The notes beneath the pieces are model-generated. The model was not told the DNA's origin and did no database searches. It saw nothing but the letters and a program-made list of their open reading frames with translations. Shown here in pieces: positions 1 through 64,000 of a stretch of 64,000 bases of DNA (position 1 is the first letter of the stretch; each line of letters starts with the position of its first letter). Source of the DNA: Heterostelium album PN500 (Eukaryota; Evosea; Eumycetozoa; Acytosteliales; Acytosteliaceae); assembly GCF_000004825.1 (NCBI RefSeq), contig NW_008805064.1:1860001-1924000 (forward strand), written 5' to 3'. A program made the translations under genes and the position numbers.

Positions 1-1872
1 TTTCTCTTTCTTTTTCACGCAAAACCAAATACCATCCACAATCTTGTTTTTTCTGGGTAGGGTTGGGATATTTATTAAATCAAAAAAGTAAGTAGATTAT
101 CTTTTTGGAATTCTAGAACTGTGTGATTATTTGTGGATCTTATTTCTTCGTCGTAAAACCTTGGTTTGACCTTGTGGATTGATTTTTTTTTGTGATTTAT
201 AACTTACAGTCTATTTGTAAAAATAACATTTCCATTTATATGTTGTTGGCACGACCTATCATGATTTTTCATTCAATCCCAAAGTGTTTCAACATTGTTC
301 TTGGTTGATCTTTTGTTTTTATTTTTATTTTTCCACCAAAAATTTCCATTGTTCTGTTCCAAACACAATAATCAACTTTGACATCTTAAATATATTCAAA
401 GGATGCTATCAACATTTTGTTTTTATGATAATATTCTATTGGAATGGGAACAAGTGATATGAATAACTATGTTTACTTTTCAGCAAAGCCCTAGTTCCAC
501 CATTCCAAAAAAAAAACTAAAAAATTAAAAAATTTAAAAAAAAAATAAATGTTTTTATTAAAGTTCGTCATATAACCATGATCAGCAATTCATCACTATT
601 TTGTTTGACACTTTCCTTTTGACACCACAACAGTAAAAAAAAAAATAATCAAAAACTAAAACCATCAAAAATTCCAAAAAAAAAATAAAAAAACAAACAA
701 CAACACCTCTATAAATCTTTATTGCAGTTCCTTTTGATTTTTTTTTCATGCGACCTCTCCTTGGGTGTGCCCAACTTGGGAAGAGTTGTTAGCAAGTCGA
801 TTTTGTTTTTTTTTGATTTTGGCTATTGTTAATCAATCACAATATTTATGGTTGTTTCACCTGAAATTTAATGGAAGAAGGAAATCGTTCCACTGCTTCA
901 GCTTGTACTCATTCAAATTCTCACTGAATTCACAGCAAGCAGAGTAACAACAACAATTTGTGGTTGTTGTATTGTTTTTGTCTATTTTCTAATTATATAT
1001 TTTGAATAATTTTTTTTTTTTTTTTTTTTAAACGACTTCACAACAACACAGCAACAACCAACAACAACAAAAAAACAACAACAACAACAACTGTTGTCTC
1101 ATTTCCATTCTTCATATAATTTTGATAGGTTCTCTTATTTTCTTAACTTGAAATAGGAAATAGTATAAGAATAAAGACACATATAGTCAGCAGGGTTAAA
1201 ACCCTATCACACACACACTCACCAAACTTGTCAGCATACAACAAACATACCCAACACCACTCCGTCCAACATTTCTTACTCTATTTCATATTCATTATTT
1301 ATTTGATCACGCCACCACTTTTACTAAAAAAAAAAAAAATAACACAAAAAAAAGAAAATAAAAAAAAACCATACATAACACATATAAACACAATTTGATC
1401 AACAAAAAAAAAACCGATAATTTCTGGAATATCACTGTCCACTTCATTAATTAGGTGTTTGTCCACATACCAGATACCTATCATCAAACCAGTTTAAATT
1501 ATCTTTCCACGGGTACCACCCCCACCCACCCACTCACCACCTCCACCACCAATTTAAATATATTGATAACATCCCACCCACTCAATCCTCTTTATATATA
1601 TATCTTCCTGTTGTCTGTCAGTGCGTGTGTCGTGTGTATGTCTGTTAAAGTAGTAGTACAAGAGATATTTAGTTATAATATATTAAAAATATATTTATAA
1701 TATAATATTGAAATTTTCAATTTGACTGATCAACCTATCGATCGATTTGATTAGGTGTGTAGACCAAAATAAATGTGCATTATAAGTGCATTGACAGAGA
1801 TAATCAAAATTGGTCGCCAATTCATAAAGTTAGATAAATAATAATAGAAACTTTACTAAAATTTTTAATAAT
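1..1872. other. A+T-rich upstream non-coding region
   Basis: No convincing coding exon is visible. The stretch holds long A and T runs, CAACAA repeats near 1045-1090 and CACAC/CCACC-rich patches near 1200-1560. The last part is probably the promoter and 5' leader of the RNA-binding protein gene that starts at 1873. Short open frames here have no domain, no signal peptide and no coding-like base composition. Confidence 0.6.
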
Positions 1873-4282
1873 ATGGAAGGAAAGGTCAACAACTCTAATT
1901 GTTCTCAAGGGATGAACCAACAACAACAACATCAACAACCGCAACAACAACAACAACTGCAACAACAACCGCAACAACAACAACAACAACAACCAAGAGC
2001 TGTTGATCAAACAACCTCATACACACCGGTTGTTTTATCCAAAGAAGAATCACAAGATAACCAATTACCAATTGACACAACAAATAATGAAGATCCAACC
2101 ACTCCTGAAATTATTGAATTAAATTACAATGACATTAACAACAATAATAACAACAACAACGACAACGATAATGACAACGACAACGACGACAATTATGACA
2201 GTACAACAGAAACAGATATAATGATGGATCCGAACAAAAAATCTGGAAAGATATTCGTTGGTGGATTAACAAAATCAACCTCTAGTGGTAAGTTAAGTTT
2301 AGAATAATTATTCTATCAGTACAATTTTTATTAATTTATATTTTATTATCATCATACTATTCAAATACCACAGATAAATTAAAGAAATACTTTTCAGAGT
2401 TTGGTGAAGTTCAAGATTCATTGGTTATTAAAAGTAATGAGAAAACGGTGAAGAGTAGAGGATTTGGATTTGTGACTTTCAAACATCCAGATGTAATAGA
2501 TAAAATACTTACAATTGAGCATGTTATTGATGGAAAACAAGTATGTTTATTTGATCATCTTCTTTATTTTTGTTTATGATTTATTTATTTATTTATTTAT
2601 TATTTTTTTAAAAAAAAGGTTGAAATCAAGAGAGCTATACCAAAAGGAGGATATAATTGATGAGACGCCAAAGCAAAATTATTTATAGGTGGATTGCCCA
2701 AGAATCTGTCACTCACCACATTTAAGGAATATTTTCTTGCATATGGTGAGATATCCGACTGCAAACTGCTACTGGAAAAGAATGGAGTCGGAAAGGGATT
2801 TGGTTTCATCAGTTTCAAAGAGGAGTCTGTACACAACTATGTTTTGAACGAACAAAAGCATGTTATTGCAGGCAAGAAAGTCGATGTCAGGTTAGCTGAC
2901 AGCAAGAAATCAAAGACCTCAACCACAACAACACCCACCAATCCACTCAAAAGTTCAACTTCATCACTCAGCGGCAGCTCTTCTTCAATATTGACAAGCC
3001 CTCTACAACAAACATTTATCTCAACATTGACAAGTCCAACACCACCCAGTTCCCAATCTTCTTCGACCTCAACATCAAGTAATTTTAGCAGTGGTAGCAG
3101 TAACAATAACAACAGCAACAACAACAGTAACAGTAATAATAATAATAACAATACATCAACTCAAACTTTATCAAGTTCCACGAACAATTCATCCCATATG
3201 AATAATAATAATCAATCTATCAATAATAACAGCAATAGCAATAGCAATACAGTCAATACATCTACTACCACTAATTTTCATTCAACACCAACTCAACAAC
3301 ATCAAAATGTGCATTCACAATCGAGACAGTCAGCACAAGCCAATCAATCAGCATCACTTTCACCACCATATACATTGCAACCGATTTTATCTCCACCGCA
3401 CCATATACCCATGGATTCTACCAATACCAATCAATACATTGGCCTTTACCCCAATCAAAATCCAGAATTATATTACTATCACGATAGTCGATCGCCAACA
3501 GGCAATATATATCAGCCTCTATCAAATCATATCATGATGGTCCCATTTGTATATCCACCACATCCCTATTATGCTACACCTCCACCTCAAAATCAATATC
3601 ATTCGAGTAAATATAATACACAACAACAACATTATCAGTGTAAGTATTTTATTTTAAAAAACAAAACAAAATACTTTCAATCTGTCCAACTATTTTTCTA
3701 GGAAATTAATTTTACTTACTTATTATCATATAAAACAAAAACAACTCTCTATTAGTGAGCTATTCTCCAAACATATACGCTAACAGGTTTTATGGCCAAC
3801 CAACACCAAGATATTATTATACTGGCTATGGATACGCAGATGAATTAACTGCCAATGATCCAAGCCAACAACTTCAAACTACACCAATTCCACAGCAACA
3901 ACAACAACAACAACCATCACCACATCATCAACATCAAAAACCCAACAACTCGATTCACCAATCGATCAGTCAAAAATCACCGTTATTACCACCAGTTTCG
4001 CCTAAAAAGCCACACTCTCCAAAAACACAAATAGCCAACAATCACAACCATAGTAGGCAGGAAAAAGAAGCTATTTTATCTTCGCCATCCTCCAACTCAA
4101 CATCTTCTCCAATTTCTTCACCTTCACCGATTTCAACACCAATCAAACATTCACCACACAAACCACGAGCCAACAATAATAATAATATTACCACCACCAA
4201 CAACAACAACAACAAACACCAATCATCACCAACCTCAAACCTCTCCGATTCAAATGATTCCTTTAGAAAGGCATCAGATTAA
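1873..4282 (+). CDS. Two-RRM RNA-binding protein (hnRNP A/B or Musashi-like), reading frame interrupted between the RRMs
   Basis: The gene has four exons: 1873-2287, 2374-2540, 2619-3639 and 3756-4282. Every intron is GT..AG and the phases agree. Exon 1 encodes a Gln- and Asn-rich N-terminus and then RNP2 of RRM1 (KIFVGGL). Exon 2 supplies its RNP1 (RGFGFVTF), and exon 3 begins with the last beta strand (VEIKRAIP). RRM2 follows with LFIGGLP and KGFGFISF. The C-terminus is a long Ser/Asn/Gln/Pro-rich tail with Tyr patches, typical of prion-like tails on hnRNP proteins. By family knowledge it should bind single-stranded mRNA in the nucleus or cytoplasm. Two consecutive in-frame TGA codons at 2658-2663 separate the RRMs although both domains are well preserved. 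A compensating pair of small indels or assembly errors is the simplest reading. The intron 3 junction (3640-3755) restores frame exactly. Confidence 0.8.
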
Positions 4283-5794
4283 TAACTATATATATATATA
4301 TTTCAACTCTTCTTTTTTTCTTCTTTTCTTTTCTTTTGTTAATACAATCTTGTTTATTTCCTAATTTAATGTTTATAATATAATATCATAATCTAGATTA
4401 TTAACTAATACTAGTTAATAATAATAATATCTCTAACATTTCACACTACTCATTTCTGAAAGAGCAAACTAGTTGTTATCTTTCACCAATCCTTTATATA
4501 AATCACTAGGATTATATAATTAAACAACTATCAATCAAATTACCACTCACCCAAAACATAACCACTCCACTATACTCAATAATATTATTCTTTAGATCAG
4601 ATATATAAACTCAAACCAACAAATTTACTCCATTTGAACTAGTTATCAAATATCCTTCTTCCAAGCAACGGTTATTAGGTAGTAGACTCACACTCCTTTG
4701 TTGTATGTGAATCTAATCTAATCCAATGGCCTCTTCCTTTTTCGGAATGAATCGAATCCAAAAGGTTGAAGTAACAGATCTATAGAATATAATATACGTA
4801 CCATTCAAAACAACTACAACAAAAACAACAATCCACTTACCATCTCATTCTATTTATTATAAACAAAACCCAATCATATGATTCCAATCTATTATAATAG
4901 AAATTCAACTCTATCTCACACAAACCCAACAAAATAATATTACAATGTAATCAACGAATCCAAATAGTTATGTTTTTTTCAACTTGGATTCATTCTAGTT
5001 ATTCAATAACAGTTAATCATTCATCAACCAGCAATGTTATAATTTGATGGGTATAGCAGAAATACCAAACTAAATAACCAACAAACCAAAACAAACCAAA
5101 GAAACCAAAAAAACAATCAACACCAGTTCAATCATAACGCTGTAAAAGAATAATAATTAATAATAATTTAAATAATAATAATCAACCAACTGTTTTTTTA
5201 TCCGATAATTACATATCAACGATTATTATCATTATTATTATTATTATAACCAGTTCCTAGAGACAGCTTTTTAGAATTCTAGTTAGACTCAGCATTCATA
5301 CCATTTCGAAAGCATACAACAACATTTACAGCCAACCACAACAACAACAACCATCAACACTTCTGGACTCTTTAGTAAGAGTAAAATGAATGGCCCCTCG
5401 AGGTGTGTCTTGCCAGACCTGACTTTGCTTTGATCAATTACCATTACCATTTCTATAATTGTCGAAACAAATCCATAACCTCAGCAATCATCTGTAAACA
5501 ACTCCACAGCCACCAGAACTCCACCACCTCGCAAACCAACAACAATAATAAAATTTACAAAAATCCAAACTCTTTTATTTTTCAATTGGACAATCAGTTC
5601 AATTGAACAGAGCTTGAATATTAATAAGTAATCATTCATTTTAATCTATTCTTTCTTTTTTTCTTGTTAGAGCAATAGTTTCATTAAAGTTGGTGACCAA
5701 CAACACTTTACAAATGTAATAAATGATTTGTAAAATAATTATAAATCTAAATCTTAAAGCATGTTTGTTCTGACTATCTATATATATATTATTT
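4283..5794. other. Convergent intergenic region, probable long 3' UTR
   Basis: This lies between the RNA-binding protein gene (+) and mL53 (-), so both 3' ends point into it. It is somewhat less A/T-homopolymeric than other gaps, with repeated CTAGTT-like words near 4400-4650 and an AAT/ATT run near 5155-5250. The short frame near 5386-5610 shows no domain. A long regulated 3' UTR of the RNA-binding gene is possible, but no specific site can be supported. Confidence 0.4.
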
Positions 5795-6471
5795 TTATTT
5801 CTTAAGACCTGCTTTAGCACCAGTATCTTTCTTCTTTGTGACGGGTGTCAAAATCTCCTCCAATGAAGTGTCTGGTGTTTTCTGCTTCTTGACTTCCTCT
5901 ACTTTCAATGACTTCTTTTTCATCTCTATTGATTCTACAATTGCTGCTTGATCGAGATTCTTTGTGAAAATCGATTGTTCGAATCCGTTATCTAGATAAT
6001 CATAGATGATTAGTTTTCATTCTATCGTCGACTGAGAATCTTACTTGTGAATGAGTATACCTACAATATTTCAATTTAATCTCTGGTTCACATTCATTCT
6101 CTTCACTGACGATCTGTACTTTACAATCTGGTGACAATGCTCTTACTCTTGCTGCTGTTGCCAAAGGTAAACACGATCTATATTTTTCATTATATAAATT
6201 AGTAACTAACTAACATTATTTTATTTCATTTCATTTTTCGAAAAGTTGCTATGATCATAATAATGGTTGATTAAAGAACTCATATCCATTTAATTAACCT
6301 TTTTTATCTACCTCTTATAGTTGTTGTTGTTGTTGTTGTTTTTGTGGTTGCTGTTATTGTTCATGATTAGATCTATTACCTTAAAGATTTATTTGTAAGA
6401 CCATCTGGGTAGAACTTGAAAGTAATACTCTTTAAATTGCTTAATAGATTAAGTTTTTGTTTTGCTGACAT
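5795..6471 (-). CDS. Mitochondrial large-subunit ribosomal protein mL53 (MRPL53 family)
   Basis: Three exons on the minus strand, 6471-6380, 6177-6065 and 5991-5795, give a 133-residue protein starting MSAKQKLNLL. The introns are 202 and 73 bp; the second uses donor GTAGGT, the only phase-compatible choice because the neighbouring GTATAC site would create a stop. The N-terminal half has the thioredoxin-like mL53 pattern: a short beta strand with FKFYPDG, a helix containing RSCLPLA, then an EPEIKLKYYNG strand, comparable to the EP..V.F.DG segment of MRPL53. A Lys-rich tail (KKKSLKVEEVKK, ending AGLKK) extends beyond the usual domain. The expected role is a structural protein of the mitochondrial 39S/54S subunit. 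It is short and divergent, so the family call is reasonable but not certain. Confidence 0.62.
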
Positions 6472-6693
6472 ATTATTATTAAATTAATCTAATTAAATAT
6501 ATACATATAAAAGGGACCTTTTTGTGAATATCTGATTATCTGATCAAAAAAAAAAAAAACAGATGAAAAAAAATTTCGTTTTTTTTTTTTTTTTTACCTT
6601 TTTTTGCTTAAAAAAATGAAGTCTTTGTCTGTAGGTATTTTGGTGAGGATTTATTTAATGATCCATGAAATTTATACAATTTATTAATATTTA

Positions 6694-8015
6694 TTATGAA
6701 GTTGTCATCAAGAAAGCATAGAATTGAATATCGGGAAGTTGGGATGCTGAAATTGAATATTGGCTAACTCCATAGTTGTCGAGATTGACCGAGCAAATCT
6801 CGAGATTGAGTCCATCCTGACCGAAACTGACCATCGTGATATATCCATTGATTTCGTCGAATATAAATGGCATAATATCATCGTATGCATAGTTGTTCGG
6901 TTGTGGAATGGTGGCAAGTATATTGGTGGTGTTGCTGAACATATCCAACTCCAAGATATACGATGAACAATCGCCGTTGGCAGGTTGTAATCCAGCAAAG
7001 TACTTTGAGTTGTATAAATACATCGTAGTTCGGTAGTAACATTGATTGGAGACTGTATCAAGAGTAAGTGTTCTCGATGTCATATCACCTGTTAACGATT
7101 CATAGGTAACAATTACCATTTGGCCCCAGGAGTTCGGTGCATCATTCTGACCACCAAGGTAACAGGTATGAGTGGATTCATTATAAGATGATTGTACATA
7201 TGATCCAGTTCCTGGTAATTCTATTAAATCTCTACAGAATAACAATCATGATAATTAGATGTTGTTTGTCACACATTAATAAGTAATAATCATGTTGACA
7301 CTTACTCTATATGTTGATTAAAATCAAACTTTAACAACATGGGGTGACCAGTTGGTGCCTCTGCATTCAAATAAACAATATTGTTAAGTGAGTCATAGGA
7401 TGCGATCTGTAGATCCCATGAATAATCGAGTTGTTCAAATCTTTTGTTAATCGATGATTTTTCAACCAAGGTATTACTCTGTGTTGTCAATGAAGAGATA
7501 AAAAGAAAGTTGGTTGATTTGTTAGTGTTTCTTCATTAATGGTTTTATAATGATATCTTTGTTTAATAAATACTTGTATGTTGTATGTCCAAATGATTGG
7601 AATGTAACTTTGACCGGCTTGAGTGATATTACCTCCATAGAGAAGATAGTCATCACCAATTCTCGTTCTAACAATACCATACAAAGCTGACAATTTACTT
7701 GGGAAAGGTATCTGTTGCTTCATGATTACCTCGCCATTCGTCATGTTAAACGCGTAATACATTCCATTTGAATCGAATACATTTAGTGTTGTTGGTTGTG
7801 ACTATATTAGGTGGTGATGGTATATCGAACAATGAATACATTTAGTGTTGTTAGTGTACGGAATTGTTTAGCTTTTACTTTAGTTTTGGTGTATAGTAAT
7901 TAACGTGTGTAGCTTAGCTTAGCTTAGCTTTATAAATACATACAGCAACCGATAAACCGGCAATATAAAGTAGCAGGAGTAACACAGTAATTTTATCATA
8001 TCTCTGTATATTCAT
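6694..8015 (-). CDS. Predicted secreted protein, beta-propeller-like, family unrecognised
   Basis: Four minus-strand exons (8015-7944, 7801-7574, 7478-7306, 7231-6694) join in phase to give 336 residues. Exon 1 encodes almost exactly a signal peptide: MNIQRYDK, then a run of Leu/Ile/Val ending GLSVA. The rest has repeating beta-type segments with Tyr/Asn/Asp turns (MYYAFNMTNGEV, IASYDSLNNIVYLNA, YLGGQNDAPNSWGQ), as in PQQ- or kelch-like propeller folds. Several N-x-S/T sites and a few Cys fit secretion. I do not recognise a named family. It is divergently arranged with the first lipase gene, so the two share the 8016-8588 promoter interval. Intron 1 holds four AGCTT repeats at 7911-7930 and a duplicated CACTAAATGTATTC word around its 3' splice site. 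Confidence 0.7.
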
Positions 8016-8588
8016 TGTTTTATTTTTTTGTGATTATGATCATAAATGAATGAGAGCATAGGTATTGATTCTTAATATAATTATTATCAAAAAGGAAGGT
8101 GGTGAAATTGGTTAGAAATCATGCATGAACGAATTAGAGATTGGGGAATGATTTTTGTTTGAGCAAACGGTTGTTTCATTCCAAATTATCTTTGGAAGAA
8201 AAACATGATGGTCTGTGTGTTGTTGATGGATAAGGTTAAATCGGAATAGATGAAAGAACTCAATTGTTTGAAAATTTTGAAAAAAAAACTGATAAATCAT
8301 GATTTTGTTATTTCATTTTGATTGAAGATTGATGACAGAGATTGAAAAATGAAAAAATCTTCAAATGAGGGAATAGAGCTGCAAATGATTTTTATAAATT
8401 TGGTAAAATCACTGTGATATCTTGAATTTAATTTTAATATCTGAATTTGATCATCAACCACGTATTCATATTCGTCTGATGTATTTCTAGACGAGCGAAG
8501 GAATAAGTGTATATAAAGGGGGTGAGGGATGAGGTTGGTTCATCAAACAAAACATATCAACAACCTGTTCAGATAAGATCAATAAAAT
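8016..8588. promoter_or_regulatory. Divergent promoter region between secreted-protein gene (-) and lipase A (+)
   Basis: Facing lipase A there is a block containing AAAATCTTCAAATGAGGGA near 8354-8372 and a TATA box (TATAAA) at about 8512, 77 bp before the ATG. The same block recurs upstream of the second and third lipase copies. No exon is visible. An open frame at 8112-8300 on the minus strand lacks any domain. Confidence 0.6.
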
Positions 8589-10022
8589 ATGTTTAAATAT
8601 ATATTGATTATTTGTTTGTTTGTCCAACTCGGACAATCAGTTACATTTAACGAAATTATTGGATACAATGGTCTGGTAATGAGTTACTCTGCTTATTGTT
8701 TCAACTCATCGATCACTCAATGGGGGTGCCCAGCTTCTACATGTGGTAACATATTGACAAATGACTTCTTTGATCCACAGTGGTATCGTTTAGTTCAGGA
8801 ATATACTGTATCTGACAGTCTTTTCTATATTGCCGTTCAACATAACACCTGTAAGATAAATATAAATAAAGTAAAATAAATATTTATTACTAACTTTATT
8901 TTTTTATTGTAAAGATTATTTGGTATTCAGAGGAACCGATAATAAAGTAAATGCATTAGAAGATGTAGATTTTGTTCATCAAGCTCAATTCCCAAAGGAA
9001 TACTCTGGATCTGCTTCACCATTGGTTTCCAAAGGTTTCTATGATGCTTGGTATGGTAATTTGCTGATTGACCAATTGAGAAAACCAGTTTTAGAAGCTC
9101 TCACTTCTGCAGGATGTGGTCAATTCGGTACTTGTAATTTAATGATCTTCGGACATAGCTTTGGTGGTGCAATGGCAAGTATGTATATTTTGTTTTTTTT
9201 TAAAATAATATTTTTTTGATTTATCTTTCTGACCCTCCTATTTAATTATTTATAGCTCTTGCCGCTCTTGATTTTACCTACAACAACTATTATGAAAATA
9301 TTGGTGTTTATACTTATGGTTCTCCAAGAGTCGGTAACCAAGATTTCGCTCAACTCTTTGATTCAAAGGTTGAGAATGCCATTAGAGTAGTTTACCTTGA
9401 AGATACTATTCCACATCTTCCATTACCTGCTTTTGATCTATGGGATTCCGATGCTACCTATTTGCATGTAAACACCGAAGTTTGGATTGACATTCCCAGC
9501 ACAGATACAAGTGTATTCCCAACTTATGTAGTTTGTCCAGTAAATGAAGAACTCAATTGCTCGACTGGTAGTTCAGTTCCATGGACACAGTTTGATTCCG
9601 TTACATCGCTTATGGAAGACCACAGAGGTTACTTTAAGTACAATTTGGAAGTCTTTTGTCATGATTGGACACTCGATGATCTAACTGTCACACCAACTCC
9701 AATTCCATCGTCGTTCGACTACCCAGTTCTCGAACTTAATGTAACTAACAAATGGTATGCCGGTGGATTCAACTACTCAAATGTAGTCGGTACCATCAAG
9801 AACAATGGAACAGATGATATTGTTAATCCAGTCTGGACATCAACCCCAAACATCGTTCCAATTGGTATGTTCGGACTCACACCAACTGTAGTCAACGGTA
9901 TCATTAACTGGCGTTTGTCACCAGCTGGTAGTTATACACAATTCATGCCAAGAGGATCTACCCTTACCTTTTCTTTCACAAGTAATACCACACAACCATG
10001 GACTTTTACAAGAATCAAATAA
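8589..10022 (+). CDS. Secreted class-3 lipase with C-terminal CBM49-like domain (tandem copy A)
   Basis: Three exons (8589-8850, 8915-9178, 9256-10022) encode 430 residues. A signal peptide (MFKYILIICLFVQL) leads a Lipase_3 alpha/beta hydrolase domain: the oxyanion segment VFRGT, the nucleophile elbow GHSFGG near residue 168, an Asp in LEDTIPHLP and the catalytic-type His in LHVNTEVW. After a linker containing TVTPTPIPSS comes a domain of about 110 residues with KWYAGGFNYSNVVG and VNPVW, ending in a strand with TQPWTFTRIK. This fits CBM49, a cellulose-binding module common in dictyostelid secreted proteins. Family knowledge predicts hydrolysis of acylglycerols or phospholipids outside the cell or in endolysosomes. 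Intron positions are identical to those of copy B at 10883. The TATA box lies 77 bp upstream. Confidence 0.88.
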
Positions 10023-10882
10023 ATTTCAATTGATTTCATTTAGTTAAACTAAAGTTCTTTGTGTTATTGAGATTTTTCTTTTTAATTATTTATTATAAGT
10101 TAATGTAAACTTGTGGTAGAGATTATATTATCTTTTTATTGATATTATAAAATATTTTTACTACTATTTGTTCTATTTTATTACTTACAATCTTAAAATT
10201 ACAATAGTATTCATATCTTTTACATTGTTATTGATTCTATTATTTCGGAAATTAATGGCTGAATGAAGAGAATCTAAAAGAGTAGAAATAATAAAAAATG
10301 AAATTAAAGATAAAGAAAAAAAATCTTTTTTAATAATGTTAAAAAAAAATTGTGTAATTTCATTTTATGCCTCCCCAACTTTTGTGTGCATTTTGTAAAA
10401 ATAATGCGAGAATACAAAAAAAAGCTGTACCTATACAATGAAATAACACATTTAATGAACTGATTGTAAGCTTACTCAGAACCCTGCACGATTAATGAGG
10501 GAGAAAAAACAATTTTTATATTGAAAAAATTATGCCTTTAGATTAAACTTAAAGTGATTCCAAGTGTGTTTTTGATAGTTAGGATTAAATCTCAAATGTA
10601 TTCAAATTTCGAAAAACAAAATCATGATTTATTATTTCATTTTGATTGAAATTTGATCTAAATTGATGTTAGAGTTATAAAAAATCTTAAAATGAGGGAT
10701 TGAGAGATTATTCCTTCTAATATCTGGAATTTTAAGATAAAAACAACTTATTCGTTTGATTTCTAGATGATGAGGGAATGGGTATATATAGAGATGAGGG
10801 AATGGGTATATAAAGAGCTCAGTGGTTTAAGGTTCAATCATATCAACTACCAACCCAACTATTATATTCAGATCAATAAAAT
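10023..10882. promoter_or_regulatory. Promoter region of lipase B with duplicated TATA block
   Basis: The first half is featureless A/T-rich sequence, probably the 3' UTR of copy A. The proximal part repeats the lipase-array block: AAAATCTTAAAATGAGGGA at 10681-10699 and TATATAAAG at about 10807-10815, 76 bp before the ATG. A 20-bp unit, gatgagggaatgggtatata, occurs twice (10769-10788 and 10793-10812), so the TATA-containing segment is tandemly duplicated with a 24-bp spacing. Confidence 0.6.
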
Positions 10883-12349
10883 ATGTTAAAATATATATTA
10901 ATTATTTGTTTGTTTGTCCAACTTGTTATTGGACAATCAGCTACCTTTGACCATACAATGGGATACAACGGTCTGGTAATGAGTTACTCTGCTTATTGTT
11001 TCAACTCATCGATTACTAAATGGGGGTGCCCAGCTTCTACTTGTGATAATAACACATTAACCGATGGCTTTTTTAAATACGATTTCAGTTTTGTTGATGA
11101 ATATACTGTATCTGACAGTCTTTTCTATATTGCTATTCAAGAATCAACCTGTAAGAGATAAACTTATAAAAATTAATTTTATTTTATTTTTTTAATTAAA
11201 TATTAACTAACTAAACTTTTATTTTTATTTTTATTAATTTTAATTTTAAGATTATTTGGTATTCAGAGGAACCGATAATAAAGTAAATGCATTCGAAGAT
11301 TTTGATTTTCTTAGTCAAGCTCAATTCCCAAAGGATTCTGGATCAACCGCATTAGTTTCCAAAGGTTTCTATGATGCTTGGTATGGTAAATTATTTATTT
11401 TTAGTTTGAGAGACCAAGTACTACCTGCACTCAAGGCTGCTGGATGTCATCAATACTCTGATTGTAATTTAATGATTTTCGGACATAGTTTTGGTGGTGC
11501 AATGGCTAGTATGTATATTTGTATTTTTAAATATTTTGTTTTTATCTATCGTTTCTAACTTTTTTTTAATTAATTATTATAGCTCTTGCCGCTCTTGATT
11601 TCTCAATCAATAAATATTTTGGAAATATTGGTGTTTATACCTATGGTTCTCCAAGAGTCGGTAACCAAGAATTCGCAGAACTCTTTGATGCCAATGTTCC
11701 CAATTCCTTTAGAGTTGTATACCTTGAAGATACTATTCCACATCTTCCATTACCTGCTTTTGAGCTATTGGATTCCAATGCTACCTATTTGCATGTAAAC
11801 ACCGAAGTTTGGATTAACGAGTACAATTCCAATCCTTCTGAATACCCAGGTTTTGTTATTTGTCCAGAAAATGAACAACTCAATTGTTCGACTGGTAGCT
11901 TTGTTCAATGGACACAGTTTGATACTATTGATTCACTTATGGCTTACCACAGAAGTTACTTTGACTTCAATTTGGAAGTATTTTGTCATGATTGGACACT
12001 CGATGATCTAACTGTCACACCAACTCCAATTCCATCATCGTTCGACTACCCAGTTCTCGATCTAAATGTCACATCAAGATGGTATGCCGGTGGATACAAC
12101 TACTCTAATGTAATCGGTACCTTCAAGAATAATGGCACAGAAGATATTGTAAATCCAGTTTGGAAATCTACCCCAAACATCGTACCAATTGCTGTGTTCG
12201 GTCTTACACACACTGTTGTTAACGATACCATTAACTGGCATTTGTCACCGGGTGGAAATTATACACACTTCATGGCAAAGGGTTCCTCTTATACATTTGC
12301 TTTCGCAAGTAATTCCACACAACCATATACTTTTACAAGAATCAAATAA
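10883..12349 (+). CDS. Secreted class-3 lipase with C-terminal CBM49-like domain (tandem copy B)
   Basis: Exons 10883-11150, 11251-11508 and 11583-12349 give 430 residues, the same length as copy A, with introns at the same positions and phases. The signal peptide (MLKYILIICLFVQLVIG), VFRGT, GHSFGG elbow, LEDTIPHLP acid and LHVNTEVW histidine are all retained, so it should be catalytically competent. The C-terminal CBM49-like domain is present (RWYAGGYNYSNVIG, ending YTFTRIK). DNA identity to copy A is very high around the elbow and the C-terminus and lower in the lid-like segment after DSGS, which suggests recent duplication or gene conversion. It probably shares its regulation with copy A through the common upstream block. 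Confidence 0.88.
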
Positions 12350-12902
12350 AATTTGATTTCAATTGATTTCATTTATTTCATTATTCTATTAGTAAATTTG
12401 TTTATGTTATTGTGATTTTTTAATTTTATTTTAGGTTTATATAAATGTGATAGTAATATTATTTTTATTTATTTTATCTTTTTATTCAATTATTTATAAA
12501 CTATTTTAAAAATTAATTATTACTTTTATTTGGTATTTTATAAAGGAAACAATATTATTATGATATTTAATTTTTGATATTTAATTTAAGAATTTGAAAT
12601 AGAGATTAAAGAAAAAAAAAAAAGAGTTTAACTTTTAAAATTAGATTTTAGCTGGGAAAGTATATGTGTGGGTGATGATAATTAAGATTAAAAATTGTAT
12701 TGACCAACTCAGCAGTCAGCAAATTTTTAAAAACCAATTTGAAATAATGGAACAGTTTCGAAAATGAAAAAAATCTACAAATGAGGGATTTAATCGTTAA
12801 TTTGAATCATTAAATAAGAATTCTTTCCAATTTTTGGAATCTAGAGATAAAACCACTTCTACATCTTTTATCAATGAGGGAGGCAATAGGTATATAAAGG
12901 GC
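12350..12902. promoter_or_regulatory. Spacer and retained promoter of the third lipase copy
   Basis: A/T-rich sequence follows lipase B. Its 3' part repeats the array promoter: AAAAATCTACAAATGAGGGA ends near 12788 and a TATA box (TATATAAAGG) lies at 12891-12900. The TATA box is followed almost immediately by sequence homologous to lipase exon 2, so the leader, exon 1 and intron 1 are absent. Confidence 0.6.
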
Positions 12903-13860
12903 TGATTATTTGGTATTCAGAGGAACTGCTAATCATGTAAATGAATTGGAAGATTTAGATTTTATTCATCAAGCTCAATTCCCAAAGGATTCTGGAGAAA
13001 CCGCATTAGTTTCCCAAGGTTTCTATGATGGAAAAGATATAATCTTTAAAGGATTGAGAGAACCAGTTATAAGCGCACTCAAGGCTGCTGGATGTTATCA
13101 ATACAATGATTGTAAATTAATGATTGTCGGACATTGTTTTGGAGGTGTCTCTACCTATGGTTCTCCAAGAGTCGGTAACCAAGATTTTACAGAACTCTTT
13201 AAAAATCATGTTGCCAATTCCATTAGAGTTGTATACCTTGAAGATACTATTCCACATCTTCCATTACCTGCTTTTGATCTCTAGGGATCCGAGTTACCTA
13301 TTTGCATGTAAACTCTGAAATTTGGATTTACCTTCCTTCCTCAGATCCAAACGTATTCCCAAGTTTTTAACTTTGTCCAGAAAATGAACAACTCAATTGT
13401 TCGACTGGTAGCCTTGTTCAATGGACACAATTTAATGTCCATTGATTAGGTTATGGCTGACCTCAGAGGTTACTTTGGCTACAATTTAGAAACCTTTTGT
13501 GATGAATGTAAACTCGATGATCCAACTATCACACCAACACAAATTCCATCATCGTTCGACTACCCAGTACTAGATCTAAACGTCGCATCAAGATGGAATG
13601 CCGGTGGATATAACTACTCCAATGTAATCGGTACCTTCAAGAATAATGGCACAGAAGATATTATTAATCCAGTCTGGACATCAACTCCAAACATCGTCCC
13701 AATTGGTATGTTCGGACTCACACATTCTGTAGTCAACGGTATCATTAACTGGCAATTGTCACCGGGTGGTAATTATAAACACGTCATACAAAGTGGATTT
13801 TCCCATAGCTTTGCTTTTACAAGCAACTCCAACCTTTTACATGAATCAAATAAAATTTGA
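12903..13860 (+). pseudogene. Lipase/CBM49 pseudogene (tandem copy C)
   Basis: The homology starts exactly at the first base of lipase exon 2 (ATTATTTGG), three bases after the promoter TATA segment, so no signal peptide or start codon remains. The frame from 12910 runs through VFRGT but has GHCFGG at the nucleophile elbow, replacing the catalytic Ser with Cys. A second deletion fuses this directly to VSTYGSPRVG and removes intron 2 and about 25 residues. The frame stops near 13284, just after LPAFDL, and further stops follow in the segment matching the catalytic His region. The CBM49-like part (13453-13860) is still largely open. The short GGTGT word shared by both sides of the internal deletion suggests microhomology-mediated loss. 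It is a dead paralogue of its two neighbours. Confidence 0.85.
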
Positions 13861-14242
13861 TTTCAATAGATTTCAATTGATTAATCTAACGCCTTAATCT
13901 TACTATTTATCAAATTTTTTTAATTGTTTCTAATTGTTACTTTATATGAATTTTACTATTATTTGTTATTGATCTAAAATGATCAACAGTTTTTGCTAAT
14001 TTCAAGTTAACTTTTTTTTTTTCACAGTGACAGAAACTCTGTGTTGGATTCAAAAAATTGTTGGGTGACAATAAAAAATAACAATTTTTTAATCATTTCC
14101 CATATTAGATAAAACCACCCAACACCATAAGAATTAAATATTCAATTCCAAATTAAAATAATTCAAATTTAATGTTTTTGATTGACAGGAAAATTATTAT
14201 TATCTTTATTTAATTTGTTAACTATTTTTAAAACTAAAAGCA
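13861..14242. other. A+T-rich intergenic stretch
   Basis: About 380 bp between the lipase pseudogene and the ankyrin gene, with no exon, RNA gene or repeat that I can support. It should contain the ankyrin gene promoter; no clear TATA box stands out from the background. Confidence 0.5.
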
Positions 14243-16573
14243 ATGAAAGAAGATATAAAGAATATATTGTTTAATAGTATAGTTAGAAATAAATATTTAT
14301 TTAATAAGATTATAGATTTTGTTAAATATATTCATAGATCTGATTCTGCTAGATATCGTCGTCCATTGAGTGATCAACAGATTGTTGAGAGATGTTCGTT
14401 ATCAGAGATGTTAAAACATGGTCGAGCAGATCTATTCTGTGAGAACATAGGCAGAATGTTGAACTTTTTAACAGTGGATTCAGTAGATTATCTGTTGTAT
14501 TATGCTGTGATGAGTGGAAGTGTCAAAGCAGTAGGATCGTTACTTCTCAAAATCCCAGATGTTTTCAATGATTTGCGAATGCCTGAAAAAAAACAAAAAA
14601 GACTCATCTCCTACCTCATCAGATCCAATCATACAGAGATGATAAAGTTAATGTTGGATCGTACTCACTACTATACAATAGCCAATCAATTTCTTAGTTC
14701 ATCATTGGCAACTTACAACGTTGAGATGTTCAAATTTATCATAGCATGGAGACAACAGCATGAAGACAACTACGAAAACAACAACACAACGAATAGAGAA
14801 AAAAATAAGACTCTATCTTCTCTCTTCAATAACGATCGATATGATCCTAGAAATATCCAATCATATTACAATGTTGAGTCACTCTACTTACTGGATGAAT
14901 CAGAGTCAGCCATGGAGATTATACAACTGATACTCGACAACCACCGATTCTTCAATGAAAGTACTATCGGTGATATTATCACCTATTCATTTAAAACAGG
15001 TAATATAAAGTTGATAGATTATCTATTAGCTTGTAGCTTTAGAAATTGTAATCAATCAAAGATAGCAATCAATTATGCATGTAAACATGGTCTCAACATG
15101 GTTAAACTCTATATTGATAAGTTTTTATACGATAATACCGCAATTTCAACATCAACAATCAAAATGATCATCGAGCAAAACAACATGGAGTTACTTAAAT
15201 ACATGCTAGATCGCTATTATCGTGTACCTGACCCCATGTTAGCTCGCCATTATGATAAACCAGACTCCAATGAGGGCCTATTAATGGATAGACTTACACT
15301 TCAGAAAGCATTGAACTTGGACACACCGGAGATAGCACAGTATCTTTTATCTATTGAATGCCTAGATAAATACCCACTACCAAGTACATTTAGATACCAA
15401 GTCAAAGATATCAATATGTCTTTATTACCTTTGTGCGATTTATCATTGATAGATACTCTGTTGTCAACTAACAACATAGTAGATTGTATGCTTAGTGATC
15501 TCTATTCAAATGCCGCTTCAAACAACCGATTGGATATCATTCAATACTTTGAAGATAGAAAATCTACATATTCATTTGAAATCGATTATTCCTTAGGACT
15601 TATGGGAGCTACATTGTCAGAGAATAAAGAAATAGTAGTGTTCATTCTCCAACACAATCAGACCTACCAATTCAACTTTCCAGTACCGAGTCTTCTTCAT
15701 TCCGATAGTTTCAATGTTGACAATTACTTGGAGATAGCAGAGTTGATTGCAATCACAGGAAACCATCTAAAATTCAATTCATTGGATCAGATCTTCAGAG
15801 ATGGAATAGTCTATCGTTTTCCAGAGATCGTTAAAATTTTCTATATTCTTAAGGATCACAATCGAGTGACTAGGAATGTTGGCAATCCTATACTCTATGC
15901 GATAGAGAGTGGTCGGTCATTGGAGTTTGTAAAGCATCTCTATTCAATATCAGGACTTGAGAAGGGTGGTACTGAGGGATTGGCGTATGTCTGTGCCAGA
16001 GGTGATATGCCATTCGTAAAGTATCTAGTGGAAGAACAGAATGTTCAAGTCAGTAGACACCACATTCAGAGTGCTGTTGCACACAGACACATGGAAATCG
16101 CTACCTATCTTTTGGATAGATATGAAAATGCATCTATATATCTATTCGAATTAACAACATCAATCTTCCAAACTATTATTAATAACAACGATTTGGAAAC
16201 ATTCTCGATGTTTGCAAGACGCATTCCAGTTCATGATGATTTGATTTCCTCTAATCCCGAAACGATCAGATTCCTTCATGGAATTGGCAAACTACATCGG
16301 GATATCATCAACAAATTACTGAAAAAAAGAGATCAAGAGTTCGAAGCGATTAGAGTATCACTAGAGTTGACAAAAACCAGAGAACCAATCACCGACTTCT
16401 ACAGTCTTAGAAATGCAGTGAAATACAATCACAATGAATCATTAAAGTTACTGGATGAACATCGTTTACTTAAACAAAGTGACATCGATCTTAAATTAGC
16501 GATAAGATATGGTCATATCAAAATAATTGAACATTTTCAATCTTTTATTCAAAAAAATTGTATTATTCAATAA
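14243..16573 (+). CDS. Ankyrin-repeat protein, large dictyostelid family
   Basis: A single uninterrupted exon encodes 776 residues. The N-terminus (MKEDIKNILFNSIVRNKYLF followed by a helical segment ending VKYIHRSD) resembles the short head of the expanded dictyostelid ankyrin and F-box-like family. The body is a chain of degenerate ankyrin units, visible as YLLYYAVMSGSVKAVGSLL, LISYLIRSNHTEMIKLMLD, LAYVCARGDMPFVKYLVEE and LAIRYGHIKIIEHFQSF. There is no signal peptide, membrane span or catalytic motif. These proteins are presumed protein-interaction scaffolds and the partner cannot be guessed here. It is gene-dense in G+C compared with its flanks and has no homopolymer runs. The stop codon lies inside a perfect 38-bp palindrome. 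Confidence 0.85.
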   Translation: MKEDIKNILFNSIVRNKYLFNKIIDFVKYIHRSDSARYRRPLSDQQIVERCSLSEMLKHGRADLFCENIGRMLNFLTVDSVDYLLYYAVMSGSVKAVGSLLLKIPDVFNDLRMPEKKQKRLISYLIRSNHTEMIKLMLDRTHYYTIANQFLSSSLATYNVEMFKFIIAWRQQHEDNYENNNTTNREKNKTLSSLFNNDRYDPRNIQSYYNVESLYLLDESESAMEIIQLILDNHRFFNESTIGDIITYSFKTGNIKLIDYLLACSFRNCNQSKIAINYACKHGLNMVKLYIDKFLYDNTAISTSTIKMIIEQNNMELLKYMLDRYYRVPDPMLARHYDKPDSNEGLLMDRLTLQKALNLDTPEIAQYLLSIECLDKYPLPSTFRYQVKDINMSLLPLCDLSLIDTLLSTNNIVDCMLSDLYSNAASNNRLDIIQYFEDRKSTYSFEIDYSLGLMGATLSENKEIVVFILQHNQTYQFNFPVPSLLHSDSFNVDNYLEIAELIAITGNHLKFNSLDQIFRDGIVYRFPEIVKIFYILKDHNRVTRNVGNPILYAIESGRSLEFVKHLYSISGLEKGGTEGLAYVCARGDMPFVKYLVEEQNVQVSRHHIQSAVAHRHMEIATYLLDRYENASIYLFELTTSIFQTIINNNDLETFSMFARRIPVHDDLISSNPETIRFLHGIGKLHRDIINKLLKKRDQEFEAIRVSLELTKTREPITDFYSLRNAVKYNHNESLKLLDEHRLLKQSDIDLKLAIRYGHIKIIEHFQSFIQKNCIIQ

Positions 16574-16609
16574 AGAAAGATTAGTTATTTAAATAACTAA
16601 TCTTTCTTT
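16572..16609. terminator. Perfect 38-bp palindrome overlapping the ankyrin stop codon
   Basis: The arm AAAGAAAGATTAGTTATTT is followed with no spacer by its exact reverse complement, ending in a T run. As RNA it can form a 19-bp stem less the few bases needed for a loop. It begins on the second base of the TAA stop and would sit at the start of the 3' UTR. It could mark a 3' end, affect stability or be an insertion scar. Arms of this length without mismatch are not expected by chance. Confidence 0.6.
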
Positions 16610-16676
16610 TATTTTTATCTTACATATGTTTATTTATTATCAAGAAGTTTAAAATGTTTATAAACCTTTGTAATTA

Positions 16677-16930
16677 TTACATAGATTGAGTATCAGAGGT
16701 TGGTGGGTTCTCTTGCAAACCTGATTTTGGCATAGTTTCTGTGGTGGAAATAGGTAATCTGTTTTGAACAAAAGGACTCGATACATCAGAGGTTTGACAA
16801 CGAGTCAATATGATAGTGTTGGTATAGTACGTGGGCAGTTGAGATGATCATTATTAATGGTGGTTCTCTAGTAGGTTTGTTGGTACATTGGTTTGTTTTG
16901 GTAGCTCGATTTCTCTTCTCACATTAACTA
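16677..16930 (-). pseudogene. Remnant of a Thr/Pro/Ser-rich coding exon
   Basis: On the minus strand a frame ending at a TAA (16677) reads back through PPTSDTQSM, MPKSGLQENP and TRCQTSDVSSPFVQNR to LPTYYTNTI. After three consecutive in-frame stops (TAATAATGA, in an AAT-like run near 16848) the same frame continues upstream as NVRREIELPKQTNVPTNLL behind a good acceptor-like TTAG. Base composition is coding-like and unlike the surroundings. No domain is recognisable. It is either a decayed gene or an unusual small gene with an undetected intron. Confidence 0.35.
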
Positions 16931-17102
16931 AGATCAAAATCATTTAGATGTACAGAAGGAGTAATTTTTCTTTTGGAGTTTACCTTAAAAAAAATGATGA
17001 TGGGTATGATTCTTCTGTTTCATTATAATAATACTAATATTGATTTTTTTTTTTGTTTTGATATTATCTATCTATCTATTGTTAATTAACAAAATATTTT
17101 AG

Positions 17103-17260
17103 ATTGGTTGCAAGCATTGGTATTATCGTATGACGATGAGATTATGTTGAGTGGTTGTTCATCGAGTGGCATTTTAATGATAATGATAACAATAATGATC
17201 ATAATAGTGATAGTGGTATTGATAATGATAACTATACCACATATTGAAGGTGATCTGGAT
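17103..17260 (+). pseudogene. WD40-like exon fragment
   Basis: Directly after an acceptor-like ATTTTAG, the plus strand reads WLQALVLSYDDEIMLSGCSS, which has the spacing and chemistry of a WD40 blade (hydrophobic strand, D-D turn, LSGCSS in place of LASGSxD). A one-frame change then leads into an Asn/Asp repeat (FNDNDNNND) and a stop. No partner exons with further blades are visible nearby, so this looks like a relic of a WD-repeat gene rather than a working one. Confidence 0.35.
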
Positions 17261-17870
17261 TAGTGAAATATTTAATTTAAATCGAAAAAAACCAAGTCAC
17301 TAAGTTATTTACATAAAACGCAAACAATCATTGTGCTTAGAGAATCATGTTGTTCATGTTGTATTAATCATAGGATAAAAAAAAATAGAAAATTTAAAAT
17401 TAAAAAAAAATAAAAAATAAAAATAAAGAAGTAGAAAAAAAAAAAAGAGAAATTTGCTCAATGTTGTTATTATTAATATCATGTGGAGCATAGATAATTG
17501 TGTTGAAATAAAAAACACACAGTTTTATAACCAAAGTCTTATAAAATTGAGATTAACAAAATTAAATAAAATAGAAAAAAAAAAAAACTCAAAAAAAAAC
17601 TTTCGTAAGATATTTAGTATTATTAATTTGTTATTTATTTATTTAGAAAAAGAAAAAGAAGAAGAAAATAGAAGTTATTTATATCTTTTTTTATGAATTT
17701 ATTTATTAATTGTTCTCAATACAAGTAGTTTGATTTATATATTTATTTAAGAAACTTTATGAAAGTTTAGTTTTGAGTATATTCAAAGAATAGAATAGAA
17801 TAGAATAGAACAGAATAGAATAGATAAAGAGCAAAGACAGATATAGATATAGTATAAAAGGAAAAACAAG

Positions 17871-20124
17871 ATGTTGTCAAGATCAACATTGATACTACTT
17901 TTATTAATAAGTAGTATGAGCCATGTTTATATAGTGAATGCAGACTTCTTCTCTGATTTTTGGAAACCTGTATTCACAAAGGCACCAAAGTTTGCAAACT
18001 CTCAATTATATACAATAAACGATATAGGTCTTCAAGGCTATGATGGTAAAATCATGGCATTTGGTGATTTTAATGCTGATAAATAGTAAGTTATTCTTTT
18101 TTGTGTTTTTATACTATTTTTATTTAATAAAGAGCATAAACTAACGTTATAATTATATAAAACTTACTATTATTATTATTATTATTATTATTATTTGTAG
18201 TTTAGATACATTCTTTGTTTACTCTAATAGATCGACATTACAGATATTCCTTTGGGATGTTAAAGAGTGGCGGTACGAACCGTCCGATGTTATCATTACA
18301 CTCGACGATGGAATGACCATCGACAATGTAATCCCCGGTGATTTCACCTACGATGGACTGTTGGATATCGTTATACAGGGTGGGCTGTACTCGAAGAACG
18401 TGAGTGATGTGCCATTCTTGTATCTCTACAAGGGTGATCTCGACCGAGTGGAACTACCACTCAAGTTGGCTGCCGCCTACGACCAGGTGTTGGCGCTCGA
18501 TTGCAATGGCGATCTACGTATCGATTTGCTCGGTGTCGACTCCAAAGGAGCTCGAACACTCTGGATCAATCAGGAGAACGACTACTTCACCACCTATCAA
18601 CAGGGTTCCAGCCAGATCCTACAGAACATCTCATCGCCACACTCCAACTCGTTTGTCGATCTCAACGGTGATTGTCTGGCAGACATGTTCATCACCAGTG
18701 GATCCAGTAAAGACGACACTCTCACCGGTGAGATTTGGTTGAACGATAAATCCAACGGTTACAATTTCGATTCGAGAACATTCCCACTACCAAGAGGTGC
18801 TGGTCAAATTACTTTTGCTGATTTTGGTATGTTTAGATGATTCATTTATTATTATACATTTTAGCGTAGTTTATCTAACTTGTTATTGCGCTATTATTTT
18901 TATAGATGGTGATGGTGATTTAGATATGTTATATCCAGTTTGTTGGCCACCTGAAAATTGTTCAGAGGTCAACGATTTGTATTTAGTTTACAACTCACAG
19001 AAACCAGTTTGTGCAAGTTCATTATTCCCCAAGGCAAATTGTCGTGCACAAAACGCTTTATGTCAAGCCGATCCAAACTTTTCATTCTCCAATACAACAG
19101 GTGCAGATGGAGTAAGATTTAAAAAAAAAAAAACAAAACTTTATAACCAACTTTGCTAACCTATTGTTTATTATTATTATTGTTTTAGACAACTTTAATC
19201 ATTCCAAAAGAAGCATTCGGCGGATATTTATTTTATTTCAATTTATCTGTAGGAATTTCAAATATTATACATTATGGTGATTACAATATCGATGGATATC
19301 CAGATATCATAGTTGCACTCTACAATCCAAATAATTTGAGTGAACCAACTCACGTTGAGCTGTGGGAGAATGTTGGTTGCAACGCTGATATCTGTCCAAA
19401 GGGACAAGGAGGAAGAACTTTTGTCAAGGCAACCAGTGGTACCGATGCTCTTACATCTATACCCTACGCTTACACTGCCAGTTTCATCGACTATGGTGAG
19501 AATGGAATTGCTGACATTATCGTCCAGTCACGTTATCCCAATGGCAGTCACTCAGTACAGGCAGTCTATAACAATTTCTACAACGATGCTTTCTTTTTCA
19601 AGACACTCGGTCTCAATGGTGTGTGTACCACCATGTGTCCAGGTCACGTCAAATTCCCAGATCCAAAACCATACGGTGTCAACTTCCCAGGTGGCACTTT
19701 CAAGTTTATTTTCAGTGACATGTCTGGTACCACTCACATTCAGATTGGTGCACAACTCTCACAGTCTGCCTACATGTCGCTACAGACACCATACAACTTC
19801 TTTGGATTGGGTCGTACCTCCAATTATATCGACCAACTCTTCTATGGTATTCCACTGAACCAGACCGTTCACTACAACAGTTGGGTAGGAACTATTCCAA
19901 ACTCACAGATCGTGGCCATCCCCTATAAACCATCCAACCCAACTTCATGGACACTCGAACTGTTTATCAATCCAAGTGGTATATTTTTCTGGGTCATGTT
20001 GGCATTTATTGTAGTTTTAATTTTCTTCTCTGGTGTATCATTATTTTTATGGAAGAGAGAAAAGAAACAAGACGAAAAACTTAAACAAGAACAAGCACAT
20101 TTATTCTCTTTCAACGCACTGTAG
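17871..20124 (+). CDS. ITFG1/TIP (LINKIN)-like FG-GAP membrane protein
   Basis: Four exons (17871-18085, 18201-18826, 18906-19111, 19189-20124) encode 660 residues. A signal peptide (MLSRSTLILLLLISS to about VNA) is followed by integrin-alpha-like FG-GAP units, seen as FGDFNADKYLDTFFV, PGDFTYDGLLDIVI, FADFDGDGDLDMLYPV and YGDYNIDGYPDIIVAL. The D-x-D-x-D-G motifs are Ca2+-binding loops of a beta propeller. Near the C-terminus a single membrane span (WVMLAFIVVLIFFSG) precedes a short basic tail with KREKKQDEK, ending AHLFSFNAL, close to the conserved ITFG1 tail. Family members are type I plasma-membrane proteins implicated in adhesion and ATPase binding. Total length matches the roughly 600-residue family. 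The exons are markedly G+C-richer than the flanks. Confidence 0.88.
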
Positions 20125-20606
20125 ATTATTTGTATTAAAAATAAAATATTATTATTTCTCAACCAAAAAAAAAAAAAGTACAGATTTTTGAATCATTCTG
20201 AGAAATAAGAACAATAGTTTGAAAACAATGAGATTGGTCCATTTTTGGAGTGACTACTACCTTTTCTACCTATTATCGCATATGAATCGGTAAATAGATA
20301 TCATATTAATGTTGAGTACCAAAAGTTGAAATACAATGCGAGTTCATCAGGGATTGAAAATGAAACATTTCTAACAGTACAAAATCTACCTATAGGAATT
20401 TCTCCAAAATCTTTTATCATTCGTCAGCTAGCTGTAGGATCAATACCAATATCATAGTTTGTATTTGATATAATATTCCATAATTTTCTTTGCTATAATC
20501 AATGATTGAGGAGGAAATAATTGGAATTTCATTTTGATTTATAACTTTATTTAATTACAATTTGAAAGATTGATAAACTATAAATTCTAATTTTTAAATC
20601 CACCAA
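20125..20606. other. Convergent intergenic gap with a possible coding relic at 20225-20458
   Basis: Between the ITFG1-like gene (+) and the deaminase (-). A plus-strand frame reads VHFWSDYYLFYLLS and then, in a shifted frame, LPFLPIIAYESVNRYHINVE to a stop after VGSIPIS near 20455. The composition is coding-like but the frame is broken and no family is recognised. The remainder is A/T-rich 3' flank. Confidence 0.3.
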
Positions 20607-21311
20607 TTAATTCTCTGCACATTTGGAACATATAGGATTCACATGCCATGGGTTTGTTTCATTTAAACAGTAATTAGGGAAGAGAGTATCAGTTTTTCTA
20701 GCCAAAATTCCACCAATTATTTGAGCTGGTGAGTTATTTCCTGAGAGACCATAAGCAAGAGCATTGATTTGATTCGAGAGAACTGGTAATTGACCTAAAC
20801 ACTTCTCGCAATACAAGGTTTCAATTGAGGTACCATAGATAATCTTATAAAATAAATTGTTAGTTTTAATAGATATACAATCATATTACATTTTAAAAGA
20901 ATGTTTTACCTGGTCAAAACCAGCCCACATTGCTGCAGCTTGGCACATTGCGCATGACTCACCAGTAGTATACAATGAATAACCTTCCCAGGTATTTTTG
21001 TTGTAAATAGCTGAGCAGTTCAATATGGCTACAATTTCTCCATGATAAATAGCAGATTTTTCATTTTGGTTGAGTCCGGTGCAAGCTACAGTTCCATTTG
21101 GTGCAACTATGACAGTTGTGAAAATGCTTTTCTTTGCCACTGCAAGATCATAGGCAATTTGCATATACTTTTCATGGTATTGACGATGGGCAAGAGATAA
21201 ATCCTCGGGTTGTAAGACTCTGGTTGGACGTGGAAACTCAATGAATGGATCGTCACAAGCCAAACTGACGGCAAAAATAACCAATACACAAGAAAGAATA
21301 AATTTCGACAT
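20607..21311 (-). CDS. Secreted CMP/dCMP-type (nucleoside or guanine) deaminase
   Basis: Two minus-strand exons (21311-20910 and 20843-20607) encode 212 residues. The N-terminus MSKFILSCVLVIFAVSLA is a clear signal peptide, unusual for this family. The zinc site of the cytidine-deaminase fold is complete: HGEIVAI supplies the zinc His and the proton-shuttle Glu, and ESCAMCQAA the two zinc Cys residues. Residues after the intron (IIYGTSIETLYCEKC and on) match the C-terminal half of the guanine/tRNA-adenosine deaminase group and add extra Cys pairs (CEKC, CSKC) that could form disulfides. It should deaminate an extracellular or endolysosomal base or nucleoside, perhaps from bacterial prey. The exact substrate cannot be assigned. 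Confidence 0.8.
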
Positions 21312-21580
21312 TTTTTTAGTTAGATATAAAAAACAATAACCAAATTATAAAATAAAATAAAAGTAATAAGATATAAAAAAATCTCTTTTAAGTTTTATCT
21401 CCATGCTTTATACATTTTGATAGTAGAAAATCGAACTAACTAGTGTGGTACCACACCACAAAATTTAAACCAAATTTTCAATACGATTTAGATAATATTT
21501 TATGAGACAACACTTTTAGTTTTCATTATAATCCTTGTACTAAAAATAAAATAAATAGGTTTAAATTTATTAAAATAAGC

Positions 21581-24500
21581 TCAGGATTTTAAGCTTATGA
21601 AAATGGAGACTAAAATAATAATTAAAACTATTGCTGATACAGAAATAATGGTTGCACTTATGACTACGGGTCTGGAGACGATACGGCTTCTCTTTGAATT
21701 CCAAAGTGGTGCATCCTCGCCAGATACATCGACAGACATCTCGCTCATCTGGTTGGAAGGTGAACTTCGGTTGACAGAGCTGCTGCTGCTTCCACTGCTA
21801 TTTCTGCTGCTGTTGCTGGTAACGTCCATGTCAGAGTCATTGATATTGATCATGGTGTGCTCGGCAAGTGAAAGTGGTTGATGATTTTGTTTGACACCAT
21901 TGCTATTAGCACCGGCTGAACTGGACGATGATTGATTGGAATAGAGGAAGCTGTTGAATGAGTTGTTCGATGTTGTTCTGCGATGTGAATTCAAACTTAA
22001 CTTTTTGATTTCCGCCTCCATCTTTGTCTCCTCCTCTTTCAGTGACTTGATTACAATATCTCTATAGGTGTGTAGATCCTGATTATTCTTTACATTGAAA
22101 GAAAGTCTCATCAATGTCCAAACAATGATATCTACTGCAGCCTCTGACATTTGCTCTTGTTTCTTTACATGCTCCGATAGAATTCTAATCTCTTGTTTTA
22201 AAACAAACAATATTCTCTCTGAATACAATAGTTTCTGACTGGACTTTTGTTCTTCATTTAGTTCCAAATTATAATATATATTATTACTCTCTATAAATGG
22301 ATCAATATTATTATTATTTGTTGTTGAAGTGGTTGTGGTTGTTGTTGTTGTTGTCGTAGTGGTAGTGGTAGTCAAAGTTGTCGGGGTTGTTGAAGTGGTT
22401 GTAGTTGCTGGTATTGATATCTTTTCTTGAATATTTATATTATTCGAAATAGGTGGTGTTATACTATTACTTTCTAAAATCTCTCTATTAAAACGTAACA
22501 AATTATCTATATTTACACCACTCTCAACTAGATATTCAATCTCCTGTCTTTTCAATTCCTTCTCTCTCTTTAGAAACAATGATTTCTTCTCCTTCTTTAA
22601 CTTGTGATTCTTGATGATCTCTTTGGTTTGCACAATGACTGAGAGTGAAAGTGCGAAAAACATTCTCTGATCGGTATGCTCTGCTGCCTGTAGCATCTGT
22701 TCGTACTCCTGATAGATACTTCGGTGTTCGCTTGTCATTGTCTGAAGGAATCGCTGAATCGACGATTGTGCATGTCTAATCACAGAGGTAACTATGGGAT
22801 GTTGTGGATCTAAATTGGTGGACAACAACACACTGATCTCTTTGGCCATTCTACGCTTTGATATCTCATCGAGCATCGCCAGGTCGTCTGTTGCCAGCGG
22901 AGTCAACTCGATGGCCGGAGAATATTTGAGATCGACATCGATTGAAGCGCGAACAAAGTGAAGCAACAGATAATGTTGTTTAGTAGCTACCCAATACCAA
23001 GCGAGTCCACGTCGTAGCTCTGCAATATTATTCTGATCCTCTGGCGAAATTGTGAATCCGCCATTGATCTGTTGTCCAATCTGGTGGCAGTATTTGTGAA
23101 TCTTGTTTTTCATGATTCGGTCGGTGTTTGGATACTCATCGAAATCCGAGAGATAGGCAATCTCCTTGTTGACCGGTGTCGTTATTTTGTTCATCTCCTC
23201 ATCGACATACTTTGAGTAGGTGTCCTCAAAAAACTCACACAAGAAACGGTCGTGCATCGACAACGCAATCGAGTAGAGTGGATACTTGATCGGTAGCATA
23301 ATCTCTTTCTGGTACTGAATGATATCGAATTCAAATGGTTTACTACCGAAATTAATGCTAAATTTATCGCCGTACGATATCGTTCCAATGGTAGCATGCA
23401 ACTTTGACAAACTCAACGATGAACTTGTCTTTCCAAGCAGCACACCATTCTTTGTAAAAAATATTCTCTTGTTTATAAAATCGACACCACATCCAGCAGT
23501 ATCATTACACTGCCATGGCTCACTGATCTCTTTGCCCATCACAGGGTTCGGATACATTCCTCCATCTCCACCATGATAGCTAACCGCTGTTTTTAATACT
23601 ACTTTCTTTTCATTTGTTTCGCAACTTGCTGAATATCCAATAAATACATTACTATAAATGAATTATAATAATATATTAATATTTCTACTTTATTATTAAA
23701 GATTCAATGTTAAAACAAGATAACTTACGTATCCTCACCAATAGCCAACAAAGTGATTTCGAAATAACCAAAATTAAAATTGCCATAAGGCAGTGGTGTT
23801 ACTTTCTTTTTTGACTGTACAAACTTGATGATAATAATAATAATAGTTAATAATAAAGTAAAAGATGATGAACGATGAAGAAAGTATTATTATTATTATT
23901 ATTATTATTATATAAATACATACTAATGTTGAATCTGGTTTAGATTTTCTTATATTTAAAATTGTGATTTGTGATGGATTCGATGAGCTAGGATGATGAT
24001 GTAGTCGTAGTTGTTGACGATGCTCCAACTTATCGTCGTATTGAATATTGAAATTATTGATTGTCACTTTCTTTGTGTAGACATAGTTTAGTGATTGCTC
24101 ATCGCTTAGATACAACGGTCTACAACATATATCCTCAAGTGATTTGTGCATTAAAACATATTCACCATACCAATCGACAGTATCTATAATTAATTTATTT
24201 ATATCTAATTATTTTTATTTTTATTTTTATTTAATAAATTAAATAACCAAAAGGATTGTTAAATATATCAAACAACACGTTGTTGTTTTATGTATGTCGA
24301 CAAACATACCTTTATTTATTTTAAAATCTTTTATACAATAGAAATGCCATAGAGAGTTACTTCTTGACAAATTATAGAAATAATGTGATAGGCTTGATAG
24401 ATGCTGACAAATCTCTTTTGATGTAAAACACTTCATAATCACCTCTATTACCTCGTTGGGTAATGAGTATATCAATGTTGCTATTGCTGCTGTAGTTCCA

Positions 24501-24697
24501 TTGTGTTGACTATTATTATAATTATTACTGTTGTTGTTGTTGTTGTTGTTGTTGTTGATATAACTATTAATATTATTAATACTATTACTTTTACTAATAC
24601 TGCTATTACTATCTAATCGAACTATACTACTATTACTCAATATACTACAACTACTACTTATAATATTATCATCTAATATAGAATTACTTCTATTCAT
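21581..24697 (-). CDS. F-box/SPRY protein with C-terminal transmembrane segment
   Basis: Four minus-strand exons (24697-24310, 24183-23924, 23823-23729, 23651-21581) encode 937 residues. After an Asn/Ser-rich head comes an F-box (SLPNEVIEVIMKCFTSKEIC and following, with SLWHFYC). A SPRY domain spans the next three exons: GYFEITLLAIGEDTNVFIGY, SYHGGDGG, CGVDFINKRIFFTKNG and LHATIGTISYGDKFSINFG. F-box/SPRY proteins of the Fbxo45/FSN-1 type are substrate adaptors of SCF-like ubiquitin ligases. Here the SPRY domain is followed by about 500 residues: a helical region, a Thr-rich run near 22330-22400, coiled-coil-like KKEKKSLFLKREKELKRQ, Ser-rich segments, and a final hydrophobic segment (VVISATIISVSAIVLIIILV) 7 residues from the end. 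That end would make it tail-anchored. The membrane tail is not typical of the family. Confidence 0.82.
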
Positions 24698-25293
24698 GAT
24701 TTTAATATTTAATATATATATCTATATACAAAAAATAAAAATAATTGTAAAGTAAAGTAATTAAACTATACAATACTACTACTCTACGAACACTACAAAC
24801 TATAAACACTATTAACTATTTATTTATTTCATTGAATATTAATTGATTCAAGAAAATAATTATAAATTTAAAAATATACAAATAAAAGAGAAATGATAAT
24901 AATACAATAAAATTGTCAACAGATATTACTAATAAAATAATTAAACTTTTTTTTTTCTTGTTTTTTTTTTTTTTCAAATTTCAAAAAATTCAGTCCTAAT
25001 TTTAATGTTTTTTTTTTTTTATTGTTTACACTTTTGATCGAAAAAAAATATATTATAAATAATTGTTTTTTTTAGTTATATATTTACTAGTAATGTTTGT
25101 TTGTTTGTTTGTTGGTTAGTTGTTAGTTGTATATTATGGATGTTGGTGTTGTTGATGGTTAATTGTTTGAATGAGTTGGTTGTTGCACACCAATATAAGT
25201 TTGTGACAATTGTGTTGTGGTGTTGTTGTTGTGTTTTTTTTGTTTTTGTTTTGATATTGGGGGGAGGTAGGGGATTGCTTGCTGGTTGTTTTG
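24698..25293. other. A+T-rich intergenic stretch
   Basis: Promoter side of the F-box/SPRY gene and 3' side of DET1. It contains several T runs (24950-25075) and G/T-rich sequence (25080-25290). A 5-G run occurs at 25260-25264. I see no exon or RNA gene. Confidence 0.5.
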
Positions 25294-28210
25294 TTAACTG
25301 TCATTTTCATCTTCATATTGTTGATCGGTGGAGCTATCCGATAGAAAATCCTTTTCAACCTCGAGATCATCGGATTTGAAATGGAAATTCGCCACGAATG
25401 TGTTGGTCGCCGAGCTGTGTTGGAGTGAGATTATGAATGGACAGTATGGATGGAATATATAGGTTGCGTATTTCTTGGATTGCCGGTCGTTCTTGTCTTG
25501 GATGCCGTTGTTCATCTTGAATTTGACTTCGCCACCGAAACGCGAGTAGAATTTGATTGGGTAGTCGACGAGTGGTTTGGGTCGCTCGGTCGACGAGATC
25601 ATCTTCTCGTCGTAGCTAAACAGGTATTTGTCAAAGTATGGTGATTCATTCCAAGACTGCGGTGAGAATGGCAGTGCCGAGAGGATTCGTTTGACGGCTT
25701 GTGTTTCACCACCGTAGCGCGCATTCACCACTGCCAGTTTCTGCTTCATGAGGTGTTCACGCACAAAGATGTTGTTGGAGCAGGTCGAACGGAACTTGAT
25801 GAGACCCGATGGACAACTGCAAGCACGGAAGTGTTCGCAAAACTGTTCAAAAGTCTTAGCAAACTCCTTGTTGCTGTTCTCGTAGACACCGATCACTTCG
25901 GTGGTGTGCATGTTGTAGACAACAAAGAAGCTGATCTGGTTGCAGTAGTCGGCAAGTCTGCCGAGCAGTCCGTCAATCGGTCCAAACTTGATCAGGAGGT
26001 GAGAAGCGTCCAATGATTGCATCTTCCACATCACTAAATTACAATATTGGGGGAAAAGTGAAAAATATAGACTGAGTGACTTTTTGGGATCGGGAGAAGT
26101 GGCAGCTTTTTTGTATAGATAGCTGAGGAATCTCTGTTTGATACCCATAAGATTTCCACTGGGCAGACTATGATTATATGAAAGTGAATCGGTATTGTTT
26201 GTTTGTGATGATTGATTGTTGGTGGTGGTGGTTGTTGTAGTTGTTTGCGGTTGATTATTATTTATATTATTGGTATTATTCGGAATATTGTTGTTGATGT
26301 TGTTAGCGTTATTGTTGTTGTTGTTTGTTACTGAAAATGTTACATTGTTGGTAGTATTAGTAGTGGTAGTTGACGATGATGATGTTGACGATACAGTGGA
26401 GGTGGTTGATTTACTATTTATATCACTGGTTTTTAAAAATGGTTGAATTGAAGCCAATTGCTCTGCTTTCTGCTGTTTCTCGTGTACCATTGGGATGAAT
26501 GACTTTTCAGCATTCTCCAATGAGTCGATCTCCAGTTGGTCATCTTCATTGCAGTGAGGTCCAATTGAGCGAATATTTACAAATTTAGATCCTTTGATCT
26601 GGAAGATATGGATGGTTTGGTACTGAAGACTGAGTACAATGAAAAAGTCTTGGTATAAATAAACTCCAGAGTGATGCGCCAAATGAATGACATCCTTCTT
26701 GAAAGTTCGTTTATCACAAACCACACCATCTGAGATTCTAACCAAATAGAATGTGATATCTTCGGGATTGGGCAAGTTGATCGAATTGGATTGTGATTGT
26801 CTAATAAATGTATCCATCTCTGCTCTATTTATATTATTATTGTTGTTACTATTTATTGATTGTCCATATGATGAAAGAATAAACTAAAAGTAAAGTAATA
26901 ATAAAATTAGTTGATTTGATTACAAAATGATAATATTATATGTTAATTTTTTATGTACTTACATATTTTCCACAAGCGGTTGTTAATGAAAAGTCTTTAC
27001 ATAAGAATTCGTTAAATGGAGGGATAACGGTTTGATAAATTAATCGAAAATAGGTATTAAAGTTTTTGTCGATGGCTTCCTTTTGAGTTTTGGTGGTTGA
27101 CTTTGGATATTTGGGAGAGGAACCAAGGAAACGGTAGAGTTGGATTTCCTTGAGATCTTTGGAGAAACAGAGCAGTTTCTCACCATCGCTAGTAAACTTT
27201 TTAATAATACATAGTGGAATATCGATGTTGAATACAGTTTTGTCGGGCACAATGTTGAGGTAGAATTTTCTGGATTGCAGGGTGGTTGTGCCTGGTTTGG
27301 AGCGGTACAACTCACGGTGCAACATTTGATTCGGCAAACTGTATTGTGAGAGTTGTATCTTTTGTTTTCTCTGCATATTAACATATTCTTTATCAAGATC
27401 GGCTTCGTCGTGTGTTCGCTTCAATGAGTTTTGTTGTGGGTTGGTGACTGGTGAGCTGGTGGAGGTTGTTGTTTGGGTGGTTGTGGTGATATCGACATCA
27501 TCTTCGGCAGATGACGGAGAGGAACCGGTGCTTGACGATAGCTTTAGCTTATCGACAATCATACCGCTATCTTGTGAATCATCGGAGGTTGGGATGATGT
27601 TGGGTGTCGATGTTGTGGACGAAGTTGGCGCAAGTGAAACACCGTCATTTGCATAGCTATGCGAAATGGTTGGTGGTAGTGGCACCGATGAGAGCGAACT
27701 GTTCAGGGGAATGTGAGCGACCATCATTTGAGTGGGTAGCTCCTGAGTTTGTTGGTGGTGATTCTGCTGGAGGTGGAGCGACGAGCTTGAGAATGTGAGG
27801 GGCGAGATCAGCGAAAATGGCGATCCCGCCGAAACGGCACCGGACACGACCGACTGGTGGTTGCTGACCGCCGACAAAGTCGATGCGGATAACGAAGAGC
27901 TGTTGCCACTGTGACCTACAATGATGGGTGCCTCCATGCTAGAGGCAGTGTGGATATCGGAGGGTGGATTCGATTGTATGGTCACTGTTGAAGACTGCTG
28001 TTGGTGGGTGTTGCCAGTCGAAGGTGGACATCCTGTGTATACTCCACTTGGCGATGATAAATATAAAGCTGGTGGTGAGGGTATCGATGGTGCGAATGGC
28101 GGTGCTGGTGAACCTAGTAGAAAACACGGTGAAGGTGAAAGTGGTGGTGAAATCGAAGACTGTGAATCATTCATTTTAATTATTCTTGTCACTGAATTAT
28201 TTTCAATCAT
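25294..28210 (-). CDS. det1: DET1 homologue (CUL4-DDB1 ubiquitin ligase regulator)
   Basis: Two minus-strand exons, 28210-26963 and 26883-25294, encode 945 residues. The first 270 residues are a Ser/Pro/Thr-rich extension. Then come the N-terminal DET1 hallmarks (RKFYLNIVPDKTVFNIDIP, IIKKFTSDGEKLLCFSKD). Exon 2 carries FYLVRISDGVVCDKRTFKKD, then IHLAHHSGVYLY, FIVLSLQYQTIHIFQIKG and NIRSIGPHCNEDDQLE, all characteristic of DET1. After a long Thr/Asn insert follow FLSYLYKKA, LIKFGPIDG, FEQFCEHFRA and the C-terminal LPFSPQSWNESPYFDKYLF. DET1 acts in the nucleus with DDB1, DDA1 and COP10-type E2s; in dictyostelids it is known to affect development. It is longer than plant and animal DET1 (about 540) only because of the low-complexity head and inserts. 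A second ATG lies 12 codons in. An acceptor-like TTTAG directly precedes the first ATG, so an upstream exon is possible. Confidence 0.92.
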
Positions 28211-31200
28211 CTAAACCAATTACTATATAATGAAGTTGCAACTGTTGCAAGGATCTACAAATGTAACCTATTATTATGGATAGAGTAAAAAAAAGAAAGT
28301 TAGAATAATTATTCATTCAAAATTATATATATCATCATTATTGTTATTGTAATGAAATGAAAAGAGTGTAGCAACAATTACCTGTGAAATGTGTAAAATG
28401 TATAATTTAAAAAAACAAAAAAAAAAAAAAAAAAAACTTTAGTGTGATATTTGATTGATTATGCACAGACAGAAGATCGAGGTTTGAACCAACACAACAA
28501 CAATTGTTCTCGTATGTCAATTGGTTGGTTTTGAGTGAGTAGTTCCAATGTTGTGTTGTTTATGCTGACTTGCTGACTGGAAATTGAATATTACTATTAC
28601 TACAGATATTTATTGTAAATATAAATATTGATTGATATTAGTACATGCATGAATCTACTCTAAGCAACATCTAAACTATTATTATTATTATTATTATTAT
28701 TGTGCTATTATTATGCTATTATTGAGAATCTATGTTATTGTTGCTATTTCTGCCGCTGTTTTGTAAACTATTAAACTTTTGATGCTAACTAAATTATTGA
28801 AACAATATGATAATTGTGATAGAGAATAAAGCTGCAGTTGATAAAAGAATAAAATATAAAAAAAAAAAAGGTAAAAAAATAAAACAAAAGAAAGAAAAAG
28901 AAAAAATTTAATTTTGATATTTTTTTTTGTTATTTATTTTATTTTAACAATACACATAGAGTAATATTAATAAAAATAAATAAATAAATTTAAAAAATTG
29001 GAATTTTATTATTATTATTAACAAATAATAATATTAAATTTATATTGAATTAATTCAATTCAAAAACGACATAAAGATACGTTATTTTGATTTATTAAAT
29101 TAATTTGAAGCAAAAAAAAAAAAAAAAAAACAAAAAATAATAATTTTACACACATTTTGTCAAGTTTTTATTTTGTGTTTATAGTAGTAGTTGCTGGTTG
29201 TGTTGTTTGCTGACACTTTTGTTTGTGTTTTTGTTTGATTAGAATGAGTGAGTGGATTGGATTGAATGGTGGTAAAATAACTCAGAAGTAGGTTGTTTGT
29301 TGTAAATATTTGATGTCAGACATGTCATATCATATGATATGAGAGTGATATTAAGAACAATCTACACGCCGATCTGTATCAGGTGTGACGGATGAATTGA
29401 ATGGAGTGGAGTGAATAATTGAATTGGAATTGGAATTGGATTTTGAAATGAAAAAAAAAAAAAAAAAGACAATAATAGTAAAGGATGCATGTGGGTAGAG
29501 TTTGTTGATAATATGGACAAAAGAAAAAAAAGAAAAATCACATATCCAAATCCAATTTTCGGTTTAAATGTAAAGTTAAACTAATGTATATTATATTGTT
29601 GTCCACATGTGCTTGTTTTTTGTTTTGTTTTCCGAGTACTAGTATGCATAGATCGTTGAATTCAAATGTACATTGAGTGAATGATATATCTATCTTATTC
29701 GAATATTTTAACATCACAATTGTTTGTTTATTACAATTTATTTTCATTGATACTATTTTATAATATAACGAAATTGTTGCAAACCATGAACGATATTTAA
29801 ATGAAACAATTTTCTTAAACAAGTCTATTGTGAACATATAAATGGTGATTTGTGTCTATTAAAATATATAATTAACTTACGAATATTCAGTTGTTTATCT
29901 AAAGAAAGATGATCGTACAACACAACTAACTATAATAAATTAACATAATTTTTGTTAAAAAATGAAAAAGTATATTGTTAGATTATAAAAGTATAAATAA
30001 AATATAAAAGTAACAATTAAATTGTAGATTTTTAAAAATCCTTCTTCTTTGTTTGTTTGTTTTCAAATTTCCTAATTGTTTAATTCAAAAAAAAAAAAAA
30101 AAAAAAGAGAATAAAATAGAAAAGTGTACGAATGATCGATTGAATGAAGAGTGTAGTGCAAATGAAAATAAAAACTGTCAACCAATCTAGACAATAATAA
30201 CAACAACAACTACTACTGCTAGCAATAGCAACAATAATTGTTGTTGATTGCTTGACCACCTTGACTATTATCAAAATATTTAACTGACTAAAATTTAATC
30301 TGTGCTACTGTTTTAAGTTGTTGTTGCTATAAAGTTAAATATGGAATATTCTCTCTTCTCTCTTTCATTCATTTTACCACAAAAACCACCTTTGACTTCT
30401 TTTCCAACTCTCTTTCATTCATTCATTCATTCATTTCTATTATCTTTTTTTTTTTTGGATTTTACACTTTTGAGCATATGTAGTTGAAAATGAAAAATGA
30501 CTTACTGTGTGTATTTATTATTTTATGGATGGTGTTTTTCGAATTTTATTGCTGCCAAGTTGTTGTTATTTTTGACTAACTATTACTGTTTTTATTATTA
30601 TTATTTTTAATTATGATGATGTGTCTTGTTACTATCGTCGATTTTTAATTGTATTTTAAAAATAAAATAAAATAAAAAATAAATAAATAATTGTTAGGTG
30701 AAAGTGAATAAGTGAAGGGAAGAGAATAGAAGAGTAAGGTCAAAGATGAGATGCTGCTGAGCTGATGCTGATGTGAATTGCTGTGAGTGAGTTGCCACAA
30801 CACAGTATGAGTGGGTGAACGCCTGGCGTGAATAGTATGTGTGTAGTGATGATATGGAAAAAAAAGAGGGAGTTGGGTGAGAGAATAAAGAGAAAACAAC
30901 AGACAGATAGATAAATAAAATAAATAGAAAGAAATTAATTTAAAGAGCTAGAAAAAAAAAAAAAACAAACAAAAAAACAAATGAGACAAAGGAATTATTT
31001 TTTTTGTTTCCGCTATTTTACTTTATTGTGGTGGTGGGTAGTACTGTTTTTTTGTTTTTTTGAAATTTTATTTTATTTAAAATTTTCACATTCTCAAGAG
31101 AGTTGGTTGATGATGGAGACCTCTTTTTCATTCTTTTTTTTTTCAACAGGAAACAATTTCACACAACAAAAAAAAAAAATGGAAAAAAACTTTAAAAAAA

Positions 31201-32934
31201 AATTTGAAATAAAAAGAGGTGGCAGAATATGAGGATTTGGCATCAATCTGCATGTGAGGAAAAAAAACAAAATTTGCTTTTTGGAGCGAGAAAATGACAG
31301 TACTGTGTGGGTGAGCTTCTGGTTACAAAGTTAATTTAATTTAATTTGTTTTTTTTTTCAACAAAACACAATCTCATATGTTTGTTTTTTAAAGGAAGTG
31401 AAACACACAGAAAGGAAATAATGTTTTGTTTGTTTGTTGAGAATAACACCAAGTTTGGTTCAAAAGAAAAAAAAAACTGAGGCAGTTCAAAGAGAGAGAG
31501 AGTGTGTGATGTGTTTGTGTGTCTTGTGTGCTTGCGAGTAAGATTAGCATATCAGCTTATTATTAAAGGTGGTAGTATAGTAAGTGAATTTGACAAGTCA
31601 AGTTAAGGTAGGGTAGTGTGTTTTATTGCTTTGTGTTAGAAGTTGGTTAATAAATAAAAAAACACACAAACACATCACACACTCACGCAACACAACAGTA
31701 TAATGCAGACAATAAATAGATGCAAATTTGTGTGATGAGCACCCATAGGATAGTGTTGGTCTGGGCATTGGTATGGACATGTTATTTTGTTGTTCGAAAT
31801 GGAGAATACCTAATCTTGAAGCAACAAAAACAACGAAAACCATTCAATTACGATGGATGGATGTGTGTTCTCCATCAACTTAAAATAGCTTATTTGTTTA
31901 TAGTGGTGTATCATATATGTTGGGTAGAGGTATATTCAAAAAAAAAAAAAAAAAACAAAAAAGAGATAAGTGAGGATAATGTCTTTTTATTCAAATTTCA
32001 AAGTAATTACAATAACTCCAACAGTATTACTTAAGATTTCGAAAAAAATAAAATAAAATAAAGAAGTAAAAAGGAAACTTACTTTTTCAAACCATGAAGG
32101 GTTAGTCAGGCAGACAGACGCAATTTGTCAATAATGATAATAACGATGTTTGCTCTTCTATCTGGATAACTACTACTACTACTCTTGTCGCTACTTCGTA
32201 TCTATTCTATTTTATCTAACTCTTTTTATCTATTTGTTTTAAACTTGTAGAAGTTGTTGTCCAATTATTACTATTAAATCCAATCTTTGCTGTCTCCTTT
32301 TATCAATTGGTTTTTTTAGATCTTTTATCTGTTTATCTATTAATTAATTTATTACTATCTTTCAAAAGGTTCGAAAAAAAAAAAAACTAATTTGTTTGTT
32401 TTACTTCTTATTTATTTTCATTGAAATAATTATAGATTTTTTTTTCACCCCCACATTAAACACACTTATAAAAATTTCTTATTAATTTTTATTTTCAATT
32501 TCAAAAAAAACCAAAAAAAATGAGACGTATTTTAAAAAATATATTTTCAAAAACTTATAATATGCAAAAAAATGTTAAAATAGATTACAGATTTATTGAA
32601 TTTTTTTGGTTTAATTCAATTATTTTTATGAATCTGAAAATTCTCTAGTTAATATCTTATTTTTATTCTTTCAAATGTAATTACCATCTAATTTAATAAC
32701 AAATATTTACTTTCATTGATAAAAAAAAAAAAAAAAAGAAAGGATAATTATCTGTTATTTATTAATATTATACAATTTAAAAAGTTTTGGATGAACTTGA
32801 AAAGTTTAAATATGTGGAATTAAAGAGATCTATATCTACCCTTGAAATTTTTATTTATTCCAAATTAAAGTTTTGGTATTGTTAACTGTTTCTCCTTGTT
32901 GTTGAACATTTTGAAAATAGTTTGCAAACTATAT
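28211..32934. other. 4.7-kb non-coding region between DET1 and the double-homeobox gene
   Basis: This is one of the longest gene-free stretches here. It holds many poly(A)/poly(T) tracts (for example 28410-28436, 29112-29130, 29450-29467), an (ATT)n run at 28678-28702, an 18-bp palindrome at 29325-29342 and a TTCATTCA run near 30414-30433. Open frames at 29538-29837 and 30645-30899 are low in information and have no domains. It lies upstream of DET1 and downstream of the homeobox gene. It may be extended regulatory DNA or undetected non-coding RNA; I see no structured RNA. Confidence 0.5.
29325..29342. repeat. 18-bp perfect palindrome
   Basis: TCATATCATATGATATGA reads the same on both strands with no spacer, centred on CATATG. 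A smaller palindrome, GACATGTC, abuts it on the left. It could be a dimeric-factor site in the DET1 upstream region or a chance product of A/T-rich sequence. Confidence 0.35.
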
Positions 32935-34739
32935 TCAAGATGGGGAGCTAGAATCGTAGTCGCTTCCTGATCTCGATTCGATCCTCTCATCGCTCCCATA
33001 GCCACCAAGAGCGTAGTCTCCAAAGTCAGCTAGTGTCGTTTGGTTGGCTAAAAGAAAGGTATTTGCGTTTCCTAGGGAAACCATTGGCTGAGGAATATTG
33101 GTACAATCGGGATAGGATGTTGGTAATTCTACAAATGGTTTGATATTGGTATTGGTTTGATGGCTTGAATTGATACTGCTCGGGAATGTTATAAAGTTGT
33201 TGTTATTGGTAGTTGTTGTTGTTGTTGTGGTGGTTGTTGTTGTTGAGGATGGATGAAGTTTGAATGAAAGATTGGGAAATACTGTGTGATTGGTTGGTGG
33301 TGGAATTACCGATTGTAACTGTGAATCGGTTGAGCCGCTATTTTTATATATAATATTATTGTTATAAATCGATGTCTTGGGTTTGAACTCGAATTTACCT
33401 TTGTTGTGAAGTCTACTTCGTTTCGATTTGAACCAATTCTTCACTTTGATAGGCGGAACATCGATGTCTTTAGCGATGGACTTGACTTGATCTTTGGTCG
33501 GGTAGGACTGGCTCTTGAAAACTGATTCAAGAAAAGCAACTTGTTCTTGAAGAAACTTTTTCGAAGCCGATTGTTTGTAGGTGAACTCTCCTTTGGATGC
33601 AAGGTTCTCTCTCTTGTGCTTGAACCATCTAGAGATTTGGTCGACACTAATCGATGGCATAGATTTTGCAAGTTTCAGCTTCTCAGATCTATCGGGGTAC
33701 TGATTTATTGCCCAAACCTTCTCTAGAGTTTCTTTTTCGGATGAAGACGGTCTCCATCTTCCCTTCTTTGGCTTTATCGGAGTTGGTGTTTCCACTAAAG
33801 TGATCGAGCTGGAGGTAGAAGTAGAGTCAAAGTCATTGTGTTCTGATTGGTCTAATTTCAACTCAACCTGTTGAGTGAATTGATTTAGATAGTTTGTATT
33901 CAAAACATTGTTGTCTACTTTGTTTTGAAACATATGTTGAAAAGTGTCGTTGGTGGTGTGAATGGTGGTTGTAGGTTTTTCTGGAATTTCTATATCGCCA
34001 GAATATGCATTGTTTATATTTTCTAAAGTTGGTTTTTGAATGTAATCTAGTGGTTGGTTCATATTAAATATAGGATATGATTGTGCATGTGTTAAATACT
34101 CTATGTATTGATTCTGTATTGGTACTGGTTGTGAATATTGGTATTGGGGCTTGTTGAGAGTGTTGGTTTGTTTGTTTTGGATATTGTAATAAACATAGGG
34201 TGGCATGTCTGGTTGCGGTAGTTGCTGGATGGGGTTGGATGAAATGTTTATCATATTGTTTGTAGATAAATCATTTTGAGTAAAGGGTTCGGGTGGAAAA
34301 GTTGTGTAGAATGAATGATTGTTTTGAAAATTATGTATATTTTGTATGGTTTGTGAAATTTGTTGAGTTGTTTGTTGTTGATGTTGATGTTGTTGTGCTA
34401 AGTATGTGGTTTGTGATGAATTATTATAAATATTTATATTGTGAATATTGGTGTTTCTATTATTGTTTATGATCGGCATATTTGAAATATTTTGATTATC
34501 AATTCTTTCTACTTGTTGAATTGATGATTGTAAAAGTTCTATTGGTTTAAATGCTGAGGTACTGTTATTAATATTATTAGTATTATTATTAGTATTATTT
34601 TTCAGATCTTTTGTATCTTTTAAAGGAAAGGATATTTCTACTTTGTTTTCCTCCTGATATATTATTTAATATTTTTTAGTCATTGATGATTTATGATATT
34701 GTTTGATTTTTCTGTACCTACTCTCAGATAATGATTCAT
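32935..34739 (-). CDS. Double-homeodomain transcription factor
   Basis: A main exon (34653-32935) preceded by a proposed 18-nt first exon (34739-34722, MNHYLR) gives 578 residues. The main exon is open upstream of the internal Met at 34479 and begins behind a good acceptor, so a small upstream exon is required; this particular one is an inference. The N-terminal 290 residues are Asn/Gln/Tyr-rich. Homeodomain 1 lies near residues 300-360 (GRWRPSSSEKETLEKVW to WFKHKREN) and homeodomain 2 near 367-425 (FLQEQVAFLESVF to WFKSKRSR). Trp48, Phe49 and Arg53 are present in both, but the near-invariant Asn51 is His in the first and Ser in the second. The C-terminus has Thr/Asn repeats and an acidic-Ser end. 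Two homeodomains per protein also occur in some known dictyostelid Hbx proteins. It probably acts in the nucleus on development genes. Confidence 0.83.
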
Positions 34740-37700
34740 ATTTAAATAAATATTGATAAATTATTTGGGTTCGATATAAAGTAGTAATATCATATTACTA
34801 TTTTTTTATCCTATTTAAAAAAAATATATTATTAGATTGATTATAAATTTACTTTAATTCTAATATTCAGTTTTGATTGTAGTATATTGATAATTATTGT
34901 CATTTTTAGGATGGTTGACCTGTGATGATGTTGGTATTTGTAAAAAAATATTTGAAACCAAAATTGATATAGAAAGATGATTTTATAATTTAAATTTGTT
35001 TTATAAATAAATATTATTTAGACATAAAATATAAATATTAAAAATTAATTTATTTCAATATTGTTGATAAGAAAAAATAGTTTGATTGTTTTTATTTATT
35101 GTTTTTTTAATAAAAAAACAAGTTCTAACAAACTATAATAATGAAAATATTTGTTGTTCATAATTCTTAAAATAAGTACCTTTTCCAAAAACATTATCTA
35201 TTCATTTTGGTAGAGACACATGTGGATTGAGGAGTAGTTGATGAACTTTACAAAAACAGTTTGTGAACAAAAAAATAATTTTTTTTTTTTTTTATTTGAT
35301 TTGGTGTGAATACTCCAATTTTTTAGGTGGAGGCGGTGGTTTTGAATGATCGATATTAAATTTGTAATATCATTTACAAATTCATTACAAAAAAAATAAA
35401 AAATAAAAAATAAACACCACAAAAAAAATTTGGGGATGTTCCCTTGAAGATTTTTGGAAACAGCCCTAATGTGATTTTTAATTTGATGTTGTCGTATCTA
35501 TTTTATAATTATGAATGGTTCCTCAACATCTTGAGAGAAAAAAATACATTAGGCCATCCCCATTATTGTATTTGTGTTTTAATATCCAATGTCAAAATTG
35601 TTTTTCTTTATGAAAAAATAAAAAATATTAAAATATTTTAGAGAGGTGATTTGAAATATATAATCCAATTCTGTGGAACTATTTGAAAAAAAAATACGAT
35701 CAAAAATGAAAAGATTATCTTATTTAAAACAACCTATTAAAAATTGTTTTCAATAATTATGAAAATATTTAAATACATACAATTTTATTTTTTTAGTATT
35801 TTTTTTTTTCAAAATATACAACTATGAAAGGAATAGTTATTTTTTTTGGACATATAGATATTTAAAATTATAATGTTAAAAATATCTTTGATTTGATATG
35901 TTTTGTATGGATTGAAAAATTTACAGTTATAGCATTCTATACTTTTAGTACTATTAGAAGATCTAAATATATATAGATATAAATAATATAACTAGATAAA
36001 ATAAAGTTTTGTAGAAAAAGAGTGTCCGTCCAGTTTTGAGCGGTCATAGTTAAACAACTCTAGTTGATTAAGTTAATTTTATTTAAATTAAAAAATAGAC
36101 TTCCGTCAAAAATCTAAAACAGGATCTACCCCCCTATTATTGTTGTTTGCTTCGGTTTTCCACTAGTCAATTGTGTTTTTATTTTTTCATTAATTACTAG
36201 TGTATTTCAAATTTGGTAAACTTCATAGATGAAAACAACGATTAAAAATCCAAAAAAACAATTAAAAAAAAACAAAAGAAATAAAACAAGGAAAAAAACT
36301 CTGCCATGCCCGTCAATTCCAGAATCAGTGTCGACAATATTTTGACTTTTTTTTTCTTGTTTCAGTGGTATCAGAGCAGGACCTTATTTTGCAACGGTTG
36401 TGGAATCAATTCATTAACGAGAACTTATTTTAATGATTTCCTATGGATATTTTTAACTTTTTGGTTTTTTTTTTTTTTATTGCAAATATTCAAAAAAAAA
36501 AAAAAAAAAAAATCCACATCATGATACTGTACCACATCACTGGGTTTCAAAATCGACATTAGTACTGGTCATGATTTTCGAGGTTTTTGACTGTCACAAG
36601 ACCAAGGGACAGGTCCTTATTTTTGTTTTTTCACTTTTGACAAAAAAAAACACATGACACTTAGATCTAATCGATTAAAAACAAATTAATTATTAATAAA
36701 TAAATAAGCATCATAAAATTATCGATAATTCAAAATTATATATGCAATATGATTTATTATTTTTTCCTAATGATTGAAGTTAGACATTAATACTACATAA
36801 TCGATAGAAGTGAAATTTACACCCGTGTAATGGGAAAACCAACTAGCTGGTTTGCATTGCAAACAATTCTAATTTATGAATCTTAATTATAAGGGATCTT
36901 CCCAACTCAACAACTGTATTTTAATTGTAAACTAATAACTGCCAAATGATAATAATCGATTGCGATTTAAAGTTTTAATTTGATTCAAGTAAATTGAAAT
37001 CATTGAAACAATCGATACTTTAAAAGTTTGATACAGTGGTGTTTAATTTAATACAGTTGGCTTTGTGTTTAATTATTTAAATTTTAAAGTGTGTTTACTC
37101 TGAAGTTTTAATTAAAAAACATTGATTAGATTTAAATTGTTGTTTGTGTTTTAGAGAAATTGTATACATATTTGTTTGTACTACTCTTCTCTTCCAATAT
37201 ACGTAATACATGTTTGTGGTTTTGTGTTTGTTATATATGATTAATTGCGATTGATTAGTGCAAACAATGTGTTGTGTCGATAGAAAGTGAGTGTGGGTGT
37301 GGAAAACAGAATCATGATAAAGTTGTTATTTGAGTTTAGAAATAAACATGTTGGTGGGTTTGGTTTTGTTTTTTTGTTTTTGTTTTTGTGATTGATGGTA
37401 AAGATTATCGTGGTTATAACTGTTAAACCAATATAAACTAGACTTTTGATCTACTATAATACACTATCGTAATTATAACACATAAGTTATAATCTAACTA
37501 TTAATTAATTAACAATTAAAATTTTTTTAATGTTATTTAAATAGTTTTAATGTTTGTTCATTTTTATTTTTATTTTATTCTTTTTTTTTTTTTTTTTTTT
37601 TTGTTTTTAAAAAAAATAACACATTCTATTATCATCGCGATAACACTTTAAAGTATTAGTACAACAAACAACAACTCATATACTATAGAAGCTACAGTAA

Positions 37701-38379
37701 CATAATAAATAATTAAAAAAAAAATAAAACTAATCAATTATTTTATTTAAATATATAAATAACTATAGACGTGTAATAGATTGTTTTTAAATATAAATAT
37801 AACTCACACCTAATCTTGTTATTTAAATTTCATACACATTTAAACAATTATAATAACTAGTTAGTTTGTATGTTATTGATCAATTTCTTTATAACTTGGT
37901 TTTTTTAAATTTTCATATTTTTTTCACCGATTTTTATAAAAATCAATATTTTAATTAAAAAAAAAAAAAAACCAAGAACAAAATTTTTTTTCATATTTCT
38001 TTTGTTCATTATTTTTTTCTCTATTTTTAGGTACAGAGTTTGATCACAAAAATAACCAACACAACATATATCCATACCAATATTTCAAAATAAACACCAT
38101 CTTTTTATTCACAAATCTCATCTAATATCATCTTTGTTTAGTTTTGTAATCATCAACCAAACAATCAATATTTTTATTTTTTTTTTTTTTTTAGATATTA
38201 CTATTATTAAAATAACTATAAAGATTTAGTCGTCGACGACATATCATACTCGTTTCCTTTCATATTATTTTGTTCTCATAACAATAACAACAATTATATA
38301 TATATATATATTTTTTTAAAACTTTAATTTCTATTTTTATATAACTTTACTTAGAAATTAATTAATTAATAATACATAT

Positions 38380-38424
<45 letters not shown>

Positions 38425-38441
38425 TTGTAGTAAATATTAGA
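34740..38441. other. 3.7-kb non-coding region upstream of the homeobox and SAPS-like genes
   Basis: A bidirectional upstream region, since the homeobox gene runs left and the SAPS-like gene right. It is A/T-rich with T runs (35279-35292, 36459-36480, 37581-37602) and poly(A) at 36495-36512. A segment around 36023-36390 is compositionally distinct and is listed separately as an LTR-element fossil. TA repeats (38297-38310) and an (AAT)n run (38388-38425) directly precede the SAPS-like start codon. Confidence 0.5.
36023..36390 (+). mobile_element. Fossil LTR-retroelement fragment: candidate LTR end plus primer-binding site
   Basis: The segment is richer in G+C than its surroundings. It starts with TGTCC, has TTTCA near 36365 and is followed at once by TGGTATCAGAGC (about 36367-36378), which matches the classic initiator-Met-tRNA primer-binding site of LTR retrotransposons. 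That layout suggests a 5' LTR of about 340 bp and the start of an internal region. No gag, pol or second LTR is visible, so it is an old broken remnant; the family cannot be named. It could also be a chance match. Confidence 0.35.
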
Positions 38442-40621
38442 ATGGATCCAGCAAATCTATATTATTCGTTTATTTCTAGATTCTTGGATAATGACATTCC
38501 ATCGGTGAATGCAAATTTCAAGGAGTTTCTCTTGAAGGACGGCGTAATTCAGATGCTGATGTCGTTCATCACACAGAATTTCCCAGCAAATGTAAAGAGA
38601 GACGAGAAAGACAAAGAAACACCTGTAGGCGTACCTATCGAGGTACTTAAATCCTACAAAGTAATGGATCTATTCGTACATCCAACTCCACCATTCATCT
38701 CTTTAGCCAAAGAGAAATTACCAATTATCTGTAAGTGTGTAACTACGTGGTAAACAATAGACACTCACTCTTTAATATTAACATCACATATCTTTCACTC
38801 TCTTTATATATCATTCAATTTCATATAATAATAATAATAATAATAAAAGTATCAACACTATTTGAAATATTTCAATATACAGTGACAGCGAACAATCAAT
38901 TGCAATTGAATAGAATCGAACAACCCAAAGGAAATATGCATCACTTCTCAAAGGTAATACAGTGTCTGTTCAATCAGTTCACCTATGACACTGTGAATGC
39001 ACTCGCAGAGATCTATCCAAATGCACAGCGAAGCTACTTCCAAGTGCTCATTGAGAATCTCAGATTCCAACCGATCAAGGAGTTACTCCTGGTCATCTCA
39101 AAGCGCGCTGCCAGAAGTGTCAGCGAGTATCAAACCACCAATCCACTCGATACCAAAAAAATACAGAAAGGACTTGTTAAATCTAAACTCTACAATATAA
39201 TTATTACTCATTTCGCACAACCAACAAGTATGTTATATAATCGCTAACAACTATAGAGTTTAGACGACAATCAATATCGCTAACAAAATAATATTAATAT
39301 TAATCTACACAATAGAAACAATAGATACAGAAACAAATTGTGTGGATTTAGAGGGATGCTCTGATTTTATGGTGCGTTGCATTGAGGAGTTGAATATATT
39401 CGGTCCGGATGTCGGACTGCAGTTTTGTCATTTCCAATCGAAAGACTTTGCAGAGACGTTGGCAAAGATCATTCTGAATGAGGGTGGCAAGAAGTATACT
39501 TTTACACACCGTCAGCTGGCAGTTTCCGTTGTGGCGTCGCTCGTCGCCAAGAGCAACGATCACGCCAACAACAACCAGTATCAAGCAGAGAAAGACTCGA
39601 TATTCTCGAGTGGTATCACCACATGGACTCAGTTTTACAGTCTCAATCACATGAGCACCATCTGCAAGCTCCTAATAGATATGGGCATCGATCAATCACC
39701 AACCTTTAAGAAATCACTGACATCGTCGCGTGTCGATACTCTCACACTGCTCATCGAGCTCATCAAGTATCGTTCAACCACCCAAAACAAAAAGAAAGTA
39801 TCGAATCAACCTTATATTCCTCATGAACTATGGTCATTGCTAGTTGATTGGTTCTTCCAATTCAAGTAAGTGTTGTTGTTGTTGTTGTTTTTTAATCATA
39901 TCATATCATATTAACAACTAACTCTTATTATTATATTAATATTTAGTAATATATATCATTCTAAATTCTATCACCTTTTAATTGAATTGTTTTCACAGAA
40001 TCATCAACCTTCTATCAAACACTTTTGTTCACAACATCTCAAGCGATTCATTCAATACTATTGCGATGTTCCAACTTCAGATTCTAGAGGTATCGTTTTA
40101 CTGATGTGTAACTACATCAGACTGACAGGTGACACTCAAGCATTACAGAACAACAGTAGCAATTGGTTACCTTCATTTTTAAAGAGTAGTGATACTTGGC
40201 AATTATTTTTACCTCAATTACTTGTAATGTATTTCCTTATAACTAATATATATATATATAAAGTTGACTAACTAACTAATAAACTAACTTATGTTATATT
40301 ATATAGAATGACACAATTAAACAATATCAATCAACAATTACAAATAATAATAATAACAACAATAATGACAATAACAATAGTGAAAATGGAACTGAAAAGG
40401 AATTGATACAAGGATTTTCAGCAATCAATTTAGGATCAGATTTTGCAGATTCAATTGGATTCGAAGTTGAAGATAAGAAGAAAAAGGTAGTTAGCAATGG
40501 TGCAACCAAACAATTTGTAGTAGATGAGATCATCAGTACAGAGCAAATGTCAAAGATTGAGGCAGAGTTGTTCGAAGATGACAAGAAATCTGCACCAAAG
40601 AAACCAAGTAAAAAGAAATAA
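38442..40621 (+). CDS. SAPS-domain-like protein (PP6/SIT4 phosphatase-associated subunit)
   Basis: Five exons (38442-38730, 38850-39227, 39316-39865, 39947-40223, 40307-40621) join in phase to give 602 residues. The N-terminal segment (FISRFLDNDIPSVNANFKEF, GVIQMLMSFITQNFP) and the stretch across exons 1-2 (VMDLFVHPTPPFISLAKEK, LSTLFEIFQYTV) have the helical, armadillo-like look of SAPS proteins, and FHHLL-like helices recur through the body. The C-terminus is acidic then very basic (KKSAPKKPSKKK). SAPS proteins are regulatory subunits binding the PP6/Sit4 catalytic subunit. The usual N-terminal FWRFG motif is not seen, so assignment rests on overall pattern. An alternative acceptor (39330) for exon 3 would also keep frame. 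An HEAT-repeat protein of another family is the main alternative. Confidence 0.5.
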
Positions 40622-40829
40622 ATTAAATTAGTGTTTTTTTATACAGTTTTAATCAATTGACCATTATTTGTATTGAATTATTCTATTAGTAATACATATA
40701 TCAATGGATGATTAGTTATTCATATTCTATATAGCACTTTTTTAAATAATCACTTGACAAACCAAAAGGTTGATTAAAATTATTCCTATTTCAATTTTTT
40801 CAACAAACCATTTTAATTTTAAAATTGTT

Positions 40830-42897
40830 ATGAATCATCTGTTATTATATTATCTTCCTACCTCAGAACAAATTAGAAATCAATGCCTCAATAATAATAA
40901 TAAGAATGACATCATTGTCGATTACAATAAATATAAAAGTAGGGAGGAATTACATCAATCGTTAGAGTCTATTCTTTTTAAATATACATTAGGTTATAAT
41001 ATCATCGATGATAATACCTCCAAAAATAATGATAATGATAACAACAACAACTACAACAACAATCACATCAGCAAAAATAATATCAATAGTAAAATAAAAA
41101 CTGAATTACATTTAGTAAATCAATTGAAATTACTACTTTATAATACAATCAATTCATTAAACGATAGAATATCAACTGAAACAAAACAATCGAAAATTAA
41201 AAAGTTATTTTGGAGACATTTCAGATTGATATTGATTAACAATAACAATAATAATAATAATAATAATAGTGATAATAGATATTCAAAAGATATAGTTCAA
41301 CAGATTCTCTATTACTTGTGTGAGAGTCAAGCTTTACATGTGGTTACGTTGATTTTGAACGAAATCTATCGTGGTGATACCGACCGGTTGATTCAGTGGT
41401 TCCTCTCGGATGACCGCTACATTCAGGTTTGGTTCCAACACTTTCACTACGATGGTCGAAGCAAGTATGGTGCGGTGGCACTCGAGCGCTTCCTCTTTGC
41501 CAATCGTGATGATGTTTGGCATCGAATAGTCTGGTTGAAACAGCCGATTCCACCACCGGTACTCGCACAGAAACGTGAAATGATGTTACAGATCAACGTG
41601 CTCGATACCATCAAATCGTTGTTGCAATCCGACGATCAATTTACACGGCTATTCATCAATGACTATCTCTTTGACTCGATATATCCAACTGGTAGCAATG
41701 CATTCGATTGTTGTAGCTATTTCCTCTCGATGAACAATCAATATTTCATAGATCAACTATATCAACTTTTAATGGAAAAGAATAATGATAATTATATATT
41801 AGATAGATTCGATCGTTTATTATCGAATCTATTTAAATCAACAGCAGCAAATAATAATAATAATAATAATAATAATGATAATAATGATATACCATTTTTA
41901 GTTTTAAGATTACTTGATGAAGATGATCTTCTTCAATTTACATATGATTTATTGGATGAACAGTATGTAGAATCATTAATAACAACTAAATTTAAATCAA
42001 CTACAACTACAACAACTAGTTATAATGAAACAGAGTTAATTGTAAATTGTATATTAGTATCGAGATGTAGATGGAACCGATTAGAGTCATTATTACTCTA
42101 CAATGCAATATCACCACAGAATATCAATAAAATTATAAAACCTTTATTTAAAGATAACGATCAATCTTTATTAACAGGTAAGTAGTGATATATCAATATA
42201 AAAAGAAGAAATGAACTAACTTTAGTTTAATTTATTTAAAGATGAACAAATAGAATTTAAAAAGAATATAATTAGCTTACTTGTGGAGTATTATGGTGGA
42301 AAGTTAAAGAGTAAAGATGATTTAGAGAAAGAAATAGTTATACCCTATTGTAGTCACAGTCATCATATCTTACAAAAGAATAGTGTCATCTCATCTATTA
42401 AATTCTTATTATTGGATACTTTTATATATTATTTTATTTTAGAGAGTATAAAACAACAACAACATCAGCAGCAGCAATTTAATATAAATATAGAATCATT
42501 ATTAAAAGATAATAATATTGAATATCAACAACAATGTAAAGAAGATAAAACAACAACAACAACAACATTAAGTGAGAATGAGTTATTACTTTCATTATCT
42601 TCTTCAGATAGTGAAGATAATAGTAAAAAGAAAAGAAAAAAGAAAAAGAAGAGTAAAGAAAAGAGGAAGAAACAAAGATCTTTATTTAAAGATGATGACA
42701 ATGACGATGATGATAATGATGACTATGGTTTTGGTCATAGCAATCATCTTGATGGTCAAAGAAACATATTGGATAGAAATTGGATAATACCAATGATTTC
42801 AAAACAAGTTACATTCACAACACACGATCTTATACAAATATTATATCAATTTAAATTCGATGAAATCTTTTATAAATTGTTTCACCAACAACAGTAG
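40830..42897 (+). CDS. Unrecognised protein with helical core and basic/acidic nuclear-type region
   Basis: Two exons (40830-42177 and 42242-42897) give 667 residues. I start it at the ATG at 40830 (MNHLLLYYLP); the open frame extends upstream without another ATG. The protein has Asn-rich inserts, then a well-conserved-looking helical core around ALHVVTLILNEIYRGDTDRL, YIQVWFQHFHYDGRSKYGAV, FLFANRDDVWHRIVWL and INDYLFDSIYPTGSNAFDCC. The C-terminal third carries Gln/Thr runs, a Ser/Asp block and a strongly basic stretch (KKRKKKKKSKEKRKK) followed by a poly-Asp segment, suggesting a nuclear or chromatin-linked role. I do not recognise the family. It lies 208 bp after the SAPS-like gene on the same strand and 153 bp before the FUN14 gene. 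Confidence 0.72.
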
Positions 42898-43050
42898 AGA
42901 AATAAAAGGGGTTGAAAGATCTTTCAAAAACACATTAATTTTGATGTTCACCAATTTTTTATTTTATTTTTCTTTAATTTAAATTTTAATATAATAATAA
43001 TAAAGGTGTTATAGTTAAAATTAACAATTGATTTAATATATATTTATAAA

Positions 43051-43892
43051 ATGATAAAATCAGTTGGTCTATTAAATAATGTTTATAAACATGGAAGTAG
43101 AAATAATACTATTTTAAGTTTCAATACAAGATTAATCTTTAGAAATCAATATTCTTCATCTTCACAAAATCAATCGTTTAATTTTCAAATCAAATCAACT
43201 GATCAACAACAACAACAACAGCAACAAGAAAAAGGATATACTTTTAATGATCATCATCATAATAATAATAATAAAAAGAGATGGCAAGTAAAGAATATTT
43301 CAATGGTTTCGATTGTTGGTGCTGCGGTCGGTTGTTCAGGTATCAGTTTGTGTCACGAACCAACAAGAAATCATAGTCACGCGACAACTGCTGTGTCGGT
43401 AGAGGATGTCGTACGTGGTAGAACAGTGACCGAAGAGGAGTTTGAAGAGCTACAGCAGAACAAGCGAAACAAGAAGATTGTCAATGTTGCCGGTGCTGCT
43501 GCACTCTCTGGTTTCATGGGATACTCTGCTGGCTATGCCACCAAGCGTTTGGGTCGTGTCGTCATGTACGTAGTCGGTATTCTCTTTATATTCTCACAGG
43601 TTCTCTCTTACTATGGTTACATCACCATCGATTGGAAGAAGATCACCTTGGATGCATCGCCAAAGTTCACCAAAGAGAAGCGTAGAGACTACCTTCGTAG
43701 ATTCTATTCGTTGCTCACTCAAAATCTACCATTTAAGAGTAAGTATTTTTGATCAAAATGAATCGTTTCAAACAATTAGATTCTGGAACTAAACAAAAAA
43801 CATATATAATTATAATTTTTACTTTATTTCAATGAACATTTCTTATAGTTGGATTCGGAAGTGGTTTTTATTTAGGAATAATGAGCAAATAA
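43051..43892 (+). CDS. FUN14-domain mitochondrial protein
   Basis: Exons 43051-43738 and 43849-43892 encode 243 residues; the short last exon supplies GFGSGFYLGIMSK. The N-terminus is basic and Ser/Asn-rich (MIKSVGLLNN to LIFRNQYSSSS), consistent with a mitochondrial targeting sequence, and is followed by a Gln run. The FUN14 domain is clear: hydrophobic GAAALSGFMGYSAGYATKRL, then VVMYVVGILFIFSQVLSYYG and YITIDWKKI. A further hydrophobic segment (VSIVGAAVGCSGISLC) lies upstream. FUN14/FUNDC proteins sit in mitochondrial membranes and function in mitophagy receptor and contact-site roles in animals. The LIR motif used by FUNDC1 is not evident. Confidence 0.82.
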
Positions 43893-44761
43893 ATAAGGAC
43901 GAAAGAGATATATATAATCTAAATTGTTAAAATAAAGAATAAATGATATGTTATTCAGAGAATGTAAATTCAAGACAAATGTTTGAAAAAAACAATATTT
44001 TATTATTATATTATATTGGATCGATAGATATCTTTACGGTTGTAAATTAGATAATATAATACAGCTATAGGCGTTAGAACAGAAATACAAGCAATAAAAA
44101 AAAAAAGAACAGAGAATATTTATGTACAATTACTTTCATGATTTGGAAAGAAAAAAAATAAAAGTTGTTTTTCATCAGCGGCATAGTATTGGTTATTCTA
44201 CTTCTATTTTATTTTCAATTACTTTTTTTTTTTTGAAGTGACAATACAAGGTCGAAGTTGAGATATTCAACAACACAACAATAGTACCCGGGTTTTATTG
44301 GAACTAGTAATTAATATGAACGTCAACTAAAGATAAGGCAGGGGAAAAGATAGTTTATTTTCTATTACTTTAATAAATCAAATTACAAAAAAAAAATAAA
44401 AATTTTATTTATTAAAGATAAGACTTTCAGTCCAAACTGATGAGTCAGGAATTTATTTAATTTGAATTACTTGATTGGACTTGATGGTATTCCAAAATTC
44501 CAAAAAGCTTGGAGGTGATAATTTTCGCCGCATCAGAAAATTGGTCTTCATCAAAAATGATCAAATACCATCAAAATATCTTTACGGGTTTTATTTTTAT
44601 TCGTTTATTAGCTAGTGAGGGGGGATGGCTTTGGGAAGTTCCAGGTTTGGTGGTTCCAGATGAGTTTGAAGTCGTCTAGATTCTTCAGCCATTTGGATTG
44701 ATATGCTTGAATGTTTCGACTTAAGAATCAAAATTTTAATTTTTTTGTATTTTACATCAAA
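43893..44761. other. Intergenic region upstream of tRNA-Thr
   Basis: 870 bp of mixed composition, less A/T-extreme after 44440. There is a CCCGGG site in a GGGTTTTATT context at 44287, and repeated TTCCAAAA words near 44490. Some of it may be old repeat sequence, since tRNA flanks are preferred targets of dictyostelid retroelements, but no element can be delimited. Confidence 0.4.
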
Positions 44762-44846
44762 GGCTCCATAGCATAGTTGGTTATTGTACTTCCCTAGTAA
44801 AGGAAGAGATAGGAAGGGGTCACGAGTTCGAATCTCGTTGGAGCCT
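44762..44846 (+). tRNA. tRNA-Thr (anticodon AGT) with an 11-nt intron
   Basis: A full cloverleaf can be drawn. The acceptor stem GGCTCCA pairs with TGGAGCC (44839-44845), discriminator T. D arm: GCAT/TTGT with AGTTGG in the loop. Anticodon stem: CTTCC (44789-44793) with GGAAG (44812-44816). The anticodon loop is CTAGTAA with AGT at 44796-44798, and the T arm is ACGAG/CTCGT with TTCGAAT. The loop closes at 7 nt only if an 11-nt intron (44800-44810) is removed one base 3' of the anticodon, the canonical eukaryotic position. The variable loop is then the standard 5 nt. The A box (TAGCATAGTTGG) and a B-box-like AGTTCGAATCT are present. Charges Thr on ACU/ACC codons after A34-to-I editing. Confidence 0.9.
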
Positions 44847-44869
44847 TTATAAAATTACTTGTACGCATG

Positions 44870-45860
44870 CGGTTTAACTTGTTTTGTAGTATTACTAAGA
44901 GTACACTTGGCAGTTCATCTCAAACATCTGGACAACAAGATCAAATCTGCTAAACCTATTCATTTTTTCATTGTGGGATATGAAACTATCAGCACGACTA
45001 TCACCACAAACAGTTACTATCTGTACACACACCTATTCTGATTGATGGTCTTCCACCCACTCTAAAGCAAATCTACGACCACCTTTTGATCGTCAAGCAT
45101 GGCATTCCACCACTAACTGATGGCCAGTTCCAACTATCTCTACCACCAACCAAATTCGACTACACATCTTACGACAGTATCTTCATCTATATTTCGCTTA
45201 TCAAACACCAGCGTGGACGAAACACTGTCTTCCGGTTCTTCTCTCGTTCGCTTCCTGGATTGGCTTACAACAAATACAAAGAATGTGAACTGTGCTTCAC
45301 ATACTGCTCTGACCCATATTTCCATACATTCTTTTAATTGTCGAGCAGTTATGCACAGATTCAACTTTAATACCATTCTTGACTCCTTACAGCTTTCAGG
45401 TGGTCAACATTTCGATTGGACTATGGAAGACGCGTATCAGTTGGTTAGAAGAAAGGACAACATCACTACTCTCGCTTCACTTGTCTTTCATCAAATCTGG
45501 AAATTCTATTGTAAATCCTATTTTGGCGGTACTCCTCTCCACGATAACAACCTACTATCTAATGAATCTATCATAAATGAGTATATACAGCACATATAAG
45601 TAATGAAATTAATTATATATAACAGTATCTGTAACTTACAATCCAAACTTAAATAACCAGTAACCAATCAAATGTCAGCCAACTATTATTTCCTCTTCTT
45701 CATTTCTTCATTTTCAATTAACCAATTCAATCATCAGTATTCTCATCAACTTAATAATCTATAAAATATCTATAACTAAATAATTATAATAAAAATCAAA
45801 ATAGCAATCAATTGCAGAATTATGAAAAAGTAAAAACTGTAAAAAAAAAAAAAAAAAAAA
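44870..45860 (+). mobile_element. 5'-truncated TRE-like LINE (non-LTR retrotransposon) next to tRNA-Thr
   Basis: Starting about 25 bp after the tRNA, G+C-richer sequence encodes the C-terminal end of a LINE ORF2. The parts are GLPPTLKQIYDHLLIVKHGI, then a Cys/His cluster (CELCFTYC, PYFHTF, NCRAVMHRF) and a final LASLVFHQIWKFYCKSYFGG, typical of the region after the reverse transcriptase in L1-clade elements. Coding ends at 45599 and a poly(A) tract at 45841-45860 marks the 3' end. At least two frame changes are seen (before 45040 and near 45335), so it is dead as well as truncated. Dictyostelid TRE elements insert at set distances from tRNA genes; this position and same-strand orientation fit a downstream-targeting (TRE3-like) copy. 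Confidence 0.62.
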
Positions 45861-48180
45861 GGATCAATACATTTTTAAAATAATAAATCAATACCATTAT
45901 TAGAAGAATAATAAATGATTAAGGAATTACTTTAAGAAATAATAACAAACTTAAAGGTTTTTAACTGATTTTACAAACAAAGATATTGATTTTTTTGAAA
46001 AGTAATTAAACAGATGAAACTAAAATAAACAAGGAGAGTATAGTATAAATAAAGGTTATTCTTTAAAGGAGTACCCGATTTTAGAACAACTAATATTCTA
46101 TCATTAAGTTGAAAGTGGTAGATTCAAATTCAATCTTTACTCGAATTAATTTACATGTATATGGAATTAGATACTTAGACAAACTATCCTAAGCTCTAGA
46201 TTCCCAGATTTTTTGGAAATGTAGAGTATGATATAGATCGACTCATAAATAATTTTTTTTAACTATTTTTAGTAAACTGTACAAGACATCTCAGTTGTCA
46301 GCTAAGTTGGAGCTTTGGCTGTGGGTCACCTTAGCGCCATCAAACTATAAAAGTTACTCATAGAAGATTACTTTTCATACAGTTTGATTCGCCGGAATTC
46401 TGTAAGGACAACAGAACAGTCTCCAACTTCTTCACCTAGATCTTTCGGTCGACCATCAGAGATATATTTTCATATTAAACCGGACACATTAGAGAAACAT
46501 AGTGAACGAAGAGTTTTGGAGTGAGAACAACAGTATGTCATCATGGAAGCTTCACCCACAGTAATAAAGAAGATTTTATCCGTTAGAATTTATTTCAATC
46601 TTGCGGCAATATCAAGGATTAAAATAAAAATATAAAACATAGGTAACTGATAAATCATAAAGTTTTGTATATATATTATTCAAATATAATACATTCTTCT
46701 TTATTTTGATTTCAAAATTCTATTTAGGAAATATTTCATAATGTAGATCATGTTACTTTAATTTAGTTATAAAATTATTAACAAAGTATGAGATAATCTA
46801 TATAATTGTTTTTTTATCTTTTTTAATATAAAAAATGGTAAATATAAATTTACCTTTAGTAGATATTTTGATGGAATATACCTCAGAGTCTATAATATAG
46901 ATGCTACCTCACTCAAAATTTGGATAAAATAATTAGTATTAAAAAAATATTCATATTTTAAACACAATAAATGAATTATAAAATAAAAAAAAATAATTCT
47001 TTGAATTTAAAATAATTAGAAATGATTTAGGGGGAGATCAACTTGAAAGAAATAATTTTTAATTTTTAATGATTAGTGATTTTATTACAATGGTCAAGTG
47101 TAGAGATCTTGAAAATATGTTAAAAATCAAATAAAATCTAGTGAGAAAAACGAAAAAAAAGACATGGCGAACCACAGCTGTTTACCCATTGATCAATTTA
47201 CCCATTTTTTTTGTTTTTTTTGCTTAAAAAAAAAATAAAATTGATATCAATTGTTGTATTTATTTTGATATATTAACAACATACCATTGATTCTCAAAAG
47301 TTTTAAAGACAAATATTAAAATGGTTTTAGATCCAACGTTTTTAATAATGATACAAATTTTCATTTTAAAAAAATCTATACACAAATGAATGAAAAAATT
47401 CTCATAATTAGTGGTTGAACAGAAGATGATTTATAAAAATATTTATAATATAACTTGAAGTAAAAAGATATTAATAACATTCTTATTTCCATTTTTAACT
47501 ATATTTAAAAATTGTAAAAAGTGTAGATTATTAACTATCTTCACATGTAGTGGCTCAATGATAAATGAGATAGAATAGAAAATATTTTGAAGGAATTATT
47601 ATTATAATCTGATTTTAAAACATTCTTTTAAGTGAGGGAATAATATTTAGGTTTGAATCTGATCCAAAAAAACAAAATCTGGTTTATTAATATTATGTTT
47701 TTATAGTCATCCAAGATATTGGAAAATATTAACTCATTTATTCGATTATCTAAATAGTCAGTTTGTAATCCAAGAGATAATCATCGATTTTTTTGTTTTT
47801 AATATTGATTCTTGGGAGTTAAAAACCTAAATAACTGGATTATATAAAACTATTTCAAATCTTTAGATTAGGTATAAAAAAGATGATGTAAGAATAAAGA
47901 ATCAATTATTATAGTTAAAATTCGAAATATACAGTATATGGTTTGATACCTTTTAGTATTATATTTGAAAGTTGAGTGAAAAAAGTGGTTTCTTTTTTAT
48001 ATTAATCATAAAAAATGAATATGTTTATGGAATTTCAATAGATTATCTTTTATCAAAATTAAAATTTTGAACTGTTTTGAGGAAACAAAAACCAATATAA
48101 ATAGAAAATTTTATCATTCTTTTTATCATATCAAATATTTCATTAATACTTATTTTCTAAACTAACACATTCTGAAAAAT
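45861..48180. other. Gene-poor region with relics
   Basis: Mostly A/T-rich. Islands of richer composition occur at 46260-46560, where frames such as FGRPSEIYFHIKPDTLEKHS are open for about 59 codons but match nothing I know. Another lies at 46860-46945, where the C-terminal end of the small 48-kb gene family is recognisable (separate entry). It is likely a repeat- and relic-rich landing zone around the tRNA gene. Confidence 0.45.
46860..46944 (+). pseudogene. Decayed paralogue of the 48.2-kb small gene (C-terminal part)
   Basis: The plus strand reads FSRYFDGIYLRVYNIDATSL, then KIWIK and a stop. This matches the C-terminus of the gene at 48181 residue for residue in spacing (FSRSFGGVYLRVTNIGSTTL, KVW), with about half the residues identical. 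No clear upstream exon or start is left, so it is a relic. Confidence 0.55.
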
Positions 48181-48500
48181 ATGGCTGGACCTTGGAACCT
48201 CTCGTTCGTATAAATAATTATATCTATCAAAATTTACAAAGATAATAGACTAACAAAGAAAAAAGACCTGGACAGAGTAAAGATAAAATCCCGACGTGGG
48301 CTTGGCCTCGTTCAACTCAAGTGCATGTGCAAAATCTTGATGGAAGACCAGGTAGAGTACGTATGCAAGCTGGTGGATCCCCTGATGAGGATAATGATCT
48401 TGCACCACACCAAGATGCTAACTTCAGTAGATCTTTTGGTGGAGTGTACCTTAGAGTCACTAATATCGGTTCAACTACTCTCAAAGTTTGGACTGCATAA
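48181..48500 (+). CDS. Small uncharacterised protein, founder of a local family
   Basis: A two-exon model (48181-48207 and 48249-48500) gives 92 residues, using a GTATAA donor and an ATAG acceptor 41 bp apart. Other acceptors inside the A-rich tract do not keep frame with this donor. The product starts MAGPWNLSF, with a middle containing PTWAWPRSTQVHVQNLDGRP, an acidic patch (GSPDEDND) and a C-terminus FGGVYLRVTNIGSTTLKVW. It looks like a compact beta-sandwich with no signal peptide or membrane span. The exon is far richer in G+C than anything within 2 kb, and the codons look selected. TATA-like TATAAATAG lies about 85 bp upstream. I do not recognise the family. Decayed relatives lie at 46860 and 49157. 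Confidence 0.6.
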
Positions 48501-49156
48501 ATCAGAGTACAATTTTCATATTTCTAATAAACACATCAAAAAATGGTATTAAAATTTTTTTAAATTCAAATCAAACTTTTTTATTTTTTGTTTCTTTAAA
48601 TAAAGACTAGTATTTACTACTGAAAAGTATTACTAAAATAAATTAGCATTGATTTTAAAGGATAATATTTTACAGTGAATTTTAACTTATATATACTAAA
48701 ACACATATTTTTTACTTAAAATGAATTCTTAACTAAATTTGATATATAAACAAACCAGTTAGGACCTGAATGCTTTTTAAAATTCTTGGGGATTCATGAG
48801 ATAAATATATATACTAGATGCCATTCATTCTAAACTCAATAGAGCTCTTAAATAATGATGATATGAAATGACTTCTGGTTATTGCCATAAACCCTATAAA
48901 TCTTTATGAAACAATTTGTATCAAATAATCATCAACTAGGTTTGTCTTAATCATATTTATTGATTTTTAAGAAAATAAATTTAAATCTATAAAAGAAAAA
49001 GTATTTTATTCATTCAGAAATATTGAACCAAAATTAATTTTTGTTTGTTATTTTTTTTATTTTTTTTTTAAATGTTTCAATTTTTTTATAAATACTAATC
49101 ATTTTCTAAGATTTATACTCCAATATATTTCTAAAACAAATAAATGAATATATGTC

Positions 49157-49268
49157 TGATGATTTGATACCTCTGTCCTGTTTCTCAGATTTTTGCGGTA
49201 TTAAATGGTATAGGTATACTTGAGTCACAAAATTCCAAAGATGACTCTTGATAGAGTTTACATCTTCA
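49157..49268 (+). pseudogene. Second, older decayed paralogue of the 48.2-kb small gene
   Basis: The segment reads DDLIP, then FSDFCGIKWY, then in a shifted frame VYLSHKI and TLDRVYI. These align in order and spacing with DNDLAP, FSRSFGGVYLRV, NIG and TLKVW of the intact gene. Identity is low and the frame is broken, so this is tentative. Confidence 0.3.
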
Positions 49269-51326
49269 TTTCTTGAACTCAAGATATTTATCTATAACTG
49301 CTGTTATTTCTACTATTTGTTTTTTTCAATTTTTAGAAGAGGTTTTCATTTTTATACAAAATAATTTATTATTTTAACAAAAATAGATAGTTTTAATCAA
49401 ATTTTTATTATATTATATTGTATTTCTAATTAAATTGTTCTAACCATTTAGCAACATTCCGGTGAATGAAATATATCGATTTTGTCTTACTATTTAGTTG
49501 GTGAACTCATCATGAAATGCATGACACCAAAACCTAATCATTCAACTGAAAAAAAGGTCAAAAAATATGAAAGTATAAAATTGCTAACCACAATGTTGAC
49601 CACTCAAAAGTTCATATGACACTATTTTTTTATTTTTTTTTTTTGAAAGATTCTTAAAAACAACCTGCTCTTCTCTCGAGAATAGTCGCTATGTTTACTT
49701 TTAAAATGACATAATTGACCAAACACATAGCGAAGCATCACAAATGCACCGATCTTTAATCTAATAAATTGGGTCAACAACAACAAAAAAAAAAACAAAA
49801 AAGAATACAAAAAAATTTATTCTTTTTGTTGTTTTTTTAATTTTTTTTTAATTTTTGATTTTATTTAATTTTTTTAATTAATATTTATGTCTTTGAAATT
49901 GATTGTTTCATTTCATTGTACACCAACCAATTCAAAATTTTTATCAATCAAAAAATAATAAATCATTAATTTATTTTTTTTGAAAAAAGATCTAGATTTA
50001 GTAGTAAAATAAAATATTATAGAATAATTAATTTATTAAAAAAATATACATTTATGAAAATACCAATTATTAAAAGAAAAACTTCAAAGATAATAAATAA
50101 TAATAATAATTCTAAATCCAAAAAAAATAATAAAAAGGAAAAAATTTTATATTTAAAAAGTACGAAAAATTATATTTGCTTTTTTTTTTTTTTTAACAAA
50201 GTTTGTCCTGGTTATTTTGAAGATAAAATTGCAATTTTATTTAGTTTTTAGATACAAATCTCACCACAATATTATATAACTAAAAGTTTGAAGATTCTCG
50301 AGAAAATAAGATTGAAATCACTGGAAACTCTATATAATACAGGATTTAAAAAAATCAAAACAGTAAAATAATTACTTAATAAAGTAAAATCAATCTTAAT
50401 TTTAATATCATATTTTGTTTTTTATGATTTTTGTTAATCAACTTTGTAACTATATATCAATAATATTAAGATAAAATAGAATAAAATAATTGAAAAGAAA
50501 ATAAGATACCACCTTTGCATTGCATTTTCGCGAATGTTAATAACACACAACCCTATACTTACACACACTAACACATAGACAACACACCTATACATAGTCT
50601 CAAAATTACAATAGCAAGACAAAGAAAGACATCATAATTTATTCATTCACTCTATTTCATTTCATCACCAGATGTATAAATAATAATATCAAAATAAAAA
50701 AATATCATAAAATAATAAAAATTTTGCTCAATCCAACTTTTTTAGATCATCTTTGCTTTATTGTTTTATTGCCAAAAACAAAAAAAAATCAAAACAAAAA
50801 CAAAAACAGCAGTCTTCTAAATCACAACAATCATTCAATCATTTTGACCATATTTTTATAGCTATCATTTAAACTTTAATAGATAATAAAGTCTAATAGT
50901 TTACCGATCAATCAATACTATTAAATTTTATGATAAATCATTAAAAACAACATTAAAATCAAATTATTCATTCATATCTTTTTTTTTTTTTTTTTTAAAA
51001 AAAAACAATTCATAAATTATAGAAAGTTTAATTATTAGATTATATTAGTTGTGTGTTTTTAATTTATTTAGATATATATATATATTACATTACATTACAT
51101 ATATATATTTACATAACTAATTAAGCTTTATTTTTATTATATCATTAATTATTACTATTATTCATAAATCATAACACTTTATTTTTGTATGATTCTACTT
51201 TAATATTTATATTTTGTCGAAATCGAAATATAAATATTCTGAATACACAAAAAAATAGAGGACTATTATAATTTAACGACTACACAAGAGCCCAATACTG
51301 AGATTCTACATCGACTCGATAGTAGA
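49269..51326. other. A+T-rich non-coding region upstream of the GRAM-TLDc gene
   Basis: Two kilobases of A/T tracts (for example 49622-49645, 50178-50195, 50980-51006), a TATATATATATAT run near 51075 and no domain-bearing frame. The final part before 51327 is open in the frame of the following gene from about 51256, behind an acceptor-like AATAG. It may therefore contain the end of an unrecognised first exon boundary. Confidence 0.45.
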
Positions 51327-53520
51327 ATGATAGGTGTATTGGGAGAAGCGGATTTGGCCAAATGTCAAGAGTTGCTTCCAAGAGATCAGAGTTTTGTAAC
51401 GGGATTCCCGTTGCTGCTGCTGCAGAATAACAGCACTATCAGTCATGCCAAGAGTAAGATACGAACGTACAGCTCAACACTGGTGGCACTGCTGCTGACG
51501 GACCGCGAAATCTTTTTGTTTCCGCTTTTGGATGACAACAGCCAGCATCTCGAGATTCTCGGGCGTTCGAAACTGCACGACATCTCATCGGTTCAAACCG
51601 GTTACTTGCACAGCAGTTCGTCGTCGATGAAGTCACCGCTGGTCAACTCGACCGACAACGACGGTGTTCTACTGAGCAATCTGAGAACATCGCCAGGTCA
51701 ATACTCTATGAAGATTTCCTTTAGAAAAGGTGGTGTGGCGGCGACAACCACTACAACAACCTCATCGACATCGTCGTCATCGTCGACCTCTACAACACCA
51801 ACCTACACAACACCAATACCACCGACAACATCATGGACACTCATGACATTCTCACCCAACGACACACCCGATATCCAAAAAGAGCGAGTTCTCAAGATCG
51901 TAGCAACAGTAAACTCTATGGTTAGAGATTCACTGATACAACAGAAACTAGAGGCTCATCTCAACACCTCTGAGAAAATAACAATACCAAATGTATATTA
52001 TAAAACTGGTGATTTATTAGTAAGTTATATAAATATATAGTTATTATAAAAATCATAATATAAAACTAACTTGTATCTCTCTCTCTCTCTCTCTCTCTCT
52101 ATAAATTAAATAATAATTAGATTGAAGGTGAAATATATTTAACATTACAAAGACTATCGTTTATTCAAAAGTGTGTAAAAGATTTAAATCTGAAAATTTT
52201 AAAAAAGAACAAAGATAACTACAGTTTTTCGATCGACACCATTTCCATTTATGAGTGTAAGCAATCCGAATTGAAATGTGTAAAACACCATCAATCGGTT
52301 ATACTTTCATCTCAAGGCAAAACACCTGATATCAAATCTTCTTATTTATTTTGTTTCCTTAAATCAGAGTATGTATAAATATAATAATATTATAATTTAT
52401 TGATTGATTATTAATAATCATTTTTATTTTATTTATTTGTTTATTTATTTTAGGATTGCAGAGATTACAAATAATATTATTAGAGTTATAACAGAAAGTC
52501 AAGATATAGTAGATCAAGTTGTGATGGAATCACAACATCATGGTAGTAGTAATGGTGTGATCAATTTCAATGGTAATAGTGGTAGTGTGGGAACTGGTGG
52601 TGGTAATAACGATCAGAACAAGTCAAAGCTATCGACTTCGAATTTGAGTGACAGTGAATTCTTGTTGGTCGATGAAATCGAGAATTTCAACGAGGTCGGT
52701 AGTTCTAATGAACAAGACACCTACATCGAAGAAGAAGAAGACATTCACCTGACAGCAAACAGCTATCAAACTAAACTAGATGACCAACCAACACATCATC
52801 CCACTAAAATCAACTTTAAAGTAAATTCCGATATATTAACAAACGATGATATGTTATGGGTATGTAATAATGTTATATAACATTAATTATCTAATCAATT
52901 CACTTTACTAATAACGATCATATTAAAATAACTACATAACAATAACTAAACACAGATACAAAGTCATTTACCATTGAGACATAACGATGATATTTTAGAA
53001 TTGGCATACAGCACACTAAAGAATGGTATCAGTATAAAGACATTTTTCTCGAGACTGCGTGATCGCTCACCTTGTATAATGGTGGCAAGAGACGATCGTG
53101 GACATATATTCGGTGCATTCACTTCGGATCCTTGGAATGCAGAAGAAAACCATTCACTATGGAAGTGGTGAGACATTCCTCTTCAAGATCAAGCCAGACC
53201 GCAAGAAGTATCCGTGGACACGTATCAACGATGATTTCATGTTGTCAACGAAAGAGTCGTTCATTTCGCTGGGCAGTGGTGGTAAGGGTGTTGGACTGTG
53301 GATTGACGAGGAGTTGTTCTATGGTAGTTCCAACCGATGCGAAACATTCAACAATGATATCCTCGCGCACAGCTCCGACTTTAAACTCATCGATCTAGAG
53401 GTGTGGTCGCCCGTCCTCAAAAAGAGCGACAAAGTCAAACAAACAAATGCTACCGACTTTTTCGGAACCACCTACACCTATAAACCTCCACCAAGAAGAT
53501 TCAACGCTTTTGGTATATAG
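51327..53520 (+). CDS. GRAM-TLDc protein (OXR1/NCOA7-like), single-base frameshift in the TLDc domain
   Basis: Exons 51327-52019, 52121-52368, 52454-52859 and 52956-53520 encode about 636 residues. The first exon has Ser/Thr repeats and segments such as STLVALLLTDREIFLFPLLD. Across the first intron a GRAM-like part reads GDLLIEGEIYLTLQRLSFIQ. The TLDc domain fills the last exon: LPLRHNDDILELAYSTLKNG, FFSRLRDRSPCIMVARDDRG, FGAFTSDPW, then YGSGETFLFKIKP, LGSGGKGVGLWIDEELFYG, CETFNND and FKLIDLEVW. GRAM plus TLDc is the OXR1/NCOA7 architecture, proteins that protect against oxidative stress and, in animals, bind V-ATPase. The reading frame changes between FGAFTSDPWNAEE and YGSGETFLF; one extra A in the run at 53149-53152 explains it completely. 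The start is the first in-frame ATG, but an upstream exon is possible. Confidence 0.83.
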
Positions 53521-54300
53521 AATCTCAAAATAAACTTTATCATAAAAAAAAACAATAAAAAAGCATATTAAAGTTCTACTTTTTTTTTGTACAAACATGT
53601 TTAATATTATAGAGTTGAATAATTATGATTTTATTTCTTCAACCTTAACCTTTCATCATTCAATAAAATAAAGTTAAATCAAGTAAACTTTAAGATCAAA
53701 AGATTTAATATCTTAAAGATACCAACATACATACATACATATAATAAAACGTTTAATAAATCATTCAATAATTTACACTTACAATTATAATACAAAACGA
53801 TATCTCCATACCATATATTACGAATCAATCGATAGATAATCAGTGTTGGTAATCGGTATTCGACTGTTCCACGATGATATTGTTCGATTGGATTATTTGT
53901 GAACAGCTCTGATTTGAGATTGTTGATGTGTTCTTGATATTCCAATATTGAATCGATAAGAATATCTTTTCTTAATCCCCTGTGTAGGTAAAACAAAAGA
54001 TTATAAGGTATGTACTATTTGAATTTCACTATTCATTAAAAATAGAGAGTAAATTGTTGTCACAGAGTGTTTTGTGACAGATTTAAATAAATATTAACAA
54101 ACAATTAAACAAGTAAGTATAATATTAATATTTGTTTGTCGAAAGATCTTAACTTTTTGTATAGGTCACAAAATTTACAAAAAATATCAAGATTTTTAGA
54201 TTTGTTTGATTTCAGACTTTACAATCTTTAACTTTCGGATGAAACTGTTAATTGATAGAAATGTAATTACATTGAAAATATTATTAATATATTTATAAGA
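53521..54300. other. Intergenic gap with an isolated minus-strand exon
   Basis: Apart from the exon candidate at 53793-53983 the gap is A/T-rich, with a CATACATACATACATA repeat near 53728-53742. The last 300 bp should hold the esterase promoter. Confidence 0.4.
53793..53983 (-). CDS. Isolated coding-like exon, function unknown
   Basis: On the minus strand an exon is bounded by an acceptor-like CTACACAG and a donor-like GTAAGT. It reads GLRKDILIDSILEYQEHINN, LKSELFTNNPIEQYHRGTVE and YRLPTLIIYRLIRNIWYGDI. The composition and helical pattern are coding-like, and LPTLIIYRLIRNIW resembles the F-box-like heads of some dictyostelid protein families. No matching upstream start exon or downstream terminal exon in phase could be found within the gap, so it may be a remnant or part of a gene with very small exons. 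Confidence 0.35.
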
Positions 54301-55485
54301 ATGTACAAATCATTATTTATTTATATTGTAATTGCGTTGATTGCTTTTGGAGTAGTATCAGCAGACACCGCAACAACAACAACAATTGTTTCACCAACAG
54401 ACAGTTTGGTTCATTATGTTGGAAGATTTGATAAAGGTCAATCCGATCAGTACTATGGATTTTCGTGGAGTGGCTGTCAGATAATAGTCAATATAACGGG
54501 TACTACTCAGATCGGTGTAGTTTTGAACTCTCAGCTACCCAATTGGTTCGATATATACATCGATGGTAGTTTGTATTACAGACCTTTCAATGTGAGTGCA
54601 GCACCACCACAGCAACAACAGATAGCATTGGTCGACAATCTAGATAGCAGCAAAACCTATGTTATCTCGATATCGAAGCGTACGGAAGCAGAGTTTGGTG
54701 AAGTTAGATTCTATGGTTTCTCAGTCGATCCAACTTACTCTTTGAATCGTTACAATCCACCTACCACTCGTAAATTTGAATTCATTGGCGACAGTATTGC
54801 AACTGGTTATGGTGACATGGGTAAATCACCATGTTCATTTACAGAATCTACTGAAAATGTTGATTTGTAAGTATTAATTATAGTTAGTTGTTGTTTGTTT
54901 GTTTGTTTCAATTGGATAACCAACTAACAATCAAAATTATTACTAAATAGGTCATTCGCAGCAGTCATTACAAATGAATTGTTGGGTGAAATGAATATGG
55001 CGGCATGGCAAGGAAAAGGTGTTATTAAAAACTATGGTTCTTCGACACCGACCTCTACAGAAACACTACCGGATCTATATCCTTTCATTTTGCCATTGTC
55101 AGACAACTCTAGCTATTGGAATCCAACTGAATTCGTACCGGATGTTCTGGTGGTGAATTTGGGTGCCAACGACTATACCGATCCACCTTATCCAACACAA
55201 CAACAGTTTGAGTCAACGTTCATTTCATTTATCAAAGTGATACTCGCCGGCTATTATCCTTCACAGCCGAAACTCTTTTTCATTTGTGGTGTTATGATTG
55301 GTGATCCCGTTACCTGTACCTACACAGAGAACGTCGCCAATGTCTTCAATGCAACTTATATCGACATGCCCAACATTCAAGATAGCTCCTCTGATTTCGG
55401 TTGTGATGGACACCCTACTGTTAGTGCTCATGCTCATATGGCAGCAATTGCAATTCCAATCATAAAGCAAGTAATGAATTGGTGA
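54301..55485 (+). CDS. Secreted CE2-type SGNH carbohydrate esterase
   Basis: Exons 54301-54866 and 54951-55485 encode 366 residues. A signal peptide (MYKSLFIYIVIALIAFGVVSA) is followed by a beta-sandwich N-domain (VHYVGRFDKG, IGVVLNSQLPNWFDIYIDG, KTYVISISKRTEAEFGEVRF) that matches the jelly-roll domain of carbohydrate esterase family 2. The SGNH domain has block I FIGDSIATGYG (Ser nucleophile near residue 164), an Asn block in NLGANDYT, and the terminal CDGHPTVSAH with Asp and His. CE2 enzymes deacetylate plant or microbial polysaccharides. Here an extracellular or lysosomal role against food-bacterial or self glycans is likely. The intron splits the codon after the first SGNH block. Neighbours offer no functional hint. 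Confidence 0.85.
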
Positions 55486-56315
55486 AACAATTAATATTCG
55501 TTTCATAATCAAAAAAAAAAAGGTTAATTCAATTTAAATAAATAATTGAAAATGAGTGCGAAAATTATCATAACAAGTTGAACTTCAAAAAAATGTACAT
55601 TTTTTTTAAATTTAAAAAAAATCTTAATAGTTTTTTTTTTTTTGTGATCATTGCTTTCAAAATTTTTCTGTTTCTCGAAGAATATATCGTATTGGTCATA
55701 CAGATCATAAAGTTATTAACATGTTTAGATATAGTTGATATCAAAGTATATAATTATATTACTCAAATTCTAGAGGATGAAATATAAAAGATGAAAATAT
55801 AGTCGTTGTATATAAAAATAGTGTGGAATATGAGAAATAGCATATATATCTGATTATTTATAATAGTATATACAACACACATCTAACAATAGAAAGACAA
55901 TGTAGTATTAAATTAATTTTTAAATATTTTTATTATTATTCAGAAGTTCACTCATTAATCCCCGCAATATCTGATTGATATATTCAATTCAATTTTATGA
56001 TTGACAAATTAATATTAAAAAAAAAATAAAATAAAAAATAATAAATAATTAATAATATCGATTGACAAGTTATCAATGATAGTTAAAGAGGAACTATAAA
56101 ATGAGAGGTCAGTTGTTGATTCTTCAGTTCAATTCAAAATCAAACAAACATCATCAAATAAATAGTTATTTGTACAACAACAAATATATATATTTATATT
56201 ACTTTTGTTCAGAAATCAATAGATAGTATCTCTAAATACAAAACAACAAATACATATATTCTTATAAATACTGTATTCATTTATTACAACAAAATATTTA
56301 CAAATTACAACAAGA
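55486..56315. other. Intergenic region, promoter and leader of the small SIAMESE-like gene
   Basis: 830 bp of A/T-rich DNA. From about 56100 it changes to CAA/ATC-rich sequence typical of dictyostelid 5' leaders (CAAACAAACATCATCAAATA near 56140), ending in a good start context (ACAAGAATGGC). A TATA-like CTATAAAATGAG lies at 56094-56105. A short frame at 55578-55787 is not coding. Confidence 0.45.
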
Positions 56316-56501
56316 ATGGCACTATCAACATCAGATATTCAATCAACAAATAATAACAATAATTGTTTATTTGATCGATCATCGACACCACCCCCACCAA
56401 CAGAGTCTCATAAAGAACCAATATGTCCAGGTGCGCCAAAGAAGAAACGAATTGAAATACAAAGAAGAAATACTGCTATTTCAAGAATTCTATTTCAATA
56501 A
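56316..56501 (+). CDS. 61-residue protein resembling plant SIAMESE/SMR CDK inhibitors
   Basis: A single exon with a strong start context encodes 61 residues. Its N-terminal third is Ser/Asn-rich. Residues 21-45 read RSSTPPPPTESHKEPICPG, then APKKKR. The order TP, His, Pro, CPxAPKK+R mirrors the core box of plant SIAMESE-RELATED cyclin-dependent-kinase inhibitors (TPTS, H, IP, CPPAPRK). The C-terminus contains SRILF (residues 56-60), an RxLF cyclin-docking type motif, and RR basic residues upstream. The inferred role is binding cyclin-CDK and restraining the cell cycle, possibly at the growth-to-development switch. The box is short, so convergence or chance is possible. It has its own leader and 3' flank and does not overlap other genes. 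Confidence 0.55.
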   Translation: MALSTSDIQSTNNNNNCLFDRSSTPPPPTESHKEPICPGAPKKKRIEIQRRNTAISRILFQ

Positions 56502-56968
56502 TTATAACAACAATCAAAAATAAATGTATTTGTATTATATCTCTAAATTATTTCCTAATCAATATTATTTATATATTTTAATAATATTTGAAAATAGAAG
56601 AGCAGCAATGTAGAATACATACAACTCTTAAGTAATGATCAAAACAAATACAATCATCAGATATTATTCAAATAAATTAAAAATATATGATATTATATTC
56701 ATCAACATATTTCCAGACAAATTAATTAAGAATAAGTGTGAAGTTCATTTACAACTTCCTGTAAAATTCATTTGTCAAAATGATTAAAACTAAAAAAATT
56801 AAATAATTTTAATTCCCGATTGTAAGGTTATGAGGAATAATGGAATGTTTTTTTCCAATAAAAAAATGGAAAAAGATTTTCAATCAGTTTAAGAGGTCTG
56901 AAATGCAACTTAAAAATAGAATTAAGTAAATTAATTTAAAAAATAATATCAATTAGAATTTAAATAAA
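56502..56968. other. A+T-rich gap before the DDE gene
   Basis: Contains 3' flank of the small gene and promoter of the DDE gene. A short imperfect hairpin (TTTTTTCCA with TGGAAAAA) lies at 56849-56876. No terminal inverted repeat matching the downstream side of the DDE gene was found. Confidence 0.4.
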
Positions 56969-58020
56969 ATGATGAATAATATTAATAATCTTAAAAAAAA
57001 GGGTAATGCCAGCCCAAAGAAGAATTGGTTTTCAAACAGAGTTCATTCGGCATTGAGTTCAATCGTCAAGAAAAGAGAAAGTCTATCAATAGAAACAATC
57101 AAGTATTTGCGAACTAAGCTTCAGAATAATAGTCAGCACAAGAACAAAAGAAATGATGGAGTAAGTTCATCAAAATTAAACTTAGATAGAAGTTCAATGA
57201 TCAGAGATAATACTGTCAATGGTAGTTCAGCAGAAGAAAGAAAATTATACACCACAAACATTTCGAAAGATAAAAAAGATTTAGATAATAGTCTTTCGTA
57301 TGTAAATTTAAGAAATTTTAAATATATATTTATTCTTACTAAAAAAAAAATAATAAAAATAGTGATCTAAGTAAATTAATGATTGAGTTGAAAAAAGGAT
57401 GGGTTTCAATGGAGAATGACCCAAAATATTCACCTGAAAATTTAAAAGAGTATATGTGTCATTTATACTGGATTCATAAACAAGATACAAACACTTTGGT
57501 ATTTATGGGTGATTATAATAACAACAACGATAGTGAACTAAACAAACAACTGTCAACTCCTGATAGTTTTATTAGTGCAATGTTAAGAGACAATGGAAAG
57601 CTATTCATATCATCCAAAAGAGATCAACCAATCGACACACTTGAGTTCATACTTGAATCCATTGAAAAAGGTTATCTTGTGGGTGGTGATATTTTGGTGT
57701 TGGACCACAATGTAATTTATGGTGGTGAAGAAACTTTGAAATATATTCTTTTTGCTCTGGGTATTGCCAATATATCTATCAGATTCTTACCAATTAACTC
57801 ACCAGAACTGAATCCAATTGAAAGCTTATTCAATGATGTCAAGACTAAAAGTATCGAATATAGCAATTGGCAAGAGGTATTCGATATTTCTACGATCAAG
57901 GGTCTCTTTACAAGATCAATGAATCCATGGGATAATAATGATCAATCTTGGAGATATTTAGAAAATCTATTGATCAATACAATCAAGTCAGCCATCGGTG
58001 ATCAAAATAATCCTAATTAA
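56969..58020 (+). CDS. Transposase-derived DDE protein (DDE_3, IS630/Tc1-like), probably domesticated
   Basis: Two exons (56969-57297 and 57363-58020) with a phase-correct 65-bp host-type intron encode 328 residues. The first 110 are basic and Asn/Ser-rich with no recognisable DNA-binding fold. The rest follows the RNase-H-like DDE superfamily: first Asp in TLVFMGD (near residue 160), second Asp in GGDILVLDHN (near 224) and the Glu in FLPINSPELNPIESLF (near 263). The last segment is close to the LPxYSPxLNPIExxW hallmark of IS630/Tc1 proteins, with a spacing near D39E. The full acidic triad is retained. No terminal inverted repeats, target duplication or second copy is seen, and codon use matches the host. 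A captured transposase gene is more likely than an active element. Confidence 0.72.
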
Positions 58021-58237
58021 TAACATAATAGTTTAAATTGTAATTTTAATAAATATTTACTGGTCATTGATTGATGATCGTTTTTAATTAAAAATAATAA
58101 TACCTAGTTACAACTACCACTACTTTTTTAAATGAAAAGACTGACCTAACACTTTATAATACTTTTTTTTGATTCTCTTTCTTTTTTCACATTTCTTTGT
58201 TTTTTTTTTATAAACCATCATTATATGTAGTGACACA

Positions 58238-58748
58238 ATGATTGAAATAGAAGTTAAGATACCGTTCAATGATAGAATAAGGAATCAGCTATTACAATAC
58301 AAAGTTGAAACTATTGGAGAACAATCATTTACAGATGTTTACTATGAAGATGAAAACTATAGTTTGACCACCAGAAACATCTGGTTAAGACAAAGAAATG
58401 ATATATGGGAGTTGAAATTACCAAGATCATTATCATTTAATAATAATCAGCAAATACAACAACAAAATAATGATGTCAGAGCATATAAAGAAGTATTCGA
58501 GTTGAAAGATCTATACATTGAACTATCTAGTGTATTGATCGATCAAAAAGTAGAAGGATACCAATGAAAAGGTGACCCAAGCAAAACAACAGATAGATAC
58601 ACTACTAGAGAAACTCGATATCAAAAGCACATTAAACTCAAACAAGACAAAACTACATGGTAAAATACTTGAGTTAATCAAGAGAACAGATTCACATCAT
58701 TGGCAAGCATTGATAGATTCAAGCAAGACATCATTATTACTCATCTAA
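58238..58748 (+). pseudogene. CYTH/thiamine-triphosphatase-like gene with internal deletion
   Basis: The first part (58238-58567) has the CYTH signature: EIEVKI (ExExK) at the very N-terminus, then FTDVYYED, TTRNIWLRQRNDIWELKLP and YKEVFE, as in thiamine triphosphatase (THTPA). It stops at 58565 after EGYQ. Overlapping in another frame, 58572-58748 reads KVTQAKQQIDTLLEKLDI, KLHGKILELIKRTDSHHW and a stop, matching the C-terminal helices of THTPA. The central block of about 60-70 residues carrying TxR, the lysine/arginine substrate ligands and the EIE pair of the tunnel is missing. No intron can account for it. It was probably a cytosolic enzyme cleaving thiamine triphosphate and is now likely inactive. 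Confidence 0.6.
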
Positions 58749-61178
58749 GTGTTGGTTGGTTGCATTGTTGGTTTATTTGGTTGCTTTTCAAACAATCAAA
58801 ATTTAAAGAAATTCTTGCGAAAAGCAATCGATCAACAAATGCATCATAGATGATTCTTCCAAATCAATCAATCAAAAAACAATCACCAAAAAAAAAAAAA
58901 AAAAATCAATTTACTATTAGATAATTGACCAATGCTTTTCATCAATGACTCATTTGAAGTAATTCATATGTATCATTATTTTGTAGTGCTTGTTAAATAA
59001 ATATAACGAAACGAATAGATTAAATTATAAAGATTATTTTATTTGAAACTTTTGTAATACTAGTATTTTAAGTTATAAATTAAGACCATTGTTGCTGCCC
59101 AACAACAAAAATGTGTTTATTTTTCTGGTCAACGAAGAGGTATTTGGCGCCAAACAAAAAGGTTCATTTTTTGCGAAATTAGTGGTGAACTTTCAGTACC
59201 ATTGTTGCATAAAAAAAATAGTACCATTGTTGCAAAAACATGATTCTTATCGATTTTTTCCTTTTTTTGGAATATCATCATGTATTATGACATTTTTCAT
59301 CATTAATCAAAAATATAACCCAATGTTTTTTTTAATGAGTTACAGCAAACACCAAAGTTTTAAAAATATAAAACTATTTTTATTTTTTTCGCTTATTAAT
59401 AGAATCCTCAAATAAATTCGAGAGGAACTACCTTCTGTTCAATTATAAATCCCGCATCCACAAAATAAATTCGATATTTTAATGTGTGAGAGCGGTGGTG
59501 AGTTGCTTGGATTATGATGTATTTTAGTTTGGACTGTCTTTGATCGCCTCTTTGTTTTGTTTTGATTTGTTTTTTTTTTTTTTTTAAATTTTTTGCAAAA
59601 GCAAAAATAAGAGAATAAATGATCTACTAACCCCTGATCAATGCATGTTAGGTACTGTCTTTTTATTTAGAGAGTTAATTGATAATTCCACTAAATATAC
59701 GTAAACTTTATTAATTAATTGATAAAGGCAACCACTTTTTCTTGTTGTTGGCATCTGTGTGTGTGTTGTGAGTTAATAGATTTTATTCAATTCTAATCAC
59801 GCATCATAAAAACAAAAACTTGTTGTAATCTTTGGTCTCTGAACGCCCAACCGTTTAATACCTTGATTGCTTTCAGTCAACAACAACTTTGTTTGTCAAT
59901 TATCGAAAAGTGGACAACTATAATTTACTTCTCTATATAAATATTTTTGTTAAATATATAAGAATTCATTCACTCACACTATTTATATTTCGAAAAGCAA
60001 TCATTCACTCATCAAAGTAAACTTAAAACAGTAAAAGCAACAAACAAACAAAATAAAAAGTAAGTAAAATTATAAGAATTCTTTAAAACAAGCATTACAT
60101 TTATATTTTTTGTAAAAGTACTATTTTTAAGTTGTGTGTGATGTTTTTAATGATTATGTCACCTTTTATGTTCAGTTGCTAATGTTTGCTATTAGCTCGT
60201 TATTCATGTTCTATTATGTCGAACAACAATAGAACAACCGTTTATCATATTATAGGTGTGTTGTTTGGTGTGTGTGTTTGTTTATTTTTGTTTATTTTTA
60301 TTCAGTGGGTTAGAACAGACATCATATATCTAGAAAAGATTATCAATCATATATCACCGTTCGGGGTAATAGCAACAAGAATACAGCAAAAGAAAGTCAA
60401 AAGTCAAAAATTTCATTATGATATTTTTACCAAAAACCAACAAGGTTTTAGTTTTACCTTTTTTTTTTTCGATATTTATTTTTACATTTTTTTTTTTATT
60501 TTTAAACAATTTATAGTTTTTAAAAAGATTGACCTTTTAGTTTATTGTAAACAATCATTCATATTCAATTTCGAAATCGATTTCCATTCAAATTTAGAAT
60601 TGGAATAAAAGGTTAGTTTTAAAATTTTTTGTAGCTCATGATTTTAAATAACAATAATAATAACATCACATTTTATAAATATGATTCATCAGTTGAATTC
60701 ACCATTCTGACACCATGGAATGCAGTTGGATTCCATTCAAATCTTCAATCATTTTTACTTATAACCCCACACCCTTTCACTAAAAATCATACCACCTTCC
60801 ATCCACCTTTTTTTCAAAATTTTGCAAAAATAAATCATAAAAATAATTTTTTACATCGGGGTTTGTCTTTCACCCATTATTACTGGAAACAAGTAGATAT
60901 GATATTGATATCTGCCTGGTTTAATTGTGATGTGGATTTTCATTAATGTGTGTTCTATTTATTCTTTTTTTTAATACAAATTATTTTTAGAAGATCATAT
61001 TTATATATGTTTAATTTTATATTATAACTTTTAAATTATTCTTTGTTTTTTTTTGTATTAAATATCACAAACAAAAATTAATCAATAACTTAATATTTAT
61101 TTATTTATAATAATTTTAGTATCTTTTCATTATTTCAGTATTTTTTATTGATAATTTTCGAAAATTATAAAGTAAAAG
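58749..61178. promoter_or_regulatory. Upstream region of the ABCC gene, probable 5' UTR exon and long leader intron
   Basis: No protein-coding exon is evident. A TATA element (CTATATAAAT at 59933-59942) is followed by a CA/AAAG-rich leader (59965-60059) that ends in AAAAAGTAAGTAAAA, an excellent donor. An acceptor-like TTATTTCAG lies at about 61130-61138, 40 bp before the ATG. Together these suggest a non-coding first exon and a leader intron of about 1.08 kb, long for this genome. Between 59090 and 59420 the word TACCATTGTTGCA occurs twice, and there is no other structure. Frames at 60186-60608 and 60638-60946 fall in the proposed intron. Confidence 0.4.
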
Positions 61179-64000
61179 ATGACAGAAATTGAATTGGAAA
61201 GTCATGAGGAGACTCCTCAAGGAAAATCATCTCCAGACAACTCCAAGAAACCAAAGGAGACTAGAGATGAACGTTTAGAGAGAAAGAGAAATAAACGTAA
61301 AGATGTTCCAGGTTTCGGTGGAAAAAAGAGTCCAGAGGAGCATGCCAATCCAATCTCAAGATTAACATGGGATTGGGCAAATAAGTAAATATCAAAACCA
61401 ACAATTATACTTTAATGAAAATATTGTTACTCAATTTCAATAACTAACCTTATTTAATAATTATTAGATTTGTATGGTTTTGTTTTAGAAATGTATTGGA
61501 ACATAAACATATTTGGAATTTAGCTAGTTTCGATAGTGCAGAATATTTAACAAAGAAGATCTCTGTCGAATGGGAGAAAGAAAAAGTAAAACCAAAGTAA
61601 GTAGTTCGCGAAAAATGATATATGATGATGTTTTCTTCTTTCATTTTATTAATAATTGCTTTGCAATATATTTCAAATAAAATAAAATAGACCATCATAT
61701 ACAAGCGCAGCAGTCAGAGCATTTGGATTATATTTCGCAGTGAGTTGGATTTATTATGCAATTTATTGTGCTTCACAGTTTGTAGGACCAGAGCTTTTGA
61801 AAAAGATGGTTAAATATGTTGCTCAAAGCAGAATTCCAGATTCCGGTGTCGATCTAAATATGGGTTACTACTACGCCGTAGCACTCTTTGGATCATCTAT
61901 GATTGGTTCTTTTTGTTTATACCAATCCAATATGATATCTGCAAGAGTTGGTGATTATGTAAGTTAAAGTTCAACAAACAAACAAGCAATTCAATGGAAA
62001 ACTAATATTTTGAAAATTATTATTATTATTCACCTAGATGAGATCAATTATTGTATGTGATGTCTATCGTAAATCATTAAAGCTGAGTAATGCAGCAAAG
62101 AGTAAAACATCGGCAGGTGAAATTGTCAATCTTATGAGTAACGATGCTCAACGTATGATTGAAGTGTTCTTGTTGGTGAACAACGGTGTGTTTGCACCAT
62201 TCCAAATCGTTGTTTGTATTGTATTGTTGTACCTAGCCATTGGATGGCCAACATTTGTCGGTCTCGGATTCATGTTGATCATGGTGCCACTCAATGGTAT
62301 GGCCGCGAAAAAGTTGATTGCTATCAGACGTGCTATGATTAGATTCACCGATGTCCGTGTGAAAACCACCAATGAAATCTTGCAGGCGATCAAAGTCATC
62401 AAGCTCTACGCCTGGGAAGACAGTTTCGCCAAGCGTATCATTGAGAAGCGTGCTGATGAAGTCGTACAGCTCTTCCAATTCACCTATGTCAGAGCGGGAC
62501 TTATCTTCTTGGTTGCTTCGGTACCGACCATCGTATCGGTCCTCGTATTCTCAACCTACTATGCTGCGCTCGATGAATTTAATGCAGCCGATATTTTCGC
62601 TGCCATCGCCTATTTGAATATTCTGAGAATGCCACTTGGATTCCTTCCGATTATCATTGCTATGATTGCACAGTTGAATGTCGCCGCACAAAGAGTCACT
62701 GATTTCTTGATGTTGTCAGAGATGGACCCAATTCCAGAGCCTGCCGATCCAAACAAACCAAACGGTATCTACATTAGCAATGCAACATTCACTTGGAACG
62801 AAACCAAAGACGGTAGTTTCGAGTTGAAGGATATCGACTTGAGCGCAACCGGAAAGAAACTCACTATGGTCGTTGGAAACGTCGGTAGTGGAAAGTCTTC
62901 GATTTGCCAAGCGATGCTTGGTGATATGACATGTACCAGCGGTTCGATTGAATCGCGTGGAAAGATTGCATATGTTTCGCAACAGGCTTGGATTATCAAT
63001 GCGTCGTTGCGTGAGAACATTCTCTTTGGTTTGCCAATGGACGAAGAGAAATACCACAACGTAATTCACGTCTGTGCGTTGGAGCGTGATATTGAGTTGT
63101 TCCCACAGGGTGATCTCGTTGAGATTGGTGAGCGTGGTGTCAATCTTTCCGGTGGACAGAAACAGCGTGTTTCCATTGCACGTGCAGTCTACTCTGACTC
63201 GGACATCTATATTCTCGACGATCCATTGTCGGCCGTCGATGCTCACGTTGGAAAGCATTTGTTCCACAAGTGTTTCAACGGTGCACTCAAAGGAAAGACT
63301 GTCATTCTCGCAGCCAATCAACTTCAATACCTGCCATATGCAAATGAAGTGATTGTCATGAATGCCGGTCTCATTAGCGAGCGTGGTACCTACCACGAGA
63401 TTCTCAAAACCAAGGGAGAGTTCTCAAAGCAACTAGAGGACTACGGTATCGAGGAGATGGACGAAGAGGATTCCGACGAGGAAGTTGTCATCGAAGAGAA
63501 AACAAAGAAGGAGAAGATCGTTCTTCAAAACAAAGACGGTACATTGATTCAACAGGAGGAGCGTGAAGAAGGTTCCGTTTCACTTGCAATCTACTTGAAA
63601 TACTTTACAGCCGGTGGAGGATTCCACTTTGCTTGTGCATTAATTTTGTTCATGTTGGATATCACCGCGTCGACCGTTAGCAATTGGTGGTTGTCTCATT
63701 GGTCCAACGAAACAATTAATCTCACCAGCAAAGACGCCAAATCATCGGAGGGTTTGACCAGTCGTCAATATCTCTATATCTACATCGGTATTGGTATTCT
63801 CGCTATTATATTCTCAGGTTTCCGTAACTTTGTTTATTTCAGCTACACTGTCAAAGCCGGTGAGACTCTACACAACCAATTGTTCTCTGCTTTGTTGCGT
63901 GCTCCAATGTGGTTCTTTGATACCACTCCACTCGGTCGTATTATCAATCGTTTCACTAGAGATTTGGACGGTGTCGACAATCTTATTGCCGCTGCACTCT
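61179..64000 (+). CDS. ABCC-family (MRP-like) ABC transporter, 5' part; runs off the window
   Basis: Exons 61179-61384, 61468-61596, 61691-61958 and 62038 to the window end are in phase; the last stays open to base 64000. There is no TMD0; the cytosolic head ([20 protein letters not shown]) leads into [15 protein letters not shown], a typical short-ABCC start. TMD1 includes [19 protein letters not shown] and, after [10 protein letters not shown], the last TMD1 helices. NBD1 has Walker [10 protein letters not shown], the Q-loop VSQQAWI, signature [14 protein letters not shown] and Walker [15 protein letters not shown]. The H-loop position reads [10 protein letters not shown], with Asn in place of His. 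An acidic linker ([11 protein letters not shown]) precedes TMD2, which ends in the window at [17 protein letters not shown]. Such exporters move glutathione conjugates and organic anions; the membrane is not predictable here. Confidence 0.93.

Follow-up and report, generated by a model that had tools for sequence, protein, structure and literature searches.

The p21 and p27 inhibitors of the CIP/KIP class use cyclin docking of the RxLF type, the type to which the family described here also conforms, and in p27 the docking motif lies N-terminal of the kinase-binding part. The core of the plant SIAMESE/SMR proteins reads TPT…IP…CPPAPRKP. In the available text on Sic1, a CDK inhibitor of S. cerevisiae, a tested docking peptide, RVNRILFPT, is described, and an R/KXL motif is said to be bound at the hydrophobic patch that Clb5 carries; the peptide altered Clb5-dependent phosphorylation solely when its RXL was intact, and for Cln2 a peptide lacking RXL was equally effective (PMC3115021). 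The same excerpt states that the RXL motifs steer the phosphorylation of Sic1 by Clb5 at TP sites and assigns inhibition to a separate C-terminal region (PMC3115021). For yeast Cdc6, the accessible part of PMC6620034 states that TP sites and cyclin docking together make the protein an M-CDK inhibitor, and that Cks1 binds phospho-Thr and not phospho-Ser. The SMR proteins are described in the excerpt of PMC10904545 with a motif A, mutations of which disrupt the binding of CDKA;1, a motif B, and a motif C, which is the cyclin-binding EIERFF; the available text of the maize SMR work gives a TP motif and a PxxP motif, with other residues following (PMC7389639).

The window analysed here is a stretch of 64,000 nucleotides (C3:1860001-1924000) in the genome of Heterostelium album PN500, which was searched as 32.9 Mb in 39 contigs and which by its size, its AT content and its Asn-rich proteins looks like that of a dictyostelid. 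An intronless ORF of 61 amino acids lies on the forward strand (56316..56501, +) and its translation is MALSTSDIQSTNNNNNCLFDRSSTPPPPTESHKEPICPGAPKKKRIEIQRRNTAISRILFQ followed by a stop codon. The first-pass annotation had described a 61-residue product combining TPPPP, a His, CPGAPKKKR and RILF, and the translation bears this out at the exact coordinates, with TPPPP at residues 24-28, His32, CPGAPKKKR at residues 37-45 and RILF at residues 57-60. The opposite strand of the same interval is interrupted by stops, and the GC content of the ORF is 0.333 compared to 0.195 for the 200 bases 5' and 0.187 for the 300 bases 3' of it. A TATAAA 5' of the ORF (56095..56100, +; a second one at 56263) may be a TATA box, and an AATAAA 3' of the stop codon (56519..56524, +; a second one at 56671) may be a polyadenylation signal. 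The length of the ORF alone is no evidence for a gene, because, when intergenic sequence was simulated 5000 times at a length of 1420 bases, one strand carried an ORF of at least 61 amino acids in 258 cases. Single motifs also prove nothing, since they are common in shuffles of the protein: among 20,000 shuffles, TP occurred in 46%, RxL[FLMP] in 8.5% and RVxF in 7.0%, and the frequency of CPxAPxKK was 0.0000. The ORF is raised above chance by its conservation in two paralogues of its own genome and, as judged from the sequence, it is a real gene.

Other ORFs of the forward strand lie around this gene. A TLDc domain is represented by its C-terminal half in the ORF at 53137-53520 (+; PF07534, E 8.2e-21), which is probably a single exon, the gene itself starting further upstream. 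Two same-frame ORFs at 54301-55485 (+) showed the N-terminal domain of carbohydrate esterase 2 (PF17996, E 2.7e-14) along with a GDSL lipase match slightly below the model cut-off; they are probably a single gene interrupted by an intron. The two ORFs next 3' of the gene (56969-58020, +) may, from their sequence, be a transposon-derived gene, the second of them (57379..58020, 213 amino acids) having a DDE_3 endonuclease match (PF13358, E 2.3e-7). A CYTH domain (PF01928, E 7.1e-7) is encoded by an ORF at 58238-58567 (+).

The search of the genome with the window protein revealed two paralogues, namely L002 on contig C14 (a 154-amino-acid ORF, E 3.0e-8) and L003 on contig C6 (65 amino acids, E 1.7e-6). 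When L003 and the final 99 residues of L002 were used as queries in turn, the same three genes were returned, in searches that score the best candidates only and may miss distant members of the family. A fourth genome match, L013 (E 9.33), was without the box described below and was dropped. The three-gene family is real and has no library model: no Pfam model reached its cut-off in any of the three proteins, and NCBIfam, which is a prokaryote library, gave no match to them. A Pfam Dmrt1 match of the window protein (E 0.026) was taken as chance, its 15.4 bits being below the cut-off of 22. The PDB gave a single match with the window protein, at E 1.7, and none with the three-member profile. 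A peptide pattern matched 67 stretches in the viral collection and 70 in the prokaryote one, and tblastn confirmed none of them. The differences at third versus second codon positions were 13 vs 4, 14 vs 7 and 8 vs 7 for the three pairs, which is weak evidence because the last pair hardly differs. Judged from composition alone, the members of the family are probably disordered.

The N-terminal parts of the proteins are less alike. In its N-terminal region the window protein is not significantly similar to L003 or L002, as 1600 and 896 of 5000 shuffles, respectively, scored equally well. A second motif, M…SFSNLS[IM]N, is common to L002 (1372-1413, +) and L003 (1692-1651, -) and may mark the true start of both, and the window protein has no clear copy of it. 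The true start of L002 may be its internal Met 56, which aligns with the start of L003, a similarity of sequence that 150 of 5000 shuffles reached.

The strongest conservation was found in a gapless C-terminal module of 26 residues, which begins with the Pro two positions ahead of the Cys, ends with the Phe of RILF and reads PICPGAPKKKRIEIQRRNTAISRILF, PKCPSAPKKKPVVKSRRGSAIPRILF and PICPGAPIKKYVPIERRGTAVPRILF in the three proteins. Its consensus is P-x-CP-x-AP-x-KK-x5-RR-x-[ST]-A-[IV]-x-RILF, with 14 positions (P, CP, AP, KK, RR, A and RILF) invariant in all three; these conservation figures rest on three paralogues of one genome. In the window protein the P-I-C-P-G-A-P-K-K-K box occupies residues 35-44 (56418..56447, +), and the CPxAPxKK pattern occurs three times in the DNA of the genome, once in each family gene, compared to 0 for the reversed control. 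The DNA pattern RILF-x-stop was unspecific, with 93 genome matches against 57 for its reversed control. Between the box and RILF lies RRNTAI (residues 50-55; 56463..56480, +), of the RRx[ST] consensus, which reads RRNT, RRGS and RRGT across the family, so that Ser and Thr interchange; it is a candidate site for a basophilic kinase, PKA presumably being the obvious one. The basic run PKKKR (residues 41-45; 56436..56450, +), which resembles an NLS, is not preserved in this form in the paralogues. The TP at residues 24-25 (56385..56390, +) is a candidate proline-directed phosphosite; a TP is present in each of the three proteins, out of register, its distance to the Cys being 13, 10 (or 8) and 3 residues, and TP occurs in 46%, 49% and 37% of the shuffles of the three proteins. 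With L002 counted from Met 56, each of the four [ST]P sites that precede the box is a TP; an SP at residue 21 of L002, when the ORF is read at full length, precedes the likely start and is left out of this count. Among the elements singled out in the first-pass annotation, the box and RILF are kept with fixed spacing in all three members found in the genome, whereas the register of TP varies and His32 is not conserved, a Tyr being nearby in both paralogues.

The RILF of the window protein (residues 57-60; 56484..56495, +) is a predicted RxLF cyclin-docking motif close to the C-terminus. It is invariant in the family, where it is identical to the core of the tested Sic1 peptide RVNRILFPT, and position -2 is aliphatic (I, I and V), as is the V of the Sic1 motif RXL2, which in the available text of PMC3115021 likewise has Thr CDK sites on its N-terminal side. 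A Cyclin_N search of the genome gave 14 matches, of which 13 were translated. Two of these, the B-like cyclin L014 (MRAILVDW…KLQLVG) and the A-like cyclin L015 (MRSILVDW…QFQMIG), keep the groove residues at what we take to be the groove positions of human cyclin A, and the others were left unclassified. A CKS was also found (E 9.0e-25). The elements located in the genome therefore comprise the family, its module, two groove-bearing cyclins and CKS; Cdk1 is not among these, and for Dictyostelium a single cdk1 is stated in the excerpt of PMC3386910. Docking of a cyclin by RILF, as the annotation had proposed, is well supported at the level of sequence and somewhat more likely than not.

The same four residues could be read in two further ways. 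RILF also satisfies the RVxF pattern of PP1 partners, [RK]x(0,1)[VIL]{P}[FW], in all three proteins, and the family might then be a PP1 docking or inhibitor peptide of the [RK][VI]xF form, controlled by phosphorylation of the RRx[ST] site alongside. The Phe is trailed by one or two residues and a basophilic site adjoins the motif in every member, which is consistent with such a role, although the pattern is also met by 7 to 21% of shuffles. RVxF leaves its third position free, but every member of the family has Leu there, as required by RxLF, which needs both L and F; residues -1 to -3 before RILF are not basic, and a CPxAP box is not a known feature of PP1 inhibitors. The invariant Leu would thus favour RxLF over RVxF, on the evidence of three paralogues of one genome, and a PP1 peptide is considered unlikely. 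A MAPK D-site has the pattern RR-x6-I-x-F, and both RR and I-x-F are kept at fixed spacing in the three proteins, where TP would also be a MAPK site. This docking mode, or another short-motif role outside the cell cycle, is quite improbable: it leaves the invariant Leu and the CPxAPxKK box unexplained, and RILF, being identical to a cyclin-docking core that has been tested, fits that core better than the D-site.

Cyclin docking by RILF may have different outcomes. RILF argues for docking and not in itself for inhibition, because the inhibition by Sic1 is placed in another region of that protein. The family could consist of docked substrates or adaptors of CDK, in which RILF would recruit cyclin–Cdk1, TP would be phosphorylated, and the box would bind, for example, a PxxP reader or aid nuclear import. 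The NLS-like PKKKR of the window member is in line with the latter. In all three proteins the TP precedes the docking motif, and in the accessible text on Sic1 the RXL motifs direct phosphorylation at TP sites (PMC3115021). The best-conserved part, however, is the stretch from CPxAPxKK to RILF with its fixed spacing, and it is the position of TP that varies; a substrate or adaptor role is a less likely alternative.

The explanation which we consider best, with a probability of roughly 0.4, is that the family docks cyclin–Cdk1 as a competitive inhibitor. The identity to the tested docking motif suggests that [IV]-x-RILF would sit in the hydrophobic groove of A- and B-type cyclins, and the P-x-CP-x-AP-x-KK box, located upstream of it, would reach toward the kinase. 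There A-P-x-K may mimic a CDK site, S/T-P-x-K, in which Ala stands where the acceptor would be, and so act as a pseudosubstrate, a reading that rests on three positions. The distance from the Ala of A-P-x-K to the Arg of RILF is 17 residues in all three proteins, compared to 20 from the Ser to the Arg in the CDC6 peptide 2cci_F, which was presumably crystallised with CDK2–cyclin A. The upstream TP, when phosphorylated, might be held by CKS; groove docking, box and TP together would then give competitive inhibition of cyclin–Cdk1. A basophilic kinase such as PKA could toggle the docking through the RRx[ST] beside the motif. If docking does take place, inhibition of cyclin–Cdk1 would be a reasonably likely consequence. 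It is a speculative and rather unlikely extension of this that the genes form a dictyostelid family of microprotein CDK inhibitors of its own kind, in which an A-P-x-K pseudosubstrate, a Sic1-type RILF clamp and a PKA-type switch would link the kinase of starvation and development to cell-cycle arrest, the CPPAPRK of plant SMR proteins perhaps being the same solution, by descent or convergence.

Compared with the known inhibitors, the proposed arrangement has parallels and differences. The part of Sic1 that was studied carries four RXL motifs, its inhibitory C-terminal region is a separate one, and a CPxAPxKK box is unmentioned in the available text of PMC3115021. Cdc6, as described in the excerpt of PMC6620034, resembles the family in having Cks1 TP sites and a cyclin-docking motif in a disordered segment, but it docks through LxF rather than RxLF and is a replication licensing factor. 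In the family RILF lies C-terminal of the box, which is the reverse of the order in p27. Membership of the KIP/KRP class was rejected, the CDI domain (PF02234) being unmatched in the three proteins and, with E values of up to 10 allowed, in the genome as well; that genome search, which had no eukaryotic positive control and gave only a below-cut-off Bacillus subtilis signal in 14 control genomes, could miss a domain split by an intron.

The first-pass annotation had called the product SIAMESE-like, and membership of the SIAMESE/SMR proteins is not supported. A true SMR homologue, arising from a plant–Amoebozoa ancestor or by transfer, would account for the order of TP, then a PxxP box with basic residues, then a cyclin-binding end in a small protein, which parallels the SMR motifs A, B (PxxP) and C. 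A motif B-like P-[GS]-A-P followed by Lys is present in the three proteins; PxxP is a weak test, however, because it occurs in 50 to 53% of the shuffles of the three full proteins. L002 reads STPTPQNYVPKCPSAPKKKP, which is near the SMR core. Approximate sequences of SIM, SMR1 and SMR5 were aligned with the three proteins (nine alignments, 1000 shuffles each). For SIM and SMR1 against the window protein, 8 and 1 of 1000 shuffles, respectively, scored as high, and these two alignments were read as composition since the proline runs pair out of register. Two alignments were in register, that of SMR1 with L002 (STPT…P…KKKP) and that of the SMR5 PPCPPPVRRKR with the PICPGAPKKKR of the window protein, for which 53 and 122 of 1000 shuffles, respectively, scored as high; the remaining five gave 20, 34, 261, 897 and 974. 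EIERFF is absent from all three family proteins, which have RILF instead, and the spacing of TP is variable. According to the available text of PMC10904545 and another report, SMR homologues are absent from algae, so vertical descent would need losses there. With motif C missing and no significant in-register alignment to these approximate plant sequences, filing the family under SMR is unjustified and true homology is very improbable, though the family may work like SMR. Literature searches with CPPAPRK- and CPGAPKK-type box letters gave no match, and among the matches listed for the letters CPPAP none was on SMRs by title.

The available text of PMC3386910 states that Dictyostelium is without identifiable CDK inhibitors, in agreement with the annotation, which had noted the lack of well-known ones in dictyostelids. 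Among the literature matches listed, judged by title and the start of the abstract, no CDK inhibitor was reported in Dictyostelium (these include PMC3386910, PMC7098662 and PMC2872877), and a search for SIAMESE-related proteins in Dictyostelium, judged in the same way, gave nothing relevant. The family is therefore a testable candidate and, with moderate confidence, appears to be a good one for the missing type of CDK inhibitor. Three genes with a conserved predicted docking end are now named candidates for knockout and assay. If inhibition is confirmed, they would represent a type of CDK inhibitor in which the box precedes the clamp, in reverse of the CIP/KIP order, and the finding would bear on whether the plant SMR box predates land plants.
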